DNA of 64,000 nt, from the NCBI GenBank assembly GCA_036504895.1, contig DASXUJ010000134.1, positions 1 through 64,000 on the forward strand, written 5' to 3'. The notes under the pieces were generated by a model. That model was not told the origin of the DNA, made no database searches, and saw only the letters and a list, made by a program, of their open reading frames with translations. Origin of the DNA: Syntrophorhabdaceae bacterium (GTDB taxonomy: Bacteria > Desulfobacterota > Syntrophorhabdia > Syntrophorhabdales > Syntrophorhabdaceae). How positions within the stretch are numbered: position 1 is the stretch's first letter; the number at the start of each line of letters is the position of its first letter. Made by a program: the position numbers and the translations under genes. Positions 1-64,000 of this stretch are shown one piece after another.

Positions 1-487
1 TGCCCCCCATCGAATGGCCGGGGATATGGATGACCTCCCATGACATGCCCCCGATCTCGAGTGTCTCTCCGCCCTGAAGCTTCCGGTCCACCTTAAATGT
101 GAATGCCCCCGGCTTCAGGCCGTACTGCATCTGGCACATGCCCTTAAACTCCGCCATGCCGTACACCGCCTCGTCCTGCCCCTTCTCCAGGAGCTCTCCT
201 TCGAGGGCGTGAACCCACAGCTCCGCGCCGGGAATCTCCTTCTTGATCTCCGTGAAGCAGCCTATGTGGTCCAGGTGGGTATGGGTCATGATGATTCTTT
301 TTATGTGGGAGGGCTCGATTCCAAGCTTCTTGAGCGACTCTATCTTATAGCTTCCCTTTCCCGTAAGCCCCACGTCGATCATGGAAAGATCTTTCGTTGC
401 CGGATCGCCCAATATATAGACATGGGAATCGGGAATAAACTCATCCTGTCCCTGGATGAAGTGGATACCGTCTGTAATCTTTGGCAT
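1..487 (-). CDS. MBL-fold metallo-hydrolase (3' end cut by window edge)
   Basis: The reverse strand encodes the N-terminal 162 residues of a metallo-beta-lactamase-fold hydrolase; the C-terminus lies outside the window. The start ATG at 487 follows a GAGAGGAG ribosome site. The visible metal-binding signature is T-H-T-H-L-D-H-I-G at about residues 70-78, and a second metal-ligand region (H-I-P-G-H-S-M-G-G) lies at the window edge. Both are typical of the glyoxalase II / flavodiiron-like hydrolase branch. The substrate cannot be told from this fragment. The gene stands alone and is transcribed away from the tol genes. Family assignment is firm, function open. Confidence 0.85.
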   Translation of the reverse strand, partial: MPKITDGIHFIQGQDEFIPDSHVYILGDPATKDLSMIDVGLTGKGSYKIESLKKLGIEPSHIKRIIMTHTHLDHIGCFTEIKKEIPGAELWVHALEGELLEKGQDEAVYGMAEFKGMCQMQYGLKPGAFTFKVDRKLQGGETLEIGGMSWEVIHIPGHSMGG

Positions 488-810
488 ATATGCTCCTCTC
501 GCTGATTTTATGTTCGCTCCTTTCTTATTGTACGTTTAAAGGCCTGTGAAATCAAGGTCATTAATGGATATCGGCCTCCCTTCCAAGGGCGTGAGAGGGG
601 CCGGGAAGGCCCCCGGCCTCGCCTGCGCCCTTCCCGGCCGTGACGGAAACCAACTCGAAATCACTTGTTGAAGGCTCAAACTACACCTTCCGGCTCGTGT
701 ATCCCCGCAAGTACAGGCTAAAGGAGGCCCACAATGTGTATACACTTAATCTTATAGATAAAATGGAAAAGAAACGTTGTTTGTTGTACCAAAAACAATT
801 CATTTTTTTG

Positions 811-839
811 TTGACAGCCGACCGCGATTGGGGTACCAT
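811..839 (+). promoter_or_regulatory. sigma-70-type promoter
   Basis: TTGACA (811-816), a 17-bp spacer and TACCAT (834-839) form a strong housekeeping promoter. The predicted transcription start is near 846. Downstream there is no ORF before the terminator at 987-1016, so the transcript is either a small RNA or a long leader of tolQ that is attenuated at that terminator. Confidence 0.55.
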
Positions 840-845
840 TATTGT

Positions 846-1016
846 ACGATATGTTGAGCAATGCACGGGGTACCGAATCCCTGGAGGCTCGAAAAGGTTC
901 AGAAATCGGAAACCGGCATATCAGGGAGTTGAGTGACTCTTTACATTGAAATTACCTCCATAAGCTTCTCATAATAACCCCCCTTCCCCCTGGGCCTCCC
1001 CCAGGGGTTTTTCTTT
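846..1016 (+). ncRNA. candidate small RNA or attenuated tolQ leader
   Basis: The segment runs from the predicted start of the 811-839 promoter to a GC-rich terminator and has no credible ORF. Within it, TCCCTG (888-893 region) can pair with CAGGGA some 45 nt downstream, enclosing a small CGG-AAA-CCG hairpin, so a folded RNA is plausible. It does not show the conserved core of 4.5S/SRP RNA or of tmRNA, and I could not match it to 6S RNA by eye. This is inference from promoter plus terminator spacing. Confidence 0.3.
987..1016 (+). terminator. intrinsic terminator ahead of tolQ
   Basis: CCCCTGG (987-993) pairs with CCAGGGG (1001-1007) around a 7-nt loop and is followed by TTTTTCTTT. It lies only about 50 nt before the tolQ start, so it either ends an upstream RNA or acts as an attenuator for the tol operon. 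Confidence 0.75.
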
Positions 1017-1063
1017 ACAACGACGGGGATTTGATGTATAAAACTACGACAGGAAGGGTATCT

Positions 1064-1723
1064 ATGGACATGTATACAAATGGTGTATTCGGTCTCGTCG
1101 CTTCGGCAGGGACCATGGCAAAGGTTATAATAGGGATTCTCTTACTCTTTTCCATTCTCTCCTGGACGATTATGCTCGTAAAAATGCGCCAGTTCGGGAA
1201 AACCGAGAGGGAAGGCAAGAGGTTTCTTTCGGCGGCAAAGGAGACGGACTCTTTCAGGAGGCTCCTCGGCATGTACCGGGATAACCCGGATAATCCTTTC
1301 TACCGGCTCATGGTGGTGACTTACAAAGAGATCACGGCAAAGCAGAAAGAGAACCCCCGGCTTGAAGCGGAGACGGTGCCCCTCATCGAGAATGTCCTGA
1401 GGATCACGATCTCCGAGGAGACGGAGACCCTCGAGCGGCGTCTCTCCTTCCTCGCCACTACCGCCAACACCGCGCCTTTTATCGGGCTTTTCGGCACGGT
1501 ATGGGGCATTATGGATTCTTTCAGGGAGATAGGAGTGCGGGGGACCACAAGCCTCGCGGTCGTCGCCCCGGGCATCAGCGAAGCCCTTATCGCGACGGCG
1601 ATCGGCCTTGCCACCGCCATCCCCGCGGTCCTCGCGTATAACTACTTCAACAGCAGGCTCAAGAGGATCGTGGCGAAAATGGAAAATGCTTCCATGTATC
1701 TCCTCAATATCCTCGAAAAATGA
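1064..1723 (+). CDS. tolQ: TolQ/ExbB-family proton channel subunit
   Basis: Inner-membrane stator subunit of a Tol or Ton energising complex, 219 aa. The preferred start is ATG 1064, which has AGGAAGGG 6 nt upstream; an upstream TTG/ATG at 1031 lacks such a site. Three membrane segments are visible: near residues 8-30, 130-150 (F-I-G-L-F-G-T-V-W-G-I-M, the family signature) and 165-188. A long cytoplasmic loop with many charged residues follows the first segment. The stop overlaps the tolR start (ATGA), so the genes are translationally coupled. ExbB and TolQ cannot be separated by sequence alone. TolQ is favoured by the gene order tolQ-tolR-tolA. Confidence 0.88.
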   Translation: MDMYTNGVFGLVASAGTMAKVIIGILLLFSILSWTIMLVKMRQFGKTEREGKRFLSAAKETDSFRRLLGMYRDNPDNPFYRLMVVTYKEITAKQKENPRLEAETVPLIENVLRITISEETETLERRLSFLATTANTAPFIGLFGTVWGIMDSFREIGVRGTTSLAVVAPGISEALIATAIGLATAIPAVLAYNYFNSRLKRIVAKMENASMYLLNILEK

Positions 1724-2130
1724 AGACTTCCCGCGATTCGAAAGGACCCCTTTCAGAGATAAACGTGGTGCCCCTCGTGGACGTCATGCTCGTCCTCCTC
1801 ATTATCTTCATGATCACTGCGCCCATGATGCAGCATGGCATGAACATCGATATCCCCAAGGTGACGACCAAGCCCATGGCCACCAAGGATGAACCCCAGA
1901 TATTGAACGTGACAAAAGAGCAGAGGCTTATCCTTAACGAGAAGAAGCTCGAGGTAAAAGACCTGAAGGCCGCCGTGGAGCTTCTCTTCGCGAATAAGAA
2001 GGACAAGGAGATATACTTGAGGGCGGACAAGGACGTGCCTTACGGGTTCGTGGTGAAGTGCATGGGCACTATCCGGGAAGCGGGAATCGAGAAGATCAAT
2101 ATCGTGACGAAACCGCTCGAAGAGCAATGA
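1720..2130 (+). CDS. tolR: TolR/ExbD-family protein
   Basis: A 136-aa single-span inner-membrane protein. The membrane segment (about residues 16-36, P-L-V-D-V-M-L-V-L-L-I-I-F-M) carries the conserved proton-path aspartate at residue 21. The rest is a small periplasmic domain, as in ExbD/TolR. The gene overlaps tolQ by 4 nt at the front and tolA by 4 nt at the end (both ATGA), indicating one polycistronic, stoichiometrically coupled unit. Confidence 0.88.
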   Translation: MKTSRDSKGPLSEINVVPLVDVMLVLLIIFMITAPMMQHGMNIDIPKVTTKPMATKDEPQILNVTKEQRLILNEKKLEVKDLKAAVELLFANKKDKEIYLRADKDVPYGFVVKCMGTIREAGIEKINIVTKPLEEQ

Positions 2131-2939
2131 GTGAATCGACCTGGCTGAAATGGTGCATTGTATCCGTCCTTCTGCACCTCGCGGCCTTCATCGTCTTCAG
2201 TGTCCAGCTCCCCAAGTCAACGAGAAAGATCAATTTTTCGTCTTATTCGGTGAGTCTCGTAGGGGACATGGGGGGAGGACCGAAGACCACGGGGGACATG
2301 GGGGCTGCAAAAGGCGCGCCGGTCCCTCTCAGGGAGCCTGCCAAGCCTGAAAAGAAGGCGGAAGCCAAAAGACCTGCCAAAGAAAAGCTGGTAAAACCCA
2401 AACCCGTGAGGCCCGAGAAGAACGAAGTCTCCATCTCGAAAAAGAAGGTCCCCCTCAAAGAGCCCCCGAAACAGGTGAAAAAAGAGAAGACAACCGCTTC
2501 AAAGGACGACCTGAAAGACCTCAAGGAACGACTCGACCAGATTAAGAAAAGGACCAGCTACGTCGACATATCGAGAGGCGATGGCGCAGGCTCGCGGGGC
2601 GCGGGCACACCGGGGCTGCCTTTTTCAGGGGAGGGAACTGGAAGACCCCTCGATCTGGCCACCCAAAAATATTATATGGACATAAGGGACAAGATCACCG
2701 CAGCATGGCGCATGCCCGGCTCGGGTCTCAAGAAGCTGGTAACCGAAGTGACGATCACGATACGCAAGGACGGGAAGCTTGTAGAATGGAATGTGGACAA
2801 AGCCTCGGGGAGCAGGGTCTTCGACGAATCGGTGACGCGCGCCCTCAGGGCAGCGGAGCCCTATCCCCCCATACCGCCGTCACTCAGTCTTGACTCGATC
2901 GAAATCCCCTTCAGGTTCCGTCCCGAGGATATGTCTTGA
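2127..2939 (+). CDS. tolA: TolA/TonB-like periplasm-spanning protein
   Basis: A 270-aa protein with one N-terminal membrane anchor (about residues 8-28), a Lys/Pro/Glu-rich extended linker (about 60-150), and a C-terminal domain with the TolA/TonB fold pattern (Y-Y-M-D-I-R-D-K-I-T-A-A-W-R ... S-G-S-R-V-F-D-E-S-V). It would transmit the proton-motive force from TolQR to outer-membrane partners. ATG 2127 overlaps the tolR stop. TolB and Pal do not follow as in the usual tol operon; uppP does. TolA is preferred over TonB from the glycine/alanine-poor, lysine-rich linker and the context, but this is not certain. Confidence 0.75.
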   Translation: MSESTWLKWCIVSVLLHLAAFIVFSVQLPKSTRKINFSSYSVSLVGDMGGGPKTTGDMGAAKGAPVPLREPAKPEKKAEAKRPAKEKLVKPKPVRPEKNEVSISKKKVPLKEPPKQVKKEKTTASKDDLKDLKERLDQIKKRTSYVDISRGDGAGSRGAGTPGLPFSGEGTGRPLDLATQKYYMDIRDKITAAWRMPGSGLKKLVTEVTITIRKDGKLVEWNVDKASGSRVFDESVTRALRAAEPYPPIPPSLSLDSIEIPFRFRPEDMS

Positions 2940-3727
2940 CCTTCCTGCAAGGCGTCGCACTCGGGGCGCTGCAGGGAATCACCGAGTTCCTTCCCGTCAG
3001 CAGCTCTGCCCACCTTATTCTCGTGCCATGGCTTTTCAAAATGCAGGACGGAGAGGTCCAGAAGCTCACCTTTGACGTCTTCCTCCACTTCGGGACCTTG
3101 ATCGCGATCTTCTGTGTCTACGGCAGGCGGTTTATGGTCATGGTCGTGGAGGGGTTCCTCGATATGGGGAGCGGAAAGTGGAGGACCACCCTGCTCACGA
3201 AGATATGCTTCGCGACGATCCCTGCGGCACTCTTCGGTTTTGCGGGAAAATCGTTCATAGAGGCCCACCTGAGAAATCCCGCGGTGACCATCTATGCCCT
3301 CGTTGCGGTTTCGCTCCTCATGCTCATTGCCGAGAGGCTTCCTCGAAATAAAAAGGATATCTCCCTTGCCTTCGCCTTCATCGTGGGCCTTGCCCAGGCC
3401 TGCGCCCTGGTCCCCGGCGTCTCCCGGAGCGGCATCACCATCGCCATGGCCATGATCCTGGGATTAAAAAGGGAGAAGGCAATCGATTTCTCCTTCCTCC
3501 TCGCCATACCCGTCATCCTCGGGGCAACACTCCACGAGGCATTACATTTCCGGTTTGACGCGAGCAATGAGCTGCTCCTCATTTATGGGTCGGGGGCCGC
3601 GTCCGCCCTCTTATTCGGGATTATAAGTCTTACTTTTCTGGTGAGGTTTCTCCGCAGCCACTCCCTTGACCTTTTTTCGTACTACAGGATCCTTCTTGCC
3701 GTGTTTCTCTTCTTTCTTCTTTACTAG
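2936..3727 (+). CDS. uppP: undecaprenyl-diphosphatase UppP (BacA family)
   Basis: Integral membrane phosphatase that converts undecaprenyl diphosphate to the monophosphate, recycling the lipid carrier for peptidoglycan and other envelope polymers. Length is 263 aa, normal for the family. Both family motifs are present: I-T-E-F-L-P-V-S-S-S-A-H-L (residues about 14-26) and P-G-V-S-R-S-G (about 159-165). Translation begins at a TTG (2936) that overlaps the tolA stop, so it is coupled to the tol genes, an unusual operon partner. The 3' end overlaps the convergent VTT-protein gene by 117 nt. Confidence 0.93.
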   Translation: MTFLQGVALGALQGITEFLPVSSSAHLILVPWLFKMQDGEVQKLTFDVFLHFGTLIAIFCVYGRRFMVMVVEGFLDMGSGKWRTTLLTKICFATIPAALFGFAGKSFIEAHLRNPAVTIYALVAVSLLMLIAERLPRNKKDISLAFAFIVGLAQACALVPGVSRSGITIAMAMILGLKREKAIDFSFLLAIPVILGATLHEALHFRFDASNELLLIYGSGAASALLFGIISLTFLVRFLRSHSLDLFSYYRILLAVFLFFLLY

Positions 3728-4459
3728 CTTGAGCTTGTGGGCGATATGGGTAAAGAAGTGTATGATCTTGTTCCTGCCGAAATAGAGGAGCACCGTGAGC
3801 ACGGCACTGCCGATCAGGAGGATGATAAATGCCGTATAATGGGCGTCCTTGACCGCCGTACCCTGAAAGGTAAGTATGATGGTGCCCGGAAGTCTGCCCA
3901 GAAGGGCCATCAGGAAGAAATCGAGAAATTTCATGTGGGTGAGCCCCAGGAGGTAACAGAGGGAATCCTTGGGAAAACCCGGTATGAGGAAGAGGATGTA
4001 GCTGATGTAGAGCCCCTTGTGGGTCACGAAATCATTGAATTTGTGGATATACGCCTTTTTGACTACCCTCTCCACGATCCTGAGTCCGAAAACGCGGGCA
4101 ATCATGAAGGCGAGTACCGAGCCCAGGGTGAGCCCTATGGTGGAGAGCACCCCGCCCATCACATTGCCGAAAAGAAATCCTCCCACGAAACCGGTCACCT
4201 CTCCGGGTATGGGAGCGAAGACGACCTGGAGCGCCTGGAGCAGGACGAAGACCACCGCGGCGTAATGGCCGAAGGAGGCTATGAAGAGCCGGAGCCTCTT
4301 GGGATTGAGAAAATAGCGGTAGAAATCTGCAATATCTCTCCACCCGCCCTCGTGATAGGTATAGAGGATCATCACGATAAGGGCCGTGAGGAAGAGATAG
4401 AGGAGGACCCTCAAGAATATGGAGACCCCTTTCGAGCTGACTATGGAATGTTTAAACAA
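3611..4459 (-). CDS. VTT-domain (TVP38/TMEM64, DedA superfamily) membrane protein
   Basis: A 282-aa polytopic membrane protein. It has an N-terminal span, then a VTT/SNARE-associated domain with the re-entrant-loop features F-A-P-I-P-G-E-V-T-G-F-V-G-G (about residues 79-92) and I-P-G-F-P-K-D (about 157-163). The last 40 residues are a Lys-rich cytoplasmic tail. The superfamily includes DedA proteins, some of which return undecaprenyl phosphate across the membrane. The gene lies 56 nt downstream of uppS on the same strand and overlaps uppP tail to tail. A role in undecaprenyl-phosphate recycling is therefore a reasonable inference, but substrates of TVP38 proteins are mostly unproven. Confidence 0.82.
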   Translation of the reverse strand: MFKHSIVSSKGVSIFLRVLLYLFLTALIVMILYTYHEGGWRDIADFYRYFLNPKRLRLFIASFGHYAAVVFVLLQALQVVFAPIPGEVTGFVGGFLFGNVMGGVLSTIGLTLGSVLAFMIARVFGLRIVERVVKKAYIHKFNDFVTHKGLYISYILFLIPGFPKDSLCYLLGLTHMKFLDFFLMALLGRLPGTIILTFQGTAVKDAHYTAFIILLIGSAVLTVLLYFGRNKIIHFFTHIAHKLKLVKKKEEKHGKKDPVVRKKVKGVAAEKPHQKSKTYNPE

Positions 4460-4515
4460 TCTTAAATTGTCCTTGTCCCAATGATTTGCGCCGCCGGCAC
4501 GGAACGGTGACTATC

Positions 4516-5289
4516 CTATTTTCCGAATCTCCGGCTCCTCTGCTGATAACTCCTGATGGCCCTCAGGAAATCTATCTTCCTGAATACGGGCCAGAAGGCG
4601 TCGCAGAAATAGAATTCGCTGTACACACTCTGCCACAGGAGAAAGCCGCTCAAGCGGACCTCGCCGCTCGTCCTGATAATGAGGTCGGGGTCCGGAAGGC
4701 CGCAGGTGTAAAGATGGCTTGTAATATCATCTACCGTAATACTTTCCGGCAGTTCGGCGACGGCTAAGGCCCCTTTCGCGACAATGGCCTTTCTCACCGC
4801 CTCGACGATCTCTTCCCTCCCTCCATACCCCACCGCAATATTGAGGGACCGGCTGTCATGCCCTTTCGTCTTCTCCTCGCAAGCCCTGATCGCTCCCTTG
4901 AGCCCCTCGGGAAGGAGCTCCAGATTACCGAGCACCCTTATCCTGAAGCCGAGGTTCGTGATTATGGGATTGTTCGAGAGCTCGTCTATCTTGCTCTCTA
5001 TCACTTTGAGAAGACCTTCTATCTCCTCTTTATCTCTTAAGCTGTTATCCGTGGAGAAGACCCAGATGGTAACGACTTTTATATCGAGCTCCACGCACCA
5101 CTTGAGCACTTCGTCCAGCTTTTTTGCCCCTTCCTTGTGGCCCCAAGTGACGTCGTCGAAACCCATCTCACGGGCATATCTCCTGTTGCCGTCGAGGATG
5201 AGGCCTATATGGGTGGGAAGGGGTCCCCTTTTGATCTCCCTTTCGAGGACTTTCCCGTAGGAAAAATATAACAGTTTTTTTAAGGGCAC
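4516..5289 (-). CDS. uppS: cis-prenyltransferase (undecaprenyl/polyprenyl diphosphate synthase)
   Basis: Cytosolic enzyme adding isopentenyl diphosphate units in cis to make the polyprenyl diphosphate carrier lipid; 257 aa. The catalytic region reads L-D-G-N-R-R-Y-A-R (residues 32-40), where most bacterial UppS have M-D-G-N-G-R-W-A. The R-R-Y/W form is more typical of archaeal and some actinobacterial relatives. The C-terminal R-T-S-G-E-x-R-L-S-G-F and Y-S-E-F-Y-F motifs are intact. It is first gene of a two-gene unit with the VTT protein. Product chain length cannot be read from sequence. Confidence 0.9.
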   Translation of the reverse strand: MPLKKLLYFSYGKVLEREIKRGPLPTHIGLILDGNRRYAREMGFDDVTWGHKEGAKKLDEVLKWCVELDIKVVTIWVFSTDNSLRDKEEIEGLLKVIESKIDELSNNPIITNLGFRIRVLGNLELLPEGLKGAIRACEEKTKGHDSRSLNIAVGYGGREEIVEAVRKAIVAKGALAVAELPESITVDDITSHLYTCGLPDPDLIIRTSGEVRLSGFLLWQSVYSEFYFCDAFWPVFRKIDFLRAIRSYQQRSRRFGK

Positions 5290-5453
5290 GTTAAAGTATA
5301 AAGTATATTCCCGAAAAACTTAAGACTTATTTGGATCCACGGACCGAAAGAAGACGGGTGTTTTGCGCCTTTACAGAATGATCGAGGCCTCCGAATCCCT
5401 GCAATGCCGCCCTCTTCGGGGAACCGCGGGAAGACCGCCCCTGTCGGGCTTTC

Positions 5454-6671
5454 CTAATTGTTGACCGGCCGCTTCACCCGTGACGTCAATGACTTTATGG
5501 CATCTTTCAACCCGTCAACCGTAAGCTCGTGCATGGGGAAGATCTTCCTGATGCTGTCGACCGTATAGTGGCCCCAGTAGTTCCTGTGAGTCGGGTTGAG
5601 CCAGACGGAATGGGGGAAATGCTCCCTCAGTTTAAGGAGCCATTCGATGCCCGGCGTCTCGTTGGTGGAGAAATAGTCGATGCAGCCGTTCACGTCGAAA
5701 AGCTCCGAAAAGGCCATTCTCGCGTCTCCTACGAAGACGAGCTTATATCTCTTGTCGAAGTTGGAGAGGAACTTCTCCGTCGAAATGCGCTTGTAATTGG
5801 CGATATCCTCGTAAATATCCTGGTAGACGCAGTTGTGGAAGAAGAAATATTTGAACTCCTTGAAATGCTCCATCTGGGACGCAGCCGAGAAAAGCCTCTC
5901 GCAAAGCTCCGTGTAGGGGAGCATGGAGCCGCCCGTATCCATAAGGAGAATGATGCGGACCGAATTCTGCCGGGAGCGGTTGAAGACAAGCTCTATCTCG
6001 CCGCCTTCCTTGGCGGTCTTGTCAATGGTCTCCTCGATGTCCAGCTCTTCCTCGGACCCTTCACGCTTCAGCTCGCGCAGCTTTTTCAGGGCCACCTTGG
6101 TCTGTCTCACGTCGAGGATGATGTCGTTCCGGTAATTCTTGAACCGTCTCTCTTCCGCGACTTTCGCCGCCGACTGGCTCCACGACTCGCCCCCTACCCT
6201 GATGCCGCCGGGATGGGTCCCGTAGGCGCCGAAGGGCGAACGACCGCCGGTGCCGATCCATTTGCCGCCGCCGTCATGCCTCTCCTTCTGCTCGGCGAGC
6301 CTCTCCCTGAATTGCCTCATCATCTCTTCCATGTCGTGGGTCTTCTTGAACTCCTCCATCCTCATCTGCATTTCATGGATCTCTTCCATCGTAAGCTTGG
6401 GAAGATTGTTGAGGGGGTTCTCGAGCCACTCCATGACCTTGGAGAGGTCCACATCGTCCGTCTTTATGCCGCCGAAATATTCCTGAAAGGCGAGATCGAA
6501 CTGGTCGTAATAGGCCTCGCTCTTCACGAGAAAGGCGCGGCCCACGTAGTAGAGGTGGTTCAGGCTCGCCTGAAAATGGCCTTCATAGAGGGCCTCGATA
6601 AAGGAGACCCACTCGGTCACGGAGACGGGTACACCTTTCCTTCGCAATGTATAATAAAAATCAGTAAACAT
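5454..6671 (-). CDS. VWA-domain protein, CoxE-like
   Basis: A 405-aa cytosolic protein. The N-terminal half is helical and charged (F-Y-Y-T-L-R-R-K-G-V-P-V-S-V-T-E-W, then a region rich in Glu/Met/Arg). The C-terminal half is a von Willebrand A fold with a MIDAS-type sequence M-D-T-G-G-S-M (D-x-G-x-S) near residue 245. Such proteins pair with MoxR-type AAA+ ATPases as metal-cofactor insertion or remodelling chaperones; the ATPase gene lies 16 nt upstream on the same strand. The client is not visible in the window. Confidence 0.85.
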   Translation of the reverse strand: MFTDFYYTLRRKGVPVSVTEWVSFIEALYEGHFQASLNHLYYVGRAFLVKSEAYYDQFDLAFQEYFGGIKTDDVDLSKVMEWLENPLNNLPKLTMEEIHEMQMRMEEFKKTHDMEEMMRQFRERLAEQKERHDGGGKWIGTGGRSPFGAYGTHPGGIRVGGESWSQSAAKVAEERRFKNYRNDIILDVRQTKVALKKLRELKREGSEEELDIEETIDKTAKEGGEIELVFNRSRQNSVRIILLMDTGGSMLPYTELCERLFSAASQMEHFKEFKYFFFHNCVYQDIYEDIANYKRISTEKFLSNFDKRYKLVFVGDARMAFSELFDVNGCIDYFSTNETPGIEWLLKLREHFPHSVWLNPTHRNYWGHYTVDSIRKIFPMHELTVDGLKDAIKSLTSRVKRPVNN

Positions 6672-6687
6672 TAATTATCCGCTCTTC

Positions 6688-7542
6688 TTAATATCGTCTC
6701 TTGAATCCCATTCCGCCCTGGCCCGAAGAGGTCCTCACGAACCGCTCCGTGTCAAGCTCGTTCTTGAGAATGGTGCCGAGGAAAGGTATCTCGGAGGAGA
6801 TCCTGTCGACGCTTATGCCCCCGATGGCAAGGGCCTTGATCCAGTCGATAAGCTCGCTGGTGGAGGGCTTTTTCCTCAACCCGTCGACTTCGCGGATCCA
6901 GTAGAACTTCTTTAAGGCCTCCCTCATGAGCTTCGCCTCGATATCGGGATAGTGGACCTTGACGATCTTCTCCATCATCTCCTGGTCGGGGAATTCGATG
7001 TAGTGGAATATGCACCTTCTCAGGAAGGCATCGGGCAGCTCCTTTTCCGAATTGCTCGTAATGATCACCACGGGACGGTGCTTTGCATGGACTTCCTCGT
7101 CAAGCTCCGGGATATGGAAGGACATCTCATCGAGCTCGTTCAGGAGGTCGTTCGGGAATTCCACGTCCGCCTTGTCCACTTCATCGATAAGAAGGACCAC
7201 CTTCTCGTCGGCCTTGAATGCCTGGCCGAGCTTTCCCATTTTGATGTACTGCCTGATGTCGGTGATGTCCTTATCCTTGAACCGCGCATCATTGAGTCTC
7301 TGGACCGTATCATAGACGTAAAGGCCGTCTTTCGCCTTGGTCGAGGACTTGACGTTCCAGATGTTGAGCTTCATATTGAGCGCCCGCGAAATACTATGGG
7401 CGAGAAGGGTCTTGCCGGTGCCCGGCTCACCTTTGATAACAAGGGGTTTCCCCAATGCGATGGCAACGTTTACGATCTCCATAAGTGGTTTGGATGCGAT
7501 ATAATCTTCGCTCCCCTTATAACCTTGAGCAGTAGTACTCAT
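6688..7542 (-). CDS. MoxR-family AAA+ ATPase
   Basis: A 284-aa AAA+ ATPase. Walker A is G-E-P-G-T-G-K-T (residues 38-45), Walker B is V-V-L-L-I-D-E-V-D-K-A-D, and sensor 1 falls in V-I-I-T-S-N-S-E-K-E-L-P. The start ATG at 7542 has AAGGAGG about 11 nt upstream; the open frame extends farther upstream but without a better signal. It forms an operon with the downstream VWA protein, the normal MoxR/VWA pairing. The ATPase is expected to remodel a partner enzyme through that VWA adaptor. Confidence 0.9.
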   Translation of the reverse strand: MSTTAQGYKGSEDYIASKPLMEIVNVAIALGKPLVIKGEPGTGKTLLAHSISRALNMKLNIWNVKSSTKAKDGLYVYDTVQRLNDARFKDKDITDIRQYIKMGKLGQAFKADEKVVLLIDEVDKADVEFPNDLLNELDEMSFHIPELDEEVHAKHRPVVIITSNSEKELPDAFLRRCIFHYIEFPDQEMMEKIVKVHYPDIEAKLMREALKKFYWIREVDGLRKKPSTSELIDWIKALAIGGISVDRISSEIPFLGTILKNELDTERFVRTSSGQGGMGFKRRY

Positions 7543-7715
7543 TCCTTGAGCCTCCTTAGAATAGTGAAAAATATCACTGATATTATAAGGGTTATGGGCC
7601 CCTCTTGTCAAATGGGCCGGAGTGCCGAGGGAGCCCGCATGCCGTTCGGGTAGGTGCACAATAATCCTTGCAAAACTCCTTGAATGATAGGAAAATGGCG
7701 GGAAGGGAGGGCGAA

Positions 7716-8231
7716 ATGAAAAGATTGATAATATTCGTGCTCTGCATTACGGCCGTTACGGCCTTAACGGCGATGGCCGACGACGCGGCCGGCCGAAAGC
7801 AGGCGGCGATGGAGCTCGTTGAAATAATGAATGGCCGGGCCATGAGGGACGAGATGGTCAAAGCGGTCGATGATATGATGGAGAAGCAGTTCGAATTTGC
7901 AGCCGCGGATCTGTCGGCTGAAGCTCGTAAAACCATGGAGGCCCTGAAAAAAGAGTACTTTGACTGGCTTTCCGAGAGCCTGTCCTGGGAGCAGATGAGG
8001 ACGTTGTTCGTCGACGTCTATACGGAGGTATTCACCGAGGAGGAGATGAAGGAGCTCAATGGATTCTACCGGTCCCCCCTGGGCAGGAAAATGCTCGATA
8101 AGATGCCCCGACTCATTGAGGCGACCATGCGGAAGAGCCGGGAGATGGTACAGAAAAAGCTTCCCGAGTTCAATGCGAGGCTCGATGCCCTGGTTTCTGA
8201 CGTGACGGCAAAGTACAGGGTAGGGAAATAG
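7716..8231 (+). CDS. secreted DUF2059-type protein
   Basis: A 171-aa protein with a cleavable signal peptide (about residues 1-21, ending A-M-A-D-D). The mature part is helical and carries the DUF2059 pattern: F-T-E-E-E-M-K-E-L-N-G-F-Y-R-S-P-L-G-R-K-M-L-D-K-M-P. ATG 7716 has GGGAGGG upstream. DUF2059 has no established biochemical role. It heads a cassette whose second gene is a SelW-like selenoprotein, and a truncated copy of itself lies at 8551-8802, so the pair was duplicated together. Confidence 0.78.
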   Translation: MKRLIIFVLCITAVTALTAMADDAAGRKQAAMELVEIMNGRAMRDEMVKAVDDMMEKQFEFAAADLSAEARKTMEALKKEYFDWLSESLSWEQMRTLFVDVYTEVFTEEEMKELNGFYRSPLGRKMLDKMPRLIEATMRKSREMVQKKLPEFNARLDALVSDVTAKYRVGK

Positions 8232-8327
8232 CGATTTCAGACCCCCACAAAAGGCTTGCAACCGAAGCCGTGGAGCGGCAGAATATATACAGGCGGGAAA
8301 GGCCGCCACCAAATTGAGGAGGGTATT

Positions 8328-8552
8328 ATGAACATTTTTATCGAATACTGCGGTTCCTGAAACTACCAGCCCCATGCTTCCCGTGTGGAAGCGGAATTGA
8401 AATCGAGTTTCCCCGATTCCAAAATCAAGGTTGTCGTAGGCAGCGGCGGCATCTTCGACGTGAAATGCGACGGCAAGCTCGTCTATTCGAAAGCGAAAAC
8501 AAACAGGTTCCCCCAGGAGGGAGAGGTGACGAAGCTCATAGGGGAGAAGTGA
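8328..8552 (+). CDS. SelW-like (Rdx family) selenoprotein, UGA decoded as Sec
   Basis: A 74-residue thioredoxin-like protein whose 11th codon is an in-frame TGA (8358-8360). Reading through it as selenocysteine gives E-Y-C-G-S-U-N-Y, which places Sec in the C-x-x-U redox motif exactly where animal SelW has C-G-A-U-G-Y. The frame continues with the family pattern (A-E-L-K ... G-S-G-G-I-F-D-V-K-C-D-G-K-L-V-Y-S-K) to a TGA stop at 8550. ATG 8328 follows GAGGAGGG. A hairpin right after the TGA fits a bacterial SECIS. The adjacent paralogue (8895-9176) has GGA at the equivalent codon. An alternative reading, a nonsense mutation in a non-Sec gene, is less likely because family, motif and hairpin agree. 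Confidence 0.8.
8359..8411 (+). promoter_or_regulatory. candidate bacterial SECIS element
   Basis: Immediately 3' of the in-frame TGA, GAAACT (8359-8364) can pair with AGTTTC (8406-8411). Inside, GCTTCC (8376-8381) pairs perfectly with GGAAGC (8387-8392) around the loop CGTGT. The apical loop, containing GU, starts 22 nt from the UGA, within the spacing known for bacterial SECIS elements read by SelB. In the paralogue the same positions no longer form the 6-bp stems. Confidence 0.6.
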
Positions 8553-8802
8553 GGAGGAGATCGGCGAGCTCATCGGCTTCTACAAATCTCCCCTGGGCAG
8601 AAAACTTCTCGATAAAATGCCCGACCTTATCCGGACGACCATGGAAAAGAGCCCGGAGATGGTAATGAAAAGGCCACCCGAGTTTGAGGCAAGGATGGAG
8701 AAGATCCTCTTGGCGACCCCGAAGCGAAGTACAAGACAAAGCCCTCCCCGGTCCAAACCGAGCCCCTTCTCGGCCGCAGATAAATTCGGAGAAAGGCGAT
8801 AG
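8551..8802 (+). pseudogene. truncated second copy of the DUF2059 gene
   Basis: This frame starts at the stop codon of the selenoprotein gene and encodes E-L-I-G-F-Y-K-S-P-L-G-R-K-L-L-D-K-M-P-D-L-I, closely matching the C-terminal half of the DUF2059 protein at 7716-8231. The signal peptide and N-terminal half are missing. Near 8708 the homology shifts frame (the sequence equivalent to A-K-Y-K is then in another frame). It is the relic of a tandem duplication of the DUF2059 plus SelW-like cassette. Confidence 0.75.
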
Positions 8803-8894
8803 AGACGGACGGCCCATTGATTAGCCTTGCAACCGGATGAGAATTAGAGGAAAATAACTTGTATACAGAGGCAAGATCCGATGGAGGAGGCTTC

Positions 8895-9176
8895 ATGAGG
8901 ATAGTTATCGAATACTGCGGCTCCGGAGACTACCGGCCCCATGCTTTCCGTGCCGAAGCGGAACTGAAGGGAGCGTACCCCGATTCAACCATCGTTCGCG
9001 TCGAAAGCAGCGGCGAAATCTTCGAGGTAAAGTGCGACGGTATGCTTGTCTATTCGAAGCAGCAGGTCCCGGGAGACCGTTTCCCCATCACCGGGGAGCT
9101 CACGAAGCTCCTGGGGAACAAGGAAAGAGCAAGGGAATTGGAAAAGGAGAGGGCGAAGCAAGGGATAGAGGACTGA
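8895..9176 (+). CDS. SelW-like (Rdx family) protein with Gly at the Sec position
   Basis: A 93-aa paralogue of the selenoprotein just upstream. The N-terminus reads M-R-I-V-I-E-Y-C-G-S-G-D-Y, so the redox motif C-x-x-U has become C-x-x-G by a one-base difference (TGA versus GGA). The core (G-E-I-F-E-V-K-C-D-G-M-L-V-Y-S-K, then R-F-P-I-T-G-E-L-T-K-L-L-G) is conserved. It also has a charged C-terminal extension absent from the Sec copy. ATG 8895 has GGAGGAGG upstream. With only one active-site thiol, classical dithiol chemistry is not expected; a changed function or gradual decay is possible. Confidence 0.8.
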   Translation: MRIVIEYCGSGDYRPHAFRAEAELKGAYPDSTIVRVESSGEIFEVKCDGMLVYSKQQVPGDRFPITGELTKLLGNKERARELEKERAKQGIED

Positions 9177-9256
9177 TCCAAAGGGCCATGGCACGCCCAG
9201 GGCGTTCTGCCGGGGTATGCCGTGCAATCGAACCCTCTTCGCCTCCGCCGGGCCAG

Positions 9257-9330
9257 TTGACTCATAATTAAATCTTACCCAAGAGCAGTTGCGGCCAGGC
9301 AACATTGACTCATAAAAGATGTTACCCGGG
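9257..9330. repeat. left IS end: two tandem terminal-repeat copies
   Basis: The terminal motif occurs twice: TTGACTCATAATTAAATCTT... with TTACCCAAG at 9257-9285, and TTGACTCATAAAAGATGTTA with CCCGGG at 9305-9330. Both share TTGACTCATAA followed by TTACCC. Paired copies of this kind usually are multiple transposase binding sites. Confidence 0.75.
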
Positions 9331-10479
9331 GGCGGGGAGGAAGAATACCTTTTTCAGCTTCGCCTCCATTGCTTTACGTAGCACAAATGGATTGAGTCCT
9401 TCAAGCTCTTTAGTAAGTGATTCCTTGACCGTATCGGGGATATGAGGAGACTCCATGATTCTCTGATAAGGGGTCTTGGGAGAATCATGATGCTTTATGG
9501 TCTTGGAGCCGATCCTTTCCTTCGATATGAGCTTTACCGAAGGGCAGAAGAAGTTATGAAAGAGCCGCCATTCGGTTCGGTAAAGATCGTTGAGGAGTGG
9601 CACCACGCCTATGGTGTCCATCCTTTCATATCCCAGCCATTGCCGTACATGGGTCCAGTTCTTCTGCTCAATATGCGCATTATCGTCCTTATGGTAGGCC
9701 CTCGAGCGGGTAAAGGCGACAGGCTTTATTCTCTCTTCGAAGTGTCTCACGAGATGGTAATTGAGAAACTCAGATCCGTTGTCGCAATCGAAACCCAAAA
9801 GGGGAAAAGGGAGAAACTGCTCCACATCCTTAATCTGTTCCAGCACGCCCCGTTCCCCCTTGCCCCACACTGCCCGCTGCTCGGTCCAGCCGGTAGCGAT
9901 GTCAACAAAGTCTATGGTATTCACATATATCCCCGCGGTAGTCTCTCCGCAGTGCGCCACCGTATCCGCCTCCAGAAATCCCGGTCTTGTCTCATCCCAC
10001 TGGTTCACCTTCACCGGTATGTGCCTCCTCAGAAGCGTTCCCGGTTTCGTGGTCGACCTCCCGTGTGTTCTGTACTTCATGCGGGTGGGTTTTAAGAGCC
10101 TGTCGATCGTGGCAGGAGATATACGTTTCAATGCCTTGATAACATCCAGGGGCAGAGGTTCGAAGGACTTTGCATACCCGGGGAGCCACAAAGGGAGGAT
10201 CACCTTTAAGCGCTTTGAGCAGGGGAGGTTTGCAGCACGCCATATCCGCTTTAAGGCATGGAGAATCTTGTCGTCTCCATAGAGGGGCCTTCTTCCTCTC
10301 TTCTTCGGTTTGGGCCTGGTAAATCGCTTAAAGCCCCTCAGAAGCACAATCGCATATTTCCGGTGATAACCCGTTGTGGCGCAGAACTCATCGAGAATGA
10401 CGGTCTTCTCCTTCATTGAAGCCCTCTTATACCTCTTATGAACGGCTTCGGTGTACTCTCTTTTGGATCGCGGACTCAT
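9322..10479 (-). CDS. IS transposase, integrase (DDE) core domain
   Basis: A 385-aa transposase. The N-terminal part has a helix-turn-helix-like basic region (K-T-V-I-L-D-E-F-C-A-T-T-G-Y-H-R-K-Y-A, then R-P-K-P-K-K-R-G-R-R-P). The retroviral-integrase-like core follows, with first Asp in F-L-E-A-D-T-V-A-H, second in G-F-D-C-D-N-G-S-E-F and Glu in H-I-E-Q-K-N-W. The start ATG 10479 has AAGGAGG upstream; a slightly longer frame begins at 10497. It is related to IS481/ISNCY-type integrase-core transposases; the exact IS family needs a database comparison. No frameshift or stop is seen. Confidence 0.88.
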   Translation of the reverse strand: MSPRSKREYTEAVHKRYKRASMKEKTVILDEFCATTGYHRKYAIVLLRGFKRFTRPKPKKRGRRPLYGDDKILHALKRIWRAANLPCSKRLKVILPLWLPGYAKSFEPLPLDVIKALKRISPATIDRLLKPTRMKYRTHGRSTTKPGTLLRRHIPVKVNQWDETRPGFLEADTVAHCGETTAGIYVNTIDFVDIATGWTEQRAVWGKGERGVLEQIKDVEQFLPFPLLGFDCDNGSEFLNYHLVRHFEERIKPVAFTRSRAYHKDDNAHIEQKNWTHVRQWLGYERMDTIGVVPLLNDLYRTEWRLFHNFFCPSVKLISKERIGSKTIKHHDSPKTPYQRIMESPHIPDTVKESLTKELEGLNPFVLRKAMEAKLKKVFFLPAPG

Positions 10480-10508
10480 AGGCAACGCCTCCTTCAAAGG
10501 CAGGTATT

Positions 10509-10578
10509 GGGTAATACCTATTTATGAGTCAACGATCCCTTTCTCTTAACTCCTTGGGTAAGATTTATTGTGAGTCAA
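10509..10578. repeat. right IS end: two tandem terminal-repeat copies
   Basis: Inverted copies of the left-end motif: GGGTAATACC...TATGAGTCAA at 10509-10532 (inner) and CCTTGGGTAAGATTTATTGT followed by GAGTCAA at 10552-10578 (outer). The outer copy matches the left outer repeat in about 25 of 28 positions. Confidence 0.75.
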
Positions 10579-10634
10579 TTCGCCGGGCTCGTCCGGTTTG
10601 CCTTTTTGGCGCCATTCCATTATGATAATGGTCA

Positions 10635-11393
10635 GTGAAGAAAATACTTCTCCTCCTCCTCGTCGTCATTGCCTGCGGCCTCGCCTATTACAGTTTCTAT
10701 CCGAATATTTCGAAGCTGAAGAAGGGAAACCCCGGAAAGACGGCCCTCATGGAGATAAGGGAGGCCGAGTGGAAGGCAAAGGGCAAGAAGCTCGTCATCC
10801 GGCAGAAGTGGGTACCCCTCTCACGGGTCTCCCCTTTCCTCGTCAAAGCGGTGCTCATAGGCGAAGACGACAAGTTCTGGTCCCACAACGGGTTTGACCT
10901 CGATGCCATACAAAAGGCCGTCGAGAAGGACCTGAAGGCGAAAAAGTTCAAGTTCGGGGGGAGCACGATCAGCCAGCAGCTCGTGAAGAACCTCTATCTC
11001 TCCCCTTCGAAGAACCCCTTAAGAAAAGGGAAAGAAGCGATCATCACCTGGAGGATGGAGCGGACCCTCACGAAAAAGAGAATACTCGAGCTTTACCTCA
11101 ATACCGCGGAATGGGGAGACGGGATATTCGGCGCAGAAGCAGCCTCCCAGCGCTATTACGGCAAACCCGCCGCCGCCTTAACCGCAGAGGAAGCCTCGAG
11201 GCTCGCCGCCTCCCTGCCGAACCCCAGAAAGTTCAAAGCCGACGGCGACTCCCGATACATAGAGAACCGCAGCAGGATCATCTACCGAATAATGGTAAAA
11301 AGAGGCATAGTAATCCCGGAATATGAAGAAGTAATTGGCGCGCCCGCGGAAGAAGCAGTTCAGGCGGAGGAGCAGGAAGGGGACACGCTCTAA
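10635..11393 (+). CDS. mtgA: monofunctional peptidoglycan glycosyltransferase
   Basis: Membrane-anchored glycan-chain polymerase using lipid II; 252 aa, normal for MtgA. One N-terminal membrane span (about residues 3-20) precedes a GT51 domain. Visible motifs are I-G-E-D-D-K-F-W-S-H-N-G-F-D (catalytic Glu), G-G-S-T-I-S-Q-Q-L-V-K-N-L-Y-L and R-I-L-E-L-Y-L-N-T-A-E-W-G-D-G-I-F-G-A. No transpeptidase domain follows. The GTG start at 10635 has no clear Shine-Dalgarno site. An insertion sequence ends 55 nt upstream and may have displaced the native promoter. Confidence 0.92.
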   Translation: MKKILLLLLVVIACGLAYYSFYPNISKLKKGNPGKTALMEIREAEWKAKGKKLVIRQKWVPLSRVSPFLVKAVLIGEDDKFWSHNGFDLDAIQKAVEKDLKAKKFKFGGSTISQQLVKNLYLSPSKNPLRKGKEAIITWRMERTLTKKRILELYLNTAEWGDGIFGAEAASQRYYGKPAAALTAEEASRLAASLPNPRKFKADGDSRYIENRSRIIYRIMVKRGIVIPEYEEVIGAPAEEAVQAEEQEGDTL

Positions 11394-11411
11394 GAAGCAG
11401 CCTTAACTGCA

Positions 11412-11580
11412 GTCGTTAGTCGTTAGTCTCTAGTCTCTAGTCTCTAGTAAAAGACCGAAAGGATAGTCGTTGATATATAGTATATGGTATATGGTGAATG
11501 CCTTAACGGCAGTCTCTGGTCGTTAGTCGTTAGTGAAAGGCGAAAAGGGCGGGGTCATAAAAGTAGTCTCTGGTCGTTAG
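11412..11580. repeat. degenerate 7-bp tandem repeats (GTCGTTA / GTCTCTA)
   Basis: Runs of GTCGTTA, GTCTCTA and GTCTCTG heptamers occur at 11412-11447, 11513-11534 and 11563-11580. CCTTAACTGCAGTC at 11401 returns as CCTTAACGGCAGTC at 11501, so a 100-bp unit was itself duplicated. The array is not a CRISPR: units are too short and there are no unique spacers. Confidence 0.7.
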
Positions 11581-11625
11581 AAATAAGCAGAAAATACGAT
11601 AAATGGCATAATCTGTGGGGGAGTC

Positions 11626-11737
11626 ATGGAGAGGAAGGCCGATCTGCGGCACTCTACTGCGCTCGCGTCCTCAACGTACAGATGTACGCCTCCGGGCGCG
11701 TGCTCGTAGCGCACCACATCCAGGCCTTCCTCTCCAT
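11626..11737. repeat. 112-bp imperfect palindromic element
   Basis: Bounded by a perfect 15-bp inverted repeat, ATGGAGAGGAAGGCC (11626-11640) and its complement (11723-11737). The interior is itself a partial palindrome around ACGTACAGATGTACG. A related element in the opposite orientation lies at 11871-11974. The arms share AAGGCC-N-ATCTGCGGC with the repeats at 36822 and 57268. It is probably a non-coding dispersed repeat able to fold as a long hairpin in RNA. Confidence 0.65.
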
Positions 11738-11870
11738 TCGTGATCATTGGCAGGTGCAAGTCAGGAGAAACATTCAAAACAAACAGAATTTTTCCGATTT
11801 TAGCAGCTGAGTTTTATCATCTACTTGCTTACGAGGAAAACGTCTGAGTGGGCCATAGTCTTTCGCATAT

Positions 11871-11974
11871 CTAGGCGACTAGGAGGAGCCGACGCAGGCG
11901 TACTTCTAGGTACGTCAAGGAGAGTGACGACGCGGGCAACGACGAGAGGCGGAAGAGGATGGCCTACTCGCTAG
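11871..11974. repeat. related palindromic element overlapping the typA stop codon
   Basis: Arms CTAGGCGACTAGG (11871-11883) and CCTACTCGCTAG (11963-11974) are imperfect inverses. The core GGCGTAC-TTCTAG-GTACGTCAAGGA matches, in reverse orientation, the core of the 11626-11737 element. The right arm contains the typA stop codon (11971-11973), so the element forms the end of that gene and may act as its 3' stem-loop. Confidence 0.5.
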
Positions 11975-13788
11975 GCGGCCGCGTTTTTGGAACGCTTCCG
12001 CTCCAACCCATCCAATATCATTTTCCTCAATCTTATCGACTGAGGCGTAATTTCCACCAGCTCATCATCGTTAATATAGGAGATGCACTCTTCCAACGTC
12101 ATCTTCACGTGGGGCGTCAGTATGACGGCGTCATCCGAGCCTGAGGCGCGCATGTTGGTCAGTTTTTTGCCTTTTGCCGGGTTCACTATGATATCGGCTT
12201 CCCTCGAATGCTCGCCGATGATCTGGCCTGCGTAGACCCTTTCTCCGGGGCCTAAGAAGAGCTTTCCCCTCTCCTGGAGGTTAAAGAGGGCATAGGCCAC
12301 AGTGGAGCACTCTTCCATGGCGATGAGCACGCCCCTTGTCCTGTTCCTGATCTCGCCGGCGTATTCGTCGAATTTTAAGAATACGTAGTTCATCACGCCC
12401 ATGCCGCGGGTTTCGGTGAGGAACTCGGAGCGGAAGCCCAGGAGCCCCCTGGTCGGGATTTTATATTTGAGTCTCGCCATGCCGTTTTCCTGGCGCATGT
12501 CGATGAGGGTGCCTTTTCTGCCGCCGAGGTTCTCGATTACTCGGCCCATGTAGTTCTCGTCAACGTCCACCGTAAGCTCTTCGTAGGGCTCGAGCCTGGT
12601 GCCGTCTTTCTCTTTGAAGATGACCTGGGGCCTGGTGACCTGGAACTCGTAGCCTTCCCGGCGCATCTTCTCGATGAGGATGGAAAGATGGAGCTCTCCC
12701 CTGCCCGAGACTTTGAATCCCTGGGCATCCTGGAGGTCTTCCACCACGAGGGCCACGTCCGACAGGGTCTCCTTGAAAAGCCGATCCCTCACGTGCCGGG
12801 AGGTGACGTACTTTCCCTCTCTGCCGTAGAAGGGCGAATCATTGGGCACGAAGGTCATGGAGACGGTGGGAGGGTCAACTTCTATGCCCATGAGAGGCAT
12901 GGGGTTCAGAGGATCGGTCAGGGTCTCGCCGATGGTAATCGACTCCATCCCTGCCACTGCCACGATCTCGCCCACTCCCGCCTCGGCGGTCTCGACCTTG
13001 TCGTTCCCTTTGAAGCGATAGATCTTGGTGATCCGCGCCGGCTGGACCGTGGTCTCCCCTGCCCTCGCCACCACCACGTCCTTATCGATGCAGAAGGTGC
13101 CTGAGGTGATCTTGCCTATGGCGAGCCTTCCCAGGAAAGGTGAATAGGCGAGCGAGCTTACGAGCATCTGGAGCGAGCCTTCGGGGTCCCCTGTGGGGGC
13201 CGGTATGGCGTCTATTATCATGTCGAAGAGCGGTACCATGGTACCGCTCCGCTCGGTGTGTTCGTGAGTCGCGTAGCCGTCTTTCGCCGAGGCGTAAATT
13301 ACGGAGAAATCAAGGATATGATCGGGCGCCTCGAGCTTTACGAAGAGGTCGAATACCTCGTCCACCACCCACTCGCAGCGGGCAGCGGGCTTATCGATCT
13401 TATTGACCACCACGATGATGGGGAGGGCGAGGGCGAGGGCCTTTTTCAGCACGAAATAGGTCTGGGGCATGGGCCCCTCGGCCGCATCGACCAGAAGCAG
13501 GGCGCCGTCGGCCATTTTAAGGACGCGCTCTACCTGACCGCCGAAATCGGCGTGGCCCGGGGTGTCAATGATGTTGATCATGTGTTCTTTATAGAAAAAG
13601 GAGCCATTCTTGGAGGCGATGGTGATGCCCCGCTCCTTCTCGAGATCCATTGAATCCATGAGCCGCTCTTCCACGACCTGGTTGTTGCGGAAAAGTCCGC
13701 TCTGCCGGAATAACTGATCGACAAGGGTTGTCTTGCCGTGGTCGACGTGCGCAATGATCGCAATATTTCTTATTTTTCCCTGCTCCAT
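11971..13788 (-). CDS. typA: ribosome-associated GTPase TypA/BipA
   Basis: Translational GTPase of the EF-G family that helps ribosome assembly and stress or cold adaptation; 605 aa, the usual length. G-domain motifs are [10 protein letters not shown] (residues 13-22), [10 protein letters not shown] and N-K-I-D. The C-terminal BipA-specific part contains [20 protein letters not shown]. The start is ATG 13788 after GAGGGAG; the open frame extends 19 codons farther without support. It is monocistronic and divergent from the NYN gene. Confidence 0.95.
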
Positions 13789-14057
13789 ACTCCCTCTATA
13801 ATGGCTGACGTTACCGTGTTGATACCGTGGTGCCGGATTGGACATCTATTATACCCCAAAAAGCTCGCTGAATCAATAGGGATTTTCCTCCACTGCCTGC
13901 CGCCCTGTCCCGATCCCCGGATGAGGGGAAAAAGTCTTCTGTCGCCCCAATCCCGACCGAAATCATCCATTCCGTCCATAATATATGCCATTCCAGCCTT
14001 AAATGTTGTATACTCTTGGTAATACGTCGCCGGAATCGGGCGCGAAATGGAGATAGG

Positions 14058-15110
14058 ATGAGTAACGTTGCAATTTTATGGGACCTTGAGAACGTCAACC
14101 CCGGGTCTGATTCACTTTTCCTGGAAGGATTAAACGAATTTGCCGAGGCAAAAGGCCGGGTAGTCACCGCGCGCGCCTACGGTAATTGGGCCAATACATC
14201 ATTCGCGAAGCTCGCGCCCTCCCTCACGCGAAGATACTTCTATTTAGTCCATATACCTAAAGGCAGAAAAAACAGCTCCGACATGGTGCTCGTGTCGGAT
14301 ACCCTTGAAATAATGCGGATTCACGACCACATCGACTGCTTCATCCTCGTCACGGGTGACAGCGATTTCCGGTTCCTCGTCCTCGAGTTGAGGCGGGCCG
14401 GAAAAGTGGTCCACATCGTCTGCAACACCCAGAACGCGTCGGAAGACCTGCTCGCCCTGGCGGACAGCTATGTCGATTACCGGGAGCTCGTGCCCGGCGG
14501 CAACGATGAGGAGACGGTAGACAAGCCCGCTCCTGCCGCGGAATCGAAAGGCGGTCAGGCAAAGGCAGCGCCCGCGGCCCCGGCCATGAAGCTCGAAGAC
14601 TGGTTCATGCTCCTGGCCGAGTCGGCGGACCTCATGCTCAAGAAGAAGGTCAACCCCGGCATAGGCTCGGTCAAGATAAGAATGAAGATGCTGAACGCCA
14701 ATTTCAACGAGAAGAAGCTCAACTTCGGCCATTGGAGCGAGTTCGTGGCAGCCGCGGTGAAAGCAGGCTATGTGACCATAGAAGGAAGAGGCCCTGAAGC
14801 CCTCGTCTATCCCGTACCCGCCATATTCAAGAAAGAAGGCACCCTCCAGCAGGGCTTCAAGACCCTCCTGGAAGTACTCTCAGAGCTCGACAAACACGGC
14901 GTCCCCGCCCATCATTCCTACAGAAGCGTTAACTCGAAGCTGATAGAGAAAAAGGTCTATTTCAACCAGCTGGGCTTCGGCCAATTCAAAGAGTTCATCC
15001 AGGCAGCAGAGACAAGAGGCTTGGTAGAGTCCCGTGTAGAAGGCCTGAAGCACTCGGTAAAAAAAGCCACTCCCGAGCAGCCCGAAGATGCCGCCCAGGA
15101 AAACGGGTAG
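14058..15110 (+). CDS. NYN-domain (PIN-like) nuclease with two OST-HTH/LOTUS-like repeats
   Basis: A 350-aa protein. The N-terminal LabA/DUF88-type NYN domain (about 1-150) has V-A-I-L-W-D-L-E-N-V-N, S-D-M-V-L-V-S-D-T-L and L-V-T-G-D-S-D-F, the acidic residues expected for a metal-dependent RNase. Two C-terminal modules (about 190-265 and 275-345), each with a V-N-P-G-I-G-S-V-K-I/ V-N-S-K-L-I-E-K-K-V-Y-F-N-Q-L-G-F-like pattern, resemble OST-HTH (LOTUS) RNA-binding domains. It is probably an RNA-processing enzyme; targets are unknown. ATG 14058 follows GGAGATAGG. Confidence 0.85.
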   Translation: MSNVAILWDLENVNPGSDSLFLEGLNEFAEAKGRVVTARAYGNWANTSFAKLAPSLTRRYFYLVHIPKGRKNSSDMVLVSDTLEIMRIHDHIDCFILVTGDSDFRFLVLELRRAGKVVHIVCNTQNASEDLLALADSYVDYRELVPGGNDEETVDKPAPAAESKGGQAKAAPAAPAMKLEDWFMLLAESADLMLKKKVNPGIGSVKIRMKMLNANFNEKKLNFGHWSEFVAAAVKAGYVTIEGRGPEALVYPVPAIFKKEGTLQQGFKTLLEVLSELDKHGVPAHHSYRSVNSKLIEKKVYFNQLGFGQFKEFIQAAETRGLVESRVEGLKHSVKKATPEQPEDAAQENG

Positions 15111-15163
15111 TACCGGAAAGATAATGATGCAAAGAAAATAAGGATGTCTCAAGAAGGGGGCTT

Positions 15164-15625
15164 ATGGTACATCTTACTCTCGCAGGTCTTGTGCTTTTTT
15201 TCACTTTTGTCCCTGTATTGGGCGCCACGGCTGCGGAAGGAGCCGCCGCGGTGGTGAAGACCGTCTCCGGCTCCGCCCAGATCCAGCGACAGGAGAAGGT
15301 GATTGCCGCCGTCCCGAAGGAGAAACTTTTCCGGGGCGACACCCTCAAGACCGGGAAAGAGGCTACCCTCGGCATCATCTTCAAGGATGACACGATCCTC
15401 ACCCTGGGACCGGAGACCACCGTCGTCATCGACGACTTCCTCTTCTCCCCCGCGGAGCAGAAGCTCTCCGTCGCCACGCGGATGCTCCGGGGCACCGTCT
15501 CCTATATCTCGGGCATCATCGGCAGGCTCTCTCCCCAATCGGTCAGGTTCGAGACCCCGGTGGCGAGCGTGGGCATCAGGGGCACCAAGTTCCTCGTCCG
15601 CATCGAAGAAGAGGAGGCGCCATGA
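15164..15625 (+). CDS. FecR-domain periplasmic protein
   Basis: A 153-aa exported protein. A hydrophobic N-terminal segment (about 4-22) acts as signal peptide or anchor. It is followed by a FecR-like beta domain: V-V-K-T-V-S-G-S-A-Q-I-Q-R, L-F-R-G-D-T-L-K-T-G, T-P-V-A-S-V-G-I-R-G-T-K-F. Its stop overlaps the start of the OmpA-like lipoprotein gene (ATGA), and the CHASE2-HD-GYP gene follows. FecR/OmpA/CHASE2 sets recur in bacteria and are thought to sense the envelope, with FecR as periplasmic partner of CHASE2. Confidence 0.82.
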   Translation: MVHLTLAGLVLFFTFVPVLGATAAEGAAAVVKTVSGSAQIQRQEKVIAAVPKEKLFRGDTLKTGKEATLGIIFKDDTILTLGPETTVVIDDFLFSPAEQKLSVATRMLRGTVSYISGIIGRLSPQSVRFETPVASVGIRGTKFLVRIEEEEAP

Positions 15626-16224
15626 GGCCCCTCCTCTTCATATGCCTCGCCGCCTCCCTCCTTCTTACCGCCTGCGCGTCGCCGGGGAAGAACCAGTTCG
15701 TCCTCGTGCCCGGCTCTGACGGGAAGACGGGAAAGATCGAGGTGACAAACCGGGGCGGCTCCCGGACCCTCGATACGGCGAACCAGACGGCGGAGGTGAC
15801 CGATTCCGTCACCGCGCCCGGATCAGCCCGGACTATGGAGCCTGCCGAGATCGCGCGGATCTTCGGGTCCGTTCTCGCCGCCGAGCCCCTCCCGCCGGCC
15901 CGCTTCATCCTCTATTTCGAAACAAACTCCTCCCGGCTCACCGCCGATTCAGGTAAGCTCCTCCCGGAGGTCGTGGCGGCCATCGCGGCGAGGAACTCGG
16001 CCGACGTAAGCATCGTGGGCCACTCCGACAGGACCGGCACCCGCGCGAAAAATTACGACCTTTCCCGGGAGAGGGCGCAGCGGGTGAGGGAACTCCTTAC
16101 CTCCCGGGGCGCCTCCGCCGCGATCCTGGAGGTCGACTCTCACGGACAGGACAATCCCCTCGTCCCCACGGCAGACGGGGTGGCCGAGCCAAGGAACCGG
16201 AGGGTCGAGGTAACGGTCCGCTAG
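15622..16224 (+). CDS. OmpA-C-terminal-domain lipoprotein
   Basis: A 200-aa lipoprotein. The signal peptide ends in the lipobox L-L-T-A-C (Cys 18). The C-terminal part (about 95-200) is an OmpA/MotB peptidoglycan-binding domain: F-I-L-Y-F-E-T-N-S-S-R-L-T, V-S-I-V-G-H-S-D-R-T-G-T, N-Y-D-L-S-R-E-R-A and R-N-R-R-V-E-V-T-V. It probably tethers the sensor complex encoded by its neighbours to the cell wall. The start overlaps the FecR gene stop by 4 nt. Confidence 0.88.
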   Translation: MRPLLFICLAASLLLTACASPGKNQFVLVPGSDGKTGKIEVTNRGGSRTLDTANQTAEVTDSVTAPGSARTMEPAEIARIFGSVLAAEPLPPARFILYFETNSSRLTADSGKLLPEVVAAIAARNSADVSIVGHSDRTGTRAKNYDLSRERAQRVRELLTSRGASAAILEVDSHGQDNPLVPTADGVAEPRNRRVEVTVR

Positions 16225-16247
16225 GCCTGAAGAGAGGAAGGCCTGCG

Positions 16248-18284
16248 GTGAATCTCCGCCTTCTCACGCAATCGGTGCTCAGCCGGCCCGGCAACGGGAG
16301 GCGCGCGATGGTCCTCGCCACCGCCTGTCTCACTTTCGCCCTTGCCGCGCTCTCCCTCATCCGCCCCGCCTTCATCCAGTTCCTCGACCATCACTTCTAC
16401 GACGGCCTCGCAAGGAGCGCCCCCGCGGGCCGATCCATAGCGGGGAAGCCACCGCTCATCGTCGATATCGACGAAGCGAGCCTCGCCGAATACGGCCAGT
16501 GGCCCTGGCCGAGATACCGCCTCGCCCAACTCCTGGAGAGGCTCCGGGCCATGGGCGCATCCGCCGTGGGCATCGACATCCTCCTCTCCGAGCCCGACCG
16601 GACCTCGCCGGTAGTGCTGAGAGAGGCCTTCTCCCGCGACTTCGGAATCGACCTCACCCTTCCCTCCATCCCCCCGAAGCTCGCCGACCACGACCTCCTC
16701 CTGGGGGAGGTCCTCCGGTGCGGCCCCTTCGTGACTGCCTTCAAATTCTCCTTTGTCGCCGGGCTCGCTTCCGGAAAAGGGACGCTGCTACCCCACCCCC
16801 TGACGGCCGCCGTGGCAGGCCCCGATCCGATTGCCCTAGGGGAGAGCTCCCTCCCCCACGCGAAAAGCGTGGTCTCCTCCCTGCCTGTACTTTCGACAAG
16901 CGCCGCCTCGTCGGGCTACATCAATGCCTCGGTCGACCGGGACGGGATTCTCCGGCGCATGCCCCTGGTTACCGAATACGAGGGGAGGCTCTACCCCTGC
17001 CTTGCCCTAGCCGCCTTCTCCCTCTCCCGGAATAACCCGCCCACTCTCCTCACCATGGGCCGCGGGGGCGCGGAGAGCCTCCGGGTAGGGACGGCCACCG
17101 TGCCCCTCGACCGCCACGGCAGTCTGCTCATCCGCTACCGGGGCCCGGGCAGGACCTTCGAGTACCTCTCTGCAGGGCGGATCCTGAAGGATGAGGACTT
17201 CACGGAGAGGGTGAAGGGGAGGATCGTCTTTCTCGGCACCTCGGCCGCGGGCCTGGCCGACATGCGGCCTTCACCCTTCGACTCGCTCTTACCGGGCGTG
17301 GAGGTCCATGCCACTGTGGCGGACAACCTCATGAGGGAGGATTTCTTCTCCCACCCCTCCTGGTCCCCCGCAATGGAGCTTCTCCTCCTCCTCGCCACGG
17401 GAGGCATCGTGATCTTCCTCTTCACCTGCACGGCCACCCTCTGGAGCCTCGCCTGCCTGCCTGCCATGGCGGCCGCCCTCTGGCTGGGCTCCCTCTTCGC
17501 CCTCCATTACGGGGGCGTCTTCATCTCTCCCGTCATGTCCCTCTTCACCCTGGCGTGCGACTTCTCCTCCATCACCCTCTTCAAGTACGGGCGGGAGGCG
17601 CGGGAAGCGCGGGCACGGCAGAGGCAACTCACCCTCACTCAGGACTTCACGATCCGCTGCCTCGCGTCGCTCGCCGAATGCTGGGATAGCGAGACGGGCG
17701 GCCACATCCTCAGAACCCAACGCTACGTGGACCTCATCTGTCGCCGCCTCGCGGAAAAAGACGGGTACGGCCGCCACCTTGGCCCCGAGACCATCGAGCA
17801 GCTCTACAAGTCGTCGCCGCTCCATGACATCGGCAAAGTGGGTGTGCCGGACCATATCCTCCTCAAGCCGGGGAAGCTCACGGAGGAAGAGTTCGAGGAG
17901 ATGAAGAAACATACCGTCTACGGCCGGGACGCGATCAGGCGGGCCGAGGAGAAGTTCGGCACCGGCACGAGCAGCCATTTCCTCCTCCTCGCCAAGGAGA
18001 TGGCCTACTCCCGCCACGAGAGGTGGGACGGCACGGGATACCCGGAGCACCTGAGGGGGGAGGAGATCCCCCTCTCCGGGAGGATCATGGCCATCGCCGA
18101 CGTCTACGACGCCCTCGTGAGCTACCGGGTCTACAAGCCGCCCTTCTCCCACGAGGAGGCGGTCGCCATGATCCTGGGCCTCAAGGGGAGCCTCTTCGAC
18201 CCGGCCATCGTCGCCGCCTTCCTCGAATCGGAGGAGCAATTCCGGAAGATCGCCGCAGAGCTCTCCGACGACTCGGCCGATTAG
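16248..18284 (+). CDS. CHASE2 sensor with HD-GYP output domain
   Basis: A 678-aa membrane receptor. One N-terminal span precedes a periplasmic CHASE2 domain (about 35-365; P-L-I-V-D-I-D-E-A-S-L-A-E-Y-G-Q-W-P-W-P-R). Three closely spaced spans (about 370-440) and a cytoplasmic HD-GYP domain follow. The HD-GYP motifs are intact: S-P-L-H-D-I-G-K-V-G-V-P-D, then H-E-R-W-D-G-T-G-Y-P, so c-di-GMP hydrolysis is expected. CHASE2 is more often attached to adenylate cyclase or kinase outputs. GTG start at 16248 with GAGGAAGG upstream; last gene of the FecR/OmpA operon. Confidence 0.9.
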   Translation: MNLRLLTQSVLSRPGNGRRAMVLATACLTFALAALSLIRPAFIQFLDHHFYDGLARSAPAGRSIAGKPPLIVDIDEASLAEYGQWPWPRYRLAQLLERLRAMGASAVGIDILLSEPDRTSPVVLREAFSRDFGIDLTLPSIPPKLADHDLLLGEVLRCGPFVTAFKFSFVAGLASGKGTLLPHPLTAAVAGPDPIALGESSLPHAKSVVSSLPVLSTSAASSGYINASVDRDGILRRMPLVTEYEGRLYPCLALAAFSLSRNNPPTLLTMGRGGAESLRVGTATVPLDRHGSLLIRYRGPGRTFEYLSAGRILKDEDFTERVKGRIVFLGTSAAGLADMRPSPFDSLLPGVEVHATVADNLMREDFFSHPSWSPAMELLLLLATGGIVIFLFTCTATLWSLACLPAMAAALWLGSLFALHYGGVFISPVMSLFTLACDFSSITLFKYGREAREARARQRQLTLTQDFTIRCLASLAECWDSETGGHILRTQRYVDLICRRLAEKDGYGRHLGPETIEQLYKSSPLHDIGKVGVPDHILLKPGKLTEEEFEEMKKHTVYGRDAIRRAEEKFGTGTSSHFLLLAKEMAYSRHERWDGTGYPEHLRGEEIPLSGRIMAIADVYDALVSYRVYKPPFSHEEAVAMILGLKGSLFDPAIVAAFLESEEQFRKIAAELSDDSAD

Positions 18285-18315
18285 CCCCTCCCATCTTCTT
18301 TTCCCCCTTGAAATA

Positions 18316-18324
18316 TGGTATACT
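18316..18324 (+). promoter_or_regulatory. extended -10 promoter of smpB, possibly leaderless
   Basis: TGGTATACT (18316-18324) is an extended -10 element with no recognisable -35. Transcription would start around 18331, which is the smpB initiation codon itself, so the message may be leaderless. No ribosome site precedes the ATG, which agrees. Confidence 0.45.
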
Positions 18325-18330
18325 TAAGCT

Positions 18331-18777
18331 ATGAAAACAGTCTCTACGAATAGGAAGGCGTTTCATGAGTACCACATCGAGGAGAAATTCGAGGCAGGCA
18401 TCTCGCTTATGGGAACGGAAGTCAAATCCCTGCGGGAAGGCAAGGCCAACCTCGTGGAAAGCTATGCCAAGATCACGAATGGCGAGCTTTTTCTCCTGAA
18501 CGCCCACATAAGCCCCTATTCGTGCGGAAATTTGTTCAACCACGAGCCGAAGAGGACGCGAAAGCTCCTCGTCCATAAGAGGGAGATCCATCGGCTGGTA
18601 GGAAAAATACGGGAGAAGGGATACACGCTCGTGCCTTTGACCATTTACTTCAATGCGAGGAACAAGGCAAAAGTGGAGATCGGTCTCGCAAAAGGCAAGA
18701 CCCTCTACGACAAGCGTGAATCGATCAAGCGTAAAGACGAGAGACGCATTAATGAAAGAGAAATGAGAATACGATGA
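18331..18777 (+). CDS. smpB: tmRNA-binding protein SmpB
   Basis: Partner of tmRNA in trans-translation, 148 aa. Signature regions: E-A-G-I-S-L-M-G-T-E-V-K-S-L-R, R-T-R-K-L-L-V-H-K-R-E-I, and G-L-A-K-G-K-T-L-Y-D-K-R-E-S-I-K-R-K-D, followed by the basic C-terminal tail. ssrA begins two nucleotides after the stop codon, so the ribosome-rescue pair is physically fused. No Shine-Dalgarno site precedes the start. Confidence 0.96.
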   Translation: MKTVSTNRKAFHEYHIEEKFEAGISLMGTEVKSLREGKANLVESYAKITNGELFLLNAHISPYSCGNLFNHEPKRTRKLLVHKREIHRLVGKIREKGYTLVPLTIYFNARNKAKVEIGLAKGKTLYDKRESIKRKDERRINEREMRIR

Positions 18778-18779
18778 AA

Positions 18780-19132
18780 GGGGGCGATTGGTCTCGACAG
18801 GGATGCAAGAGTCAGAGAGGCATGCCGGGTTTTCTGCCGACCCGTAAAAAAGGCGGAACTAAACACAACTGCAGACTCTAACGAGTACGCACTAGCCGCC
18901 TAGAGCGGCTACGTCATCCGGACTTTCTTCCTGCTTCAAGTCCGAGTATGGCGTCATTCAAGTAGGATAGTCTTTCCTGAAACCTATAGGGAAAGGCGAA
19001 ATTAATAGGCATGGGTGGTGTCAAACCTGTCAGTGGGTGTTTCCCCATCCGAGATTAAATCACTGACTACGCATGTAGGCTTTTTGGCTGCTTCTTCTTT
19101 GGACGCGGGTTCGATTCCCGCCGCCTCCACCA
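18780..19132 (+). ncRNA. ssrA: transfer-messenger RNA (tmRNA)
   Basis: Ribosome-rescue RNA of 353 nt. The 5' end GGGGGCGATTGGTCTCGACA pairs through its first seven bases with CGCCTCC before the encoded ACCA 3' end. The T arm (GGGTTCGATTCCC) is at 19107-19119. The tag reading frame (18871-18903) encodes A-D-S-N-E-Y-A-L-A-A and stops at TAG, the expected degradation-tag pattern. The RNA starts 2 nt after the smpB stop, so it must either be processed from the smpB message or use a promoter inside smpB. Confidence 0.96.
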
Positions 19133-19160
19133 TTTTGGATACGATACGCAGCACACGGAA

Positions 19161-19190
19161 ACCCGCTGGAAACAGCGGGTTTTTTATTTT
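19161..19190 (+). terminator. intrinsic terminator of ssrA
   Basis: ACCCGCTG (19161-19168) pairs with CAGCGGGT (19173-19180) around a GAAA loop and is followed by TTTTTATTTT. It lies 28 nt after the tmRNA 3' end. Confidence 0.9.
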
Positions 19191-19277
19191 CCGACGCCGC
19201 GCCATGGAATCTCTCTCATAGTCTAGGCAAGGGGAAAAGTGCACAGGCTTTACTGTGAGGGTCGCTTTTTGAGCTTC

Positions 19278-19306
19278 TTGACTTAATATATTCAAATATA
19301 TATAAT
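19278..19306 (+). promoter_or_regulatory. promoter with palindromic spacer for the HigBA-like operon
   Basis: TTGACT (19278-19283), a 17-bp spacer and a perfect TATAAT (19301-19306). The spacer contains the dyad TATATT-CA-AATATA. The downstream antitoxin has a helix-turn-helix, so repression by antitoxin binding over the spacer is likely. A second palindrome AGGATATCCT (19323-19332) lies before the start codon. Confidence 0.65.
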
Positions 19307-19351
19307 TGGATAAACCCACTGAGGATATCCTGAAGGATATTAGAGCAGAAG

Positions 19352-19732
19352 ATGAAAAAGGAAAAGACGGAAGAAGAGCAGAATCAGCCAAAAAAAGTAG
19401 AATGGATAGGAAGTAGCTTAAAAGATATGAAGAAACTTCCCAAGCCCGTCCGTCGAGCATTCGGTACCGCACTCGTAGCGGCTCAATTGGGGGACAAATC
19501 GCCTGATGCCAAGCCTCTTAATGGATTTGGCGGGGCAGGCGTATTGGAGGTAATCGAAGATTACCGCACCGATACATACCGAGCGGTCTACACGGTTAAG
19601 TTTGCGGGTGTCGTTTACGTGCTGCACGTATTTCAAAAGAAATCGAAGCAGGGGATCAGAACGTCGCGAGGAGATACAGAACTTGTAGAGAAGCGATTAA
19701 AAGAAGCGGAAGCTCATTATAGAAGCAGATAA
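19352..19732 (+). CDS. higB: RelE/ParE-superfamily toxin, HigB/Gp49-like
   Basis: A 126-aa toxin of the phage-derived Gp49-like (HigB) group. Pattern: W-I-G-S-S-L-K-D-M-K-K-L-P-K-P-V-R-R-A-F-G, L-N-G-F-G-G-A-G-V-L-E-V-I-E-D-Y-R-T-D-T-Y-R-A-V-Y-T-V-K-F, V-L-H-V-F-Q-K-K-S-K-Q-G. Members are usually ribosome-dependent mRNA nucleases. Toxin precedes antitoxin, the HigBA order. It is the first gene behind ssrA. Confidence 0.85.
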   Translation: MKKEKTEEEQNQPKKVEWIGSSLKDMKKLPKPVRRAFGTALVAAQLGDKSPDAKPLNGFGGAGVLEVIEDYRTDTYRAVYTVKFAGVVYVLHVFQKKSKQGIRTSRGDTELVEKRLKEAEAHYRSR

Positions 19733-19784
19733 TAATCTACCTCACCGCACGCAACGGCGAGATAGACCATGAAAGGGGCATGAC

Positions 19785-20123
19785 ATGACAACAAATTATG
19801 AGGAAAGCAGTGGCAATGTATTTGCCGATCTTGGATTTCCCAATTCGGAACAAGAACTGGTAAAGGCAAAGTTGACTGTACAAATCTATCAGATCCTCCG
19901 GGATAGAGGATTAAAACAAGCCGAAGCCGCAAAGCTTCTGGGCACGACTCAGGCCCAGGTATCCGCGCTTATGCGCTGCCGGCCGGTATCGGTCTCCGTG
20001 GGGCGCCTCATGGAATTCCTCACGATATTGGGCCAGGATATCGAGGTTAGGGTCAAGCCGGCGGCCGAGGATGACAAGGGACATATGTCCGTGAATCTGG
20101 AGCCGATTCGCAAGGCGGTATAA
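19785..20123 (+). CDS. higA: XRE-type HigA-like antitoxin
   Basis: A 112-aa antitoxin with a helix-turn-helix (about 45-75: L-K-Q-A-E-A-A-K-L-L-G-T-T-Q-A-Q-V-S-A-L). It also has the family's N-terminal pattern V-F-A-D-L-G-F-P-N-S-E-Q-E-L-V-K-A-K-L. It should neutralise the upstream toxin and repress the 19278 promoter. A GTG-initiated Phd-like gene begins 3 nt after its stop. Confidence 0.85.
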   Translation: MTTNYEESSGNVFADLGFPNSEQELVKAKLTVQIYQILRDRGLKQAEAAKLLGTTQAQVSALMRCRPVSVSVGRLMEFLTILGQDIEVRVKPAAEDDKGHMSVNLEPIRKAV

Positions 20124-20126
20124 AGG

Positions 20127-20345
20127 GTGATCAAGATCAAGCAGTTCGTTACCAATCCGAAAGGGCACAAGATAGCCGTTACCATTGATATAAAAGAGTA
20201 TGAGAGGTTGAGCAAAATCTTTAAGCTCATCCCTTCTTCTGAGGCATGGCTTTATGAGAACTCGGAAGCCCTGGAAAGCGTCGAGAAAGGATTGCAGGGC
20301 GCGGCCCTGGGGAAGGTCTCAAAACTCAATCTAAAAGACCTCTAG
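20127..20345 (+). CDS. small Phd/YefM-like antitoxin without a toxin partner
   Basis: A 72-aa protein starting at GTG 20127, 3 nt after higA. The C-terminal part (W-L-Y-E-N-S-E-A-L-E-S-V-E-K-G-L-Q-G-A-A-L-G-K-V) is typical of Phd-like antitoxin tails. The N-terminal K-I-A-V-T-I-D-I-K-E-Y-E-R-L resembles the domain where such proteins name the residue to be protected. No toxin gene follows. It may be a remnant or an anti-toxin acting in trans. Confidence 0.5.
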   Translation: MIKIKQFVTNPKGHKIAVTIDIKEYERLSKIFKLIPSSEAWLYENSEALESVEKGLQGAALGKVSKLNLKDL

Positions 20346-20499
20346 GCCTTTCATTCAAGGCCCTCCCCTAAGCTTCCCCAATATTCCATTTTCAAAGAGC
20401 AGTGCTTCCGCCGCGGCCATAGAGCGGGCACCTGGGTGCCCGATAATGCCCCTTGCCGGCTAACCCGCACATGTGGTCATGATTCCCCATCGTGCTCAA

Positions 20500-20525
20500 C
20501 GAAAGGGGTTTCACGCCCCTTTTCG
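20500..20525. terminator. hairpin, possible terminator between convergent genes
   Basis: CGAAAGGGG (20500-20508) pairs with CCCCTTTTCG (20516-20525) with one extra T. It lies between the toxin-antitoxin operon and the convergent DUF1804 gene. No clear U-run follows on the plus strand. Confidence 0.35.
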
Positions 20526-20597
20526 GCATTTCCCGGCTTGTGCCTCTTGTGACTCACCATGGGGGGGAGGGGGTGTCGGTTAGTTTTCGCGGAATCA

Positions 20598-21104
20598 TTA
20601 GGGTTTTACCTCATCAAAGAACTCATCTATGAGTTTGAAGACCTGTTGGACGAACGCCTTATCGAGGGTTTCGCCCCTCGCCTTGATGGACTTTACGAAG
20701 ACATCCATGGCAACGGCGACCGAGTAATAGACGTCCGGCTCCATCTTCTTATGGACGTCTGCGATCGCTTTCACGACGGCGGTGTAGGCATAGGTGGCCT
20801 GGACGTCAATCGCCGTAGGCCCGAGAGTTTCGAAGAACCCCTCATACCGCTTCCTTTGCGCTTCAAGACCGGCGATGAGCTCGGTCTCACCCCTGTTCGC
20901 TTCTTTCACTGTCGTCTCCTCTCTCTGTTCTCTTAAGGCACGGCCCTTCCAGCCGCATCGGTCCGCCCATGCCGAGATCGTGGTCCTGTGTATGACAAGC
21001 CCCTCTGCCGCAAGCCGCCGCGCCGCCTTCCCGGAGTTATACCCGCATTCCTTCCATGCGAGATATGCCCTTTCACCCGTATCTTCATCAAATTGTACCC
21101 GCAT
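20598..21104 (-). CDS. DUF1804 / Mu-like terminase small-subunit-type protein
   Basis: A 168-aa protein. The N-terminal helix-turn-helix (Y-N-S-G-K-A-A-R-R-L-A-A-E-G-L-V-I-H-R-T-T-I-S-A-W-A) resembles that of Mu-like phage DNA-packaging small subunits (DUF1804), and the rest is helical. Start ATG 21104 follows AGGAGGAG. No other phage morphogenesis gene is nearby, so it is an orphan or relic of a prophage in the island behind ssrA. Assignment rests on general pattern only. Confidence 0.5.
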   Translation of the reverse strand: MRVQFDEDTGERAYLAWKECGYNSGKAARRLAAEGLVIHRTTISAWADRCGWKGRALREQREETTVKEANRGETELIAGLEAQRKRYEGFFETLGPTAIDVQATYAYTAVVKAIADVHKKMEPDVYYSVAVAMDVFVKSIKARGETLDKAFVQQVFKLIDEFFDEVKP

Positions 21105-21521
21105 GGGAGTACTCCTCCTGTCCCCTTATCGGGGAACCCCGGCGCCGGGTACTATGCAAAGGGACGTCCGACCCGAGCGTCTCGTGAAGACTAACAAAAG
21201 GTCCTCCCCTAAGTCTTTGAAAGCAGTTGAAAAAACTCTCTTTAGACGCACGCCCCACCCCGGACGTGCTCCGGCCGGACCAAAAGGGTGGCTTTTTGCC
21301 GAAAACCTACGTGCCCCCCCGCAGTTACGGCTATTGAAATACTGAAGGATGTCCCGATCGCTCACGAAACTACATCATGAGAGGGGACGGAAAGTGAAAA
21401 AGTAAAGGGCCCCCCTCGATCACCAAGCATGGAGTATAAAGCGGATGCCCTCCTAATCTTGCCGCTACTCCAGAAGTGTTGTAGAATAGACATACTGATT
21501 ATATAAATGAAGGTGAAATCG
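21105..21521. other. intergenic region, nothing recognised
   Basis: The 417 nt between the DUF1804 gene and the next gene pair show no credible ORF, tRNA or repeat. Near the right end, TTGTAG-17 bp-TATAAA (21479-21507) is a possible promoter for the 21522 gene, which would leave a very short leader. Confidence 0.5.
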
Positions 21522-21626
21522 ATGAATGAAACAAGGCATAGGAAAGAGCCCCCTGTCCGTAAAGCGGAACATCATTTTCATAAATATGATGCCGTCATGA
21601 AGGCGCGTATCGCTGAGTATCTATGA
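21522..21626 (+). CDS. small basic protein coupled to the next gene
   Basis: A 34-aa ORF too short for ordinary ORF lists. ATG 21522 has AAGGTG upstream; an in-frame ATG at 21507 is the alternative. The product is rich in Arg, Lys and His (R-K-E-P-P-V-R-K-A-E-H-H-F-H-K-Y). Its TGA overlaps the next ATG (ATGA at 21623), typical of coupled genes. Function unknown. Confidence 0.45.
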   Translation: MNETRHRKEPPVRKAEHHFHKYDAVMKARIAEYL

Positions 21627-22060
21627 AAAAACATGGGGAAACGAAAACAGCTTCAGATGCCATTGAACCGGCAAGCACGCTCACTTTCAAAAAGGCACCT
21701 GTCTATACCGTTCAGGATATAATCCTTAAAATCTTGTCTGTCGAGCGATTCGAGGGCGGGTTTCAGATGGACACTCCTCTTGCGGTGATGCTTGGTTTAA
21801 GTGCAGTTGACCTCATGAAGCTGTCAAAGAAGATCATGGGCCGACAAAAGATGAATCGGTTCCTTGTGTTGTCGACGGCGATAGTACTGGAAATTCTTGA
21901 AAAGAGGTACCTGAATGAAAAGACAGAATGGAGCGCCGTTGTAGATAAAAGCAAAAAATGGTTAGACCGGGAAATAAGTGAAAAATCTCCCATGATTGAG
22001 CACACTGCACTCCTGAAGTGGACTGAAAGGTATGTAGGTGGAACTCGAGGGCAACCATAG
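21623..22060 (+). CDS. hypothetical protein, 145 aa
   Basis: A 145-aa soluble protein with no family I recognise. It has a predicted helical core (L-A-V-M-L-G-L-S-A-V-D-L-M-K-L-S-K-K-I-M-G, then V-L-S-T-A-I-V-L-E-I-L-E-K-R-Y) and a C-terminal basic helix. It overlaps the preceding short ORF by 4 nt. Location inside the accessory island suggests a defence or mobile-element function, but nothing in the sequence proves this. Confidence 0.6.
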   Translation: MKKHGETKTASDAIEPASTLTFKKAPVYTVQDIILKILSVERFEGGFQMDTPLAVMLGLSAVDLMKLSKKIMGRQKMNRFLVLSTAIVLEILEKRYLNEKTEWSAVVDKSKKWLDREISEKSPMIEHTALLKWTERYVGGTRGQP

Positions 22061-22547
22061 TGCGATAATAAAGACCCGACTCAAGGTATCTCAACTGGCT
22101 ACGCTATCCTAAGATGTATTGTATCAGGGGCCCCTTGGGCCCCGACCAGTCACCTCGGGAGTCACGGTGGGCCGAAACCACGTCATCAGAGCGAATTCCC
22201 ATGGTTGGACTTTAACCAACAAGTCATACGTTCTACACGGCATACGGACGTCCATAACCATATTCACTAGATTGTGTTACCGTTAATGAAGTTATTTAAT
22301 TTTGATTCCTGAGAAGCAGCTCTCTTTCGATGTTGGGAAATTTTGATTTAAGTTCTTAAGAGCGTCCCTGCTGGTACCCCCTGGATGATCGTGCCATTAC
22401 CTTCGCCTGCCACTTTTTCATTGAATAAAACCTCTATATATGTGAGAAAGGAATAGAGAAAGGTTCGTCGGCAACACATCGGATGGGGCGACGACATACC
22501 GCACGCGCTACCGGGGCATGGGGGTCTCACGAAGACTTTTGACATCG
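22061..22547. other. intergenic region upstream of the SNF2 gene
   Basis: The 487 nt contain no convincing gene. GGGGCCCC-TT-GGGCCCC (about 22129-22146) and GTTGG-N7-CCAAC (about 22204-22220) are short palindromes of unknown role. No strong promoter or Shine-Dalgarno sequence could be fixed for the next gene. Confidence 0.5.
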
Positions 22548-25442
22548 ATGACAACTGATTACCACGCGAAATATTACGCCTACGAGCTTAGCCGGACGGG
22601 AGGCAGTGGAGTCGACCGGCTGGGGCGCGCCCTTTTCGATGCCTGTGTGGATTTAAACCCCCACCAGATTGAGGCGGCCCTTTTTGCCCTCCGCTCTCCT
22701 ATCTCCAAGGGGGTGCTTCTCGCCGACGAAGTTGGCCTTGGCAAGACCATTGAGGCGGGTCTTGTACTGTGCCAATACTGGGCGGAGCGGCGGCGCCATC
22801 TTTTGGTGATCTGCCCTGCCTCTCTCCGCAAACAATGGGAGTTGGAACTTTCTGAAAAGTTCAACCTCCCCTCTATAGTTCTCGATGCAAAAGCCTTTCG
22901 GGACCAGCAGAAAAATGGCAGACCGAATCCCTTCAGAGATAGCAGGATAGTCATCTGTTCCATGCATTACGCAGCAGGCAAAGCGGACGAACTCAAACAA
23001 ATCCCGTGGGACCTTGTCGTCATCGATGAAGCACATAAGCTCCGCAATTCCTACCGCCAGAGTAATCAGATAGGTCAGAAAATCCGTATGGCCACGGAAG
23101 ACCGCAAAAAGCTCCTTTTGACCGCCACGCCACTTCAAAATTCGCTCCTGGAGCTGTATGGCCTCTCCACCCTTATCGATGAACGTTTTTTCGGTGAGCT
23201 TGCCTCCTTTCGCGCCCAGTATCTTAATTACGGAGGCGATATCCCGGGACTAAGAGATCGCCTCAAGGCCTTCTGCTGGCGCACTCTGCGTAGCCAGGTG
23301 GTCGAGTTCGTTTCTTTCACGGAGCGAAGACTCATTACACGCCCCTTCAAGCCCACGGAACAAGAGCACAAACTCTATGAGGCCGTGTCGGCCTATCTGA
23401 AACGCGATGATGCGTACGCTCTGCCATCGGGACAGAAACACCTCCTCATCCTCCTGGTCCGTAAAGTACTTGCTTCCTCCCCCCATGCCGTAGCAGGTAC
23501 ACTGGAAATCATGAGAAACAGGCTTCTCAGGCTCCAGGATGAGGTCAGGAGCAATGCATCGGTGTTGACGCGCCTCATATCCGACGAAGAGATTGACGAC
23601 GATGTCCTCGACGAGCTTCTCGAGGACGAGGAGGATAACCTCGTCGACGCTGACAGCATGCCCGTGGAGGTCCCGTCCGAGGCGGTAGAAAAGCCGATTG
23701 ACCTCAAAAAGCTAGCCCATGAGATACAAGAGCTTGAAGATTATATCCGGTGGGCGAGGGGCATCGGCATAGACACAAAAACAAAGGCCCTCGTCGCGGC
23801 CCTTGAGATCGGTTTTAGAAAAATGGAGGAGATGGGTGCAGCGCAGAAGGTGGTGGTCTTCACCGAATCGCGGCGCACCCAGGCCTGGCTCAAGGAGTTT
23901 CTTGAAGGCAGCGGATATGCCGGTCAGGTGCTTACCTTCAACGGCACGAACAAAGATGATGCATCGGGCCAGGTCTATCAGGAGTGGCTCATTGCCAACC
24001 GGGACTCGGGCCGGGCCACCGGCTCCAAACAGATTGACCTCCGCACGGCCATCATTGACCGCTTTCAATCGCATGCGCGCATCCTCATAGCGACAGAGGC
24101 GGGTGCGGAAGGCCTTAACCTTCAGTTTTGCTCGGCCATCGTCAATTTCGACCTGCCCTGGAACCCGCAAAGGATAGAGCAGCGCATCGGAAGATGCCAC
24201 AGGTATGGTCAGAAACATGATGTGGTGGTTATCAATTTCCTGAATGAACGGAATGAGGCAGACCGCCGCGTATATGAGTTATTGGATCAGAAATTTAACC
24301 TCTTTACCGGCATCTTCGGTGCGTCCGATGATGTACTCGGTTCCATTGAGTCCGGGATTGATTTTGAGAAGCGCGTCCTTGAAATTTATCAGGAATGCCG
24401 CACGGAAGAGGAAATTCAAGCAGCCTTTGAACGTCTGCAGACCGACCTCGATGAGGAGATCCAGACAAGGATGCGGGACACCAGAAGGCTCCTCATGGAG
24501 AATTTCGATGAGGACGTCCACGCGAGGCTCAAAGTCAACTTGTCCGGCGCCCAGGAGAAACTCGACAGGATCGGGCGGCTCTTCTGGATGCTCACAAAGC
24601 ACGTCCTTCAGGATTTGGCCCGGTTCGACGACCCGAACCTTTCCTTTCTTCTCGATTCCTCCCCCATCTCCGGGGCTACTCCCGGACACTATCATCTCAT
24701 TTCAAAAGATAGAGAGAATGTACCGGGCGAATACCTTTACAGGCTGAGCCACCCCCTCGGTGAGCACGTCATTGCAGAGGGTGTATCGTACGAGTGCCCC
24801 ACGGCGGAGGTGGAATTCGACATGAGCAACCATCCCACCAGGATCTTGATGGTGGAGAAGCTCAAGGGAAAATCCGGCTGGCTCCGTCTCCGGCACGTGC
24901 GGATAGACTCGTTCGACCGGGTAGAATTCCTGCTCTTTACCGCGGTTGACGACCAGGGCAACAACATAGACCAGGAGACGTGCGAGAAGCTCTTCAACTG
25001 CAGGGGCCGAACCCGCCAGGCGGTTGACTTGCCTCAAGACTCCCGGGATCGCTTAGGCGCCGATTCCGAAAGGTATACAGAGGCTACGATTGCCCGTAAC
25101 CTGGAAGAAAACAATCAGCACTTCACCGAGGCGTGCCGGCAGCTCGACAAATGGGCGGAAGACATGGAGATGGCCGCGCAGAAGGAGCTGGACGATATAA
25201 AACGCCAGGTCCGGGATCTGCAGCGCAGAAGCCGCCAGGCCCCCACCATTGAGGAGCAGCACGGCCTGCAGGAAGAGATTGGCAGGCTTGAACGCAAGAA
25301 ACGCACCCTGCGGGAGCGGATTTTTGACATTGAGGACGAGATTACCGCCAAGAGGGACCACCTCGTAGATCAGCTCGTAAAGCGCATGCAGCAAAAAACA
25401 ACGGTCACACCGGCCTTTACTATACGGTGGAGTGTGGTATGA
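22548..25442 (+). CDS. SNF2-family (SF2) DNA helicase/translocase
   Basis: A 964-aa ATPase. The SNF2 N-lobe has a Q-like start (L-N-P-H-Q-I-E-A-A), Walker A D-E-V-G-L-G-K-T (about residues 60-67) and Walker B I-D-E-A-H (about 159-163). The C-lobe has V-V-F-T-E-S-R-R-T and E-G-L-N-L-Q-F-C ... R-I-E-Q-R-I-G-R-C-H-R-Y-G-Q. A C-terminal coiled coil (about 850-945) ends the protein. ATG 22548 is chosen; an in-frame ATG at 22518 is possible and neither has a good ribosome site. It lies 87 nt before the methyltransferase gene in the same direction. Such helicases serve in several anti-phage systems; here it is probably the translocase of the cassette. Confidence 0.88.
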   Translation: MTTDYHAKYYAYELSRTGGSGVDRLGRALFDACVDLNPHQIEAALFALRSPISKGVLLADEVGLGKTIEAGLVLCQYWAERRRHLLVICPASLRKQWELELSEKFNLPSIVLDAKAFRDQQKNGRPNPFRDSRIVICSMHYAAGKADELKQIPWDLVVIDEAHKLRNSYRQSNQIGQKIRMATEDRKKLLLTATPLQNSLLELYGLSTLIDERFFGELASFRAQYLNYGGDIPGLRDRLKAFCWRTLRSQVVEFVSFTERRLITRPFKPTEQEHKLYEAVSAYLKRDDAYALPSGQKHLLILLVRKVLASSPHAVAGTLEIMRNRLLRLQDEVRSNASVLTRLISDEEIDDDVLDELLEDEEDNLVDADSMPVEVPSEAVEKPIDLKKLAHEIQELEDYIRWARGIGIDTKTKALVAALEIGFRKMEEMGAAQKVVVFTESRRTQAWLKEFLEGSGYAGQVLTFNGTNKDDASGQVYQEWLIANRDSGRATGSKQIDLRTAIIDRFQSHARILIATEAGAEGLNLQFCSAIVNFDLPWNPQRIEQRIGRCHRYGQKHDVVVINFLNERNEADRRVYELLDQKFNLFTGIFGASDDVLGSIESGIDFEKRVLEIYQECRTEEEIQAAFERLQTDLDEEIQTRMRDTRRLLMENFDEDVHARLKVNLSGAQEKLDRIGRLFWMLTKHVLQDLARFDDPNLSFLLDSSPISGATPGHYHLISKDRENVPGEYLYRLSHPLGEHVIAEGVSYECPTAEVEFDMSNHPTRILMVEKLKGKSGWLRLRHVRIDSFDRVEFLLFTAVDDQGNNIDQETCEKLFNCRGRTRQAVDLPQDSRDRLGADSERYTEATIARNLEENNQHFTEACRQLDKWAEDMEMAAQKELDDIKRQVRDLQRRSRQAPTIEEQHGLQEEIGRLERKKRTLRERIFDIEDEITAKRDHLVDQLVKRMQQKTTVTPAFTIRWSVV

Positions 25443-25529
25443 TGAAATGGCGGCACTCCTGTAGCTATTTTGACTAAAATAAAAATTCCCAAAAGTGATC
25501 ATCGATCATTATTGATTGGAGATTGAAGA

Positions 25530-28500
25530 ATGCCTACGACCGAACAATTGAGAACCAGGCTTCTCAAGAAACTGAAGGAGCTTTTTCAGCTCGATCAGCC
25601 GGACCTTGACTTCGGCTTCTATCGCATCATGCATGCCAAGGCCCGGCAGGTCTCGGAATTTATCGACAATGACCTTCTCAAAATAGTCGAGGAGGCTTTC
25701 GGCCATGTTGACGAGGCTCGCAAGAATAGCCTCAAGGCAAAGATAGAGGAGGCAATTACCACGGCCCAAAAATTCGGGGCTCCTGACCCTGAGGCGACGG
25801 ACGCGGTAAAGGAAGCCCGGGTCCAATATGAAGCGGTTGCGGATACGGCCTCGGCGGAAGCCGACATATATGATCACCTCTACAGGTTTTTTGAACGGTA
25901 CTATGACGACGGCGATTTCATCTCCCGCCGCTACTATGCGAGGGAAACGGAAGGTCGCGCTGCTCCTTTTGCGGTCCCTTACAACGGAGAGGAGGTTAAG
26001 CTCCACTGGGCCAATGCAGACCAGTACTATATTAAGACTGCGGAATACTTCACCAACTTTACCTTCGATCTTTCTAAAGCGGCAAGAGCCCAGATCGAAA
26101 GGAACCGCAAAGAAAAAGCGGGCGATAAGGACACTCTTTTCGATCTCTCCGATAAAGACCCTCTCGATGACCTCAAGGTCCATTTTCTTATCGTCGAAGC
26201 GAGCGAGGGAGAGCACGGCAATGTAAAAGCATCGGAGACCACGAAGCGCTTCTTCCTCATCCACAAGGATAGACCCATAGAGCTGAACGACAGAGAAGAG
26301 TTGACCGTCAACTTCGAGTACCGGCCTGATCCTGAAAAATCAGGCCAGGAAGGTACCCACCGCGAAAAACGCAACGCCGAGGCAATGGAAACAATTCTGC
26401 ACGCCTTAGAAGAAATGGCCAAAGGCGAGGCATCTCCTCGCCTGGAAAAATATGGGCAACTGTTAAGAACCCCTTCCCCCACGGATTCAGACAAAAAACG
26501 GCCTCTCCTGGCGAAATATATCAACCAGTATACGGCCCGCAACACCATGGACTATTTCATCCATAAGGACCTTGGCGGCTTTCTCCACCGGGAACTCGAT
26601 TTCTATATCAAGAATGAAATAATGCGTCTCGACGACATCGAAAACGCCGACGTGCCCTCCGTTGAGTCATATCTTGCGAAAATAAAGGTCCTTCGGCTAA
26701 TTGCGGGCAAACTCATCGATTTCCTCGCGCAACTCGAAGACTTCCAGAAGAAACTCTGGTTAAAAAAGAAGTTCGTTATCGAGACAAATTACTGTGTCAC
26801 CCTTGACCGGATACCCGAGGTGCTTTATCCCGAGATAACCTCGAATGAGGCGCAACATGACGAGTGGATACGCCTGTTTTCGATTGATGAGATCGAGACA
26901 GTGCCCGGTGACTTAGCTACCCCTGATATACCAGGTTATTCAAAGCCCCTCACGGTGCATTTTCTTAAAACTCACAACAAGATGGTGCTTGATACTCAGT
27001 TCTTTGACGATACGTTTAAGGAACAACTTATTTCCTCAATTGAAGGATTTGACGAACAGTGTGATGGCTTGCTGATTCATTCGGAAAATTTCCAGGCATT
27101 GAGTCAGTTACGGGAGCGCTATCGAGAGCAGATGGAATGTATCTATATTGATCCGCCCTATAATACTTCTGAGAATGCTTTCTTATATAAGAACGGCTAC
27201 AAACATTCTTCGTGGCTTGCTATGTTGTCCGATAGGATTAGAGTAGCCTCGCTATTCACCCCAAAATCTGGTGTGTTTATGGGCGCGATCGACGACACCG
27301 AGTATTCAAACCTCAAGACTGCGTTGTCTGACACTTTTGGAGACGACAATTATGTGGGCACTATTGCCGTCGAAGTAAACCCAGCAGGTCAAAATATTAG
27401 GCCAAACGTCCCGGCGCGGAGCCATGATTATTTTCATATTTTTGCAAATGATATCGAATCAATAAACATGGTCCTAAGGGGACTCACCGCCAAGGAACGA
27501 GAGCAATACAAGGAAAGGGACACAAAAGGTTATTTTTATTGGGATAATTTGCGTCGAAGGGGAGGTAACTCGCGACCCTCAGACAGGCCCAAACAATGGT
27601 TCCCCTTGTTTATAGATGGCGCTCAGGTCAGAGTTCCAACAATGGACTGGAGCGAGCATGCAAAAAAATGGCTTGTAAAGGAAGCCCCGCTACAGGGAGA
27701 AACTGAAGTATGGCCAATTGACCCCAAAGGTGAGGAGCGTATATGGCGCGTCAATGTAGAGGGCGCAAGGCAGGGAATTGCCGAAGGCGAGATATCTGTT
27801 ATCGAGAAAGCCGGTAGATTGGAGGTGTCGAAAAAGTCGCGAGAACCCGAAGGAAAAAAACCAAAAACATTCTGGTCGGAGCCAAAATACTCGGCCACAT
27901 CCCACGGATCAAAGTTGCTCCTCGACATTCTTGGATCCGGGTTGCATTTCAGTTATCCAAAATCAATACATCTCACCACTGATGCAATTCGGTACTGGGC
28001 AGATCAATCAGCGCAGGTACTGGATTTTTTTGCTGGCTCGGGCACGACCGGCCACGCGGTTATGAACCTCAACCGCGAAGACGGCGGACGTCGTAAGTAC
28101 ATCCTTGTGGAAATGGGTGACTATTTCGATACTGTTCTAAAACCGCGTATTGCCAAAGTGGTCTATTCCGATAGCTGGAGGGACGGTAAACCGGTCGCCC
28201 GTGAGACCGGCATCTCCCATTGCTTCAAATACCTACGCCTCGAATCCTATGAGGATACCCTCAATAACCTGCGCTTCGATGACGATGCTGGGCGCATTAA
28301 GGCCATCGCTTCTAACACTTTCCTCATAGAAGACTACATGCTCCACTACCTGCTGGATGTGGAGACCAGGGGCAGCCAATCTCTTTTGAACATCGATGCC
28401 TTTAGTGATCCTACAGCGTATAGACTGATGGTGAAAAAGCCGGGCAGCGACGAACATGTCACCCGGCATGTCGATCTTGTGGAGACGTTTAATTACCTGA

Positions 28501-28940
28501 TTGGCCTGAGGGTGACACACATTGCGGTACCACAATCTTTCGCGGCCGCATTTGCCCATATCCTTGATCCTGAACTGCCCGAGGACCAACACACAAAGCT
28601 TATCCTCGATGGGAAGATAAAACAGGATATCCAGGGCCCTTGGTGGTTCAGAAAAATCGAGGGCTGGGTTCCCGCCGACCCATCAAACCCGGGCAACGGT
28701 CATCGGGAAAAGGTGCTTATCGTTTGGCGAAAGCTTACGGGCGATATGGAACAGGACAATCTCATGCTCGACGAGTGGTTCGAAAAGAACCGCATCAGCA
28801 CGAGGGATTTCGAATTCGATACCATTTACGTCAACGGGAGCAACAATCTCCCGAACCTCCAGAAAGAAGGGGATAACTGGAAGGTCCGTCTGATAGAGGA
28901 TGAGTTCATGAAACGAATGTGGGATGTTGAGGGGGTGTGA
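25530..28940 (+). CDS. large beta-class adenine DNA methyltransferase (type III Mod-like)
   Basis: A 1136-aa protein. The N-terminal about 500 residues are helical and unlike classical Mod. The methyltransferase core has motif IV I-D-P-P-Y-N-T (D at residue 541) before motif [11 protein letters not shown] (about 832-841). This order marks the beta class of N6-adenine or N4-cytosine enzymes such as type III Mod. The region between the motifs would carry the target-recognition part and is visibly more A+T rich than its flanks. The length is nearly twice that of EcoP-type Mod. It is followed 1 nt later by the Fic gene. It is likely the self-marking component of a restriction-like system. Confidence 0.88.
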
Positions 28941-28941
28941 C

Positions 28942-30060
28942 GTGGCGCCGGTCAATTATCACTATGGCAAATTTCCTCCTGAAAAAGTCAACTGGGCCGA
29001 CCTCATCTCCCTGATCGGGCCGGCCAATGCCGCTATAGCCCGTTACGACGGAGTGCTGTCTGCAATACCCAATTCAACCATATTGTTGAGCCCTTTGATA
29101 ACTCAGGAGGCTGTTCTTTCTTCCCGCATCGAAGGCACCCAGGCGACGATGGGGGAAGTGCTGGAGTATGAGGCCGAAGGAGAGAAGGCCGGCATGTCAG
29201 CCGAGAAACGGGATGACATTATGGAGGTCCTCAATTATCGTGAAGCCATGCGTCACGCCGTGAATATGCTCAAGGAATTGCCTTTATGCCTGCGAATTGT
29301 TTTGGAAACCCACAAAATACTTTTAAACAACGTGCGGGGACATGGCAAGTCGCCGGGGCAGTATAGAAGGGTTCCGAATTGGATCGGGCCGGCCGGCTGC
29401 ACCATGGAAACGGCCAGGTACGTGCCTATTTCCGCTGAACGGCTGCCTCAAGCCATGGGGGATTGGGAAAAGTATATTCATGGCGACGCCCCTGACAAGC
29501 TGGTGCAGCTTGCCATCCTTCATGCCGAGTTCGAGGCGCTCCATCCCTTCCTGGACGGAAACGGTCGCCTCGGCCGCATGTTGATACCCCTCTTTCTCTC
29601 TCAATCCGGTCTGATTCAGAGCCCCATGTTCTATATCAGCGCCTATTTTGAGACTCACCGTGATGAGTATTATGAAAGGCTCCTTGCCGTATCTCGGGAT
29701 GAAGACTGGACTGGCTGGAGCGCGTTCTTTCTCAGGGCGATCCAGGAGCAGGCCGAGCAAAATAGAGAAAAGGCGCATGCCATACTGGCTCTTTACAATA
29801 CCAAAAAGTCGGATATGGTGGCCCAGACACATTCGCAGTATGCCATTCACGCTCTGGATTGGATATTTCAGCGGCCCATATTCCGGAGTAGCGACTTCGT
29901 GAGATCTTCATCCATTCCCAAGCCAACTGCCTCGAGAATCCTTGCGGTCCTTAAAGAGAGCAAGATGCTCGCGGAGCTCGTTCCCGGAAGAGGACGGAGA
30001 GCTGCAGTCCTTGCATTCAGCGAGTTATTGAATATTGCGGAGGGACGCAATGCGTTTTGA
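28942..30060 (+). CDS. Fic-domain protein with N-terminal inhibitory helix and C-terminal HTH
   Basis: A 372-aa Fic protein, probably an AMP-transferring enzyme. The N-terminal autoinhibitory motif S-S-R-I-E-G (residues 60-65) fits the class II form (S-x-x-x-E-G). The active site [12 protein letters not shown] is at 201-212 with all catalytic residues. The C-terminus looks like a winged helix ([17 protein letters not shown]). GTG 28942 with GAGGGGG upstream is chosen over the longer frame from 28924. The gene starts 1 nt after the methyltransferase stop, so it is translated with it. It may regulate the cassette or modify a host or phage protein. Confidence 0.9.
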
Positions 30061-30086
30061 GTCTCGTCTGTTAGACGCAAAGTCAG

Positions 30087-30150
30087 TTGTGTATCATAAT
30101 AGCACCAATATGAGACACAATAGACTTCGTGGCTATTTCATGAGCCACAA
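30087..30150. promoter_or_regulatory. three half-site operator array between fic and res
   Basis: A 34-bp dyad spans 30087-30120, with arms TTGTGTATCATA and TATGAGACACAA. A third half-site TGAGCCACAA (30141-30150) lies exactly 30 bp from TGAGACACAA (30111-30120), about three helical turns, and also forms GTGGCT/AGCCAC (30129-30134 and 30143-30148). The consensus is TGA-G/T-M-CACAA. It looks like a binding array for a dimeric regulator controlling the downstream res gene. Confidence 0.55.
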
Positions 30151-30182
30151 CCATAATCACGCTGAATATCGAGTACTTGTCC

Positions 30183-33100
30183 ATGCCTAAGAAGCCCAAA
30201 GGTCCGAAGCAGCATGCCTTTCGCAACAAACTTCTCCTCAATCACTGGCTCATCAGCCTTTTCGGCATCGATCCCCTGTCCGAAAAGTATTCCGGCGCTT
30301 CAACGCGGCCCTTTCATGATCTCACAGAGCCGCTCAGGAAATGCCGGGAAGGTCTGGATCATGATAATCTTCACCATTTCTACCATGCCCTGGTACATAG
30401 TGAATTATTCTGGAACGACCTGGCCCTTCTTCCGAAAGAGCAGATCCTGATCTACGAAGAAAACCTAGTGCGACACACCCAGGCCATCAACGACAGGCGA
30501 CACAGGCCCGTGGTCTGGAAATACTATCAATGGCTGACATTGCTCTTTGCGGAAGTTTACCTGGACCGTTTTTTCGGCAATCGGGAGAAACTCGTAGAGG
30601 ACCTCAACGAATTTGTGAAGCGCTTCAACCTGAGATGGGTCGATTATGCGGATTTCCCGGCCTATTCGGAAGACGACCTGAATAAACTTTGCCTCCAGAA
30701 CGCCACGGGAAGCGGGAAGACCCTCCTTATGCACGTCAATCTGCTTCAGTATCGTCATTACGCCAGGAAGTGCGCACAGGAGAAGCTCCTCTCCCGGGTC
30801 ATTCTCCTTACCCCCAATGAACGGCTGAGCGAGCAGCATGTCGGTGAATTCAGGGAGAGCGGCATAACGGCCGGCAGCTATGTGAAAGAAAAAGGACAAC
30901 TCTTCACCCAGGCGCAGGGCCTCAATCGGGTCGATGTACTGGAAATCACCAAGCTGGCAGACCAGGAAGGTCCTAATACCATCGCCGCCCGTAGCCTCGG
31001 CGACGAAAACCTTCTCCTGGTAGACGAAGGCCATCGGGGCATGAGCGGAAAAGAGGAAGGCGTGTGGCTTACTCGCAGGTCGGACCTTTGCGCAAAAGGA
31101 TTTACCTTTGAGTATTCGGCGACCTTCGAACAAGCGGTGTCGGCTGCAGGTAACAAAGATTTCGAAAACAGCTATGCCAAGACTATCTTTTTTGACTACT
31201 CTTATCGATGGTTCTATGAGGACGGATTCGGCAAGGATTATCAGATACTGAACCTGCCCAAATCCTTCGAGGATATGAGGACCACATACCTGACGGCCTG
31301 CCTGCTCAAATTCTACCAACAGCTAAGGATCTACGAAGACAAATTGGTGGAATTCGAGCCCTTCAATATTGAAAAACCGCTTTGGGTTTTCGTTGGCAGC
31401 ACGGTCTCAAAGGCCAAAGGGGGCTCCGAAGACGAAAAGATCATGGCAACGGATGTGGCGCAGATAATTCAATTCATCGCCGGCTTCCTCCATGACCGCC
31501 AGGGTGCGTGCCGGAGAATGGGCGATATCCTCACCGGCAAGGGCCGTGATACGGGCCTCGTTGACAAGGATGGGGCCGATATTTTCGCCGAATCCTTCAA
31601 TTATCTGGCAAGGATGATGATGGCCGGAGAAACTTTAGACCATCTCTACCGCGATATTCTCGCGCGTCTTTTCAACAATTCGGCGGGCGGCATCCTTGAG
31701 CTTGCCAGGATCAAGGGGGAATCCGGCGAGGTGGCTCTCCGCGTCGGCTCTGCTCGCGACCCCTTCGGGCTCATAAACGTGGGTGACGCAAAAGGCCTCT
31801 GCGACCACGTTGAAGAGGTGGCCGCCCAGAACGGTACCCTTCTGAAGGTGGAAGACAGCGACTTTACCGAGGCCATGTTCGCCTCCGTGAAGGATTCGTC
31901 GTCCCCCGTGAACCTCCTCATAGGGTCAAAGAAGTTCGTAGAAGGATGGGATTGCTGGAGGGTCAGCACCTTGGGGCTGATGCATGTGGGGCGCAGCGAA
32001 GGCTCTCAGATCATTCAGTTGTTCGGGCGTGGCGTCCGCCTTAAAGGTTACGAGTGGAGTCTGAAACGGAGCGGGAAGTCTTCCGCACCTCAGCAGCCCG
32101 TCTTCATTACGGAAATCGAAACCCTCAACGTGTTCGGGATTGAAGCCGATTTCATGGAAAAGTTCCGGGATTTCCTGAGAGAGGAAGGCCTGCCGGGGAA
32201 CGAGCACAGGCTGGTCATAACCATCCCCCTGAATGTGACCTACGACTTCGGCAAGAAGCTCAAAATCCTGCGCCCGAAAAGAAAGGCTTCTGATGGTAAG
32301 GAATATGATTTCAAAAAGGATGGACCCGTCCCTACCGTGGGCGATGTGCCTCAATATATGACCGACAACCGGGTGGTGGCAGACTGGTACCCCCGCATCC
32401 AGGCCGTACAGTCCAGGGGAGGGGGCCTTGTCGCCCAAAAGGACAAAGCGTATCTTAGAGAAGGGCATCTTGCTCTGCTGGATTACGACGCGCTGTTTTT
32501 CGAGCTGGAACAGTTCAAGCGCGAACGGACCTGGCACAATCTCAACATTTCGAAGGACGGCATATACCGTCTTCTCCACGATACGTCATGGTACATCCTT
32601 TATCTGCCGGAAACATGGCTTACACCATCGGGATTCCATGGAGTTATGCTCCTGCAGCAGGTTGCCGTCGAGCTCCTGAAGAGGTACTGCGAGCATTACT
32701 ACAATTACCGCAAACGCGAATTTATCGAGCCGCGGCTTGAGCTCAGGGAGCTGACGGCGGATGACGACAACTTACCCAAAGAGGAACTTTATCAACTCAT
32801 CGTTGACGGGGACGAGTTGCAGGTCATTGAGGGAATCGAACGGATCAAGAAGGATCTCGAATCGAGAAAGGACGACCTTCTTCGAGCCGGCGATCTAAAC
32901 GCCTGCGACTTCGGACGGCATCTTTTCCAGCCCCTATTTCATGTCCGTCGCGGCGGCAAGATTACCATCCTTCCGATAGCGCTCAACGAAAGTGAATATC
33001 AATTCGTCACCGACCTGAAGGACTGGTGCGAAATGAATAAGGCTACCCTTAAGACCGACGGCGTGGAGCTCTACCTGCTGAGAAACATGAGCCGCGGCAA

Positions 33101-33470
33101 GGGTGTAGGGTTTTTCGAGGCGGGAAACTTCTACCCGGACTTCATTCTATGGATGCTCACTGGAGACAAACAGTACGTCACCTTCTTAGACCCCCATGGC
33201 CTCCTGCATGGCGAGGGCCCGGCAAGCGAGAAGATCCAGCTCCACCTCCGAATCAAGGACATCGAGCAACGCCTCAACGATCCGAATATAGTTCTCAACA
33301 GTTTCATCCTCTCGTGGACCCCACATCCCCAGTTAAAATGGGGCAACACCCGGGAGGAACTCGAAAAACAGCATGTACTCTTTATGACGGATGACCGTGA
33401 TGGGTATATTGAAAAACTTTTTGAAGGAATGAGAAACACTTTAAATAGCGGGCGCGCAGGAGAAAAGTAG
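30183..33470 (+). CDS. DEAD/DEAH-type helicase-nuclease, type III Res-like
   Basis: A 1095-aa protein (ATG 30183; a TTG lies two codons upstream). SF2 helicase: Walker A N-A-T-G-S-G-K-T (about 173-180), Walker B V-D-E-G-H-R-G-M-S-G (about 279-288) in place of DEAD/DEAH, and motif VI-like Q-L-F-G-R-G-V-R-L-K-G. The C-terminal region has a Res-nuclease-like F-Y-P-D-F-I-L-W, then V-T-F-L-D-P-H-G-L, where PD-(D/E)XK enzymes have Lys in place of His. It is separated from fic by 122 nt with an operator array, so it may be expressed independently. It is likely the effector of the cassette. Confidence 0.86.
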   Translation: MPKKPKGPKQHAFRNKLLLNHWLISLFGIDPLSEKYSGASTRPFHDLTEPLRKCREGLDHDNLHHFYHALVHSELFWNDLALLPKEQILIYEENLVRHTQAINDRRHRPVVWKYYQWLTLLFAEVYLDRFFGNREKLVEDLNEFVKRFNLRWVDYADFPAYSEDDLNKLCLQNATGSGKTLLMHVNLLQYRHYARKCAQEKLLSRVILLTPNERLSEQHVGEFRESGITAGSYVKEKGQLFTQAQGLNRVDVLEITKLADQEGPNTIAARSLGDENLLLVDEGHRGMSGKEEGVWLTRRSDLCAKGFTFEYSATFEQAVSAAGNKDFENSYAKTIFFDYSYRWFYEDGFGKDYQILNLPKSFEDMRTTYLTACLLKFYQQLRIYEDKLVEFEPFNIEKPLWVFVGSTVSKAKGGSEDEKIMATDVAQIIQFIAGFLHDRQGACRRMGDILTGKGRDTGLVDKDGADIFAESFNYLARMMMAGETLDHLYRDILARLFNNSAGGILELARIKGESGEVALRVGSARDPFGLINVGDAKGLCDHVEEVAAQNGTLLKVEDSDFTEAMFASVKDSSSPVNLLIGSKKFVEGWDCWRVSTLGLMHVGRSEGSQIIQLFGRGVRLKGYEWSLKRSGKSSAPQQPVFITEIETLNVFGIEADFMEKFRDFLREEGLPGNEHRLVITIPLNVTYDFGKKLKILRPKRKASDGKEYDFKKDGPVPTVGDVPQYMTDNRVVADWYPRIQAVQSRGGGLVAQKDKAYLREGHLALLDYDALFFELEQFKRERTWHNLNISKDGIYRLLHDTSWYILYLPETWLTPSGFHGVMLLQQVAVELLKRYCEHYYNYRKREFIEPRLELRELTADDDNLPKEELYQLIVDGDELQVIEGIERIKKDLESRKDDLLRAGDLNACDFGRHLFQPLFHVRRGGKITILPIALNESEYQFVTDLKDWCEMNKATLKTDGVELYLLRNMSRGKGVGFFEAGNFYPDFILWMLTGDKQYVTFLDPHGLLHGEGPASEKIQLHLRIKDIEQRLNDPNIVLNSFILSWTPHPQLKWGNTREELEKQHVLFMTDDRDGYIEKLFEGMRNTLNSGRAGEK

Positions 33471-33579
33471 AGAAATCTTACGACACAAGGAGTAACTCCT
33501 CTATGGAATACATTTCTAATAAACAAGCGACCAAGAGGGTACAAAAGGCAATTCTTCAGTGCCCTTCTGCTCTGCCTGT

Positions 33580-33713
33580 ATAAGAAAGGTGACGATGTAC
33601 ATCGCTGAGTTGAAGGGGAAGCTATCTCTCACGGACGAGAGAAAGGAAGACATCCTCACGAGTAATGTGTTTTCCTTTTTTAAATATTCTACCCGCAAGG
33701 TCTTTCTGAAGGA
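33580..33713 (+). repeat. 134-bp direct repeat, copy 1
   Basis: Near-identical to 34493-34626, 913 bp downstream. It covers the ribosome site and first 39 codons of a nuclease gene. Homology ends sharply after TCTGAAGGA (33705-33713). Confidence 0.9.
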
Positions 33714-33750
33714 TAAGGGGTTGCGGGACGCTCTTAAAAACTTAAGTTAA
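33595..33750 (+). pseudogene. truncated 5' copy of the PD-(D/E)XK nuclease gene
   Basis: Starting at ATG 33595 it encodes M-Y-I-A-E-L-K-G-K-L-S-L-T-D-E-R-K-E-D-I and matches the intact gene at 34508 through codon 39. It then diverges and stops after 51 codons. The nuclease domain is absent. Start codon and ribosome site (AAGAAAGG) are preserved, so a short peptide could still be made. Confidence 0.8.
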
Positions 33751-34066
33751 ACGAGATTCTCCTCCATCAACCGGTACCCATTCTCCTAGGCGATTGTTTG
33801 GCCTCTCCTTGCGGCATAGGGCCCCATGTGGGAGACGCGCATCAATAAATAACTATCTTTCCCTGTACCCCCCCAGGAACCTACGGAGATATACTCCCCG
33901 AAGTCACGTATCGATCCTCTTGGTTTGAAGAACCCGTTCTAAGTCGCCTTTGATTGTAAGCACAAAGAAATTTGTCTTGAAATTTGATAGGTCGTGGAGC
34001 ACAATAGATTCTACGTGGGTGGTACACTGTCACGAACACTTCCCAAAAATTGTCAAGGGAGACACA
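33751..34066. other. intergenic segment inside the duplication
   Basis: The 316 nt between the truncated copy and the 34067 gene show no credible ORF on the plus strand. A 343-codon minus-strand frame (33881-34912) crosses both this region and the intact nuclease gene and is regarded as a shadow. No inverted-repeat ends typical of an insertion sequence were found. Confidence 0.5.
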
Positions 34067-34366
34067 ATGGCTTTCATTACTTTGGCAGTCGGTCCCCGTG
34101 TGATTCGAGAGGTGTGCGAGGGCCATGAATATCAGAAGCAGCTTGCGATCCGAGGCGCCTCCCGGGACCTTCGAACCCTTATAGAGGCGGCCAATCGACA
34201 GAATAAGGTTACTGTTGCGATTTGCGGGACATTCGAACTTGCAATTGGTGATACAGGCGCGATATGGGGAGTTCATCAGGCTGTCGGCGTCCAAGCGGAG
34301 GACTTTGGCAATCTTTATGCTCTTTTGGCAAATCGTCCGGGCATCGCAGTTACATTCCGATGGTAG
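34067..34366 (+). CDS. hypothetical protein, 99 aa, within the duplication
   Basis: ATG 34067 has AAGGGAGA about 6 nt upstream. The product is A-F-I-T-L-A-V-G-P-R-V-I-R-E-V-C-E-G-H-E followed by a mixed alpha/beta-looking sequence ending I-A-V-T-F-R-W. I recognise no family. It lies on the 779-bp segment between the two 134-bp repeats, so it may have come in with the rearrangement or be an original neighbour of the nuclease. Confidence 0.5.
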   Translation: MAFITLAVGPRVIREVCEGHEYQKQLAIRGASRDLRTLIEAANRQNKVTVAICGTFELAIGDTGAIWGVHQAVGVQAEDFGNLYALLANRPGIAVTFRW

Positions 34367-34492
34367 AAGAGTACCTAGGGGACGGAGCGCCACCTTCTCT
34401 GCGTCGCCTGCACCAGGGCCAAGGACTATCTGCTCGTCACGAGCGGCATACACCGTCGGAGTTTCTCGACGACATGGAAATAGGGGGCGTGC

Positions 34493-34626
34493 ATAAGAGG
34501 GGTGACGATGTACATAGCTGAGTTGAAGGGAAAGCTTTCTCTCGCTGACGAGAGAAAGGAAGACATCCTCACGAGTAATGTGTTTTCCTTTTTTAAATAT
34601 TCTACCCGCAAGGTCTTTCTGAAGGA
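34493..34626 (+). repeat. 134-bp direct repeat, copy 2
   Basis: Second copy of 33580-33713, offset 913 bp, with only a few base differences. Here it forms the 5' end of the intact nuclease gene. Confidence 0.9.
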
Positions 34627-35335
34627 ATATCTCCGAAGACTTCAGTTCAGCGTCTCCGACGAGGAGGCGGAAGCTGCCGAATTCGAGTTTTGGCCTCGGT
34701 ACGAGGAGAACACAGAGCCCGACCTTGTACTCCTCGTGGGGAAATATTATCTGCTCTTTGAAGCGAAGTACTTCTCCAACTTTGGGCAGGAGACCAAGAC
34801 GACCCGCGGCCAGTTGATCAGAGAAATTGAGGGCGGCCTCCTCGACGCGAAAAATTACGGCAAGGAGTTCAAGCTCGTTGCCATAACTGCCGATCATTAC
34901 TATAGGCACCACAGATTTGATGCAGTTCCCAAAGAACTACATCAACATTTGAAATGGACGAACTGGCAAATTGTCTCTCACCTCCTCTACGACGCCCTTG
35001 AGCGCGGCTGGGACTTGCGCCAGGAGGACGTTGATTTTGCGCGGGACCTTTACAATCTTCTTGATCGAAAAAACCTCAGGAACTTCCTCGGGACTCACAT
35101 CCCGCACCGGAGAATCTTCCACCGTGCCCAAAAGGGATCGGTCTTCTTCGAGGCGAATACTGCCCGCTACAGAGGGAACTTCATAGGCTTTCTATCGAGT
35201 TTTTCGGAGAGCGGGAGGCTCAGGGCGGCATATGATGCTATATTCTACGAGCCTCGCAGGATGTTCTTTGCCATGAATGACGCCGGACTACTCCATCGTC
35301 CGCAGGAAACCATATTTTGGAAGGAGAAAGGGTAA
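34508..35335 (+). CDS. PD-(D/E)XK-type nuclease, 275 aa
   Basis: Soluble protein with a PD-(D/E)XK signature: E-P-D-L-V-L-L (D72) then F-E-A-K-Y (E85, K87). T-T-R-G-Q-L and a long helical C-terminal half follow. ATG 34508 has AGAGGGG upstream; GTG 34502 is an alternative. The next gene starts 1 nt after the stop, so the two are probably translated together. The preceding truncated copy of its 5' end marks a local duplication. It is most likely a restriction-type endonuclease of the island; no cognate methylase stands directly beside it. Confidence 0.75.
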   Translation: MYIAELKGKLSLADERKEDILTSNVFSFFKYSTRKVFLKEYLRRLQFSVSDEEAEAAEFEFWPRYEENTEPDLVLLVGKYYLLFEAKYFSNFGQETKTTRGQLIREIEGGLLDAKNYGKEFKLVAITADHYYRHHRFDAVPKELHQHLKWTNWQIVSHLLYDALERGWDLRQEDVDFARDLYNLLDRKNLRNFLGTHIPHRRIFHRAQKGSVFFEANTARYRGNFIGFLSSFSESGRLRAAYDAIFYEPRRMFFAMNDAGLLHRPQETIFWKEKG

Positions 35336-35336
35336 G

Positions 35337-35942
35337 ATGAATAGGCCGGAGATGGTCAACCAAACGCGGATGGCTTTTGATTACCTTCAGAAGATGTATC
35401 TTGAAGTGTCGTATCTCATAAAGGAGATAGAAGGACAGCTATTTGAAGAAGACGAGAAATTCGTGATTTGTAAGGCCAGCGGCTATGCTATAAGCACGAG
35501 AAGCTCATCAGGCTTGGAATCTCCCAACGTGGCGATGTGGCTCACAAGAAAACTCGCCGTATCTTTCGTGCCGGAGGAGAGAACCAAGTTGGATCGAGGT
35601 CAAACACTTACCGACATTAACGGCGGACTCAAAGTGTTCCATACCAGTATTGTGTTGGATGATCCTAAGGTAAGCGAGCCTTCCGTGTTTTCCGGTGTGC
35701 TCTATAATATCCATCAGAAACTCTCGGTAAAATGGATCAAGAAGTTTGAGAATATAATGGCCCATATTGAATATAACAGGGAGAAGGTCTTCAAAGACCC
35801 CGAAAACGTGGAACATGAAGATGCGTATATCAAACTGAGCGGCAAGTTTGTCCGTCGCAATCTATTCGACATCAACAACAGCGAAGCGATAGTGGAGCAC
35901 ATCATAAAACCGGCATTGCTGCTGTATAGAGGCGTGCCGTAG
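35337..35942 (+). CDS. hypothetical protein coupled to the nuclease, 201 aa
   Basis: ATG 35337 begins one base after the nuclease stop, with GGAGAAAGG upstream. The product is soluble, with an N-terminal helix (Q-T-R-M-A-F-D-Y-L-Q-K-M-Y-L-E-V-S-Y-L-I-K-E-I-E-G-Q-L) followed by mixed beta regions. I do not recognise a family. The tight coupling implies it works with the nuclease, as specificity factor, inhibitor or accessory subunit. Confidence 0.65.
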   Translation: MNRPEMVNQTRMAFDYLQKMYLEVSYLIKEIEGQLFEEDEKFVICKASGYAISTRSSSGLESPNVAMWLTRKLAVSFVPEERTKLDRGQTLTDINGGLKVFHTSIVLDDPKVSEPSVFSGVLYNIHQKLSVKWIKKFENIMAHIEYNREKVFKDPENVEHEDAYIKLSGKFVRRNLFDINNSEAIVEHIIKPALLLYRGVP

Positions 35943-36088
35943 GATGGTTCCCGACGGTACGTCGGCACCCGTGCGGTGGCAGCAAAACTTCGACAAATCG
36001 TAGGAAGGCCAACGGGAATAGCCACGATGCAATCTGTGTATTTGGTAAATAAAAAAAGAGCCCGAGAAACCGACGTGAAGGAGGTTGC

Positions 36089-36460
36089 ATGTTCAAGAAG
36101 AACCAGTTTTACACGAGAATAGAAATTGCAGAGGAAGTTGGTGGCGGTGGCCTGCAGGACTGCCTCGTCCATTCCGGGGGCCGTGTGATCGCAATCTGCA
36201 TGAGGAAGGACATGAATCCCGACGCCCCCGACATATTGTTGGTCGGAACAGGACCAGACAAACAAAGATACAGTAAATTCCTATGTGAATTCCAGCTAAA
36301 CGATTCGATCCCTATCTTTACAAAAACCGACAGTGGCTGGAAGTCTCACGGATATTTTAAAGTAAAGAACTTTTCGGTAGACGCGAATCTAATCAAAAAA
36401 CACGAAAGCCAATCCGGCAGAAACGATGTCAAAATGGTCATTGAGTTTATGGAAGCCTAG
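36089..36460 (+). CDS. small stand-alone domain of restriction-associated type, 123 aa
   Basis: ATG 36089 follows AAGGAGG. The pattern M-F-K-K-N-Q-F-Y-T-R-I-E-I-A-E-E-V-G-G-G-G-L-Q, N-P-D-A-P-D-I-L-L-V-G-T-G-P and W-K-S-H-G-Y-F-K-V resembles the N-terminal module found on some HNH endonucleases and other restriction-like proteins, but the nuclease part is absent here. It could be a modified-base or end-sensing module. The assignment is from memory of a sequence pattern and is tentative. It is the last plus-strand gene of the island. Confidence 0.55.
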   Translation: MFKKNQFYTRIEIAEEVGGGGLQDCLVHSGGRVIAICMRKDMNPDAPDILLVGTGPDKQRYSKFLCEFQLNDSIPIFTKTDSGWKSHGYFKVKNFSVDANLIKKHESQSGRNDVKMVIEFMEA

Positions 36461-36821
36461 AAAATGAGATACACTCACCGGGCGTAGCCTTCCTCTTCAC
36501 CCGAAGCTAGTCGATTGCTTCGGAATGTCCTCCCAAAAGTCTACTTCAAACCGCTTGTCACGAAGGGTCAGCCCTTGATTGACACGAGACAAAGCCTTGT
36601 TCAGTAATCCTCGATTTGCCGGTCAGCAAGGGCCCGGCGTAATTCGGACGATGGATAAGAAGTGAGATATAGTGAATATAATCAAAAAGAGGTCGTGCCG
36701 CGGCGACCATCTAATGTGATACCTTTGGAGCCGCCTGCTGTGGAGGGTGGAATTGGCCGGAAGGTCCAGATGTGGTGTCAGGCGAGCATAGGAGGACCGC
36801 AGGCGTATATTGATACGTCGA

Positions 36822-36902
36822 AGGGCACCGGCGGAGCATGGCGCCGCAGATGGGCCTTTTGTGTCAATTCCACATTCCCGGCTAGAGCGAGGCCGTGGCC
36901 TC
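36822..36902. repeat. 81-bp dispersed repeat, copy A
   Basis: About 95 percent identical by eye to 57268-57349, in the same orientation, 20 kb apart. Core GCATGGCGCCGCAGATGGGC followed by CTTTTGTGTCAATTCCACA. It contains short inverted segments (GGCC...GGCC) and shares AAGGCC-N-ATCTGCGGC, on the complement, with the palindrome at 11626. It is probably a non-coding repeat family of this genome. Confidence 0.75.
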
Positions 36903-36964
36903 AGGACAAAGCAGAAGGGTCGGTCCCTTGACACAGGACAAGCTGTCCCCGCCAAGCATGCGTC

Positions 36965-37087
36965 TCTGTCCTCCGAAACAGGCCTCTCATGCCCACAGTA
37001 ACCAAAGCCGTTCAGGCACTTGAGGATGGAAGGCTCGTAACGGAAATAACCGGCCGACCCAGGGGAAGGATTTACAATTATCGGTAG
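36965..37087 (+). pseudogene. C-terminal relic of a Fic-family gene
   Basis: One frame encodes R-P-L-M-P-T-V-T-K-A-V-Q-A-L-E, then D-G-R-L-V-T-E-I-T-G-R-P-R-G-R-I-Y-N-Y-R and a stop. This is the characteristic winged-helix tail of Fic proteins (T-V-x-x-A-L-x-x-L-E ... E-I-T-G-R-x-R-G-R). Nothing of the Fic core remains upstream, and the dispersed repeat lies right before it. It is not derived from the intact Fic gene at 28942, whose C-terminus differs. Confidence 0.6.
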
Positions 37088-37153
37088 TATATGGACATCA
37101 TGAATGAGGGGGCCGACCTGGAATAGTTCTGGTTGTTGGGGTATTTGTGGGAG

Positions 37154-37453
37154 CTATCGGATGCATACCTCCTTCGATTCCTCGTCCATGTAGCAGCCGC
37201 TGCAATTCCAGTTACAGTCGCCATAAAGCAGGTTGCAGGATTGTGCTGCTTTTCGCGTGTCGAAGACGTCGACCTCGCCCAGATATTGGTTGTTGTTTCT
37301 GTCCCCTGCGTAGCAGGAAACCATATATTCGGTTTTACCCCAGTCTGCCGCTGCGCTGCCCGCGAGGATGGATAATCCAGCCAAAACCAGGATTAATGCA
37401 CCTACAAGATGTCTCCCCACGGGTCCTTCAGCCTTCCCGCGGCCCTCAGACAC
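37154..37453 (-). CDS. small secreted Cys-rich protein
   Basis: A 99-aa frame with a signal peptide (H-L-V-G-A-L-I-L-V-L-A-G-L-S-I-L-A-G-S-A-A-A). The mature part has six Cys residues: Y-M-V-S-C-Y-A-G-D, S-C-N-L-L-Y-G-D-C-N-W-N-C-S-G-C-Y and V-C-I-R. GTG at 37420 may be the true start, giving 88 aa and a more standard signal peptide. The cysteines suggest disulfides or metal binding. No family recognised. Confidence 0.55.
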   Translation of the reverse strand: MSEGRGKAEGPVGRHLVGALILVLAGLSILAGSAAADWGKTEYMVSCYAGDRNNNQYLGEVDVFDTRKAAQSCNLLYGDCNWNCSGCYMDEESKEVCIR

Positions 37454-37601
37454 AGGGCTGCCGGATCGATTTCATTTTCATTGTCTCTCTCTTCCCTTGC
37501 GCGGATGTCGAAATTTTTTATCCCCACGCTCCGGGCCTTGATCCGGGTGGCTCAATTAGCCATAGGATCTTTTATGGGCTCTCTCTTTCTATTCTCCTTC
37601 T

Positions 37602-38189
37602 TCAGTTCAGGTCCTTATCTTTGTAGTACTTGGCGCCCGTGATGCTGACGCCGGCGATAAGACCCTCTTCAGTGATCTGGTACATATGCACGCCTTCCGA
37701 CACTGTCACGGCTCCGGCGAGCGCCCCGCCCTCGGTTTTGGTCTTGGCTGCCGCCATGGCGTCCGCGCCGAACTCCCAGCCGGAAGTCACGAATTTGTTG
37801 TAGGCCTCCGGAGTGTCAAAGATCATCACGGCCCGAAATCTCCTGGCTCCCAGACCCAACCCCGGCTGGAGTTCCGCCATCTCCATGAACGTCTCCTTTT
37901 TCGTGTCGTTGTTCTTCGCCATGCCCTTGCCCCGGACCCCTCCCATGAACATGAGCTTAAAACCGAAGTCGGTGAAGACCGCGTAGCCCGCCGCATTTGT
38001 GACTACCCTTTGGGCTGCGGGGTTGGCTCTATAGAGTTGGGCAAGCGTCTGTGCCGCCATGTCACGGAGAGGAGCCTGCGCCTCTTCTTTTTGAACCTCC
38101 GTCTTCGGGGCGGTCGCGCAGGACGCAAGCCCCAGGAACCCCAGTATCATGACCGACAAAATAACTGCACGAACTGTTTCTCTCCTCAT
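37602..38189 (-). CDS. SYLF-domain (Ysc84-like) lipoprotein
   Basis: A 195-aa lipoprotein. The signal peptide ends in L-A-S-C-A (lipobox Cys about residue 23). The body matches the lipid-binding SYLF/YSC84 domain: A-A-G-Y-A-V-F-T-D-F-G-F-K-L-M-F-M-G-G-V-R-G-K-G-M-A, G-L-G-L-G-A-R-R-F-R-A-V-M-I-F, S-G-W-E-F-G-A-D-A. ATG 38189 has GGAGGAGG upstream. Bacterial members are envelope proteins of poorly defined function. Confidence 0.85.
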   Translation of the reverse strand: MRRETVRAVILSVMILGFLGLASCATAPKTEVQKEEAQAPLRDMAAQTLAQLYRANPAAQRVVTNAAGYAVFTDFGFKLMFMGGVRGKGMAKNNDTKKETFMEMAELQPGLGLGARRFRAVMIFDTPEAYNKFVTSGWEFGADAMAAAKTKTEGGALAGAVTVSEGVHMYQITEEGLIAGVSITGAKYYKDKDLN

Positions 38190-38888
38190 TGTGCGTCCTC
38201 CTCCCGTGTTCCGCGCGTCCCTATCCAATAGTCGCCAAAATTAACCGTCATCATTGCCGTTCTTCTTTAGACTCGACCGGAGTTCATGAGAACTCATGGT
38301 GGCCCATCCCCGTCCATACCGGGATTATTATCACAGGCTTCTGTCTTGTCAAGCGGCCATATATTCATTATGTCGCTCCTCGGGGAATGTCGCGAACAGT
38401 TTCCTTTTTTCGCTCTCCCGGTGATTCTCGCAAGGAGAGGATGGGATCGGGGAGAGCGAAAAAGACCGGGATGGGGCGTTCGGTATGGCTGCCCGGATAG
38501 GGGAAGTGGACGAGAACGACATCGATACTTACACTTCCTCCAGGGACTCCGGGTCTTTTGGAAGATTGTCGGAAAAAGACCCTTCGATTTCATGCGCCGG
38601 ATGAAGCGGAGCGGAGTGGCAGCTGAATTTGCTGAACCTGCGGCGCACAGCCCCCTTGGATGCCATCTGGTGGCGTTCTCAGGGCACGAAGAAGGCGGAT
38701 AAGGGGCTCAACACACGAGAGAGTTGTTCAGGGAAGTTCAGATCACAATGTTATACCGGCACTTGAAAAGAGGTGAGAAAGAAAAATGCTGAGGCGGCAG
38801 CCTGCCATAACCCTGCAAAGGGGGCGGCTTTTTTCGGTATTAGTCGAGTATTTGTATGCACCAAATTAATGAGGAAGGGAGGTAAGGC
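38190..38888. other. long intergenic region, no convincing gene
   Basis: The 699 nt between the divergent SYLF gene and the next gene contain a 138-codon plus-strand frame (38286-38702) that lacks a ribosome site and has unusual composition, so I do not call it. The region holds a 14-bp inverted repeat (38407-38464), listed separately. Confidence 0.5.
38407..38464. repeat. 14-bp perfect inverted repeat with 30-bp loop
   Basis: TTTTTCGCTCTCCC (38407-38420) and its exact complement GGGAGAGCGAAAAA (38451-38464). Neither strand has a U-run after the stem, so a simple terminator is unlikely. A foldback repeat or protein-binding site is possible. Confidence 0.7.
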
Positions 38889-39497
38889 ATGAAGAGGGTA
38901 TTGTTAGCAGTAATGGCTCTGGCACTGGTTTTCACGGTGGTACAAATTGATTTTGCCCTGGCTCAGGATACCGAGATGCTTGGGGCCGCGAAGATGGCGG
39001 GCGAGAAGCCCGGTGTCGTTATGGTGCAGTCAGTTTCGGAGAAGGTCAACGTCGAGTCAGTTGACGCGGCGGCACGGACCTTGACCCTCAAATTTCCGGA
39101 CGGGAGAATGGTCGCTCACAAGGTGGACCCGTCCGTGAAAAACTTCGACCAGATAAAGGCGGGTGACGAGATCAAGGTAACTTATGCAAAATCCGTGGCG
39201 CTCTATGTCAGGAAGGCTACTGACTCGCCGGCGCAGGGCGAGGTCCGGACCGTCCAGGTGGCGCCCAAGGGCGCAAAGCCGGGCGTTGTCATGACAGGTA
39301 CCTCTGAAATAACTGCCAGGGTCGAGGCAATCGATTATGCGAACCGAACCGTAACGCTCAAAGGACCCGAGGGCAACGTGGCCACCTTTTCGGTGGACGA
39401 GAGGGCAAAGAGGTTCAAGGCCGTGAAGGTGGGCGACGACATCGTCCTGAGGGTCACCGATGCCATGGTAATAGCGGTCGAGACGCCCGCTCAATAG
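38889..39497 (+). CDS. exported protein with two repeated beta domains
   Basis: A 202-aa protein with a signal peptide (about 1-25, ending A-L-A-Q-D). Two homologous halves follow: residues about 42-108 (K-P-G-V-V-M-V-Q-S ... V-D-A-A-A-R-T-L-T-L-K-F-P-D-G) and about 130-200 (K-P-G-V-V-M-T-G-T ... I-D-Y-A-N-R-T-V-T-L-K-G-P-E-G). Each ends with a G-D-E-I or G-D-D-I strand. An OB-like fold is plausible. It is probably periplasmic; role unknown. ATG 38889 follows a GGGAGG ribosome site. Confidence 0.75.
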   Translation: MKRVLLAVMALALVFTVVQIDFALAQDTEMLGAAKMAGEKPGVVMVQSVSEKVNVESVDAAARTLTLKFPDGRMVAHKVDPSVKNFDQIKAGDEIKVTYAKSVALYVRKATDSPAQGEVRTVQVAPKGAKPGVVMTGTSEITARVEAIDYANRTVTLKGPEGNVATFSVDERAKRFKAVKVGDDIVLRVTDAMVIAVETPAQ

Positions 39498-39510
39498 CGG
39501 GTCAGCGTAC

Positions 39511-39564
39511 CAAGCCCCGCCTAAAGGCGGCCTGCGAGCCCTCGTCGCCTTCAGGCGGGGCTTG
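39511..39564. repeat. long GC-rich hairpin between the periplasmic and OMP genes
   Basis: CAAGCCCCGCCT (39511-39522) pairs perfectly with AGGCGGGGCTTG (39553-39564), and AAGGCG (39524-39529) with CGCCTT (39546-39551). No U-run follows. It may stabilise or partly terminate the upstream message before the outer-membrane protein gene. Confidence 0.7.
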
Positions 39565-39590
39565 CAGATTTCACTGAGGAGGAAAGGGAG

Positions 39591-40418
39591 ATGAGGAAAA
39601 AAGCTGAAATGCTCTTCGTGGTTTTTACGGTTACGCTGGCGCTCGCAATGTTCTGTCCGTGGGCATACGGTCAGGAGACCTCATCCGGTGAGAGCGACTC
39701 CATCAAAGGTGATAAATGGCAGGTGGAGGTAATACCCTATCTCTGGGCAACGGCCCTGACCGGCAATGTGCAGGTAAGAGGCATCGATTCCAAAGTGGAT
39801 ATGAGCTTTGCCGATATCTGGAAGGACCTCGACTTTGGAGCCATGGCGCACGTAGAAGCAATGAAAGGGAACTGGGGGTTCTTCGCGGACGGACTCTATG
39901 TGAAACTCACGGCCGATGGGGACACCGCCGGTCCAAGGGTCGGACCCGTCTCGGGGAGCGTCAAGATAAAAGAATGGATCGTTGAGCTGGGCGGCCTGTA
40001 CCGGATCGGCCGGTGGCCGGTCGGGGAAGGGAGAAAGATATCGCTTGACGCCCTTGGCGGGGGCCGGTACTGGTACCTCGAAAGCACCCTGAATTTTGCC
40101 GCTCCTGATCGCGGTCTTCTTATCGATATGAGCGCAAGTAAAGAGTGGGTTGACCCCTTTGCAGGACTCCGGATGCGCGCGGACCTGACCCGGGATCTCG
40201 CATTCCTGTTACGGGGCGATATTGGAGGCTTCGGTCTGGGTTCGACCTTCTCCTGGAATGCCTCCGGCGTCTTTCAATATTCTTTTACCCCCGCAATCAG
40301 AACCTATCTGGGATACCGCGCCATGAAGGTGGATTATGAGTCGGGAAGCGGTGCGACCAAGTTCAGATATGACGTGAACATGTATGGCCCCATCGCGGGA
40401 GTGGGCTTCCGTTTTTAG
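39591..40418 (+). CDS. outer-membrane beta-barrel protein
   Basis: A 275-aa protein with a signal peptide (about 1-27, ending A-Y-G-Q). Alternating hydrophobic strands and a C-terminal ...G-P-I-A-G-V-G-F-R-F with terminal Phe are the signature for outer-membrane insertion. The pattern W-Q-V-E-V-I-P-Y-L-W-A-T-A-L-T-G and A-I-R-T-Y-L-G-Y-R-A-M-K-V-D-Y resembles small porin-like barrels. It precedes the sulfatase gene on the same strand and could be a pore for its substrate. Ligand unknown. Confidence 0.8.
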   Translation: MRKKAEMLFVVFTVTLALAMFCPWAYGQETSSGESDSIKGDKWQVEVIPYLWATALTGNVQVRGIDSKVDMSFADIWKDLDFGAMAHVEAMKGNWGFFADGLYVKLTADGDTAGPRVGPVSGSVKIKEWIVELGGLYRIGRWPVGEGRKISLDALGGGRYWYLESTLNFAAPDRGLLIDMSASKEWVDPFAGLRMRADLTRDLAFLLRGDIGGFGLGSTFSWNASGVFQYSFTPAIRTYLGYRAMKVDYESGSGATKFRYDVNMYGPIAGVGFRF

Positions 40419-40601
40419 CTTGAATTGCCGTAACAAAACCATAGGCTGCGTTGAGAGGTTCTCGAAGCGGCGGCCGGGAAAGGGGCTTTTAGGTTCCGGG
40501 CGGAGAGGATGAAGATTTTTCCGGATGAGACCCATGGAGTAGGAAAGTAGCGCACCTGAGCACGGCAAGAAACGAAATGAAGTAGTGACAGGGAGGAAAA
40601 G

Positions 40602-42206
40602 ATGAATACAAGAATGGTGCAGCTCCTTTCCGCAATTGTGGTCCTTATGGCGTTCATCGCCTGCCCGGCAATTGGGGCGGACAAGCCTAATATTGTCGTC
40701 ATAATGGGAGACGACATCGGCATCTGGAACATCGGCGCGTACCACCGGGGCATGATGGCCGGGCGAACGCCGAATCTCGACAAGCTCGCCGCCGAAGGCA
40801 TGCTCTTCACCGACTACTACGCCGAGGCAAGCTGCACGGCGGGCCGGGCGAGCTTCGTCACCGGCGAATTGCCGATCCGCACGGGCATGACCACAGTCGG
40901 CCAGGCGGGTTCTCCTATCGGCTTGCCGGCCCAGGCGCCTACGATTGCGACGGCGCTCAAGAGCATGGGTTATGCCACGGGGCAATTCGGAAAAAACCAC
41001 CTCGGCGATCTCAACGAATTCCTACCCACCGTTCACGGCTTTGACGAGTTTTTCGGCTATCTCTACCACCTCGATGCAATGGAAGATCCCGCCCATTCCG
41101 CCTACCCGCAGGAGTTGCTGAACAAAGTCGGCCCGCGCAACATGGTCCACAGCTGGGCCGCGGATACGGATGACCCGACGGTGCAGCCACGGTGGGGCAA
41201 GATCGGTAAACAAAAGATCGAAGACGCCGGGACGCTCTATCCGAAACGGATGGAGACAGTGGACGACGAAATCCTCGCGAAGGCGCTCGCCTTCGTGGAC
41301 AAGGCCAAGGCGGACGGCAAACCCTTCTTCCTCTGGCTCAACCCGACCCGCATGCACATTGTCACCCATCTTTCGGAGAAGTATAGGAAGATGCGCGACT
41401 CGAAGAATGGCTGGACCATTCAGGAAGCCGGCATGTCCCAGATCGACGATATCGTGGGCGACGTGATGAAGAAACTCAAGGACATCGGCGTAGACGACAA
41501 CACAATCGTCATGTTCACCACCGACAACGGCACGGAAACATTCACCTGGCCCGATGGCGGCAACACACCCTTCCGGGGACAAAAAGGAACGATCTATGAA
41601 GGCGGGTTCCGCGCGCCGGCAATGATCCGCTGGCCGGGCAAGGTGCCGGCAGGCAAGGTGGAGAACGGCATCATCTCCGGGCTCGACTGGTTCCCGACTT
41701 TTGTGGCTGCTGCCGGCAACCCGAACATCGCTGCCGAGCTGCTGAAAGGAAAGCAACTCGGTGACCGCACCTACAAAGTCCACCTCGACGGCTATAACCA
41801 GATGGACATGATCACGGGCAAGGGTCCCTCGAACCGCCACGAGATCTTCTATTTCGGGGAAAGCACGTTGGGCGCGGTGCGCGTTGACGACTTCAAGTAT
41901 CGTTTCATCGAGCAGCCTCAGGGCTGGATCGGTCCCAAGGTTCATGTCGATGCGCCGATTCTGACGAACCTTCGCCTCGATCCCTTCGAGCGATTCGACT
42001 GGCCGGTCGGAACTCTTGCCGGATCCCAGAATTATTTCTCCTGGTTCCAGTACGAGTTCTGGCGTTTCATTTTTGTCCAGCAGGAGGTGGCGAAGCTGGC
42101 CAGGACGGGCGTGGAGTATCCACCCATGCAGAAGGGCGCGAGCTTCAACCTCGATGCCGTGAAAGCGAAAATCGAGGAAGCCATAAAGGCGCGCGAGGGT
42201 CGATAA
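40602..42206 (+). CDS. secreted arylsulfatase-family enzyme (C-x-A-x-R type)
   Basis: A 534-aa alkaline-phosphatase-superfamily sulfatase with a signal peptide (about 1-25). The metal site starts with N-I-V-V-I-M-G-D-D. The residue to become formylglycine is the Cys of S-C-T-A-G-R-A-S-F, a C-x-A-x-R variant of the usual C-x-P-S-R. Later motifs are T-T-D-N-G-T-E and G-K-V-P-A-G-K. It would be active in the periplasm after formylglycine formation by a maturase not present in the window. GGGAGG precedes ATG 40602. Substrate specificity is not determinable. Confidence 0.9.
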   Translation: MNTRMVQLLSAIVVLMAFIACPAIGADKPNIVVIMGDDIGIWNIGAYHRGMMAGRTPNLDKLAAEGMLFTDYYAEASCTAGRASFVTGELPIRTGMTTVGQAGSPIGLPAQAPTIATALKSMGYATGQFGKNHLGDLNEFLPTVHGFDEFFGYLYHLDAMEDPAHSAYPQELLNKVGPRNMVHSWAADTDDPTVQPRWGKIGKQKIEDAGTLYPKRMETVDDEILAKALAFVDKAKADGKPFFLWLNPTRMHIVTHLSEKYRKMRDSKNGWTIQEAGMSQIDDIVGDVMKKLKDIGVDDNTIVMFTTDNGTETFTWPDGGNTPFRGQKGTIYEGGFRAPAMIRWPGKVPAGKVENGIISGLDWFPTFVAAAGNPNIAAELLKGKQLGDRTYKVHLDGYNQMDMITGKGPSNRHEIFYFGESTLGAVRVDDFKYRFIEQPQGWIGPKVHVDAPILTNLRLDPFERFDWPVGTLAGSQNYFSWFQYEFWRFIFVQQEVAKLARTGVEYPPMQKGASFNLDAVKAKIEEAIKAREGR

Positions 42207-42281
42207 GAAGACTCTTAACGACAGGGGTCCCGGGCCGCACAGGCATAGAACGATTGGCGGATGAATAAGGGGGGGTGAATC

Positions 42282-43046
42282 GTGAGCCCATTGGCAATTT
42301 CCCTGGTTACATTTGGTTGCATTTTTGGCGGCACCATGCTCGGAATTCTCTTTCATGAGATGCTGCCCGATCATCATCTCAGTGCCGAGTCAAAGGATTC
42401 GGTGAAGCTGGGGACCGGTATGATCGGGATGCTGGCTGCCCTTGTCCTTGGTCTTTTGATTGCCTCCGCAAAGGGTAATTTCGATACTATGAGCAGTGGG
42501 CTCAAGCAGGCCGGCGCCAAAATCATCTCCCTGGACCGCGTCATGGCCGACTACGGACCGGAGACAAAGGATGCACGCGATCTCTTGCGCCGCGCGGTCG
42601 CCGCGGTAATCGAGCGGGTCTGGCCGGATGAGAGGACAGGACGAAAGGAAGTGAAGGTCTTTGACGCGGGGGTCGGGATCGAGACTATCCAGGGACATCT
42701 TAGTCGACTCACCCCGAAAAACGACTCCCAACGATGGCTTCAGTCGCGGGCCTTGCAGTTGATCGGCGAGATAGGGGATGCACGCTGGCTGCTTGTCGAA
42801 CAGAGCCACGAGAGTTCGCTGCCCATGCTGCTCCTCTTCATACTGATCTTCTGGCTCACCGTTATCTTCTCCAGCTTCGGTCTCTTCTCCCCGCGTAATG
42901 CAACAGTAGTCGTGGTCTTGCTCGTGTGTGCCTTATCTGCCGCAGGTTCACTCTTTATGATTTTGGAGCTGGACCGCCCGCTTGAGGGGGTGATAAGGCT
43001 CTCCGACGCCCCGCTGCGTAACGCCCTCGTGCTGCTCGGTCGTTAG
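42282..43046 (+). CDS. DUF4239 membrane protein
   Basis: A 254-aa inner-membrane protein with two N-terminal spans (about 3-24 and 45-62), a soluble helical middle part, and two C-terminal spans (about 182-202 and 208-228). The arrangement and patterns G-T-G-M-I-G-M-L-A-A-L-V-L-G-L-L-I-A-S-A-K and L-I-G-E-I-G-D-A-R-W match the DUF4239 (bestrophin-like) family, whose function is unsettled. GTG 42282 with GGGGGGTG upstream. It lies between a sulfatase and a cytochrome gene on the same strand. Confidence 0.75.
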   Translation: MSPLAISLVTFGCIFGGTMLGILFHEMLPDHHLSAESKDSVKLGTGMIGMLAALVLGLLIASAKGNFDTMSSGLKQAGAKIISLDRVMADYGPETKDARDLLRRAVAAVIERVWPDERTGRKEVKVFDAGVGIETIQGHLSRLTPKNDSQRWLQSRALQLIGEIGDARWLLVEQSHESSLPMLLLFILIFWLTVIFSSFGLFSPRNATVVVVLLVCALSAAGSLFMILELDRPLEGVIRLSDAPLRNALVLLGR

Positions 43047-43101
43047 GTCTGACGTCGGCATCGGAGATACATCGTGTTTCACCACAGAAAGGAGTATTAC
43101 A

Positions 43102-43146
43102 GTGAAAGGGTGCAAAAAATTTCTTAACCGGACATTTGCGCAATGA
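43102..43146 (+). CDS. 14-aa leader peptide ORF coupled to the cytochrome gene
   Basis: GTG 43102 is preceded by AAAGGAG at good spacing. The ORF encodes M-K-G-C-K-K-F-L-N-R-T-F-A-Q and its TGA overlaps the cytochrome ATG (ATGA at 43143). The cytochrome start itself has no Shine-Dalgarno site, so its translation probably depends on ribosomes finishing this leader. Confidence 0.5.
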   Translation: MKGCKKFLNRTFAQ

Positions 43147-45419
43147 GGAAACGAATATGGCTCCGGGTGGCGCTGGCGGCAACGATCATAGCCGCGGCTT
43201 TGAACGCGCGCGCAGAGGAGGGGGGATACCGGGGCTATGCGGGCTCCAGGAGCTGTGTGGAGTGCCACCAGAGGTTTTATGATCTCTGGTCCAACTCCCG
43301 CCACGGGCTGGCCATGCAGCCCTACAGTACCACATTTGCGAAAGCCGCGCTCACTTCCCAGACGGGGGACGTGGTGATCGGCAAGCTTAAATACCGTGCC
43401 GATCTCACCAGAGGCGTAGTCACCGAGAAGGGCCCCGGGGGGATGAAGCAGTACGCCATCGCGCATGCCCTGGGAGGCAAGAACGTCTATTACTTCCTGA
43501 CCCCCTTTCCAAGGGGGCGGCTGCAAACGCTCCCCCTCGCATATGACATCAACAGAAAGGTCTGGTTCGATACGGCCGCAAGCGGCGTACGCCACTTCCC
43601 CGGCGCAGGCAGGGACCAACCTGTAAGCTGGAAGGACACCGGTTATACCTTCAACACGGGCTGCTACAACTGCCACGTGAGCCAGCTTTCGACCAACTAC
43701 GACCTGAAGACCGATAGGTACCACACAACCTGGGCGGAGCCGGGCATCAACTGCGAGACCTGTCATGGTCCGTCGGCTGAGCACAACCGGGTCATGAAGG
43801 AGACCCCCAGGGGGCAGCTCCCGAAAGATATGAAGATCATCAGCGTCAAGAAGTTCACGCCCGATCAGCACAACGCCGCCTGTTCCGGATGTCACGCCAA
43901 GATGTCCCCCGTCACCAAGGCTTACGCGCCCGGGGAGAGATTCTTCGACCACTACGATGTCGTTACCCTGGAGAACCCCGACTACTACCCTGACGGCCGC
44001 GACCTGGGCGAGAACTACACCTACACCTCGTGGCTCATGAGCCCTTGCGCCAAGGGGGGGAAGATCAACTGCGTGACCTGCCACACCTCGAGCGGCCGCT
44101 ACCGGTTCAAGGCCGAAGAAAAGGCGAACCATGCATGCATGCCCTGCCATGAGGATCGTGTGAAAAACTCAGTCGCCCACACCCGCCACAAACCGGACAG
44201 CACGGCGAACAAATGCGTCTCCTGCCACATGCCCATGACCTCCTTTGCCCGCATGAACCGAACCGACCATTCCATGCTGCCGCCGACGCCTTCGGCTACC
44301 ATTGCCTTCAAGTCCCCCAATGCATGCAACCTCTGCCACACCGATAAGGACGCGGTCTGGGCGGACAAGCATGTACGGCAATGGCGCGCCCGTGACTATC
44401 AGGCGCCTCTCGTCGCGAGGGCGGCCCTCATCGAGGGGGCTCGCCACAGAGACTGGAAGCAGCTGCCCGCGATGCTCGACTACATAACCGGCAAGGATCG
44501 TGATGAGGTATTCGCCGCGTCCCTTATCCGCATGATCCCCTGGTCGGGGGACGCACGGAAGGCCCCGGCACTGCTTGGGGCCATGAAGGATTCTTCTCCG
44601 CTGGTACGCGCCGCCGCAGCCGATGCGCTGCAACAGGCGCCATCCCGCGAGGCGGTCCAGGCCCTTGTGGCTGCCACGGCCGATGAGTACCGTCTTGTCC
44701 GGGTTCGCGCTGCCGCATCCCTCACGGCTTACCTCAAACTGCCCCTTGACGGGGCGAGCAAACAGACCGTTGAAACTGCGCACAAGGAGTACCTCGCCTC
44801 GCTCACGGCACGACCCGACCAATGGTCATCGCACTACAACCTGGGCAATTACCACCTGAACCGCAACGAGCTGAAACAGGCAGTCGGCGCTTACGACACG
44901 GCCTTGAAGCTTGAGCCGCGCGCGGTCCTGGCCATGGTCAATGAATCGATGGCCTATGCCCGCATGGGAGAGGGCAAGAAAGCCGACGAATCGCTCAAGA
45001 GAGCCTTGAAAGAGGCCCCGGACAATGCCGCCGCCAACTTCAATATGGGCCTGCTCAAGGCGGAGCAGAATGATCCGAAAGGGGCGGAAAAGTATCTTAA
45101 GAAGGCGCTGGATGCCGATCCCCAGATGGCCCAGGCGGCTTACAACCTCTGCATCATTACTTCAAAAGACCGCATCGCCGAAGCGGTGAGGTACTGCAGA
45201 AAGGCGGCCGATCTCAGGCCCCAGGACCCCAGGTATGCATTCTCCCTTGCCTTCTATCTTAATCAGAAGGGAGACAGGGACGAGGCGGCGAGGTTGTTAA
45301 AGGCCATCATAGAGAAGTACCCGGGCTATAGAGATGCCGAGATGCTCCTCGGAGAAATATCGAAAAACAAGAAGAAACCATTAGGGAAGCATCGGGAATG
45401 GAGCAGTGACATGAAGTAA
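43143..45419 (+). CDS. octaheme c-type cytochrome with C-terminal TPR repeats
   Basis: A 758-aa exported protein. After a signal peptide (about 1-24) come eight C-x-x-C-H heme sites: CVECH, CYNCH, CETCH, CSGCH, CVTCH, CMPCH, CVSCH and CNLCH, all within the first 410 residues. A HEAT-like helical segment (about 440-540) and at least four TPR repeats (about 560-735) follow. It is probably a periplasmic or outer-surface electron carrier with a docking scaffold. Translation seems coupled to a short leader ORF at 43102. It stands between two sulfatase genes. Confidence 0.92.
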   Translation: MRKRIWLRVALAATIIAAALNARAEEGGYRGYAGSRSCVECHQRFYDLWSNSRHGLAMQPYSTTFAKAALTSQTGDVVIGKLKYRADLTRGVVTEKGPGGMKQYAIAHALGGKNVYYFLTPFPRGRLQTLPLAYDINRKVWFDTAASGVRHFPGAGRDQPVSWKDTGYTFNTGCYNCHVSQLSTNYDLKTDRYHTTWAEPGINCETCHGPSAEHNRVMKETPRGQLPKDMKIISVKKFTPDQHNAACSGCHAKMSPVTKAYAPGERFFDHYDVVTLENPDYYPDGRDLGENYTYTSWLMSPCAKGGKINCVTCHTSSGRYRFKAEEKANHACMPCHEDRVKNSVAHTRHKPDSTANKCVSCHMPMTSFARMNRTDHSMLPPTPSATIAFKSPNACNLCHTDKDAVWADKHVRQWRARDYQAPLVARAALIEGARHRDWKQLPAMLDYITGKDRDEVFAASLIRMIPWSGDARKAPALLGAMKDSSPLVRAAAADALQQAPSREAVQALVAATADEYRLVRVRAAASLTAYLKLPLDGASKQTVETAHKEYLASLTARPDQWSSHYNLGNYHLNRNELKQAVGAYDTALKLEPRAVLAMVNESMAYARMGEGKKADESLKRALKEAPDNAAANFNMGLLKAEQNDPKGAEKYLKKALDADPQMAQAAYNLCIITSKDRIAEAVRYCRKAADLRPQDPRYAFSLAFYLNQKGDRDEAARLLKAIIEKYPGYRDAEMLLGEISKNKKKPLGKHREWSSDMK

Positions 45420-45677
45420 TACCGGAGCGATCCCCGAGATTTCTCCTGTCGACGCCCCACCTGCGGATCGAGAGGGGTGGTGTGCTCCCGGCGCCGAACG
45501 GCAGGTATGGCGAAGGATGGCATATTATTCCCGTGAGCAGGTAAAACCGTTTTATGGTGTGGTATGCAATATCACGTGGCGCCATTCCTAAAAGAGATCA
45601 ATCTCGCCTTTCCCTGGTTGTTCGCCGGCGCGTTACACACTTTGTCAAATAGTCAGCATATCAGGAGAGGAGGTTTT

Positions 45678-48188
45678 ATGAGAAGAAAGGAGGTTCTAAT
45701 TACGGCCCTGCTTGCAATTGCCGCTTTGATGCTTTCGCTCGTGCCGGCCATGGCGCAGCAGATCACCGGGATACCCGGTTCACCGAGCGCCACCATAACG
45801 ATAAGGGGCGACCGGCTTCCGGCGCCGCCCGCGAAGTTCGAGGGCAAGATCGAGCGCAACGCCATGGATTCAAAGCCATACTGGCCGCCGCGCATTATGC
45901 CGAAAAAGGACGCACCGAACGTGCTGCTTATCATGACCGACGATTCCGGCTACGGCGTCCCGAGCACGTTCGGCGGCGTGATCCCGACCCCGGCGCTCGA
46001 CAGGATCGCCGCCAACGGCGTACGGTATACGAATTTCCACTCGACGGCGTTGTGCTCGCCCACGCGGGCGGCGCTCATCACCGGCCGCAACCACCACTCG
46101 GCAGGCTTCGGCGTCATCTCCGAGCAGGCGTCGGGTTACCCGGGCTACAACAGCTTCATCGAAAAAAACAAAGCCACTATCGGCACCATCCTGAAGAACA
46201 ACGGCTACCGCACCTCGTGGTTCGGCAAGAACCACAACACCCCTGCGTTCCAGGCGAGCCAGGATGGGCCATTCGACCAGTGGCCCATCGGCATGGGCTT
46301 CGAGTATTTCTACGGATTCATGGGCGGGGATACCAATCAGTGGCAGCCGGCGAATCTCGCGCGCAACACGACGTATATCTACCCTTTTATCGATAATCCC
46401 GGCTACAACCTCACGACTGCCATGGCGGACGAGGCCATCGCCTATATGCAGCGCATCAACGCCCTCGCGCCTGAGCAGCCGTGGCTCATCTACTACGTCC
46501 CCGGCGGAACTCACGCCCCCCATCATCCCACGCCCGAGTGGATCGCCAAAATCAGCAAAATGAAGCTTTTCGACAAGGGATGGAACGAGCTTCGGGAACA
46601 GATCTTTGCCAATCAGAAGAGGCTCGGGGTGATCCCCCAGGACGCGAAAATGACCCCCTGGCCGGACGATCTGCTAAAGAGATGGAACCAGCTCACGGAC
46701 GGTGAGAAGAAGATGTTCCTCCGCCAGGTGGATGTCTTTGCCGCGTACGTCGCCTATACCGACCACGAGATCGGCCGCGTGATCCAGGCGGTGGAAGACA
46801 TGGGCAAGCTCGACAACACGCTTATCATCTACATCAACGGCGACAACGGCACCAGCTCCGAAGGCACGCTGAACGGCACGCCGAACGAGGTCGCCATGTT
46901 CAACGGCGTCGAGGTGCCGGTCGAAACTCAGCTCAAGCACTTCTATGACGTCTGGGGATCGGACAAGACCTACGGCCATATGGCGGTGCCGTGGGCGTGG
47001 GCTTTCGACACGCCCTTCTCGTGGACCAAGCAGGTTGCATCGCACTTCGGCGGCATCCGCCAGGGCATGGCGATCTCGTGGCCAAAGGTGATCAAGGACA
47101 AGGGCGGCATCCGTCACCAGTTCCACCACGTCATCGACATCGCTCCCACCATCCTGGAGGCCGCACAGATCCGTCAGCCCGAGGTGGTCGACGGCATCAG
47201 GCAGAGCCCCATGGAGGGCGTGAGCATGGTCTACACCTTCGACAAGGCTAATGCAAATGCGCCGTCGACGCACAAGACGCAGTACTTCGAGATGATGGGC
47301 GACCGCGCGATCTACCACGACGGCTGGATCGCGAGCACGAAGGTCATGCGTCCGCCCTGGGTCACCATGGCGCCCGCCAAGGACCCGATGAGCTTCCCGT
47401 GGGAACTGTACGACCTCAAAAAGGACTGGACCCAGTCCGACAATGTGGCCGACAAGTACCCGGACAAGCTCAGGGAGTTGGAGGGCATCTTCTGGCAGGA
47501 AGCGAAGAAATACCAGGTCCTGCCGCTCGACGCGACGGTCGCGACGCGCTTGATCACGCCGAGGCCGAGCATCACTGCCGGGCGCAATGTGTTCACCTAC
47601 TCCGGGGAGCTGACCGGAACTCCCAACGGCGACGCCCCGAGCATACTGAACACGTCGTACCACTTCAAGGCCGAGGTGGAGATACCGCAGGGGGGCGCCG
47701 AAGGGGTGATCGTGACCCAGGGCGGCCGGTTCGCAGGCTATGGATTCTATCTCCTGAAGGGTAAGCCCATTTTTCTTTGGAACCTGGTCGATTTGGAGCG
47801 GATCCGCTGGGAAGGTCCCGAGGCTTTAACCCCGGGCTCCCATACCCTTGAATTCGATTTCAAGTACGACGGACTTGGCATGGGCACCCTTGCCTTCAAC
47901 AACCTGAGCGGTATCGGCCGAAGCGGCACGGGCATTCTTAAAGTGGACGGCAAAGTCGTCGCGGAACGGAAGATGGAGCACACGATCCCGCTGATCCTGC
48001 AATGGGACGAGAACTTTGACGTAGGCGCCGATACGGGTACGCCGGTGAATGACGCCGACTACCGGGTACCGTTCAAGTTCACCGGGAAGCTCAACAAGCT
48101 GACACTCACCATCGACAGGCCGAAGCTCACGCCCGCCGACGAGAAGCGGTTGCGGGAGGCCCAGCGGAACAACAAGGTGAGCGAGTAG
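45678..48188 (+). CDS. large secreted arylsulfatase (C-S-P-T-R type)
   Basis: An 836-aa sulfatase with a signal peptide (about 1-27, ending P-A-M-A-Q). Motifs: V-L-L-I-M-T-D-D-S-G-Y-G for metal binding and T-A-L-C-S-P-T-R-A-A-L-I-T-G-R for the formylglycine Cys (canonical C-x-P-x-R). I-N-G-D-N-G-T-S follows. The last about 200 residues are an extra beta-rich domain, making it longer than typical arylsulfatases but similar to the large aryl- or alkylsulfatases of proteobacteria. ATG 45678 has GGAGAGGAGG upstream. A strong terminator follows. Confidence 0.92.
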   Translation: MRRKEVLITALLAIAALMLSLVPAMAQQITGIPGSPSATITIRGDRLPAPPAKFEGKIERNAMDSKPYWPPRIMPKKDAPNVLLIMTDDSGYGVPSTFGGVIPTPALDRIAANGVRYTNFHSTALCSPTRAALITGRNHHSAGFGVISEQASGYPGYNSFIEKNKATIGTILKNNGYRTSWFGKNHNTPAFQASQDGPFDQWPIGMGFEYFYGFMGGDTNQWQPANLARNTTYIYPFIDNPGYNLTTAMADEAIAYMQRINALAPEQPWLIYYVPGGTHAPHHPTPEWIAKISKMKLFDKGWNELREQIFANQKRLGVIPQDAKMTPWPDDLLKRWNQLTDGEKKMFLRQVDVFAAYVAYTDHEIGRVIQAVEDMGKLDNTLIIYINGDNGTSSEGTLNGTPNEVAMFNGVEVPVETQLKHFYDVWGSDKTYGHMAVPWAWAFDTPFSWTKQVASHFGGIRQGMAISWPKVIKDKGGIRHQFHHVIDIAPTILEAAQIRQPEVVDGIRQSPMEGVSMVYTFDKANANAPSTHKTQYFEMMGDRAIYHDGWIASTKVMRPPWVTMAPAKDPMSFPWELYDLKKDWTQSDNVADKYPDKLRELEGIFWQEAKKYQVLPLDATVATRLITPRPSITAGRNVFTYSGELTGTPNGDAPSILNTSYHFKAEVEIPQGGAEGVIVTQGGRFAGYGFYLLKGKPIFLWNLVDLERIRWEGPEALTPGSHTLEFDFKYDGLGMGTLAFNNLSGIGRSGTGILKVDGKVVAERKMEHTIPLILQWDENFDVGADTGTPVNDADYRVPFKFTGKLNKLTLTIDRPKLTPADEKRLREAQRNNKVSE

Positions 48189-48234
48189 AAACCACTGGTG
48201 ACCGGTCACTGATCGTCAGGGTGTGATGAATGAG

Positions 48235-48265
48235 AAAAGGCAGGGTCGGGATGGCCCTGCCTTTT
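48235..48265. terminator. bidirectional intrinsic terminator
   Basis: AAAAGGCAGGG (48235-48245) pairs perfectly with CCCTGCCTTTT (48255-48265). The A-run and T-run make it work for the sulfatase operon on the plus strand and for the tauE-type gene arriving on the minus strand. Confidence 0.88.
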
Positions 48266-48358
48266 CTTCACATTTTTTGAGGCGGTAATGGCTTGTTTCC
48301 CGGTTATATGGGAGACATGAGATGGAAATCTCTCATGTGGCGTATGGTCACCTTCCCC

Positions 48359-49117
48359 TTACTTCGCGAACGTGTCGTACCCGAGTTTGACCACCATTGC
48401 GGAAACGACCACGAGAAAAAATATCCGCACGAACCGGTTCCCTTTGAGGATCGCGAGCCTCGCCCCCACGAGCGACCCTGCGATATTGCTCGCCGCCATG
48501 GGCAGAGCCAGGGCGTAGAGGATATTATCGGTGAATCCGAAATAGAGCACTGCGGAGAGGTTCGTCGCGAGGTTGACGACCTTCGAGGAGGCCGAGGCGG
48601 AGAGGAAGCTGAATCCGAAGACCCCTATGAAGACGAAGATAAGGAAGCTGCCCGTGCCGGGGCCGAAGAAGCCGTCGTAGAAGCCGAGGACCATACCGGT
48701 GGCGATGCTGAAAAGATAGTGGCGTACGTCGTGGGCCCGGGGCGCGTGACGGGCGCCGAAGTCTTTCCTCGCGAAGGAATGGATGAGGATCGCGACAAGG
48801 AGCATGATGATGACCACGCGCATGAGTGCCGGGTTCATGTGGCTCGCGACCCTGGCCCCGAGGAAGGAGAACACAAGGGCTGCGAGGGTGGCGGGCAGGG
48901 TCGTCTTCCAGCTTATCCGCACGTGCCGCGAATACTGGCCCGCGGCGAAGAAGGTGCCCGCGATGGAGGCAAGTTTATTCGTGCCGAGGAGGTGGGCAAT
49001 CGCCTCGTGGGGAAGAAAGATGAGGAGTGCGGGCAGCTGGATCAGCCCTCCACCCCCCGCGACGGAGTCGATGAAGCCCGCGAGGGCGGCAAAGGCGCAT
49101 AAACAGACGATTTCCAT
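48359..49117 (-). CDS. TauE/SafE (TSUP) family permease
   Basis: A 252-aa integral membrane protein with about eight spans. It has the family pattern A-G-F-I-D-S-V-A-G-G-G-G-L-I-Q-L-P near the N-terminus and G-F-Y-D-G-F-F-G-P-G-T-G-S-F in the second half, the two internal repeats. Members export or import sulfite, sulfoacetate and related sulfur compounds. It follows the TAXI-TRAP genes on the same strand and is convergent with the sulfatase cluster, so sulfur-compound transport fits the context. Ligand unproven. Confidence 0.88.
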   Translation of the reverse strand: MEIVCLCAFAALAGFIDSVAGGGGLIQLPALLIFLPHEAIAHLLGTNKLASIAGTFFAAGQYSRHVRISWKTTLPATLAALVFSFLGARVASHMNPALMRVVIIMLLVAILIHSFARKDFGARHAPRAHDVRHYLFSIATGMVLGFYDGFFGPGTGSFLIFVFIGVFGFSFLSASASSKVVNLATNLSAVLYFGFTDNILYALALPMAASNIAGSLVGARLAILKGNRFVRIFFLVVVSAMVVKLGYDTFAK

Positions 49118-49170
49118 ATATTACCCTTCTTCCATGCCCTGCCCTTTTGCGGAAACCCTCATCCGGTCTC

Positions 49171-51126
49171 CTATCCGGCAAGCCCCATATCTGCCCGCCC
49201 CGGGGTGATCTTTTGCCACACGACCACGAGCGCGATGAGCCCCATGCCGATGAGATCGAAGTATATGTTCGAATAGACGAGGAGGAGCCCCCCGACGATC
49301 AGGGCCACCCTCTCCCAGGCCGTGGTCCGTCTGAAAAGCCATGCGCTCGCACCTCCCGCGATTCCGGCGATGCCGATCATGGCGGTGAGGAAGGTCCAGA
49401 TCATATTCGGGACCGGGCCCTCCAGGAGCAGGCCGATGCCGTCGGGGGTGAGGACGAACATGAAAGGCACGATGAACGCGGGGATCGTATACTTCCATGC
49501 GAGCATCATGGTCTTAAAGGGGCTGCCGCCGGTCAGGGCTGCCGCCGCAAAGGGAGAGAGCGCCGTGGGCGGCGACACTTCGGAGAGCACCGCATAGTAG
49601 AAGATGAACATGTGGGCGGCAACCTCGGGCACCTTGAGCTGAATGAGCGCGGGAGCGGCGATCACCGCGCCGATGATATAGGTGGCCGTCACCGGGACCG
49701 CCAGGCCGATGACCCACATGAGGACGCCCGTAAAGAGGGCCGTGAGGAAGAGGCTCCCTCCCGCGTAGCCTATTATGATGCTCGAAAACTTCAAGCCCAG
49801 GCCGGTAAGGGTGACCACCCCCACGATCAGGCCCGCGCTCGCACAGGTACATGCCACGGAGAGGACCCCGAGAGAGCCGCCGCTCAGGGCGGTTATGGCC
49901 TTCTTATAGGTAAGAGCGGTATCCCGCCTGAGGTAACTCGTGAAGAAAGCCAGGACCGTGGCCCAGAATACGGCCCAGATGGGGCTGAAGCCTATGACCA
50001 TGAGTACCACGATCGCCACGAGAGACGAAAAGTGGTACCAGTACCTCCTCGTGAGAAGCCAGACGGATTCCCCGTCCCGGGTTTCGATTTTCTTCGCGCC
50101 GAAGCGTTTCGCGTCGAACTCCACCATGAGAAATATGGACCAGTAGTAGAGGACGGTAGGCACTATGGCCAGCTTGATCACCTGGAGATAGGAGATCTTC
50201 AGTATCTCCGCGATGAGGAAGGCCGCGGCGCCGAGCACGGGTGGAGAGATGATGGCACCGATCCCTCCTGCCGACAATAATCCCCCTGCCGATTCCTTAT
50301 CGTATCCCGCGCGCTTCAGCATGGGATAGGCGACCGAGCCCAATGTGACGGTGGTTGCCACGCCGCTGCCCGAGGGCCCTCCGAGCAGGAAAGAGGCCAG
50401 GGTCACGGTCCTGCCCGCGGAAGAGGGCTTCCCGCCCATGAGCCTGAAAGAAAAATCGATAAAGAACTTGCCGGCCCCGGTATGCTCAAGAATGGCGCCG
50501 TAGATGGTGAAGAGAATGATGAAGGTGGAAGAGACCTCGATGGGTACCCCGAATATGCCCTCGAGGGTCATGTACATGTGGCCGACTATCCGTTTCAACG
50601 TGTATCCCCGGTGGGTCCAGGGCGAGGGCAGCCAGGGCCCCACATAGGCATAGATCAGAAAGAGGGAGACCACTAAAGGCATGATCCAGCCCGTGCCGCG
50701 CCGGGTCGCTTCCAGGATAAGGACGATAAGGATGGAGCCGAACACCAGGTCCAGGGCGTTGGGCGTAACGGCCCGGTAAATGAACTCCTCGAAATCGACG
50801 AGCATATAGACTATGGTTGCCACGCCCATGAGAGCAAGGAGCACGTCATACCAGGCGATGGAGCGCAGCTTCTTCTTCGATGGAGGAAAGACGAGGTAGC
50901 TGAGAAAGAGCACCATGGCGACATGGAGGCCCCTCAGGACCTGGGTGGTGATGGTCGCCACTGCCGCATAGAGGTGAAAAAGGCTCATGGCCACCGCGAA
51001 CCAGGTGACGGCCTGCTGCTTCCACCCGGAAAGACGCCGGGTGACCCCTTCCTCTTCCTCTATGTATCTCTGCGCCTCCCTGAGGCGCTCTTCGGAGACC
51101 TGGCCGGTCGGCTCCCTTTGATCCAT
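49171..51126 (-). CDS. TRAP transporter fused permease (4TM plus 12TM)
   Basis: A 651-aa fusion of the small DctQ-like (4 TM) and large DctM-like (12 TM) subunits, as is normal in TAXI-type systems. The DctM signature G-G-P-S-G-S-G-V-A-T-T-V-T-L-G-S-V-A-Y-P-M is intact, as are G-G-I-G-A-I-I-S-P-P and the C-terminal E-V-S-P-P-T-A-L-S-P-F. ATG 51126 is preceded by GGGAGGAG. Upstream are DUF1850 and the TAXI binding protein. It imports an organic acid or related anion with a cation gradient. Confidence 0.93.
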   Translation of the reverse strand: MDQREPTGQVSEERLREAQRYIEEEEGVTRRLSGWKQQAVTWFAVAMSLFHLYAAVATITTQVLRGLHVAMVLFLSYLVFPPSKKKLRSIAWYDVLLALMGVATIVYMLVDFEEFIYRAVTPNALDLVFGSILIVLILEATRRGTGWIMPLVVSLFLIYAYVGPWLPSPWTHRGYTLKRIVGHMYMTLEGIFGVPIEVSSTFIILFTIYGAILEHTGAGKFFIDFSFRLMGGKPSSAGRTVTLASFLLGGPSGSGVATTVTLGSVAYPMLKRAGYDKESAGGLLSAGGIGAIISPPVLGAAAFLIAEILKISYLQVIKLAIVPTVLYYWSIFLMVEFDAKRFGAKKIETRDGESVWLLTRRYWYHFSSLVAIVVLMVIGFSPIWAVFWATVLAFFTSYLRRDTALTYKKAITALSGGSLGVLSVACTCASAGLIVGVVTLTGLGLKFSSIIIGYAGGSLFLTALFTGVLMWVIGLAVPVTATYIIGAVIAAPALIQLKVPEVAAHMFIFYYAVLSEVSPPTALSPFAAAALTGGSPFKTMMLAWKYTIPAFIVPFMFVLTPDGIGLLLEGPVPNMIWTFLTAMIGIAGIAGGASAWLFRRTTAWERVALIVGGLLLVYSNIYFDLIGMGLIALVVVWQKITPGRADMGLAG

Positions 51127-51153
51127 CACATGCTCCTCCCGCTCACATGGCCC

Positions 51154-51621
51154 CTAGGGCTCGCAACTTATGTCGCCCGGCCGGACCCGGATGGCCAGGG
51201 GCTCGGCGGCGGCGGCAACATCCTTCAGATGGAGGGTCCTCCCCCCGACAATCAGGCGGTGGTCTTTGTAGCTGGAGCTCCTGATCCTGATATCTCCCAC
51301 CTTCCTGTGCAACGTGGCGCTTCCGGTGCCGTCGGGCTCCAGTCCGTAATATTCGAATACCCCTGCCGAAGGGCTCTCGACCCTGACCACGAAGATACCC
51401 TCCCCGTCAATGTAGACAAGGCTTTCCCGCACGGGTGCCAAATATATGGAGTTGATAAATTCGAGATAAATTGGCTCCCCTTCCTTAAGAGGCAGGCACG
51501 CGCGCGCCTTTTCCGGCTCACCTCCGAGAACTAGGAGCTGCCGTTCGGGAATCCCGCCGGCCGGGGCTGTGCCGGCCCATGCGAGCATCGTCAGAAGAAG
51601 GCCTGCGCGAAGGAGCGCCAT
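51154..51621 (-). CDS. DUF1850 protein of the TRAP operon
   Basis: A 155-aa exported protein (signal peptide about 1-22). The pattern Y-L-E-F-I-N-S-I-Y-L-A-P-V-R-E-S-L, F-E-Y-Y-G-L and R-L-I-V-G-G-R-T-L is typical of DUF1850, which occurs between TAXI binding proteins and fused TRAP permeases. Role in the transporter is unknown. It starts 9 nt after the TAXI gene. Confidence 0.82.
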   Translation of the reverse strand: MALLRAGLLLTMLAWAGTAPAGGIPERQLLVLGGEPEKARACLPLKEGEPIYLEFINSIYLAPVRESLVYIDGEGIFVVRVESPSAGVFEYYGLEPDGTGSATLHRKVGDIRIRSSSYKDHRLIVGGRTLHLKDVAAAAEPLAIRVRPGDISCEP

Positions 51622-51630
51622 TACCCGGCC

Positions 51631-52596
51631 CTACATCTTTATGCCTTTTTCCTTAAAGAACTTTATTGCCCCCGGGTGGTAGGGGACCGGGGTCTTGATC
51701 ACCGCCCCCTGGAGGGTCAACTCCTTCGCCTCGGAGTGGACGGCAACCAGGTCCGCCTTATGGTCGAACATGGCCTTCAGTACCTTGTAGATGAGGTCAG
51801 GATCGGCGTCCGTGTTACAGACAAGCACATTCGGAATCCCGACCACACCCACGTCGCCCGTCATTTTCGGATATGCGGCCCTGGGGATGCTCTCCCTGGT
51901 ATAGATCTGTCCGTACTTCTGGAATATCTTCGGCAGCGCCGTGTCGGTGGGAACGAGCCTCATCGATACGCCGGGGCTGGCGGCGAGATCGAGGATCGCC
52001 CCGGTAGGAAGGCCGCCGACCCAGAAGAAGGCGTCGATCTTTCCGTCCCTTAGGGCATTGGCCGATTCGACCACGCTGAGACGGTCCCGCTTGATATCTT
52101 TGTCGGCCCGTATGCCGAAGGCTTCAAGGACCCGGAAGGCCACGACCTCGGTGCCGCTGCTCGGAGCCCCCGTCGAAACACGCTTCCCCTTGAGGTCGGC
52201 CACCGATTTGATGGGGCTACCGGAAAGGGTGACAAGGTGAAAGTAGCTCATGTACAACTGGGCTACCATCCTGACCGGCAGTTTGCCCCTGAAGAGCCCC
52301 TTCCCTTCCATCGCGTCATAGGCGAGGTCGGGATAGGCATAGCCGAGGTCCGCATCCCTGCTCGCCACGAGCTTCAGGTTGTCTACGGCCGCCGCCGTCA
52401 CCTCGGCGGTCGCCTCCACGCCGGGCACGTATTTGGAGATGACGTTCGCGATCGCCCCGCCGTAGGGATAATAGACACCCCCCGTGCCTCCCGTTGCAAT
52501 GGAAAGCCTCACCTTCTTCTGGCTCTTCTGGGCCCACGCGGACGAACATCCCATCACAAGACCGATGACCAACAAGACCGCCAATACACGCTTCAT
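51631..52596 (-). CDS. TAXI-family TRAP solute-binding protein
   Basis: A 321-aa periplasmic binding protein with a signal peptide (about 1-22, ending A-W-A-Q). The family hallmark is I-A-T-G-G-T-G-G-V-Y-Y-P-Y-G-G, followed by T-A-A-A-V-D-N-L and G-K-R-V-S-T-G-A-P-S-S-G-T-E. ATG 52596 has GGGAGGT upstream; a longer frame from 52704 lacks support. First gene of the TAXI / DUF1850 / permease operon. Ligand not predictable. Confidence 0.92.
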   Translation of the reverse strand: MKRVLAVLLVIGLVMGCSSAWAQKSQKKVRLSIATGGTGGVYYPYGGAIANVISKYVPGVEATAEVTAAAVDNLKLVASRDADLGYAYPDLAYDAMEGKGLFRGKLPVRMVAQLYMSYFHLVTLSGSPIKSVADLKGKRVSTGAPSSGTEVVAFRVLEAFGIRADKDIKRDRLSVVESANALRDGKIDAFFWVGGLPTGAILDLAASPGVSMRLVPTDTALPKIFQKYGQIYTRESIPRAAYPKMTGDVGVVGIPNVLVCNTDADPDLIYKVLKAMFDHKADLVAVHSEAKELTLQGAVIKTPVPYHPGAIKFFKEKGIKM

Positions 52597-53117
52597 GGAT
52601 AGACCTCCCGCATTTGACCTGATGCCGAAATTGAGATTCATGGGTCTCGCAAAATTATAAGGCAACCCCGATATGGGGGATATCTCGTCGGGGACAGAGG
52701 GCAAGGGAAACCGGAAATCGCATACCTTCCTTCCCGCATCAGCTAACCCAAACGGACGTTATCAGCAAAGATCTGAAGCAATCTGCCGAGAGGATATAAC
52801 GCGCCAACCCGTGTGTCAATGCCAAAATAGACCTGTATTTATAGGGTAATGCGGGCGGGCGTAGGAACGGTGAAACGAAGTTTCTGTCTGATCTCCCTTC
52901 TTGGCCATCGTCAGAATTAAACACCTTCCGGAAATGCTTTCCGACAGGGAAGACTTGAAAGTCTTTTCGCCCAAACTTATAGTGTGCTCAGATGGGCACG
53001 ATATAACCGTGAAGTGGAGAGCCGCATGAAAGCGAGGGCGCACACCGGAAGAGCTCATACGGCACGGCAAAGAAGCCCTGTTTCGGCTTTGGGTCACTTC
53101 AGAATCAGGAGGACAAT
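52597..53117. other. divergent intergenic region
   Basis: The 521 nt between the TAXI gene and the SGNH hydrolase hold the promoters of both but no credible gene. CCCCGA (52666-52671) and TCGGGG (52688-52693) form a hairpin in the TAXI leader region. I could not fix a -35/-10 pair with confidence. Confidence 0.5.
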
Positions 53118-55037
53118 ATGGGTACGAAGCGGTCAATCATCAGGGCAGTGTCAAACCTATCTATCGGCGTATTCATGCTGGTTTCTCTTCTGGTGCCCTA
53201 TTCCCGGGCGCAAGAGGCCGCAGGCCCCGGTTTCCCGACGAGGACCCTCGGCTCCGTGGCGGCTATCGGGGACAGCATAACCCAGGCGTTTAATGCGAAG
53301 TACTCCGACTTCGGGGACTGCCGGTACATCGACACGCCCGAGTACAATTTTTCAACGAGCAAAACAGTCAACACGACTTTCAGTATCGCGGAGCGGGCCA
53401 CCGCATACAAGGGCAGTACGGTTCCCACCGCCAACTTCGCTGCAGACGGAGCCCGGATGTCTTCCGGCGCTGACCAGGCGGCCGCGGTGAAGACCTGGGC
53501 ATCGGGTCAGGCCGCGCCGCATCTGATAACTGTTTTTCTGGGTCACAACGACCTCTGCGCGGGAGGAAAGGACAAGATTCAGATCTCGTGCTCGCGCGCC
53601 GATCGGGACCCGAACAACTATTGCCGGACCTCCACCTTTTTTTACGAACTGCAGATGCGCCAGATGCTCGATGTGCTCGTCACCATTCCAAGCTCCCAAA
53701 TTGCGATCATCCATCCGATCAGGGTATCCCAGCTCTGCAACTTCGCCACGGAAAAGGTCGTGGATACGCCTTTGCTTACCCTTAGTTGCCAGGACCTGTG
53801 GGCGTTGCCTAACCTCTTCGGCGAGGATGGTGTCTGCCCCTCACTGACGAGCTGCACCCCCGACCGCATCGCCGATGCCTATACAACCTGGGTCAGCTAT
53901 CGTGACATCGGCGAAAGACTCGTTGGAGAATACAACCAGGTGGGCGCGGGTCAGGCCATCCCTCCCAACCCGACCTTTGGCACGGGCGGCGTGGTCAGGG
54001 CGAGCGAAGTCTTCCTGCAAACGACCGACGCCATCGGCAATCAGAGGTTTAACTATACGAATGCATTCGGCAACGTGATGCTGAGTGTATGTGAGTGCTA
54101 CCATCCCAGCAAGTTCGGCCAGAACCTGCTGGCCGGTTCTCTTTGGGGCGGCGTCACCTGCAGCTCCACGACCCCATGCTGCAACGATAACGTCCAGGGC
54201 GACTCCGATACCGATAAGGGCCTTTGTAATCACTTCACCACCAGCGGCTCCATGAACGGTCTCTGGGGCGCGGGTGAGCCCAGGGCCCTCAGGGTAGTTA
54301 AGACGGGCAACGGGACAGGGCTGGTCACGAGCACCCCGGGCGGGATCAACTGTGGTAATGACTGCAATGAGTTTTTCACGCAAGGTACAGTTGTCGCCCT
54401 CACCCCTTCGGCTTCCGTAAACTCCACATTCGCCGGCTGGAGTGGAGGGGGGTGTTCAGGTACCGGCGCCTGCAGCGTTACGATGGATTCGGCAAAGTCA
54501 GTGACGGCTGCCTTTATGGGACCCCAGAAACTGACGGTGACAAAACAAAGGGTCAGTAACGGCACCGGGACGGTCGCCAGCGACCCTTCCGGCATAAGCT
54601 GCCCTACAGGCTGTACGCGCACCAATGCGATCTATCCCTTCCAGCAGAACGTCACCCTCACCGCCATCGCGGATAGCAGCTCCGTCTTCACCGGCTGGCT
54701 CCCCGTCGCCCTCTGCCCGGGCACGAGTCCCTGCACGGTTACCATGGATAAGGCAAGAAACATTACTGCGAAATTCACGGGGCCTCAGACCCTGACGGTA
54801 AGGAAGGTATCGATAAGAAAGGGAACGGGTACCGTCACAAGCTCGCCCGGGGCCATCAACTGCGGCCCAACCTGTAAGGACAGGTTTACCTACAACACTT
54901 CCGTTGTCCTTACCGCACAAGCAGGTACCGGCTCCGTATTCTCGGGCTGGCTCCCTGCCTCCATCTGCCCGGGCACCGGTCCCTGCATGGTTACCATGGA
55001 TAAGGCAAGAAACATTGCAGCGAAGTTCACCAAATAA
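53118..55037 (+). CDS. secreted SGNH/GDSL hydrolase with three Cys-rich C-terminal repeats
   Basis: A 639-aa exported protein (signal peptide about 1-32). The hydrolase domain (about 45-385) shows block I A-I-G-D-S-I-T-Q-A, block III G-H-N-D-L-C and a block V His in E-C-Y-H-P-S-K-F-G-Q, with Glu where Asp usually precedes the His. Three repeats of about 80 residues follow (see repeat entry), each with paired cysteines and F-x-G-W plus V-T-M-D. Esterase or acyl-hydrolase activity on a surface polymer is likely. The gene stands alone. Confidence 0.82.
   Translation: MGTKRSIIRAVSNLSIGVFMLVSLLVPYSRAQEAAGPGFPTRTLGSVAAIGDSITQAFNAKYSDFGDCRYIDTPEYNFSTSKTVNTTFSIAERATAYKGSTVPTANFAADGARMSSGADQAAAVKTWASGQAAPHLITVFLGHNDLCAGGKDKIQISCSRADRDPNNYCRTSTFFYELQMRQMLDVLVTIPSSQIAIIHPIRVSQLCNFATEKVVDTPLLTLSCQDLWALPNLFGEDGVCPSLTSCTPDRIADAYTTWVSYRDIGERLVGEYNQVGAGQAIPPNPTFGTGGVVRASEVFLQTTDAIGNQRFNYTNAFGNVMLSVCECYHPSKFGQNLLAGSLWGGVTCSSTTPCCNDNVQGDSDTDKGLCNHFTTSGSMNGLWGAGEPRALRVVKTGNGTGLVTSTPGGINCGNDCNEFFTQGTVVALTPSASVNSTFAGWSGGGCSGTGACSVTMDSAKSVTAAFMGPQKLTVTKQRVSNGTGTVASDPSGISCPTGCTRTNAIYPFQQNVTLTAIADSSSVFTGWLPVALCPGTSPCTVTMDKARNITAKFTGPQTLTVRKVSIRKGTGTVTSSPGAINCGPTCKDRFTYNTSVVLTAQAGTGSVFSGWLPASICPGTGPCMVTMDKARNIAAKFTK
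54287..55034 (+). repeat. three tandem ~245-bp coding repeats
   Basis: Start points are near 54287, 54534 and 54792. Each encodes L-x-V-x-K followed by G-T-G-x-V-x-S-x-P-x-G-I-x-C, then a C-x-x-x-F/T block, F-x-G-W and C-x-V-T-M-D-x-A-K/R. The second and third copies are most alike (ATGGATAAGGCAAGAAACAT occurs in both). They resemble divergent InlB-type B-repeats used as surface-exposed stalks. Confidence 0.75.
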
Positions 55038-55432
55038 GGTACTGGCGGATGACGAGAGGGGTGCGCCGTGATGAAGGGGATTCAGGCTGAATGGTTGATA
55101 TCGTTGGATAGTTTCTTTTTGCAACTTGGTGTTGACAGGGGAATATAGGATGTCCCCTAAAATTCTTTTCTGAAACATAACCTTCCGGCGATCTATCATA
55201 TCTTTTGTCACCAGGGAAGAGAGCGAACCATATTCCCTCCGGGAGGGGGAAAACAAGGGCATCCGCCGATTTTCCTTTGACATCAGGCGTCAAATCGTCA
55301 TAAGACTTACCGGTACCGGAAGAAGATTACCTCATTAATGGATGCTTCGAAAGCATAGGCTTAGCGAGCCGGGCCGCAAAGCGCCCTCCGGCCGATTATG
55401 ACGTTATCAAGATGATCTAAGGATTGGATAGA
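55038..55432. other. intergenic region, nothing recognised
   Basis: The 395 nt between the hydrolase and the MFS gene hold only minus-strand frames antisense to the hydrolase tail, without ribosome sites. No clear repeat, tRNA or terminator was found. Confidence 0.5.
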
Positions 55433-56623
55433 ATGGAAAAGCGTGTCATAGGCGTCGTTACTGCCGGTTTCTTTACACTTTTTATTGCATTTGCGGTCAG
55501 ATATTCCTATGGACTGATTCTGCCCTACATGCTGTCCACCCTTGCAATATCGAAAACCGAGGCGGGAGTCATTTTCTCGTCCTATTTTGTTACGGCTACC
55601 ATCTTTTCGCCTTTGATGGGCATTCTCGCGGACCGATTCAATACAAAGCTTATTCTCACCGTTTTTGTGGCTATTCTGGGCGCCGGTACGTGCCTCATGT
55701 CCTTCTCCTCCTCGGTCGTGCAGGCCTCCATTTTCTTCGCCATAATAGGGATCGGCCATTCGGCGTGCTGGGCCCCGGTTGTTGCGGTGGTCATGCGATG
55801 GGTCAGCCCGAAGAGGAGAGGCATAGCTATTTCGGTGGTAGACCTTGGGACTACGGTCGGCATTGCCGTATGGAGCGTTATCGTGCCGATCATCATCAGG
55901 GACCATAGCTGGAGAACCGTATGGCTCGCCCTCGGTGTCACCGCACTGGTGGTGGCGGGTATGAATTTCTTCCTTATAAAGAATCACCCGGAGACCCCGG
56001 CCGGCGTCCAGGAAAGGGTGCAGGTTCCCGTCAAAAGGTCATACAAGGTAGTTTTCGGAGATCCAAAGTTCTATCTGATCGGGTTTTCTTACCTGTGCAT
56101 CAGCTTTTCCATACTGATCCCCTTTACGTTCCTGACAAGCTATGCGACGCAGAAATTGACCATACCCTATGCCTCTGCCACGGGTCTCTTACTGGTGATA
56201 GCGGTCGCGGGAACAATAGGCAAGCTGATCCTCGGACATGTGTCGGACAAAGTGGGGCGGCTCGAAATTATGATGCTTTGCGGGCTGCTTACGGCTTTCG
56301 GGGCATTCGGCATGGCCTATTCCCATCAACTGTCGACTTTATGCATAGTATCAGCCATATTCGGTATCGGCTACGGAACCCTCTGGGCAGTCTATGCCGC
56401 CTCTGCGCGGGATCTATTCCCTGCGGATTATTCCGGCAGCATTATTGGTTTCTGGACCTTGTTTCACGGCCTGGGTTCGATTATCGCCCCTATATTGAGC
56501 GGCTGGATCATCGATAGAACCGGCGCCTACACCTGGGCATTTGTGATGGCCGCGTCAGCCTCCTTGTTATCACTCTTGCTGCTGTTGCCGGTAAGGAGGC
56601 TCAGCAGGAAAAGTGAAATGTAA
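55433..56623 (+). CDS. MFS transporter, monocarboxylate/OFA-like
   Basis: A 396-aa permease with 12 predicted spans in two halves separated by a basic central loop (about 185-210). MFS signature A pattern is G-I-L-A-D-R-F-N-T-K (about 60-70), repeated as G-H-V-S-D-K-V-G-R in the second half. The overall pattern resembles monocarboxylate or oxalate/formate-type carriers. ATG 55433 has AAGGA upstream; a TTG three codons earlier is possible. Single gene; substrate unknown. Confidence 0.85.
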   Translation: MEKRVIGVVTAGFFTLFIAFAVRYSYGLILPYMLSTLAISKTEAGVIFSSYFVTATIFSPLMGILADRFNTKLILTVFVAILGAGTCLMSFSSSVVQASIFFAIIGIGHSACWAPVVAVVMRWVSPKRRGIAISVVDLGTTVGIAVWSVIVPIIIRDHSWRTVWLALGVTALVVAGMNFFLIKNHPETPAGVQERVQVPVKRSYKVVFGDPKFYLIGFSYLCISFSILIPFTFLTSYATQKLTIPYASATGLLLVIAVAGTIGKLILGHVSDKVGRLEIMMLCGLLTAFGAFGMAYSHQLSTLCIVSAIFGIGYGTLWAVYAASARDLFPADYSGSIIGFWTLFHGLGSIIAPILSGWIIDRTGAYTWAFVMAASASLLSLLLLLPVRRLSRKSEM

Positions 56624-56633
56624 AGCCCTTGCC

Positions 56634-56912
56634 TCACCTGTTGTGCCCCTTACCCGTGAGTTCCTGCTCTATCCTGTCGGACAGAAAAATCTTGATCAAG
56701 GATTGATAGGGTACGTCGCGCTTATTTGCCAATAATTTCAGTTCTTCGAGCATGGATTCGGGAAGACGGAGAGAGATTGTTTTCACCGAGGGCCTCAGGT
56801 TGGCCAGCGTGAGCCTCTCCGCCTTTTTCCAGTCAATATATTCCGTGGAATCGTGACTTTGCCAGAACTTCCTTTCTTCCTCTTCACTCTTGAACTGCGG
56901 GATCTTCTTCAT
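56634..56912 (-). CDS. brnA: BrnA-type antitoxin (CopG-like)
   Basis: A 92-aa antitoxin. P-Q-F-K-S-E-E-E-E-R-K-F-W-Q-S-H-D-S-T-E-Y-I-D-W at the N-terminus and T-I-S-L-R-L-P-E-S-M-L-E-E-L-K-L-L-A-N-K-R-D-V-P-Y-Q-S-L-I-K in a ribbon-helix-helix domain are typical of BrnA/COG5304. Its start overlaps the toxin gene by 29 nt, so the two are translated together. It should bind BrnT and repress the operon. Confidence 0.88.
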   Translation of the reverse strand: MKKIPQFKSEEEERKFWQSHDSTEYIDWKKAERLTLANLRPSVKTISLRLPESMLEELKLLANKRDVPYQSLIKIFLSDRIEQELTGKGHNR

Positions 56913-57207
56913 GGGTTTGATACGCCCTCCTCTCTTTCTTTTTCATGTCTCTCGCGGATATGATTCGCAATTTGTCCTCGCGAATGGTGAAAACCGGAAA
57001 CAAAAACCTGCCGGAGTCCGTCTGTCCCAACACATAGAAGCAGTTTTCGTTCTCCGAGTGCTTTTCGTCATCACCCGCCACCACAGGAATATTGAAGAAA
57101 ATTTGCTCGCATTCACCCGGTGTGACGTTGTGCCTGGTCCTGATCTTCTCGGAATTGTGCGTATCCCATTCGAAACCGGTGCAATTCGCGAGAATGTCAG
57201 ATATCAT
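56884..57207 (-). CDS. brnT: BrnT-type ribonuclease toxin
   Basis: A 107-aa toxin of the BrnT (DUF497) family. Pattern: F-E-W-D-T-H-N-S-E-K-I-R-T-R-H-N-V-T-P-G-E-C-E-Q-I-F-F-N and R-I-I-S-A-R-D-M-K-K-K-E-R-R-A-Y. The start at 57207 gives the family's normal length and N-terminus; the frame is open farther upstream into a dispersed repeat, which argues against the longer version. Members are RelE-like mRNA nucleases. Confidence 0.88.
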   Translation of the reverse strand: MISDILANCTGFEWDTHNSEKIRTRHNVTPGECEQIFFNIPVVAGDDEKHSENENCFYVLGQTDSGRFLFPVFTIREDKLRIISARDMKKKERRAYQTHEEDPAVQE

Positions 57208-57267
57208 ATTTATCGTATATCGCTCACATATACATCCGTCAATTCCGCTCCGCAAGGAGACGCCATA

Positions 57268-57349
57268 GGGCACGGGCGGAGCATGGCGCCGCGGATGGGC
57301 CTTTTGTGTCAATTCCACACTCCCGGCTAGAGCGAGGGCCGTGGCCTCA
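57268..57349. repeat. 82-bp dispersed repeat, copy B
   Basis: Matches 36822-36902 in about 77 of 82 positions with one inserted G. It lies 60 nt upstream of the brnT start, so it may have brought or broken regulatory sequences there. Confidence 0.75.
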
Positions 57350-57486
57350 AACCGACTTCAGCGCTCGTCCGCCCGCAGGACCCCATAAATACGAGTCTAT
57401 TTTCGGCATTTCTTCCACCGCCAGGGCCCCCACGAGGATTTCCCCGGCAGCCTCGGCTTAAGTGCCCGGGGGATGGCATTATATCC

Positions 57487-57516
57487 TTGAATGGCGTCAA
57501 TTTTAGCGCCTATAAT
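57487..57516 (+). promoter_or_regulatory. sigma-70 promoter of the flavoprotein gene
   Basis: TTGAAT (57487-57492), 18-bp spacer and a perfect TATAAT (57511-57516). The predicted transcript starts near 57523, giving a leader of about 40 nt before ATG 57562. Confidence 0.65.
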
Positions 57517-57561
57517 AGAATATCTGGAAGCAACGCTGAATCTGATATGAGGAGGTTTTAT

Positions 57562-59181
57562 ATGCATTCTGACGACGAAAAGAAGAAACCTGGGAAAGCG
57601 ATTTCCAGGCGGCAGTTTATCGCGGCGGGGGTGGCCGGGTCAGTGGTGGCGGCGGGCCTTTCGCTCACGAACTCGTCGGAAGCTGCCCCGATGCCTAAGA
57701 AGTGGGACGGGGAAGCGGACGTGGTGATCGCGGGGTTCGGGGGCGCCGGTGCGTGCGCGGCTATCGAGGCCGCGAAGGCAGGGGCGACGGTCATACTGCT
57801 CGAGAAGGAGCAGATAGGCGGGGGCTCCACGACCCTTTCGGGGGGCGCCGTATATGCGGCGGGAACTCCGCTCCAGAAGAGTCTGGGGATCGAGGACTCG
57901 GCCGACGATATGTTCAAGTACCTGAAGGCCTGCGGACACGGCAGAGCCGACGATGCGCTCATCCGCATTACCTCGGACAGGTCGGCCCAGAACGTGGCGT
58001 GGCTCGAAAGCCTGGGGGTCGAGTTTCCGAAAGACCTTCTCTATACAAGCGGCATGGAGGAGGAGCCCGAGTATAAGGCGGTTACCCCGGCTAAGAAGAG
58101 GGGCCACAGGGCCAAGGGCACGGGCGGGGCGGTCTACAAGGCGCTCGCGAACGAGGTGGCCAAACAAAAGAACGTGAAAGTCATGACCGCGACCCAGGCC
58201 GTGCAGCTCATCACGAAACCGGGCGCGACCGCGGCGTGTGGTGAAATCGTGGGTGTAAAGGTGCGGCAGCGGGGCAAGGAGCTCAATATTCGCGCAAAGA
58301 AGGCCGTTATCCTCACCACAGGGGGGATCATGGCCACCGATATGGCGCGGCCGTGGCTCCTCGATTATTCCCCCTCCATCGCGAAATGCGTTCCTGCCGG
58401 CGCCCGGGGCGCCACCGGGGACGGGTACCGGATGGGCATATCCCAGGGGGCTGCGCTGGGGGCCCTGAACAGCGGGGGCATTCTCCCGGCCGTCCTCTTC
58501 CCGGGCCAGACCATGGCGGGCATCGTCTACATCAACATCTGGGGCCTGCCCAACATTTACGTCGACCCAAAAGGCAACCGGTTCGTTGACGAAGGGGCAT
58601 ACTATATCCTGGTATGCGAGCAGATGATCGCGAAAAGCAGCGCGAGCTCCTATTGCATCTTCGACTCCCAGACGCTGAAAAAGGCCCTGGAGCTGACGCC
58701 GAAAGGGATTGAGGCCACCCGGACCCTTGCCCTCGGTCTCGACCCGAGAGATATGGATAAAGCAGTAAAAGCGGGCGCCGTCTGGAAGGGAGAGACCGTG
58801 GGAGAGCTTGCCCGCAACATTGGCATCGACGCTTCAACCCTCGAGAAGACGGTTGCCGCATATAATGGGAACGCCCAGGCGGGCAAAGACACCGAGTTCA
58901 ACCGCAGGAAGGGGCTTGCCCCGATCGTTACGCCTCCCTATTACGCCTTTAAGGTGAACGTCGGCCTGGTCTGCCATAACGGCGGCCTGAAAATCAATCC
59001 GAATGCCCAGGTCCTCAACAGCTACGGGGAAGTCATACCGAAGCTCTACGCCGCAGGCCGCGACACGGCCGGTATTTTCGGCGAGCGCTACCCGGCCAGC
59101 GGCGCGGCGCTCATCGACCTCGTCACCTTCGGCCGCATCGCCGGCAGGAATGCCGCGAAGGAGCTTTCCGCAAAGAAATAG
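57562..59181 (+). CDS. Tat-exported FAD-dependent fumarate-reductase-like flavoprotein
   Basis: A 539-aa flavoprotein. A twin-arginine signal (I-S-R-R-Q-F-I-A-A-G, about residues 15-24) indicates folded export. The FAD-binding fold follows (V-V-I-A-G-F-G-G-A-G-A-C-A-A-I-E-A). Later come G-Y-R-M-G-I-S-Q-G-A and, near the end, L-Y-A-A-G-R-D-T-A-G-I-F-G-E-R-Y-P-A-S-G. The family covers flavocytochrome c fumarate reductase, urocanate reductase and 3-ketosteroid dehydrogenases. No heme domain is fused. It probably reduces a C=C bond in the periplasm with electrons from a cytochrome. ATG 57562 has GAGGAGG upstream. Confidence 0.88.
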   Translation: MHSDDEKKKPGKAISRRQFIAAGVAGSVVAAGLSLTNSSEAAPMPKKWDGEADVVIAGFGGAGACAAIEAAKAGATVILLEKEQIGGGSTTLSGGAVYAAGTPLQKSLGIEDSADDMFKYLKACGHGRADDALIRITSDRSAQNVAWLESLGVEFPKDLLYTSGMEEEPEYKAVTPAKKRGHRAKGTGGAVYKALANEVAKQKNVKVMTATQAVQLITKPGATAACGEIVGVKVRQRGKELNIRAKKAVILTTGGIMATDMARPWLLDYSPSIAKCVPAGARGATGDGYRMGISQGAALGALNSGGILPAVLFPGQTMAGIVYINIWGLPNIYVDPKGNRFVDEGAYYILVCEQMIAKSSASSYCIFDSQTLKKALELTPKGIEATRTLALGLDPRDMDKAVKAGAVWKGETVGELARNIGIDASTLEKTVAAYNGNAQAGKDTEFNRRKGLAPIVTPPYYAFKVNVGLVCHNGGLKINPNAQVLNSYGEVIPKLYAAGRDTAGIFGERYPASGAALIDLVTFGRIAGRNAAKELSAKK

Positions 59182-59201
59182 CCTTGCCCTCCCAATCGAA
59201 C

Positions 59202-59224
59202 CCCCCGCCCGGCAAGGGCGGGGG
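59202..59224 (+). terminator. GC-rich hairpin after the flavoprotein gene
   Basis: CCCCCGCCC (59202-59210) pairs with GGGCGGGGG (59216-59224) around GGCAA. Very stable, but the T-run is missing, so intrinsic termination is uncertain. Confidence 0.5.
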
Positions 59225-59427
59225 CGAAAGGGAAGTACGACCATTTTCCCTCCCATTTCGATCTATTTCACGCCAATAATTGACTTTAATTGAAGGAGAC
59301 TTAACTTTTTATTAGTGGATTAGTGAAATATATGTATACACTTGATTATCAAAGACATGGTAATACCGCTTCCTTCGACAGCGGTAAAGATGTGCGGGAG
59401 AAACCGAAATACTGACAGGAGGAATCC

Positions 59428-59972
59428 ATGATGAAGAAGTTTACTCTGGTTGTGGCGCTCTTAGTGTTTTCTCCGATCCTGCTGCTTGCCTCAGAGTGCA
59501 CGCCTAACGACATTAATCTCCTTGTCGGGAAATGGGTGTGCACTAAATCCGCGACGGTGGTCCCGTCTTTCACGGACCAACCGCCTTATTATCAGGTATC
59601 GGATAACAATTATTTGTATATTTCGATAACCTGAACCTCCAGGTTACGAAGGATTCTGCGTGCGTGGTAAATTGGAGCTCCTCTCCCAGGAATGGTTTTG
59701 CCGGGATATACGTGGTGCGGGACCAGTATGGTCCTATCGGCCGATATCTTGATGAATGTCCTGCAAACGGTGTAATAGAGTCTTTCCGCGGGACCTATGC
59801 TATCACCACTACGAACTGTTTAGCAGATCTGCATGGGTATGGGTCTGCCACCGGCGCAGTTTCCTTCCTCACAGTGGAAAAGACGAACTCCAGGAAAATC
59901 CGGATTCAATATGGTAACAACACTTTAGGTTTCAGTGTAAGCCTGTCGTGCACCTTGCAATCGCGCCGCTGA
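59428..59972 (+). pseudogene. frameshifted secreted-protein gene
   Basis: ATG 59428 (GGAGGAAT upstream) starts a signal peptide (K-K-F-T-L-V-V-A-L-L-V-F-S-P-I-L-L-L-A-S) and about 45 further residues before a TGA at 59632. The protein clearly continues in another frame around 59617 with Y-F-D-N-L-N-L-Q-V-T-K-D-S-A-C-V-V-N-W-S to the stop at 59970. A single-base change in the T-rich run TTATTTGTATATTTC would restore about 180 aa. Either a true frameshift or an assembly error. The family is not recognised; four Cys suggest disulfides. Confidence 0.65.
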
Positions 59973-60027
59973 TATTTTTTTGTTATGGACAAAATGGTGG
60001 TGAAGAGTCCATTAGGGGGTGAAGTCT

Positions 60028-61026
60028 TTATTCTTGCCTTTGGGCCGACATAACGGCCTTTTGGTCGGAATAAAGATTTGGCCCCATTTCCGCCGGATCA
60101 TGGGCCATCTCCTTGGCCGTATTATACTTCGCAAAGAGAAAGATCCTGAATACATAGAATGACGCGAGAAGGGATACGAGTTCTTCCAGGAGCTCGGGCC
60201 AACCGATCACGCCGGCGAAACATATGGCGAGATTCAGTCCAATCATATTTGAGTGGGGCAGCACGAGCCTTGCGAAAGAGAGATAGTTCTTTTTCAATTC
60301 CAGGTACACCTGGGCCATGGTCGCAACAGGAAGCAGGATGGGACAGAAATAAAGATAGTAATCCAGGTCCATAAAGTTGTGGATGTTAATCTCACGAAAC
60401 CCGCTGTCCGTGAGAAGAGCGGGCGTATTCCATCCGAAAATCCTTTGGCCCCAGCTTAGCTCTTCCATGGCGTCAAGGAAAAAGACAAGTACCAGCAACC
60501 AATAGCACGCGAGTACGTATCTTGGCCCCTTGGTCGCCTGTTCGTTTCCGGCTTTCATTTTTATCACCGAAATGCCCAGAACGATGGCGTTCAACAGCAT
60601 CAGCACCGCCGTGAGTGTCTCGAGGATGCCATCCTCGCGGTAGGCGATATTATGACCATCTTTGCTGAAGAGTGCGTAGCCGACGGTAAATGCAAACCCT
60701 ATAACGGAAGAGAGACATAAAACAGGAACCGGCGAAAGCAGGCCCGGGCCAGGCAGGGGATCTCTCACAAATATACTCTTTACTCTGCTCCACCAGTATT
60801 CATCTCTTGCCTTTATAAGCACCAATCCGGAGGCAAGAGTCATTGCCATCATAAACCAGGCCGCGATGTTCACTCTTCGCATCGTAACGGGGAGAATGTG
60901 GTGGTCCTGACTGCAACAATTCTCCAATAAGGCGATTATATCTGCCTGGAATATACGATAACAGAACATTGCCGCTATGCCGAGCAAAACCAATAGCAGC
61001 CCCGCCATTCCTCTTCCATCATTCAT
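60028..61026 (-). CDS. polytopic membrane protein, function unknown
   Basis: A 332-aa protein with eight or so hydrophobic spans (for example G-L-L-L-V-L-L-G-I-A-A-M-F-C-Y at 9-23, A-A-W-F-M-M-A-M-T-L-A-S-G-L-V-L at 55-70). A conserved-looking motif D-A-M-E-E-L-S-W-G-Q-R-I-F-G-W lies near residue 190 in a loop, suggesting a functional acidic site. The pattern recurs in uncharacterised membrane proteins but I cannot name a family. Single gene on the minus strand. Confidence 0.7.
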   Translation of the reverse strand: MNDGRGMAGLLLVLLGIAAMFCYRIFQADIIALLENCCSQDHHILPVTMRRVNIAAWFMMAMTLASGLVLIKARDEYWWSRVKSIFVRDPLPGPGLLSPVPVLCLSSVIGFAFTVGYALFSKDGHNIAYREDGILETLTAVLMLLNAIVLGISVIKMKAGNEQATKGPRYVLACYWLLVLVFFLDAMEELSWGQRIFGWNTPALLTDSGFREINIHNFMDLDYYLYFCPILLPVATMAQVYLELKKNYLSFARLVLPHSNMIGLNLAICFAGVIGWPELLEELVSLLASFYVFRIFLFAKYNTAKEMAHDPAEMGPNLYSDQKAVMSAQRQE

Positions 61027-61265
61027 TCTTGTCTCCCGCGAAATGACTAAAAAAGGGCTTATACTTTATACCTCCCGCCGCTGTCAAGATAAATTATGAA
61101 ACCTGCCTGAGGCGGACTCCCTCCTCTGCAAGTGGTGTTGGTGTTCGGTCTTGCGCCGCCCTGAAATATACCTCATGAGAGGCGCCCTTTACTTCCTCAC
61201 TTTGAATAAACGGCTACGGCGGAAAGGGAAGTGAAAAGTGAAAAATCCTTTTTTCTGAGGAAAAT

Positions 61266-61973
61266 TTACCCGCCCAGATAGGCGTGAATGACCTTCTCGT
61301 TGTGAAGCAGGTTGGCGGATGTGTCTTCGAGCGCGATGCGGCCTGTTTCGATTACGTAGCCCCGTTGGCTGATCTCCAAGGCCATTCGCGCGTTTTGTTC
61401 TACCAGGAGGATGCTTGTGCCCTGTGTGTTTATTTCCGCGATGATGTGGAAAATCTCACGGACCAGGATGGGAGAGAGCCCCATCGACGGCTCGTCCATC
61501 AACAGAAGCCTGGGTCTCGCCATCAATGCCCGTCCCAGGGCCAGCATCTGCTGCTCGCCGCCGGAGAGGTTTCCTGCGGGGAGCTCCTGCTTTTTGCGCA
61601 GCACGGGAAAGCGGGTGAAGACGGCCTCCATATCCTCTTTCAGCCTGTGGGATTTTCCGGTAAAGGCCCCCATTTCCAGGTTTTCCCTCACTTTCAGCGT
61701 CGTGAGGATCGCCCGTCCCTCGGGGACCTGAACTATGCCGCTACGGACAATCGCCTGGGGGGAATGGCCGGCAATATCCTTCCCTTCGTATTTGATCGTT
61801 CCGCCGGTTATTTTCAGTACGCCGGAGATCGCGTTCAGGGCCGTGCTTTTGCCCGCGCCGTTGGCGCCGATGAGAGCAACGATCTCACCCTCTCCCACCT
61901 TCAGGGATATTCCCTGTAGGGCCTTGATGTGGTTGTAATTTACGTATACGTCATTAAGCTCCAGGATCGTCAT
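61266..61973 (-). CDS. livF: branched-chain amino acid-type ABC transporter ATPase LivF
   Basis: A 235-aa ATPase. Walker A G-A-N-G-A-G-K-S-T (about 36-44), signature N-L-S-G-G-E-Q-Q-M-L-A-L-G-R-A, Walker B L-L-L-M-D-E-P-S-M-G-L-S and H-loop region all intact. The LivF-specific start I-L-E-L-N-D-V-Y-V-N-Y is present. ATG 61973 overlaps the livG stop. Energises import of branched-chain or other hydrophobic or aromatic compounds; livF/G/M/H sets in anaerobes often serve organic-acid uptake too. No binding protein gene lies in the window. Confidence 0.92.
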   Translation of the reverse strand: MTILELNDVYVNYNHIKALQGISLKVGEGEIVALIGANGAGKSTALNAISGVLKITGGTIKYEGKDIAGHSPQAIVRSGIVQVPEGRAILTTLKVRENLEMGAFTGKSHRLKEDMEAVFTRFPVLRKKQELPAGNLSGGEQQMLALGRALMARPRLLLMDEPSMGLSPILVREIFHIIAEINTQGTSILLVEQNARMALEISQRGYVIETGRIALEDTSANLLHNEKVIHAYLGG

Positions 61974-62731
61974 CAATGTTCTTCCTTACCCAGATAGGCT
62001 TCTATGACAAGAGGATTACTCTTCACCTCGTCGGGGGACCCAAGGGCGATCAATTCCCCGAAATTGAGCACCGCCACCTGGAGACAGACGCCCATCACAA
62101 ATTTCATGTCGTGCTCGATGAGGCAGATGGTATAGCCCCGGCTGTTGATCTCAATGATCTCGCCGATCAGTTCTTCCGTTTCCGAAGGGTTCATTCCGGC
62201 TGCCGGCTCGTCTACCAGAAGCAGCTTCGGTGAAGTGGCCAGGGCGCGGGCGAGCTCCAGCTTCCTCTGTTCCCCATAGGAAAGGCTGTCTGCCCGGCGT
62301 TTCGCCTTATCGGCCAGGTGAAAGAGATCGAGGATCTCCATTGCCTCTTCGCGCATAGCCTTTTCTTCCTGCCCCTGTATGGGAAGATTCAATAACATTG
62401 CCACGGGCGAATAGGTATAGAGGCGATGCATACCGGCAAGTACGTTCTCCAGAAGGGTCAGTTCCTTGAAAATCCTGATATTCTGAAACGTGCGCCCCAT
62501 CCCCCGGGCAGCGATCGATGAAGGAGGAAGATTGGTGATGTCGGCGCCGTTAAAGACGACCCGTCCCGAGGTAGGGCGGGAGAGGCCGCTGATGATATTG
62601 AAGAGCGTGGTTTTCCCGGCCCCGTTCGGACCGATGAGGCCGAAGATCAATCCTTCCCCGACCTTCAGGGAGAGGGAATCCAGGACCCTGAGCCCGCCGT
62701 AGTCTTTTGTGATGTTTTCCAGTCGCAGCAT
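61973..62731 (-). CDS. livG: branched-chain amino acid-type ABC transporter ATPase LivG
   Basis: A 252-aa ATPase. Walker A G-P-N-G-A-G-K-T-T (about 36-44), signature S-Y-G-E-Q-R-K-L-E-L-A-R-A and Walker B L-L-L-V-D-E-P-A-A-G-M-N. R-G-M-G-R-T-F-Q-N-I-R-I-F marks LivG. It overlaps livF and starts 9 nt after livM. Heterodimer partner of LivF. Confidence 0.93.
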   Translation of the reverse strand: MLRLENITKDYGGLRVLDSLSLKVGEGLIFGLIGPNGAGKTTLFNIISGLSRPTSGRVVFNGADITNLPPSSIAARGMGRTFQNIRIFKELTLLENVLAGMHRLYTYSPVAMLLNLPIQGQEEKAMREEAMEILDLFHLADKAKRRADSLSYGEQRKLELARALATSPKLLLVDEPAAGMNPSETEELIGEIIEINSRGYTICLIEHDMKFVMGVCLQVAVLNFGELIALGSPDEVKSNPLVIEAYLGKEEH

Positions 62732-62740
62732 CTGTTTTCG

Positions 62741-63574
62741 TCAATCCTTCTTCTTCACTCTTATGATCCCGTTGGGCAGGTAAATCACCACAAGCACCAG
62801 GATCAGGCCGTTCAAGGCCAGGCGGTAAGGCCCTATGAATCTCAGCAATTCGGGCAGAACGGTGAGGATAGTGCTGCCCGCCAGGGGCCCCCAGAATGTT
62901 CCGGTACCGCCTAAAATAGCGAAGGTCAGTATGTCTACGGCAAAGTCGAACCCATACTCCCGGGGCGAGAGAAAAAAGGTGAAATGGGCATTGAGGCCGC
63001 CGGCCACGCCCGCGATAAAAGCCCCGATCACGAAGGCCCACACTTTGAACGAGGTGGTCTTGATGCCCATTACCGTTGCGGCCACTTCATCTTCCCGAAT
63101 GGCCTCCAAGGCCCGGCCGAACCGGGAATTCCTGAGCTTCAGGAAAAAATAGATGAGCACCGCCATTACCGCGAGGAGGTGCCAGAGCTCCGTCTTTGGC
63201 GGTACGCCGTTTAAGCCCACCGAGCCTCCGGTGATGGTCATATTGAGAAACGCTACCCTGACCACTTCCCCAAAGCCAAGGGTGGCCATGGCAAGGTAGA
63301 CGCCCGACAGCCTTAAAGTCGGTGCGCCGATAACCAGGGCTACGAAGGCCGGCAGCATGCCGCCGGCAAGGAGCGAGAGGCCGAAGGGGGCGCCCAGCTT
63401 CATGGTAAAGAGGGCAGCCGTATAGGCGCCGATCCCCATGAACGCGGCATTCCCCAGCGACAATTGCCCGCAGGCAAGGGTAATGTAGATCGAAAGGGCC
63501 AGCATGCCATGGACGAGGATGGTATAGACGAGGGTGTTATAGGTTTGCCAGAAGGACATCAAAAATTCGTTCAT
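62741..63574 (-). CDS. livM: branched-chain amino acid-type ABC transporter permease LivM
   Basis: A 277-aa permease with eight or nine spans. The typical LivM patterns are present: L-S-L-G-N-A-A-F-M-G-I-G-A-Y-T-A-A, A-M-A-T-L-G-F-G-E-V-V-R and the coupling-helix region F-G-R-A-L-E-A-I-R-E-D-E-V-A-A. The C-terminal part has F-A-I-L-G-G-T-G-T-F-W-G-P-L-A-G. Start ATG 63574 lies 10 nt after livH. Confidence 0.92.
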   Translation of the reverse strand: MNEFLMSFWQTYNTLVYTILVHGMLALSIYITLACGQLSLGNAAFMGIGAYTAALFTMKLGAPFGLSLLAGGMLPAFVALVIGAPTLRLSGVYLAMATLGFGEVVRVAFLNMTITGGSVGLNGVPPKTELWHLLAVMAVLIYFFLKLRNSRFGRALEAIREDEVAATVMGIKTTSFKVWAFVIGAFIAGVAGGLNAHFTFFLSPREYGFDFAVDILTFAILGGTGTFWGPLAGSTILTVLPELLRFIGPYRLALNGLILVLVVIYLPNGIIRVKKKD

Positions 63575-63584
63575 CCTTCCCCCC

Positions 63585-64000
63585 TCATCCTTTCCGCTCT
63601 ATGGCAGAGCCGAATATGCCGGAGGGCCTGACAAGGAGGATGATGAAGAGCAGGCCGAAGGAGACGGCATCGCGAAAATCCGAAGAGATGTAGGCCACGC
63701 TCATTATCTCCGAAAAACCGAGAATCAGTCCGCCCAGCACCGCGCCCCTGATATCCCCCATGCCGCCCAGAATGATGACGGCGATCCCGCGGTGCATGAT
63801 CGGACCGCCCATGAAGGCGTGAACTGCATTGAAATTGATCCCCGTCAGCACCCCGGCAGCCCCGCCCAGGGCGGAGGCGACGAACGCAGTCAGCTGGAAC
63901 GTGCGCTCCACGGGAATACCGAGCAAGGCGGCGGTGCGGGGACTTTCCGCAACGGCGCGCACTGCTTTGCCCCACTTTGTCCTGTTCAGGAGGAAGATAA
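63585..64000 (-). CDS. livH: ABC transporter permease LivH (5' part outside window)
   Basis: The C-terminal 137 residues of the second permease. The coupling helix G-K-A-V-R-A-V-A-E-S-P-R-T-A-A-L-L-G-I, then A-L-G-G-A-A-G-V-L-T-G-I and V-I-I-L-G-G-M-G-D-I-R-G-A-V-L-G are LivH hallmarks. The N-terminal spans and any substrate-binding protein gene are expected beyond the right edge. Confidence 0.9.
   Translation of the reverse strand, partial: IFLLNRTKWGKAVRAVAESPRTAALLGIPVERTFQLTAFVASALGGAAGVLTGINFNAVHAFMGGPIMHRGIAVIILGGMGDIRGAVLGGLILGFSEIMSVAYISSDFRDAVSFGLLFIILLVRPSGIFGSAIERKG

Follow-up and report, generated by a model that had tools for sequence, protein, structure and literature searches.

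SelW-like selenoproteins were reported in 2006 from Deltaproteobacteria, Desulfotalea and Geobacter among them (PMC1794560), and bacterial members are known today from Desulfotalea psychrophila, Geobacter, Alkaliphilus and others (PMC1794560, PMC13188914). The SELENOW-like family, defined by PF10262 and a C-x-x-U motif, is a listed family of prokaryotic selenoproteins (PMC13188914), and in Epsilonproteobacteria annotation has been reported to miss SelW genes entirely (PMC4607533). The gene described here lies in a window of 64,000 nucleotides, the whole stretch of DNA that was analysed. It shares with the described bacterial proteins the Rdx domain, the N-terminal C-x-x-U, a SECIS element right after the UGA and a Deltaproteobacterial host. 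There is no essential difference between them, and the tandem glycine-bearing duplicate in the window is alone unusual. Homology, decoding genes, a conserved UGA and a conserved SECIS all point, as the initial annotation had proposed, to a true SelW-like (Rdx) selenoprotein gene, almost certainly one whose UGA is read as selenocysteine by way of SelB, Sec-tRNA and the SECIS, the product being probably a thioredoxin-like redox protein. The gene was read correctly and is ordinary, one more SelW-like selenoprotein of a known family.

The frame opens at ATG 8328, reads MNIFIEYCGS-[TGA]-NYQPHASRVEAELKSSFPDSKIKVVVGSGGIFDVKCDGKLVYSKAKTNRFPQEGEVTKLIGEK and ends at a second TGA; the ribosome site GAGGAGGG stands immediately upstream of the ATG. 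The TGA at codon 11, the context EYCGS-U-NY and the ribosome site are all present in the sequence as first described, and the original figure of 75 codons holds if the stop is counted, the gene consisting of 74 sense codons plus the stop. Standard gene calling had been expected to cut or overlook such a frame. Mechanical ORF calling indeed returned no ORF of at least 60 aa for the gene, and the longest plain ORF across the locus, 269 aa on the minus strand, is spurious. Searched mechanically for frames that read through a TGA and carry a bSECIS-like hairpin, the window gave 25 candidates; only five have a cysteine near the TGA and only the gene at 8328 has the C-x-x-U context. A promoter scan, with 1 site against 0.8 expected, was uninformative. 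The features of the locus are collected in the table.

Table. Coordinates of features at the selenoprotein locus (window positions)
Feature	Position	Strand	Details
Upstream DUF2059 gene, probably duplicated along with the Rdx gene	7716..8231	+	PF09832, 1.7e-17
Ribosome binding site (TTGAGGAGGG region)	8314..8323	+	upstream of the ATG; from the sequence
SelW-like / Rdx selenoprotein gene (predicted)	8328..8552	+	74 aa; Sec = residue 11; stop TGA 8550-8552
UGA codon predicted to be read as selenocysteine, C-x-x-U motif	8358..8360	+	same-column TGA in 44 + 8 homologues, Cys in four
Bacterial SECIS hairpin (predicted)	8376..8392	+	core stem 8377-8381/8387-8391; extra pair 8376/8392; loop 8382-8386, CGUGU
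Shortened remnant of second DUF2059 copy	8551..8699	+	ungapped match to 8037-8185
Duplicate Rdx gene, Gly in place of Sec	8895..9176	+	Gly codon GGA 8925-8927; PF10262, 1.3e-10

With the TGA translated as a residue, the protein matches the Pfam Rdx family (PF10262) at 1.3e-21 with 77 bits against a cut-off of 22.6. The match covers residues 3-71 and thus both sides of the TGA, which shows that the frame did not arise by chance. The protein also matches NCBIfam NF041051 (SelT/SelW/SelH family (seleno)protein) at 6.9e-29, its 99.9 bits standing above the curated cut-off of 88. Length and motif agree with this Campylobacter-type model, although the window's organism belongs to a different phylum from the model's namesake. 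Selection on the gene is purifying, with Ka/Ks of about 0.11-0.15 relative to orthologues where Ks could be estimated.

An AlphaFold model, for which the window protein and its duplicate were aligned with five relatives (seven sequences), shows the Rdx fold with a mean pLDDT of 90.7. Its elements, E2-8, H14-27, E32-38, E43-47, E50-54, H55-58 and H66-72, give the thioredoxin-like beta-alpha-beta-beta-beta-alpha arrangement. C8-G-S-U11 follows strand E2-8 and so places C-x-x-U at the end of strand 1, as membership of the Rdx/SelW-like family requires. Foldseek gives 23 matches in the PDB at E <= 0.001, every one a SelW-related protein or MIEN1. The top matches are bacterial (2ojl, 2oka, 3dex, 2fa8, 2obk and 2p0g; TMq 0.83-0.91), with MIEN1 and mouse SelW (2npb) ranking after them. 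Sequence identity to 2fa8, 2obk, 2oka, 3dex and 2p0g is just 21-30%, despite the common fold. The best PDB match by sequence, 4rv1, is an engineered repeat protein and was dropped as a composition artefact.

The published bSECIS model describes an apical loop of 3-9 nt on an upper stem of 4-16 bp, 16-37 nt from the UGA, with a G at loop position 1 or 2, the next base usually being G or U, and a minimum free energy of -7.5 kcal/mol or lower (2026 review, PMC13188914). Folding the region downstream of the TGA yields a hairpin of this description: the loop has 5 nt, the stem 7 bp by scan, the G is second in the loop (8383, the invariant base), the distance from UGA to loop is 21 nt, and the energy, which is the score of the contiguous stem, is -8.1 kcal/mol. 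This energy stands only a little apart from that of dinucleotide shuffles (z about -1.1 to -1.9), and it is matched or beaten by 7.5% of synonymous recodings. Energy alone would not convince; it is the comparison of sequences across species that shows the predicted hairpin to be real. In a gap-free alignment of 44 homologues every sequence has G as its second loop base, and the base after it is G or U, again in 44 of 44. Of the cells of the five core pairs 96.8% are paired; shuffles reach 82.7%, and sliding the pairing by 1-3 bases leaves 32-62%. In 39 core-stem cells both sides have changed, where shuffles give 15. Columns 21 and 33, two third-codon positions, illustrate the point: U-A occurs 18 times, C-G 21 times, U-G four times, G-C once and C-A never (Fisher 1.4e-8, uncorrected for relatedness), and the A/G and C/U changes in these columns leave the amino acids unchanged. 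The inner stem first drawn at 8376-8381/8387-8392 thus exists, with a conserved core and compensatory changes. An outer stem proposed at 8359-8364/8406-8411 fared differently: within its family it is complete in the window sequence only, and it is unsupported as a conserved part of the element because 164 of 264 cells pair across the 44 homologues, compared with 141-145 when slid by one base.

A survey of 395 genomes of the phylum found 57 Rdx matches in 56 genomes; an in-frame TGA lies inside the match in 52 genomes, and five matches lack one. The set read residue by residue comprises 44 distinct and eight further TGA sequences, a few of the 52 survey matches falling outside it, and in every one of these 44 + 8 the TGA occupies the U of C-x-x-U. 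Four of the matches without TGA are full-length orthologues with C-x-x-C (L044/L058, L048, L084 and L085), the replacement by cysteine codons that the initial annotation had suggested looking for among relatives; the fifth is the window's own duplicate. Glycine or other residues throughout the family would have spoken against selenocysteine. The full-length orthologues read, all from related genomes, have TGA or Cys only, and the sole other residue in this column is the Gly of the gene's own tandem copy. A selA match is present in all 52 TGA genomes and in 307 of the 343 others (Fisher p 0.008, uncorrected for relatedness). In one TGA genome (G093, 82% complete) the selA match is a fragment only, and a genome without selA (G135) carries the Cys form. 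One near relative of the gene sits on a contig labelled Cloacimonadota (L054, JAQICU010000099.1); its best segment shares 64% identity with the window protein, so that either a transfer or a mis-binned contig would account for it.

The genome from which the window comes holds the complete set of decoding genes, whose absence would have weighed against the proposal. These are a tRNA-Sec gene (selC) with anticodon UCA at 69.2 bits, selB at 1.3e-110 (370 bits, cut-off 242), selA at 1.8e-171 (571 bits, cut-off 268) and two selD genes above cut-off, at 4.0e-110 and 5.6e-109. One selD itself has an in-frame TGA, at G-A-G-U-A-S-K, where the other has Cys; the two forms (L020 and L021, contigs C108 and C96) read GAGUASKIGP and KSGCASKIGP. 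The window also contains a tmRNA gene at 18780-19132 (+), recognised by Rfam RF00023 at 197.9 bits.

An in-frame stop is ordinarily read as damage, and a pseudogene, made by a nonsense mutation at codon 11 of an Rdx gene, would suit a locus that has a degenerating copy next door and a DUF2059 remnant beside it. This explanation would nevertheless have to account for a TGA column shared by dozens of species from many families of the phylum, for purifying selection downstream of the TGA and for a SECIS conserved through compensatory changes, which makes it very improbable. That the UGA is read as another amino acid, through a recoded genome in which it means Trp or Gly or through general read-through of stops, could draw on the Gly codon of the duplicate as a hint. 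The gene itself, however, ends in TGA, as do several orthologues, the genome carries complete Sec machinery, and the other full-length orthologues have Cys rather than Trp or Gly at the site, so that a reading of this kind has next to no probability.

GTG codons downstream of the TGA would permit an internal start, with a short protein as the only product and the hairpin as a by-product of coding; yet such a start would delete strand 1 and the redox motif, and the MNIFIEYCGS region with its Cys and the ribosome site are conserved among orthologues. A short protein of this sort is highly unlikely. Nothing arguing against Sec decoding was found in this computational analysis.

For the selenoprotein itself, established knowledge of Sec decoding suggests the course of translation. 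The ribosome would reach the UGA at codon 11, where the hairpin 21 nt downstream would recruit SelB with Sec-tRNA(UCA); selenocysteine would be inserted and translation would run on until the TGA that starts at 8550. Family membership, a predicted Rdx fold, the decoding genes and the conservation of UGA and SECIS were all observed computationally, and insertion of Sec and redox chemistry at C8 and U11 would be expected by analogy with known systems. The product would be small and thioredoxin-like, with C8-G-S-U11 as its redox motif. Analogy with the family suggests that it would probably act as a thioredoxin-like selenol/thiol oxidoreductase, most likely one that forms and resolves a selenenylsulphide or a mixed disulphide.

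Downstream, the duplicate, which the initial annotation did not mention, has the motif EYCGSG, with GGA at the site of the first copy's TGA. The DUF2059 remnant sits between the two Rdx copies and begins inside the Sec gene's own stop codon, at the GAGGAGGAG that is common to the intact DUF2059 gene (8037 onward); this start is likely a deletion junction of the tandem duplication. The match of the remnant to the intact gene suggests that, most likely, a DUF2059-Rdx unit was duplicated in tandem and the second DUF2059 then lost its front. Ks between the copies is 0.61, below the values with orthologues (about 1.6 to saturation), and the duplication therefore appears specific to the lineage of the window. 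A conserved DUF2059-Rdx operon was considered and rejected: in tblastn searches of the fetched loci (flanks of 1.5-3 kb) DUF2059 matched in the window's genome only, at no relative's locus. The genes adjoining the Rdx gene are not conserved among the relatives inspected, and genomic context thus gives no hint of function. Directly downstream of the duplicate, a 391-aa frame at 9322-10497 (-) looks transposase- or integrase-like by eye; it has no Pfam match at 0.001.

The two Rdx copies have evolved unequally. Ka/Ks between them is 0.48, against the low values for the Sec copy and its orthologues, and the Gly copy carries 18 of the assignable residue changes where the Sec copy carries 4 (11 and 2 when strongly conserved sites alone are counted). 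All 44 Sec genes form the innermost SECIS pair, which is broken (C-C) in the Gly copy; a hairpin there was not counted as a SECIS, the scan having placed it in a different register. These patterns suggest, as the likeliest account, that the Gly copy is a derived, fast-evolving duplicate in which a single T-to-G change removed Sec and which is now drifting, although it may still be retained, since its frame is open. It is a rather doubtful possibility that the copy was kept as an Rdx protein without redox function (C-x-x-G), acting as partner or regulator of the Sec copy, a change of role from Sec to Gly in place of the usual Sec to Cys. A literature search on Sec-to-Gly change found nothing specific.

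With this locus, a group already known for its many selenoproteins gains one more of the SelW-like type, and the case confirms that reading raw sequence can catch a gene which routine ORF calling would truncate at codon 10. The adjacent duplicate, with its apparent change from Sec to Gly, offers a small natural example of the loss of a selenoprotein active site after duplication.
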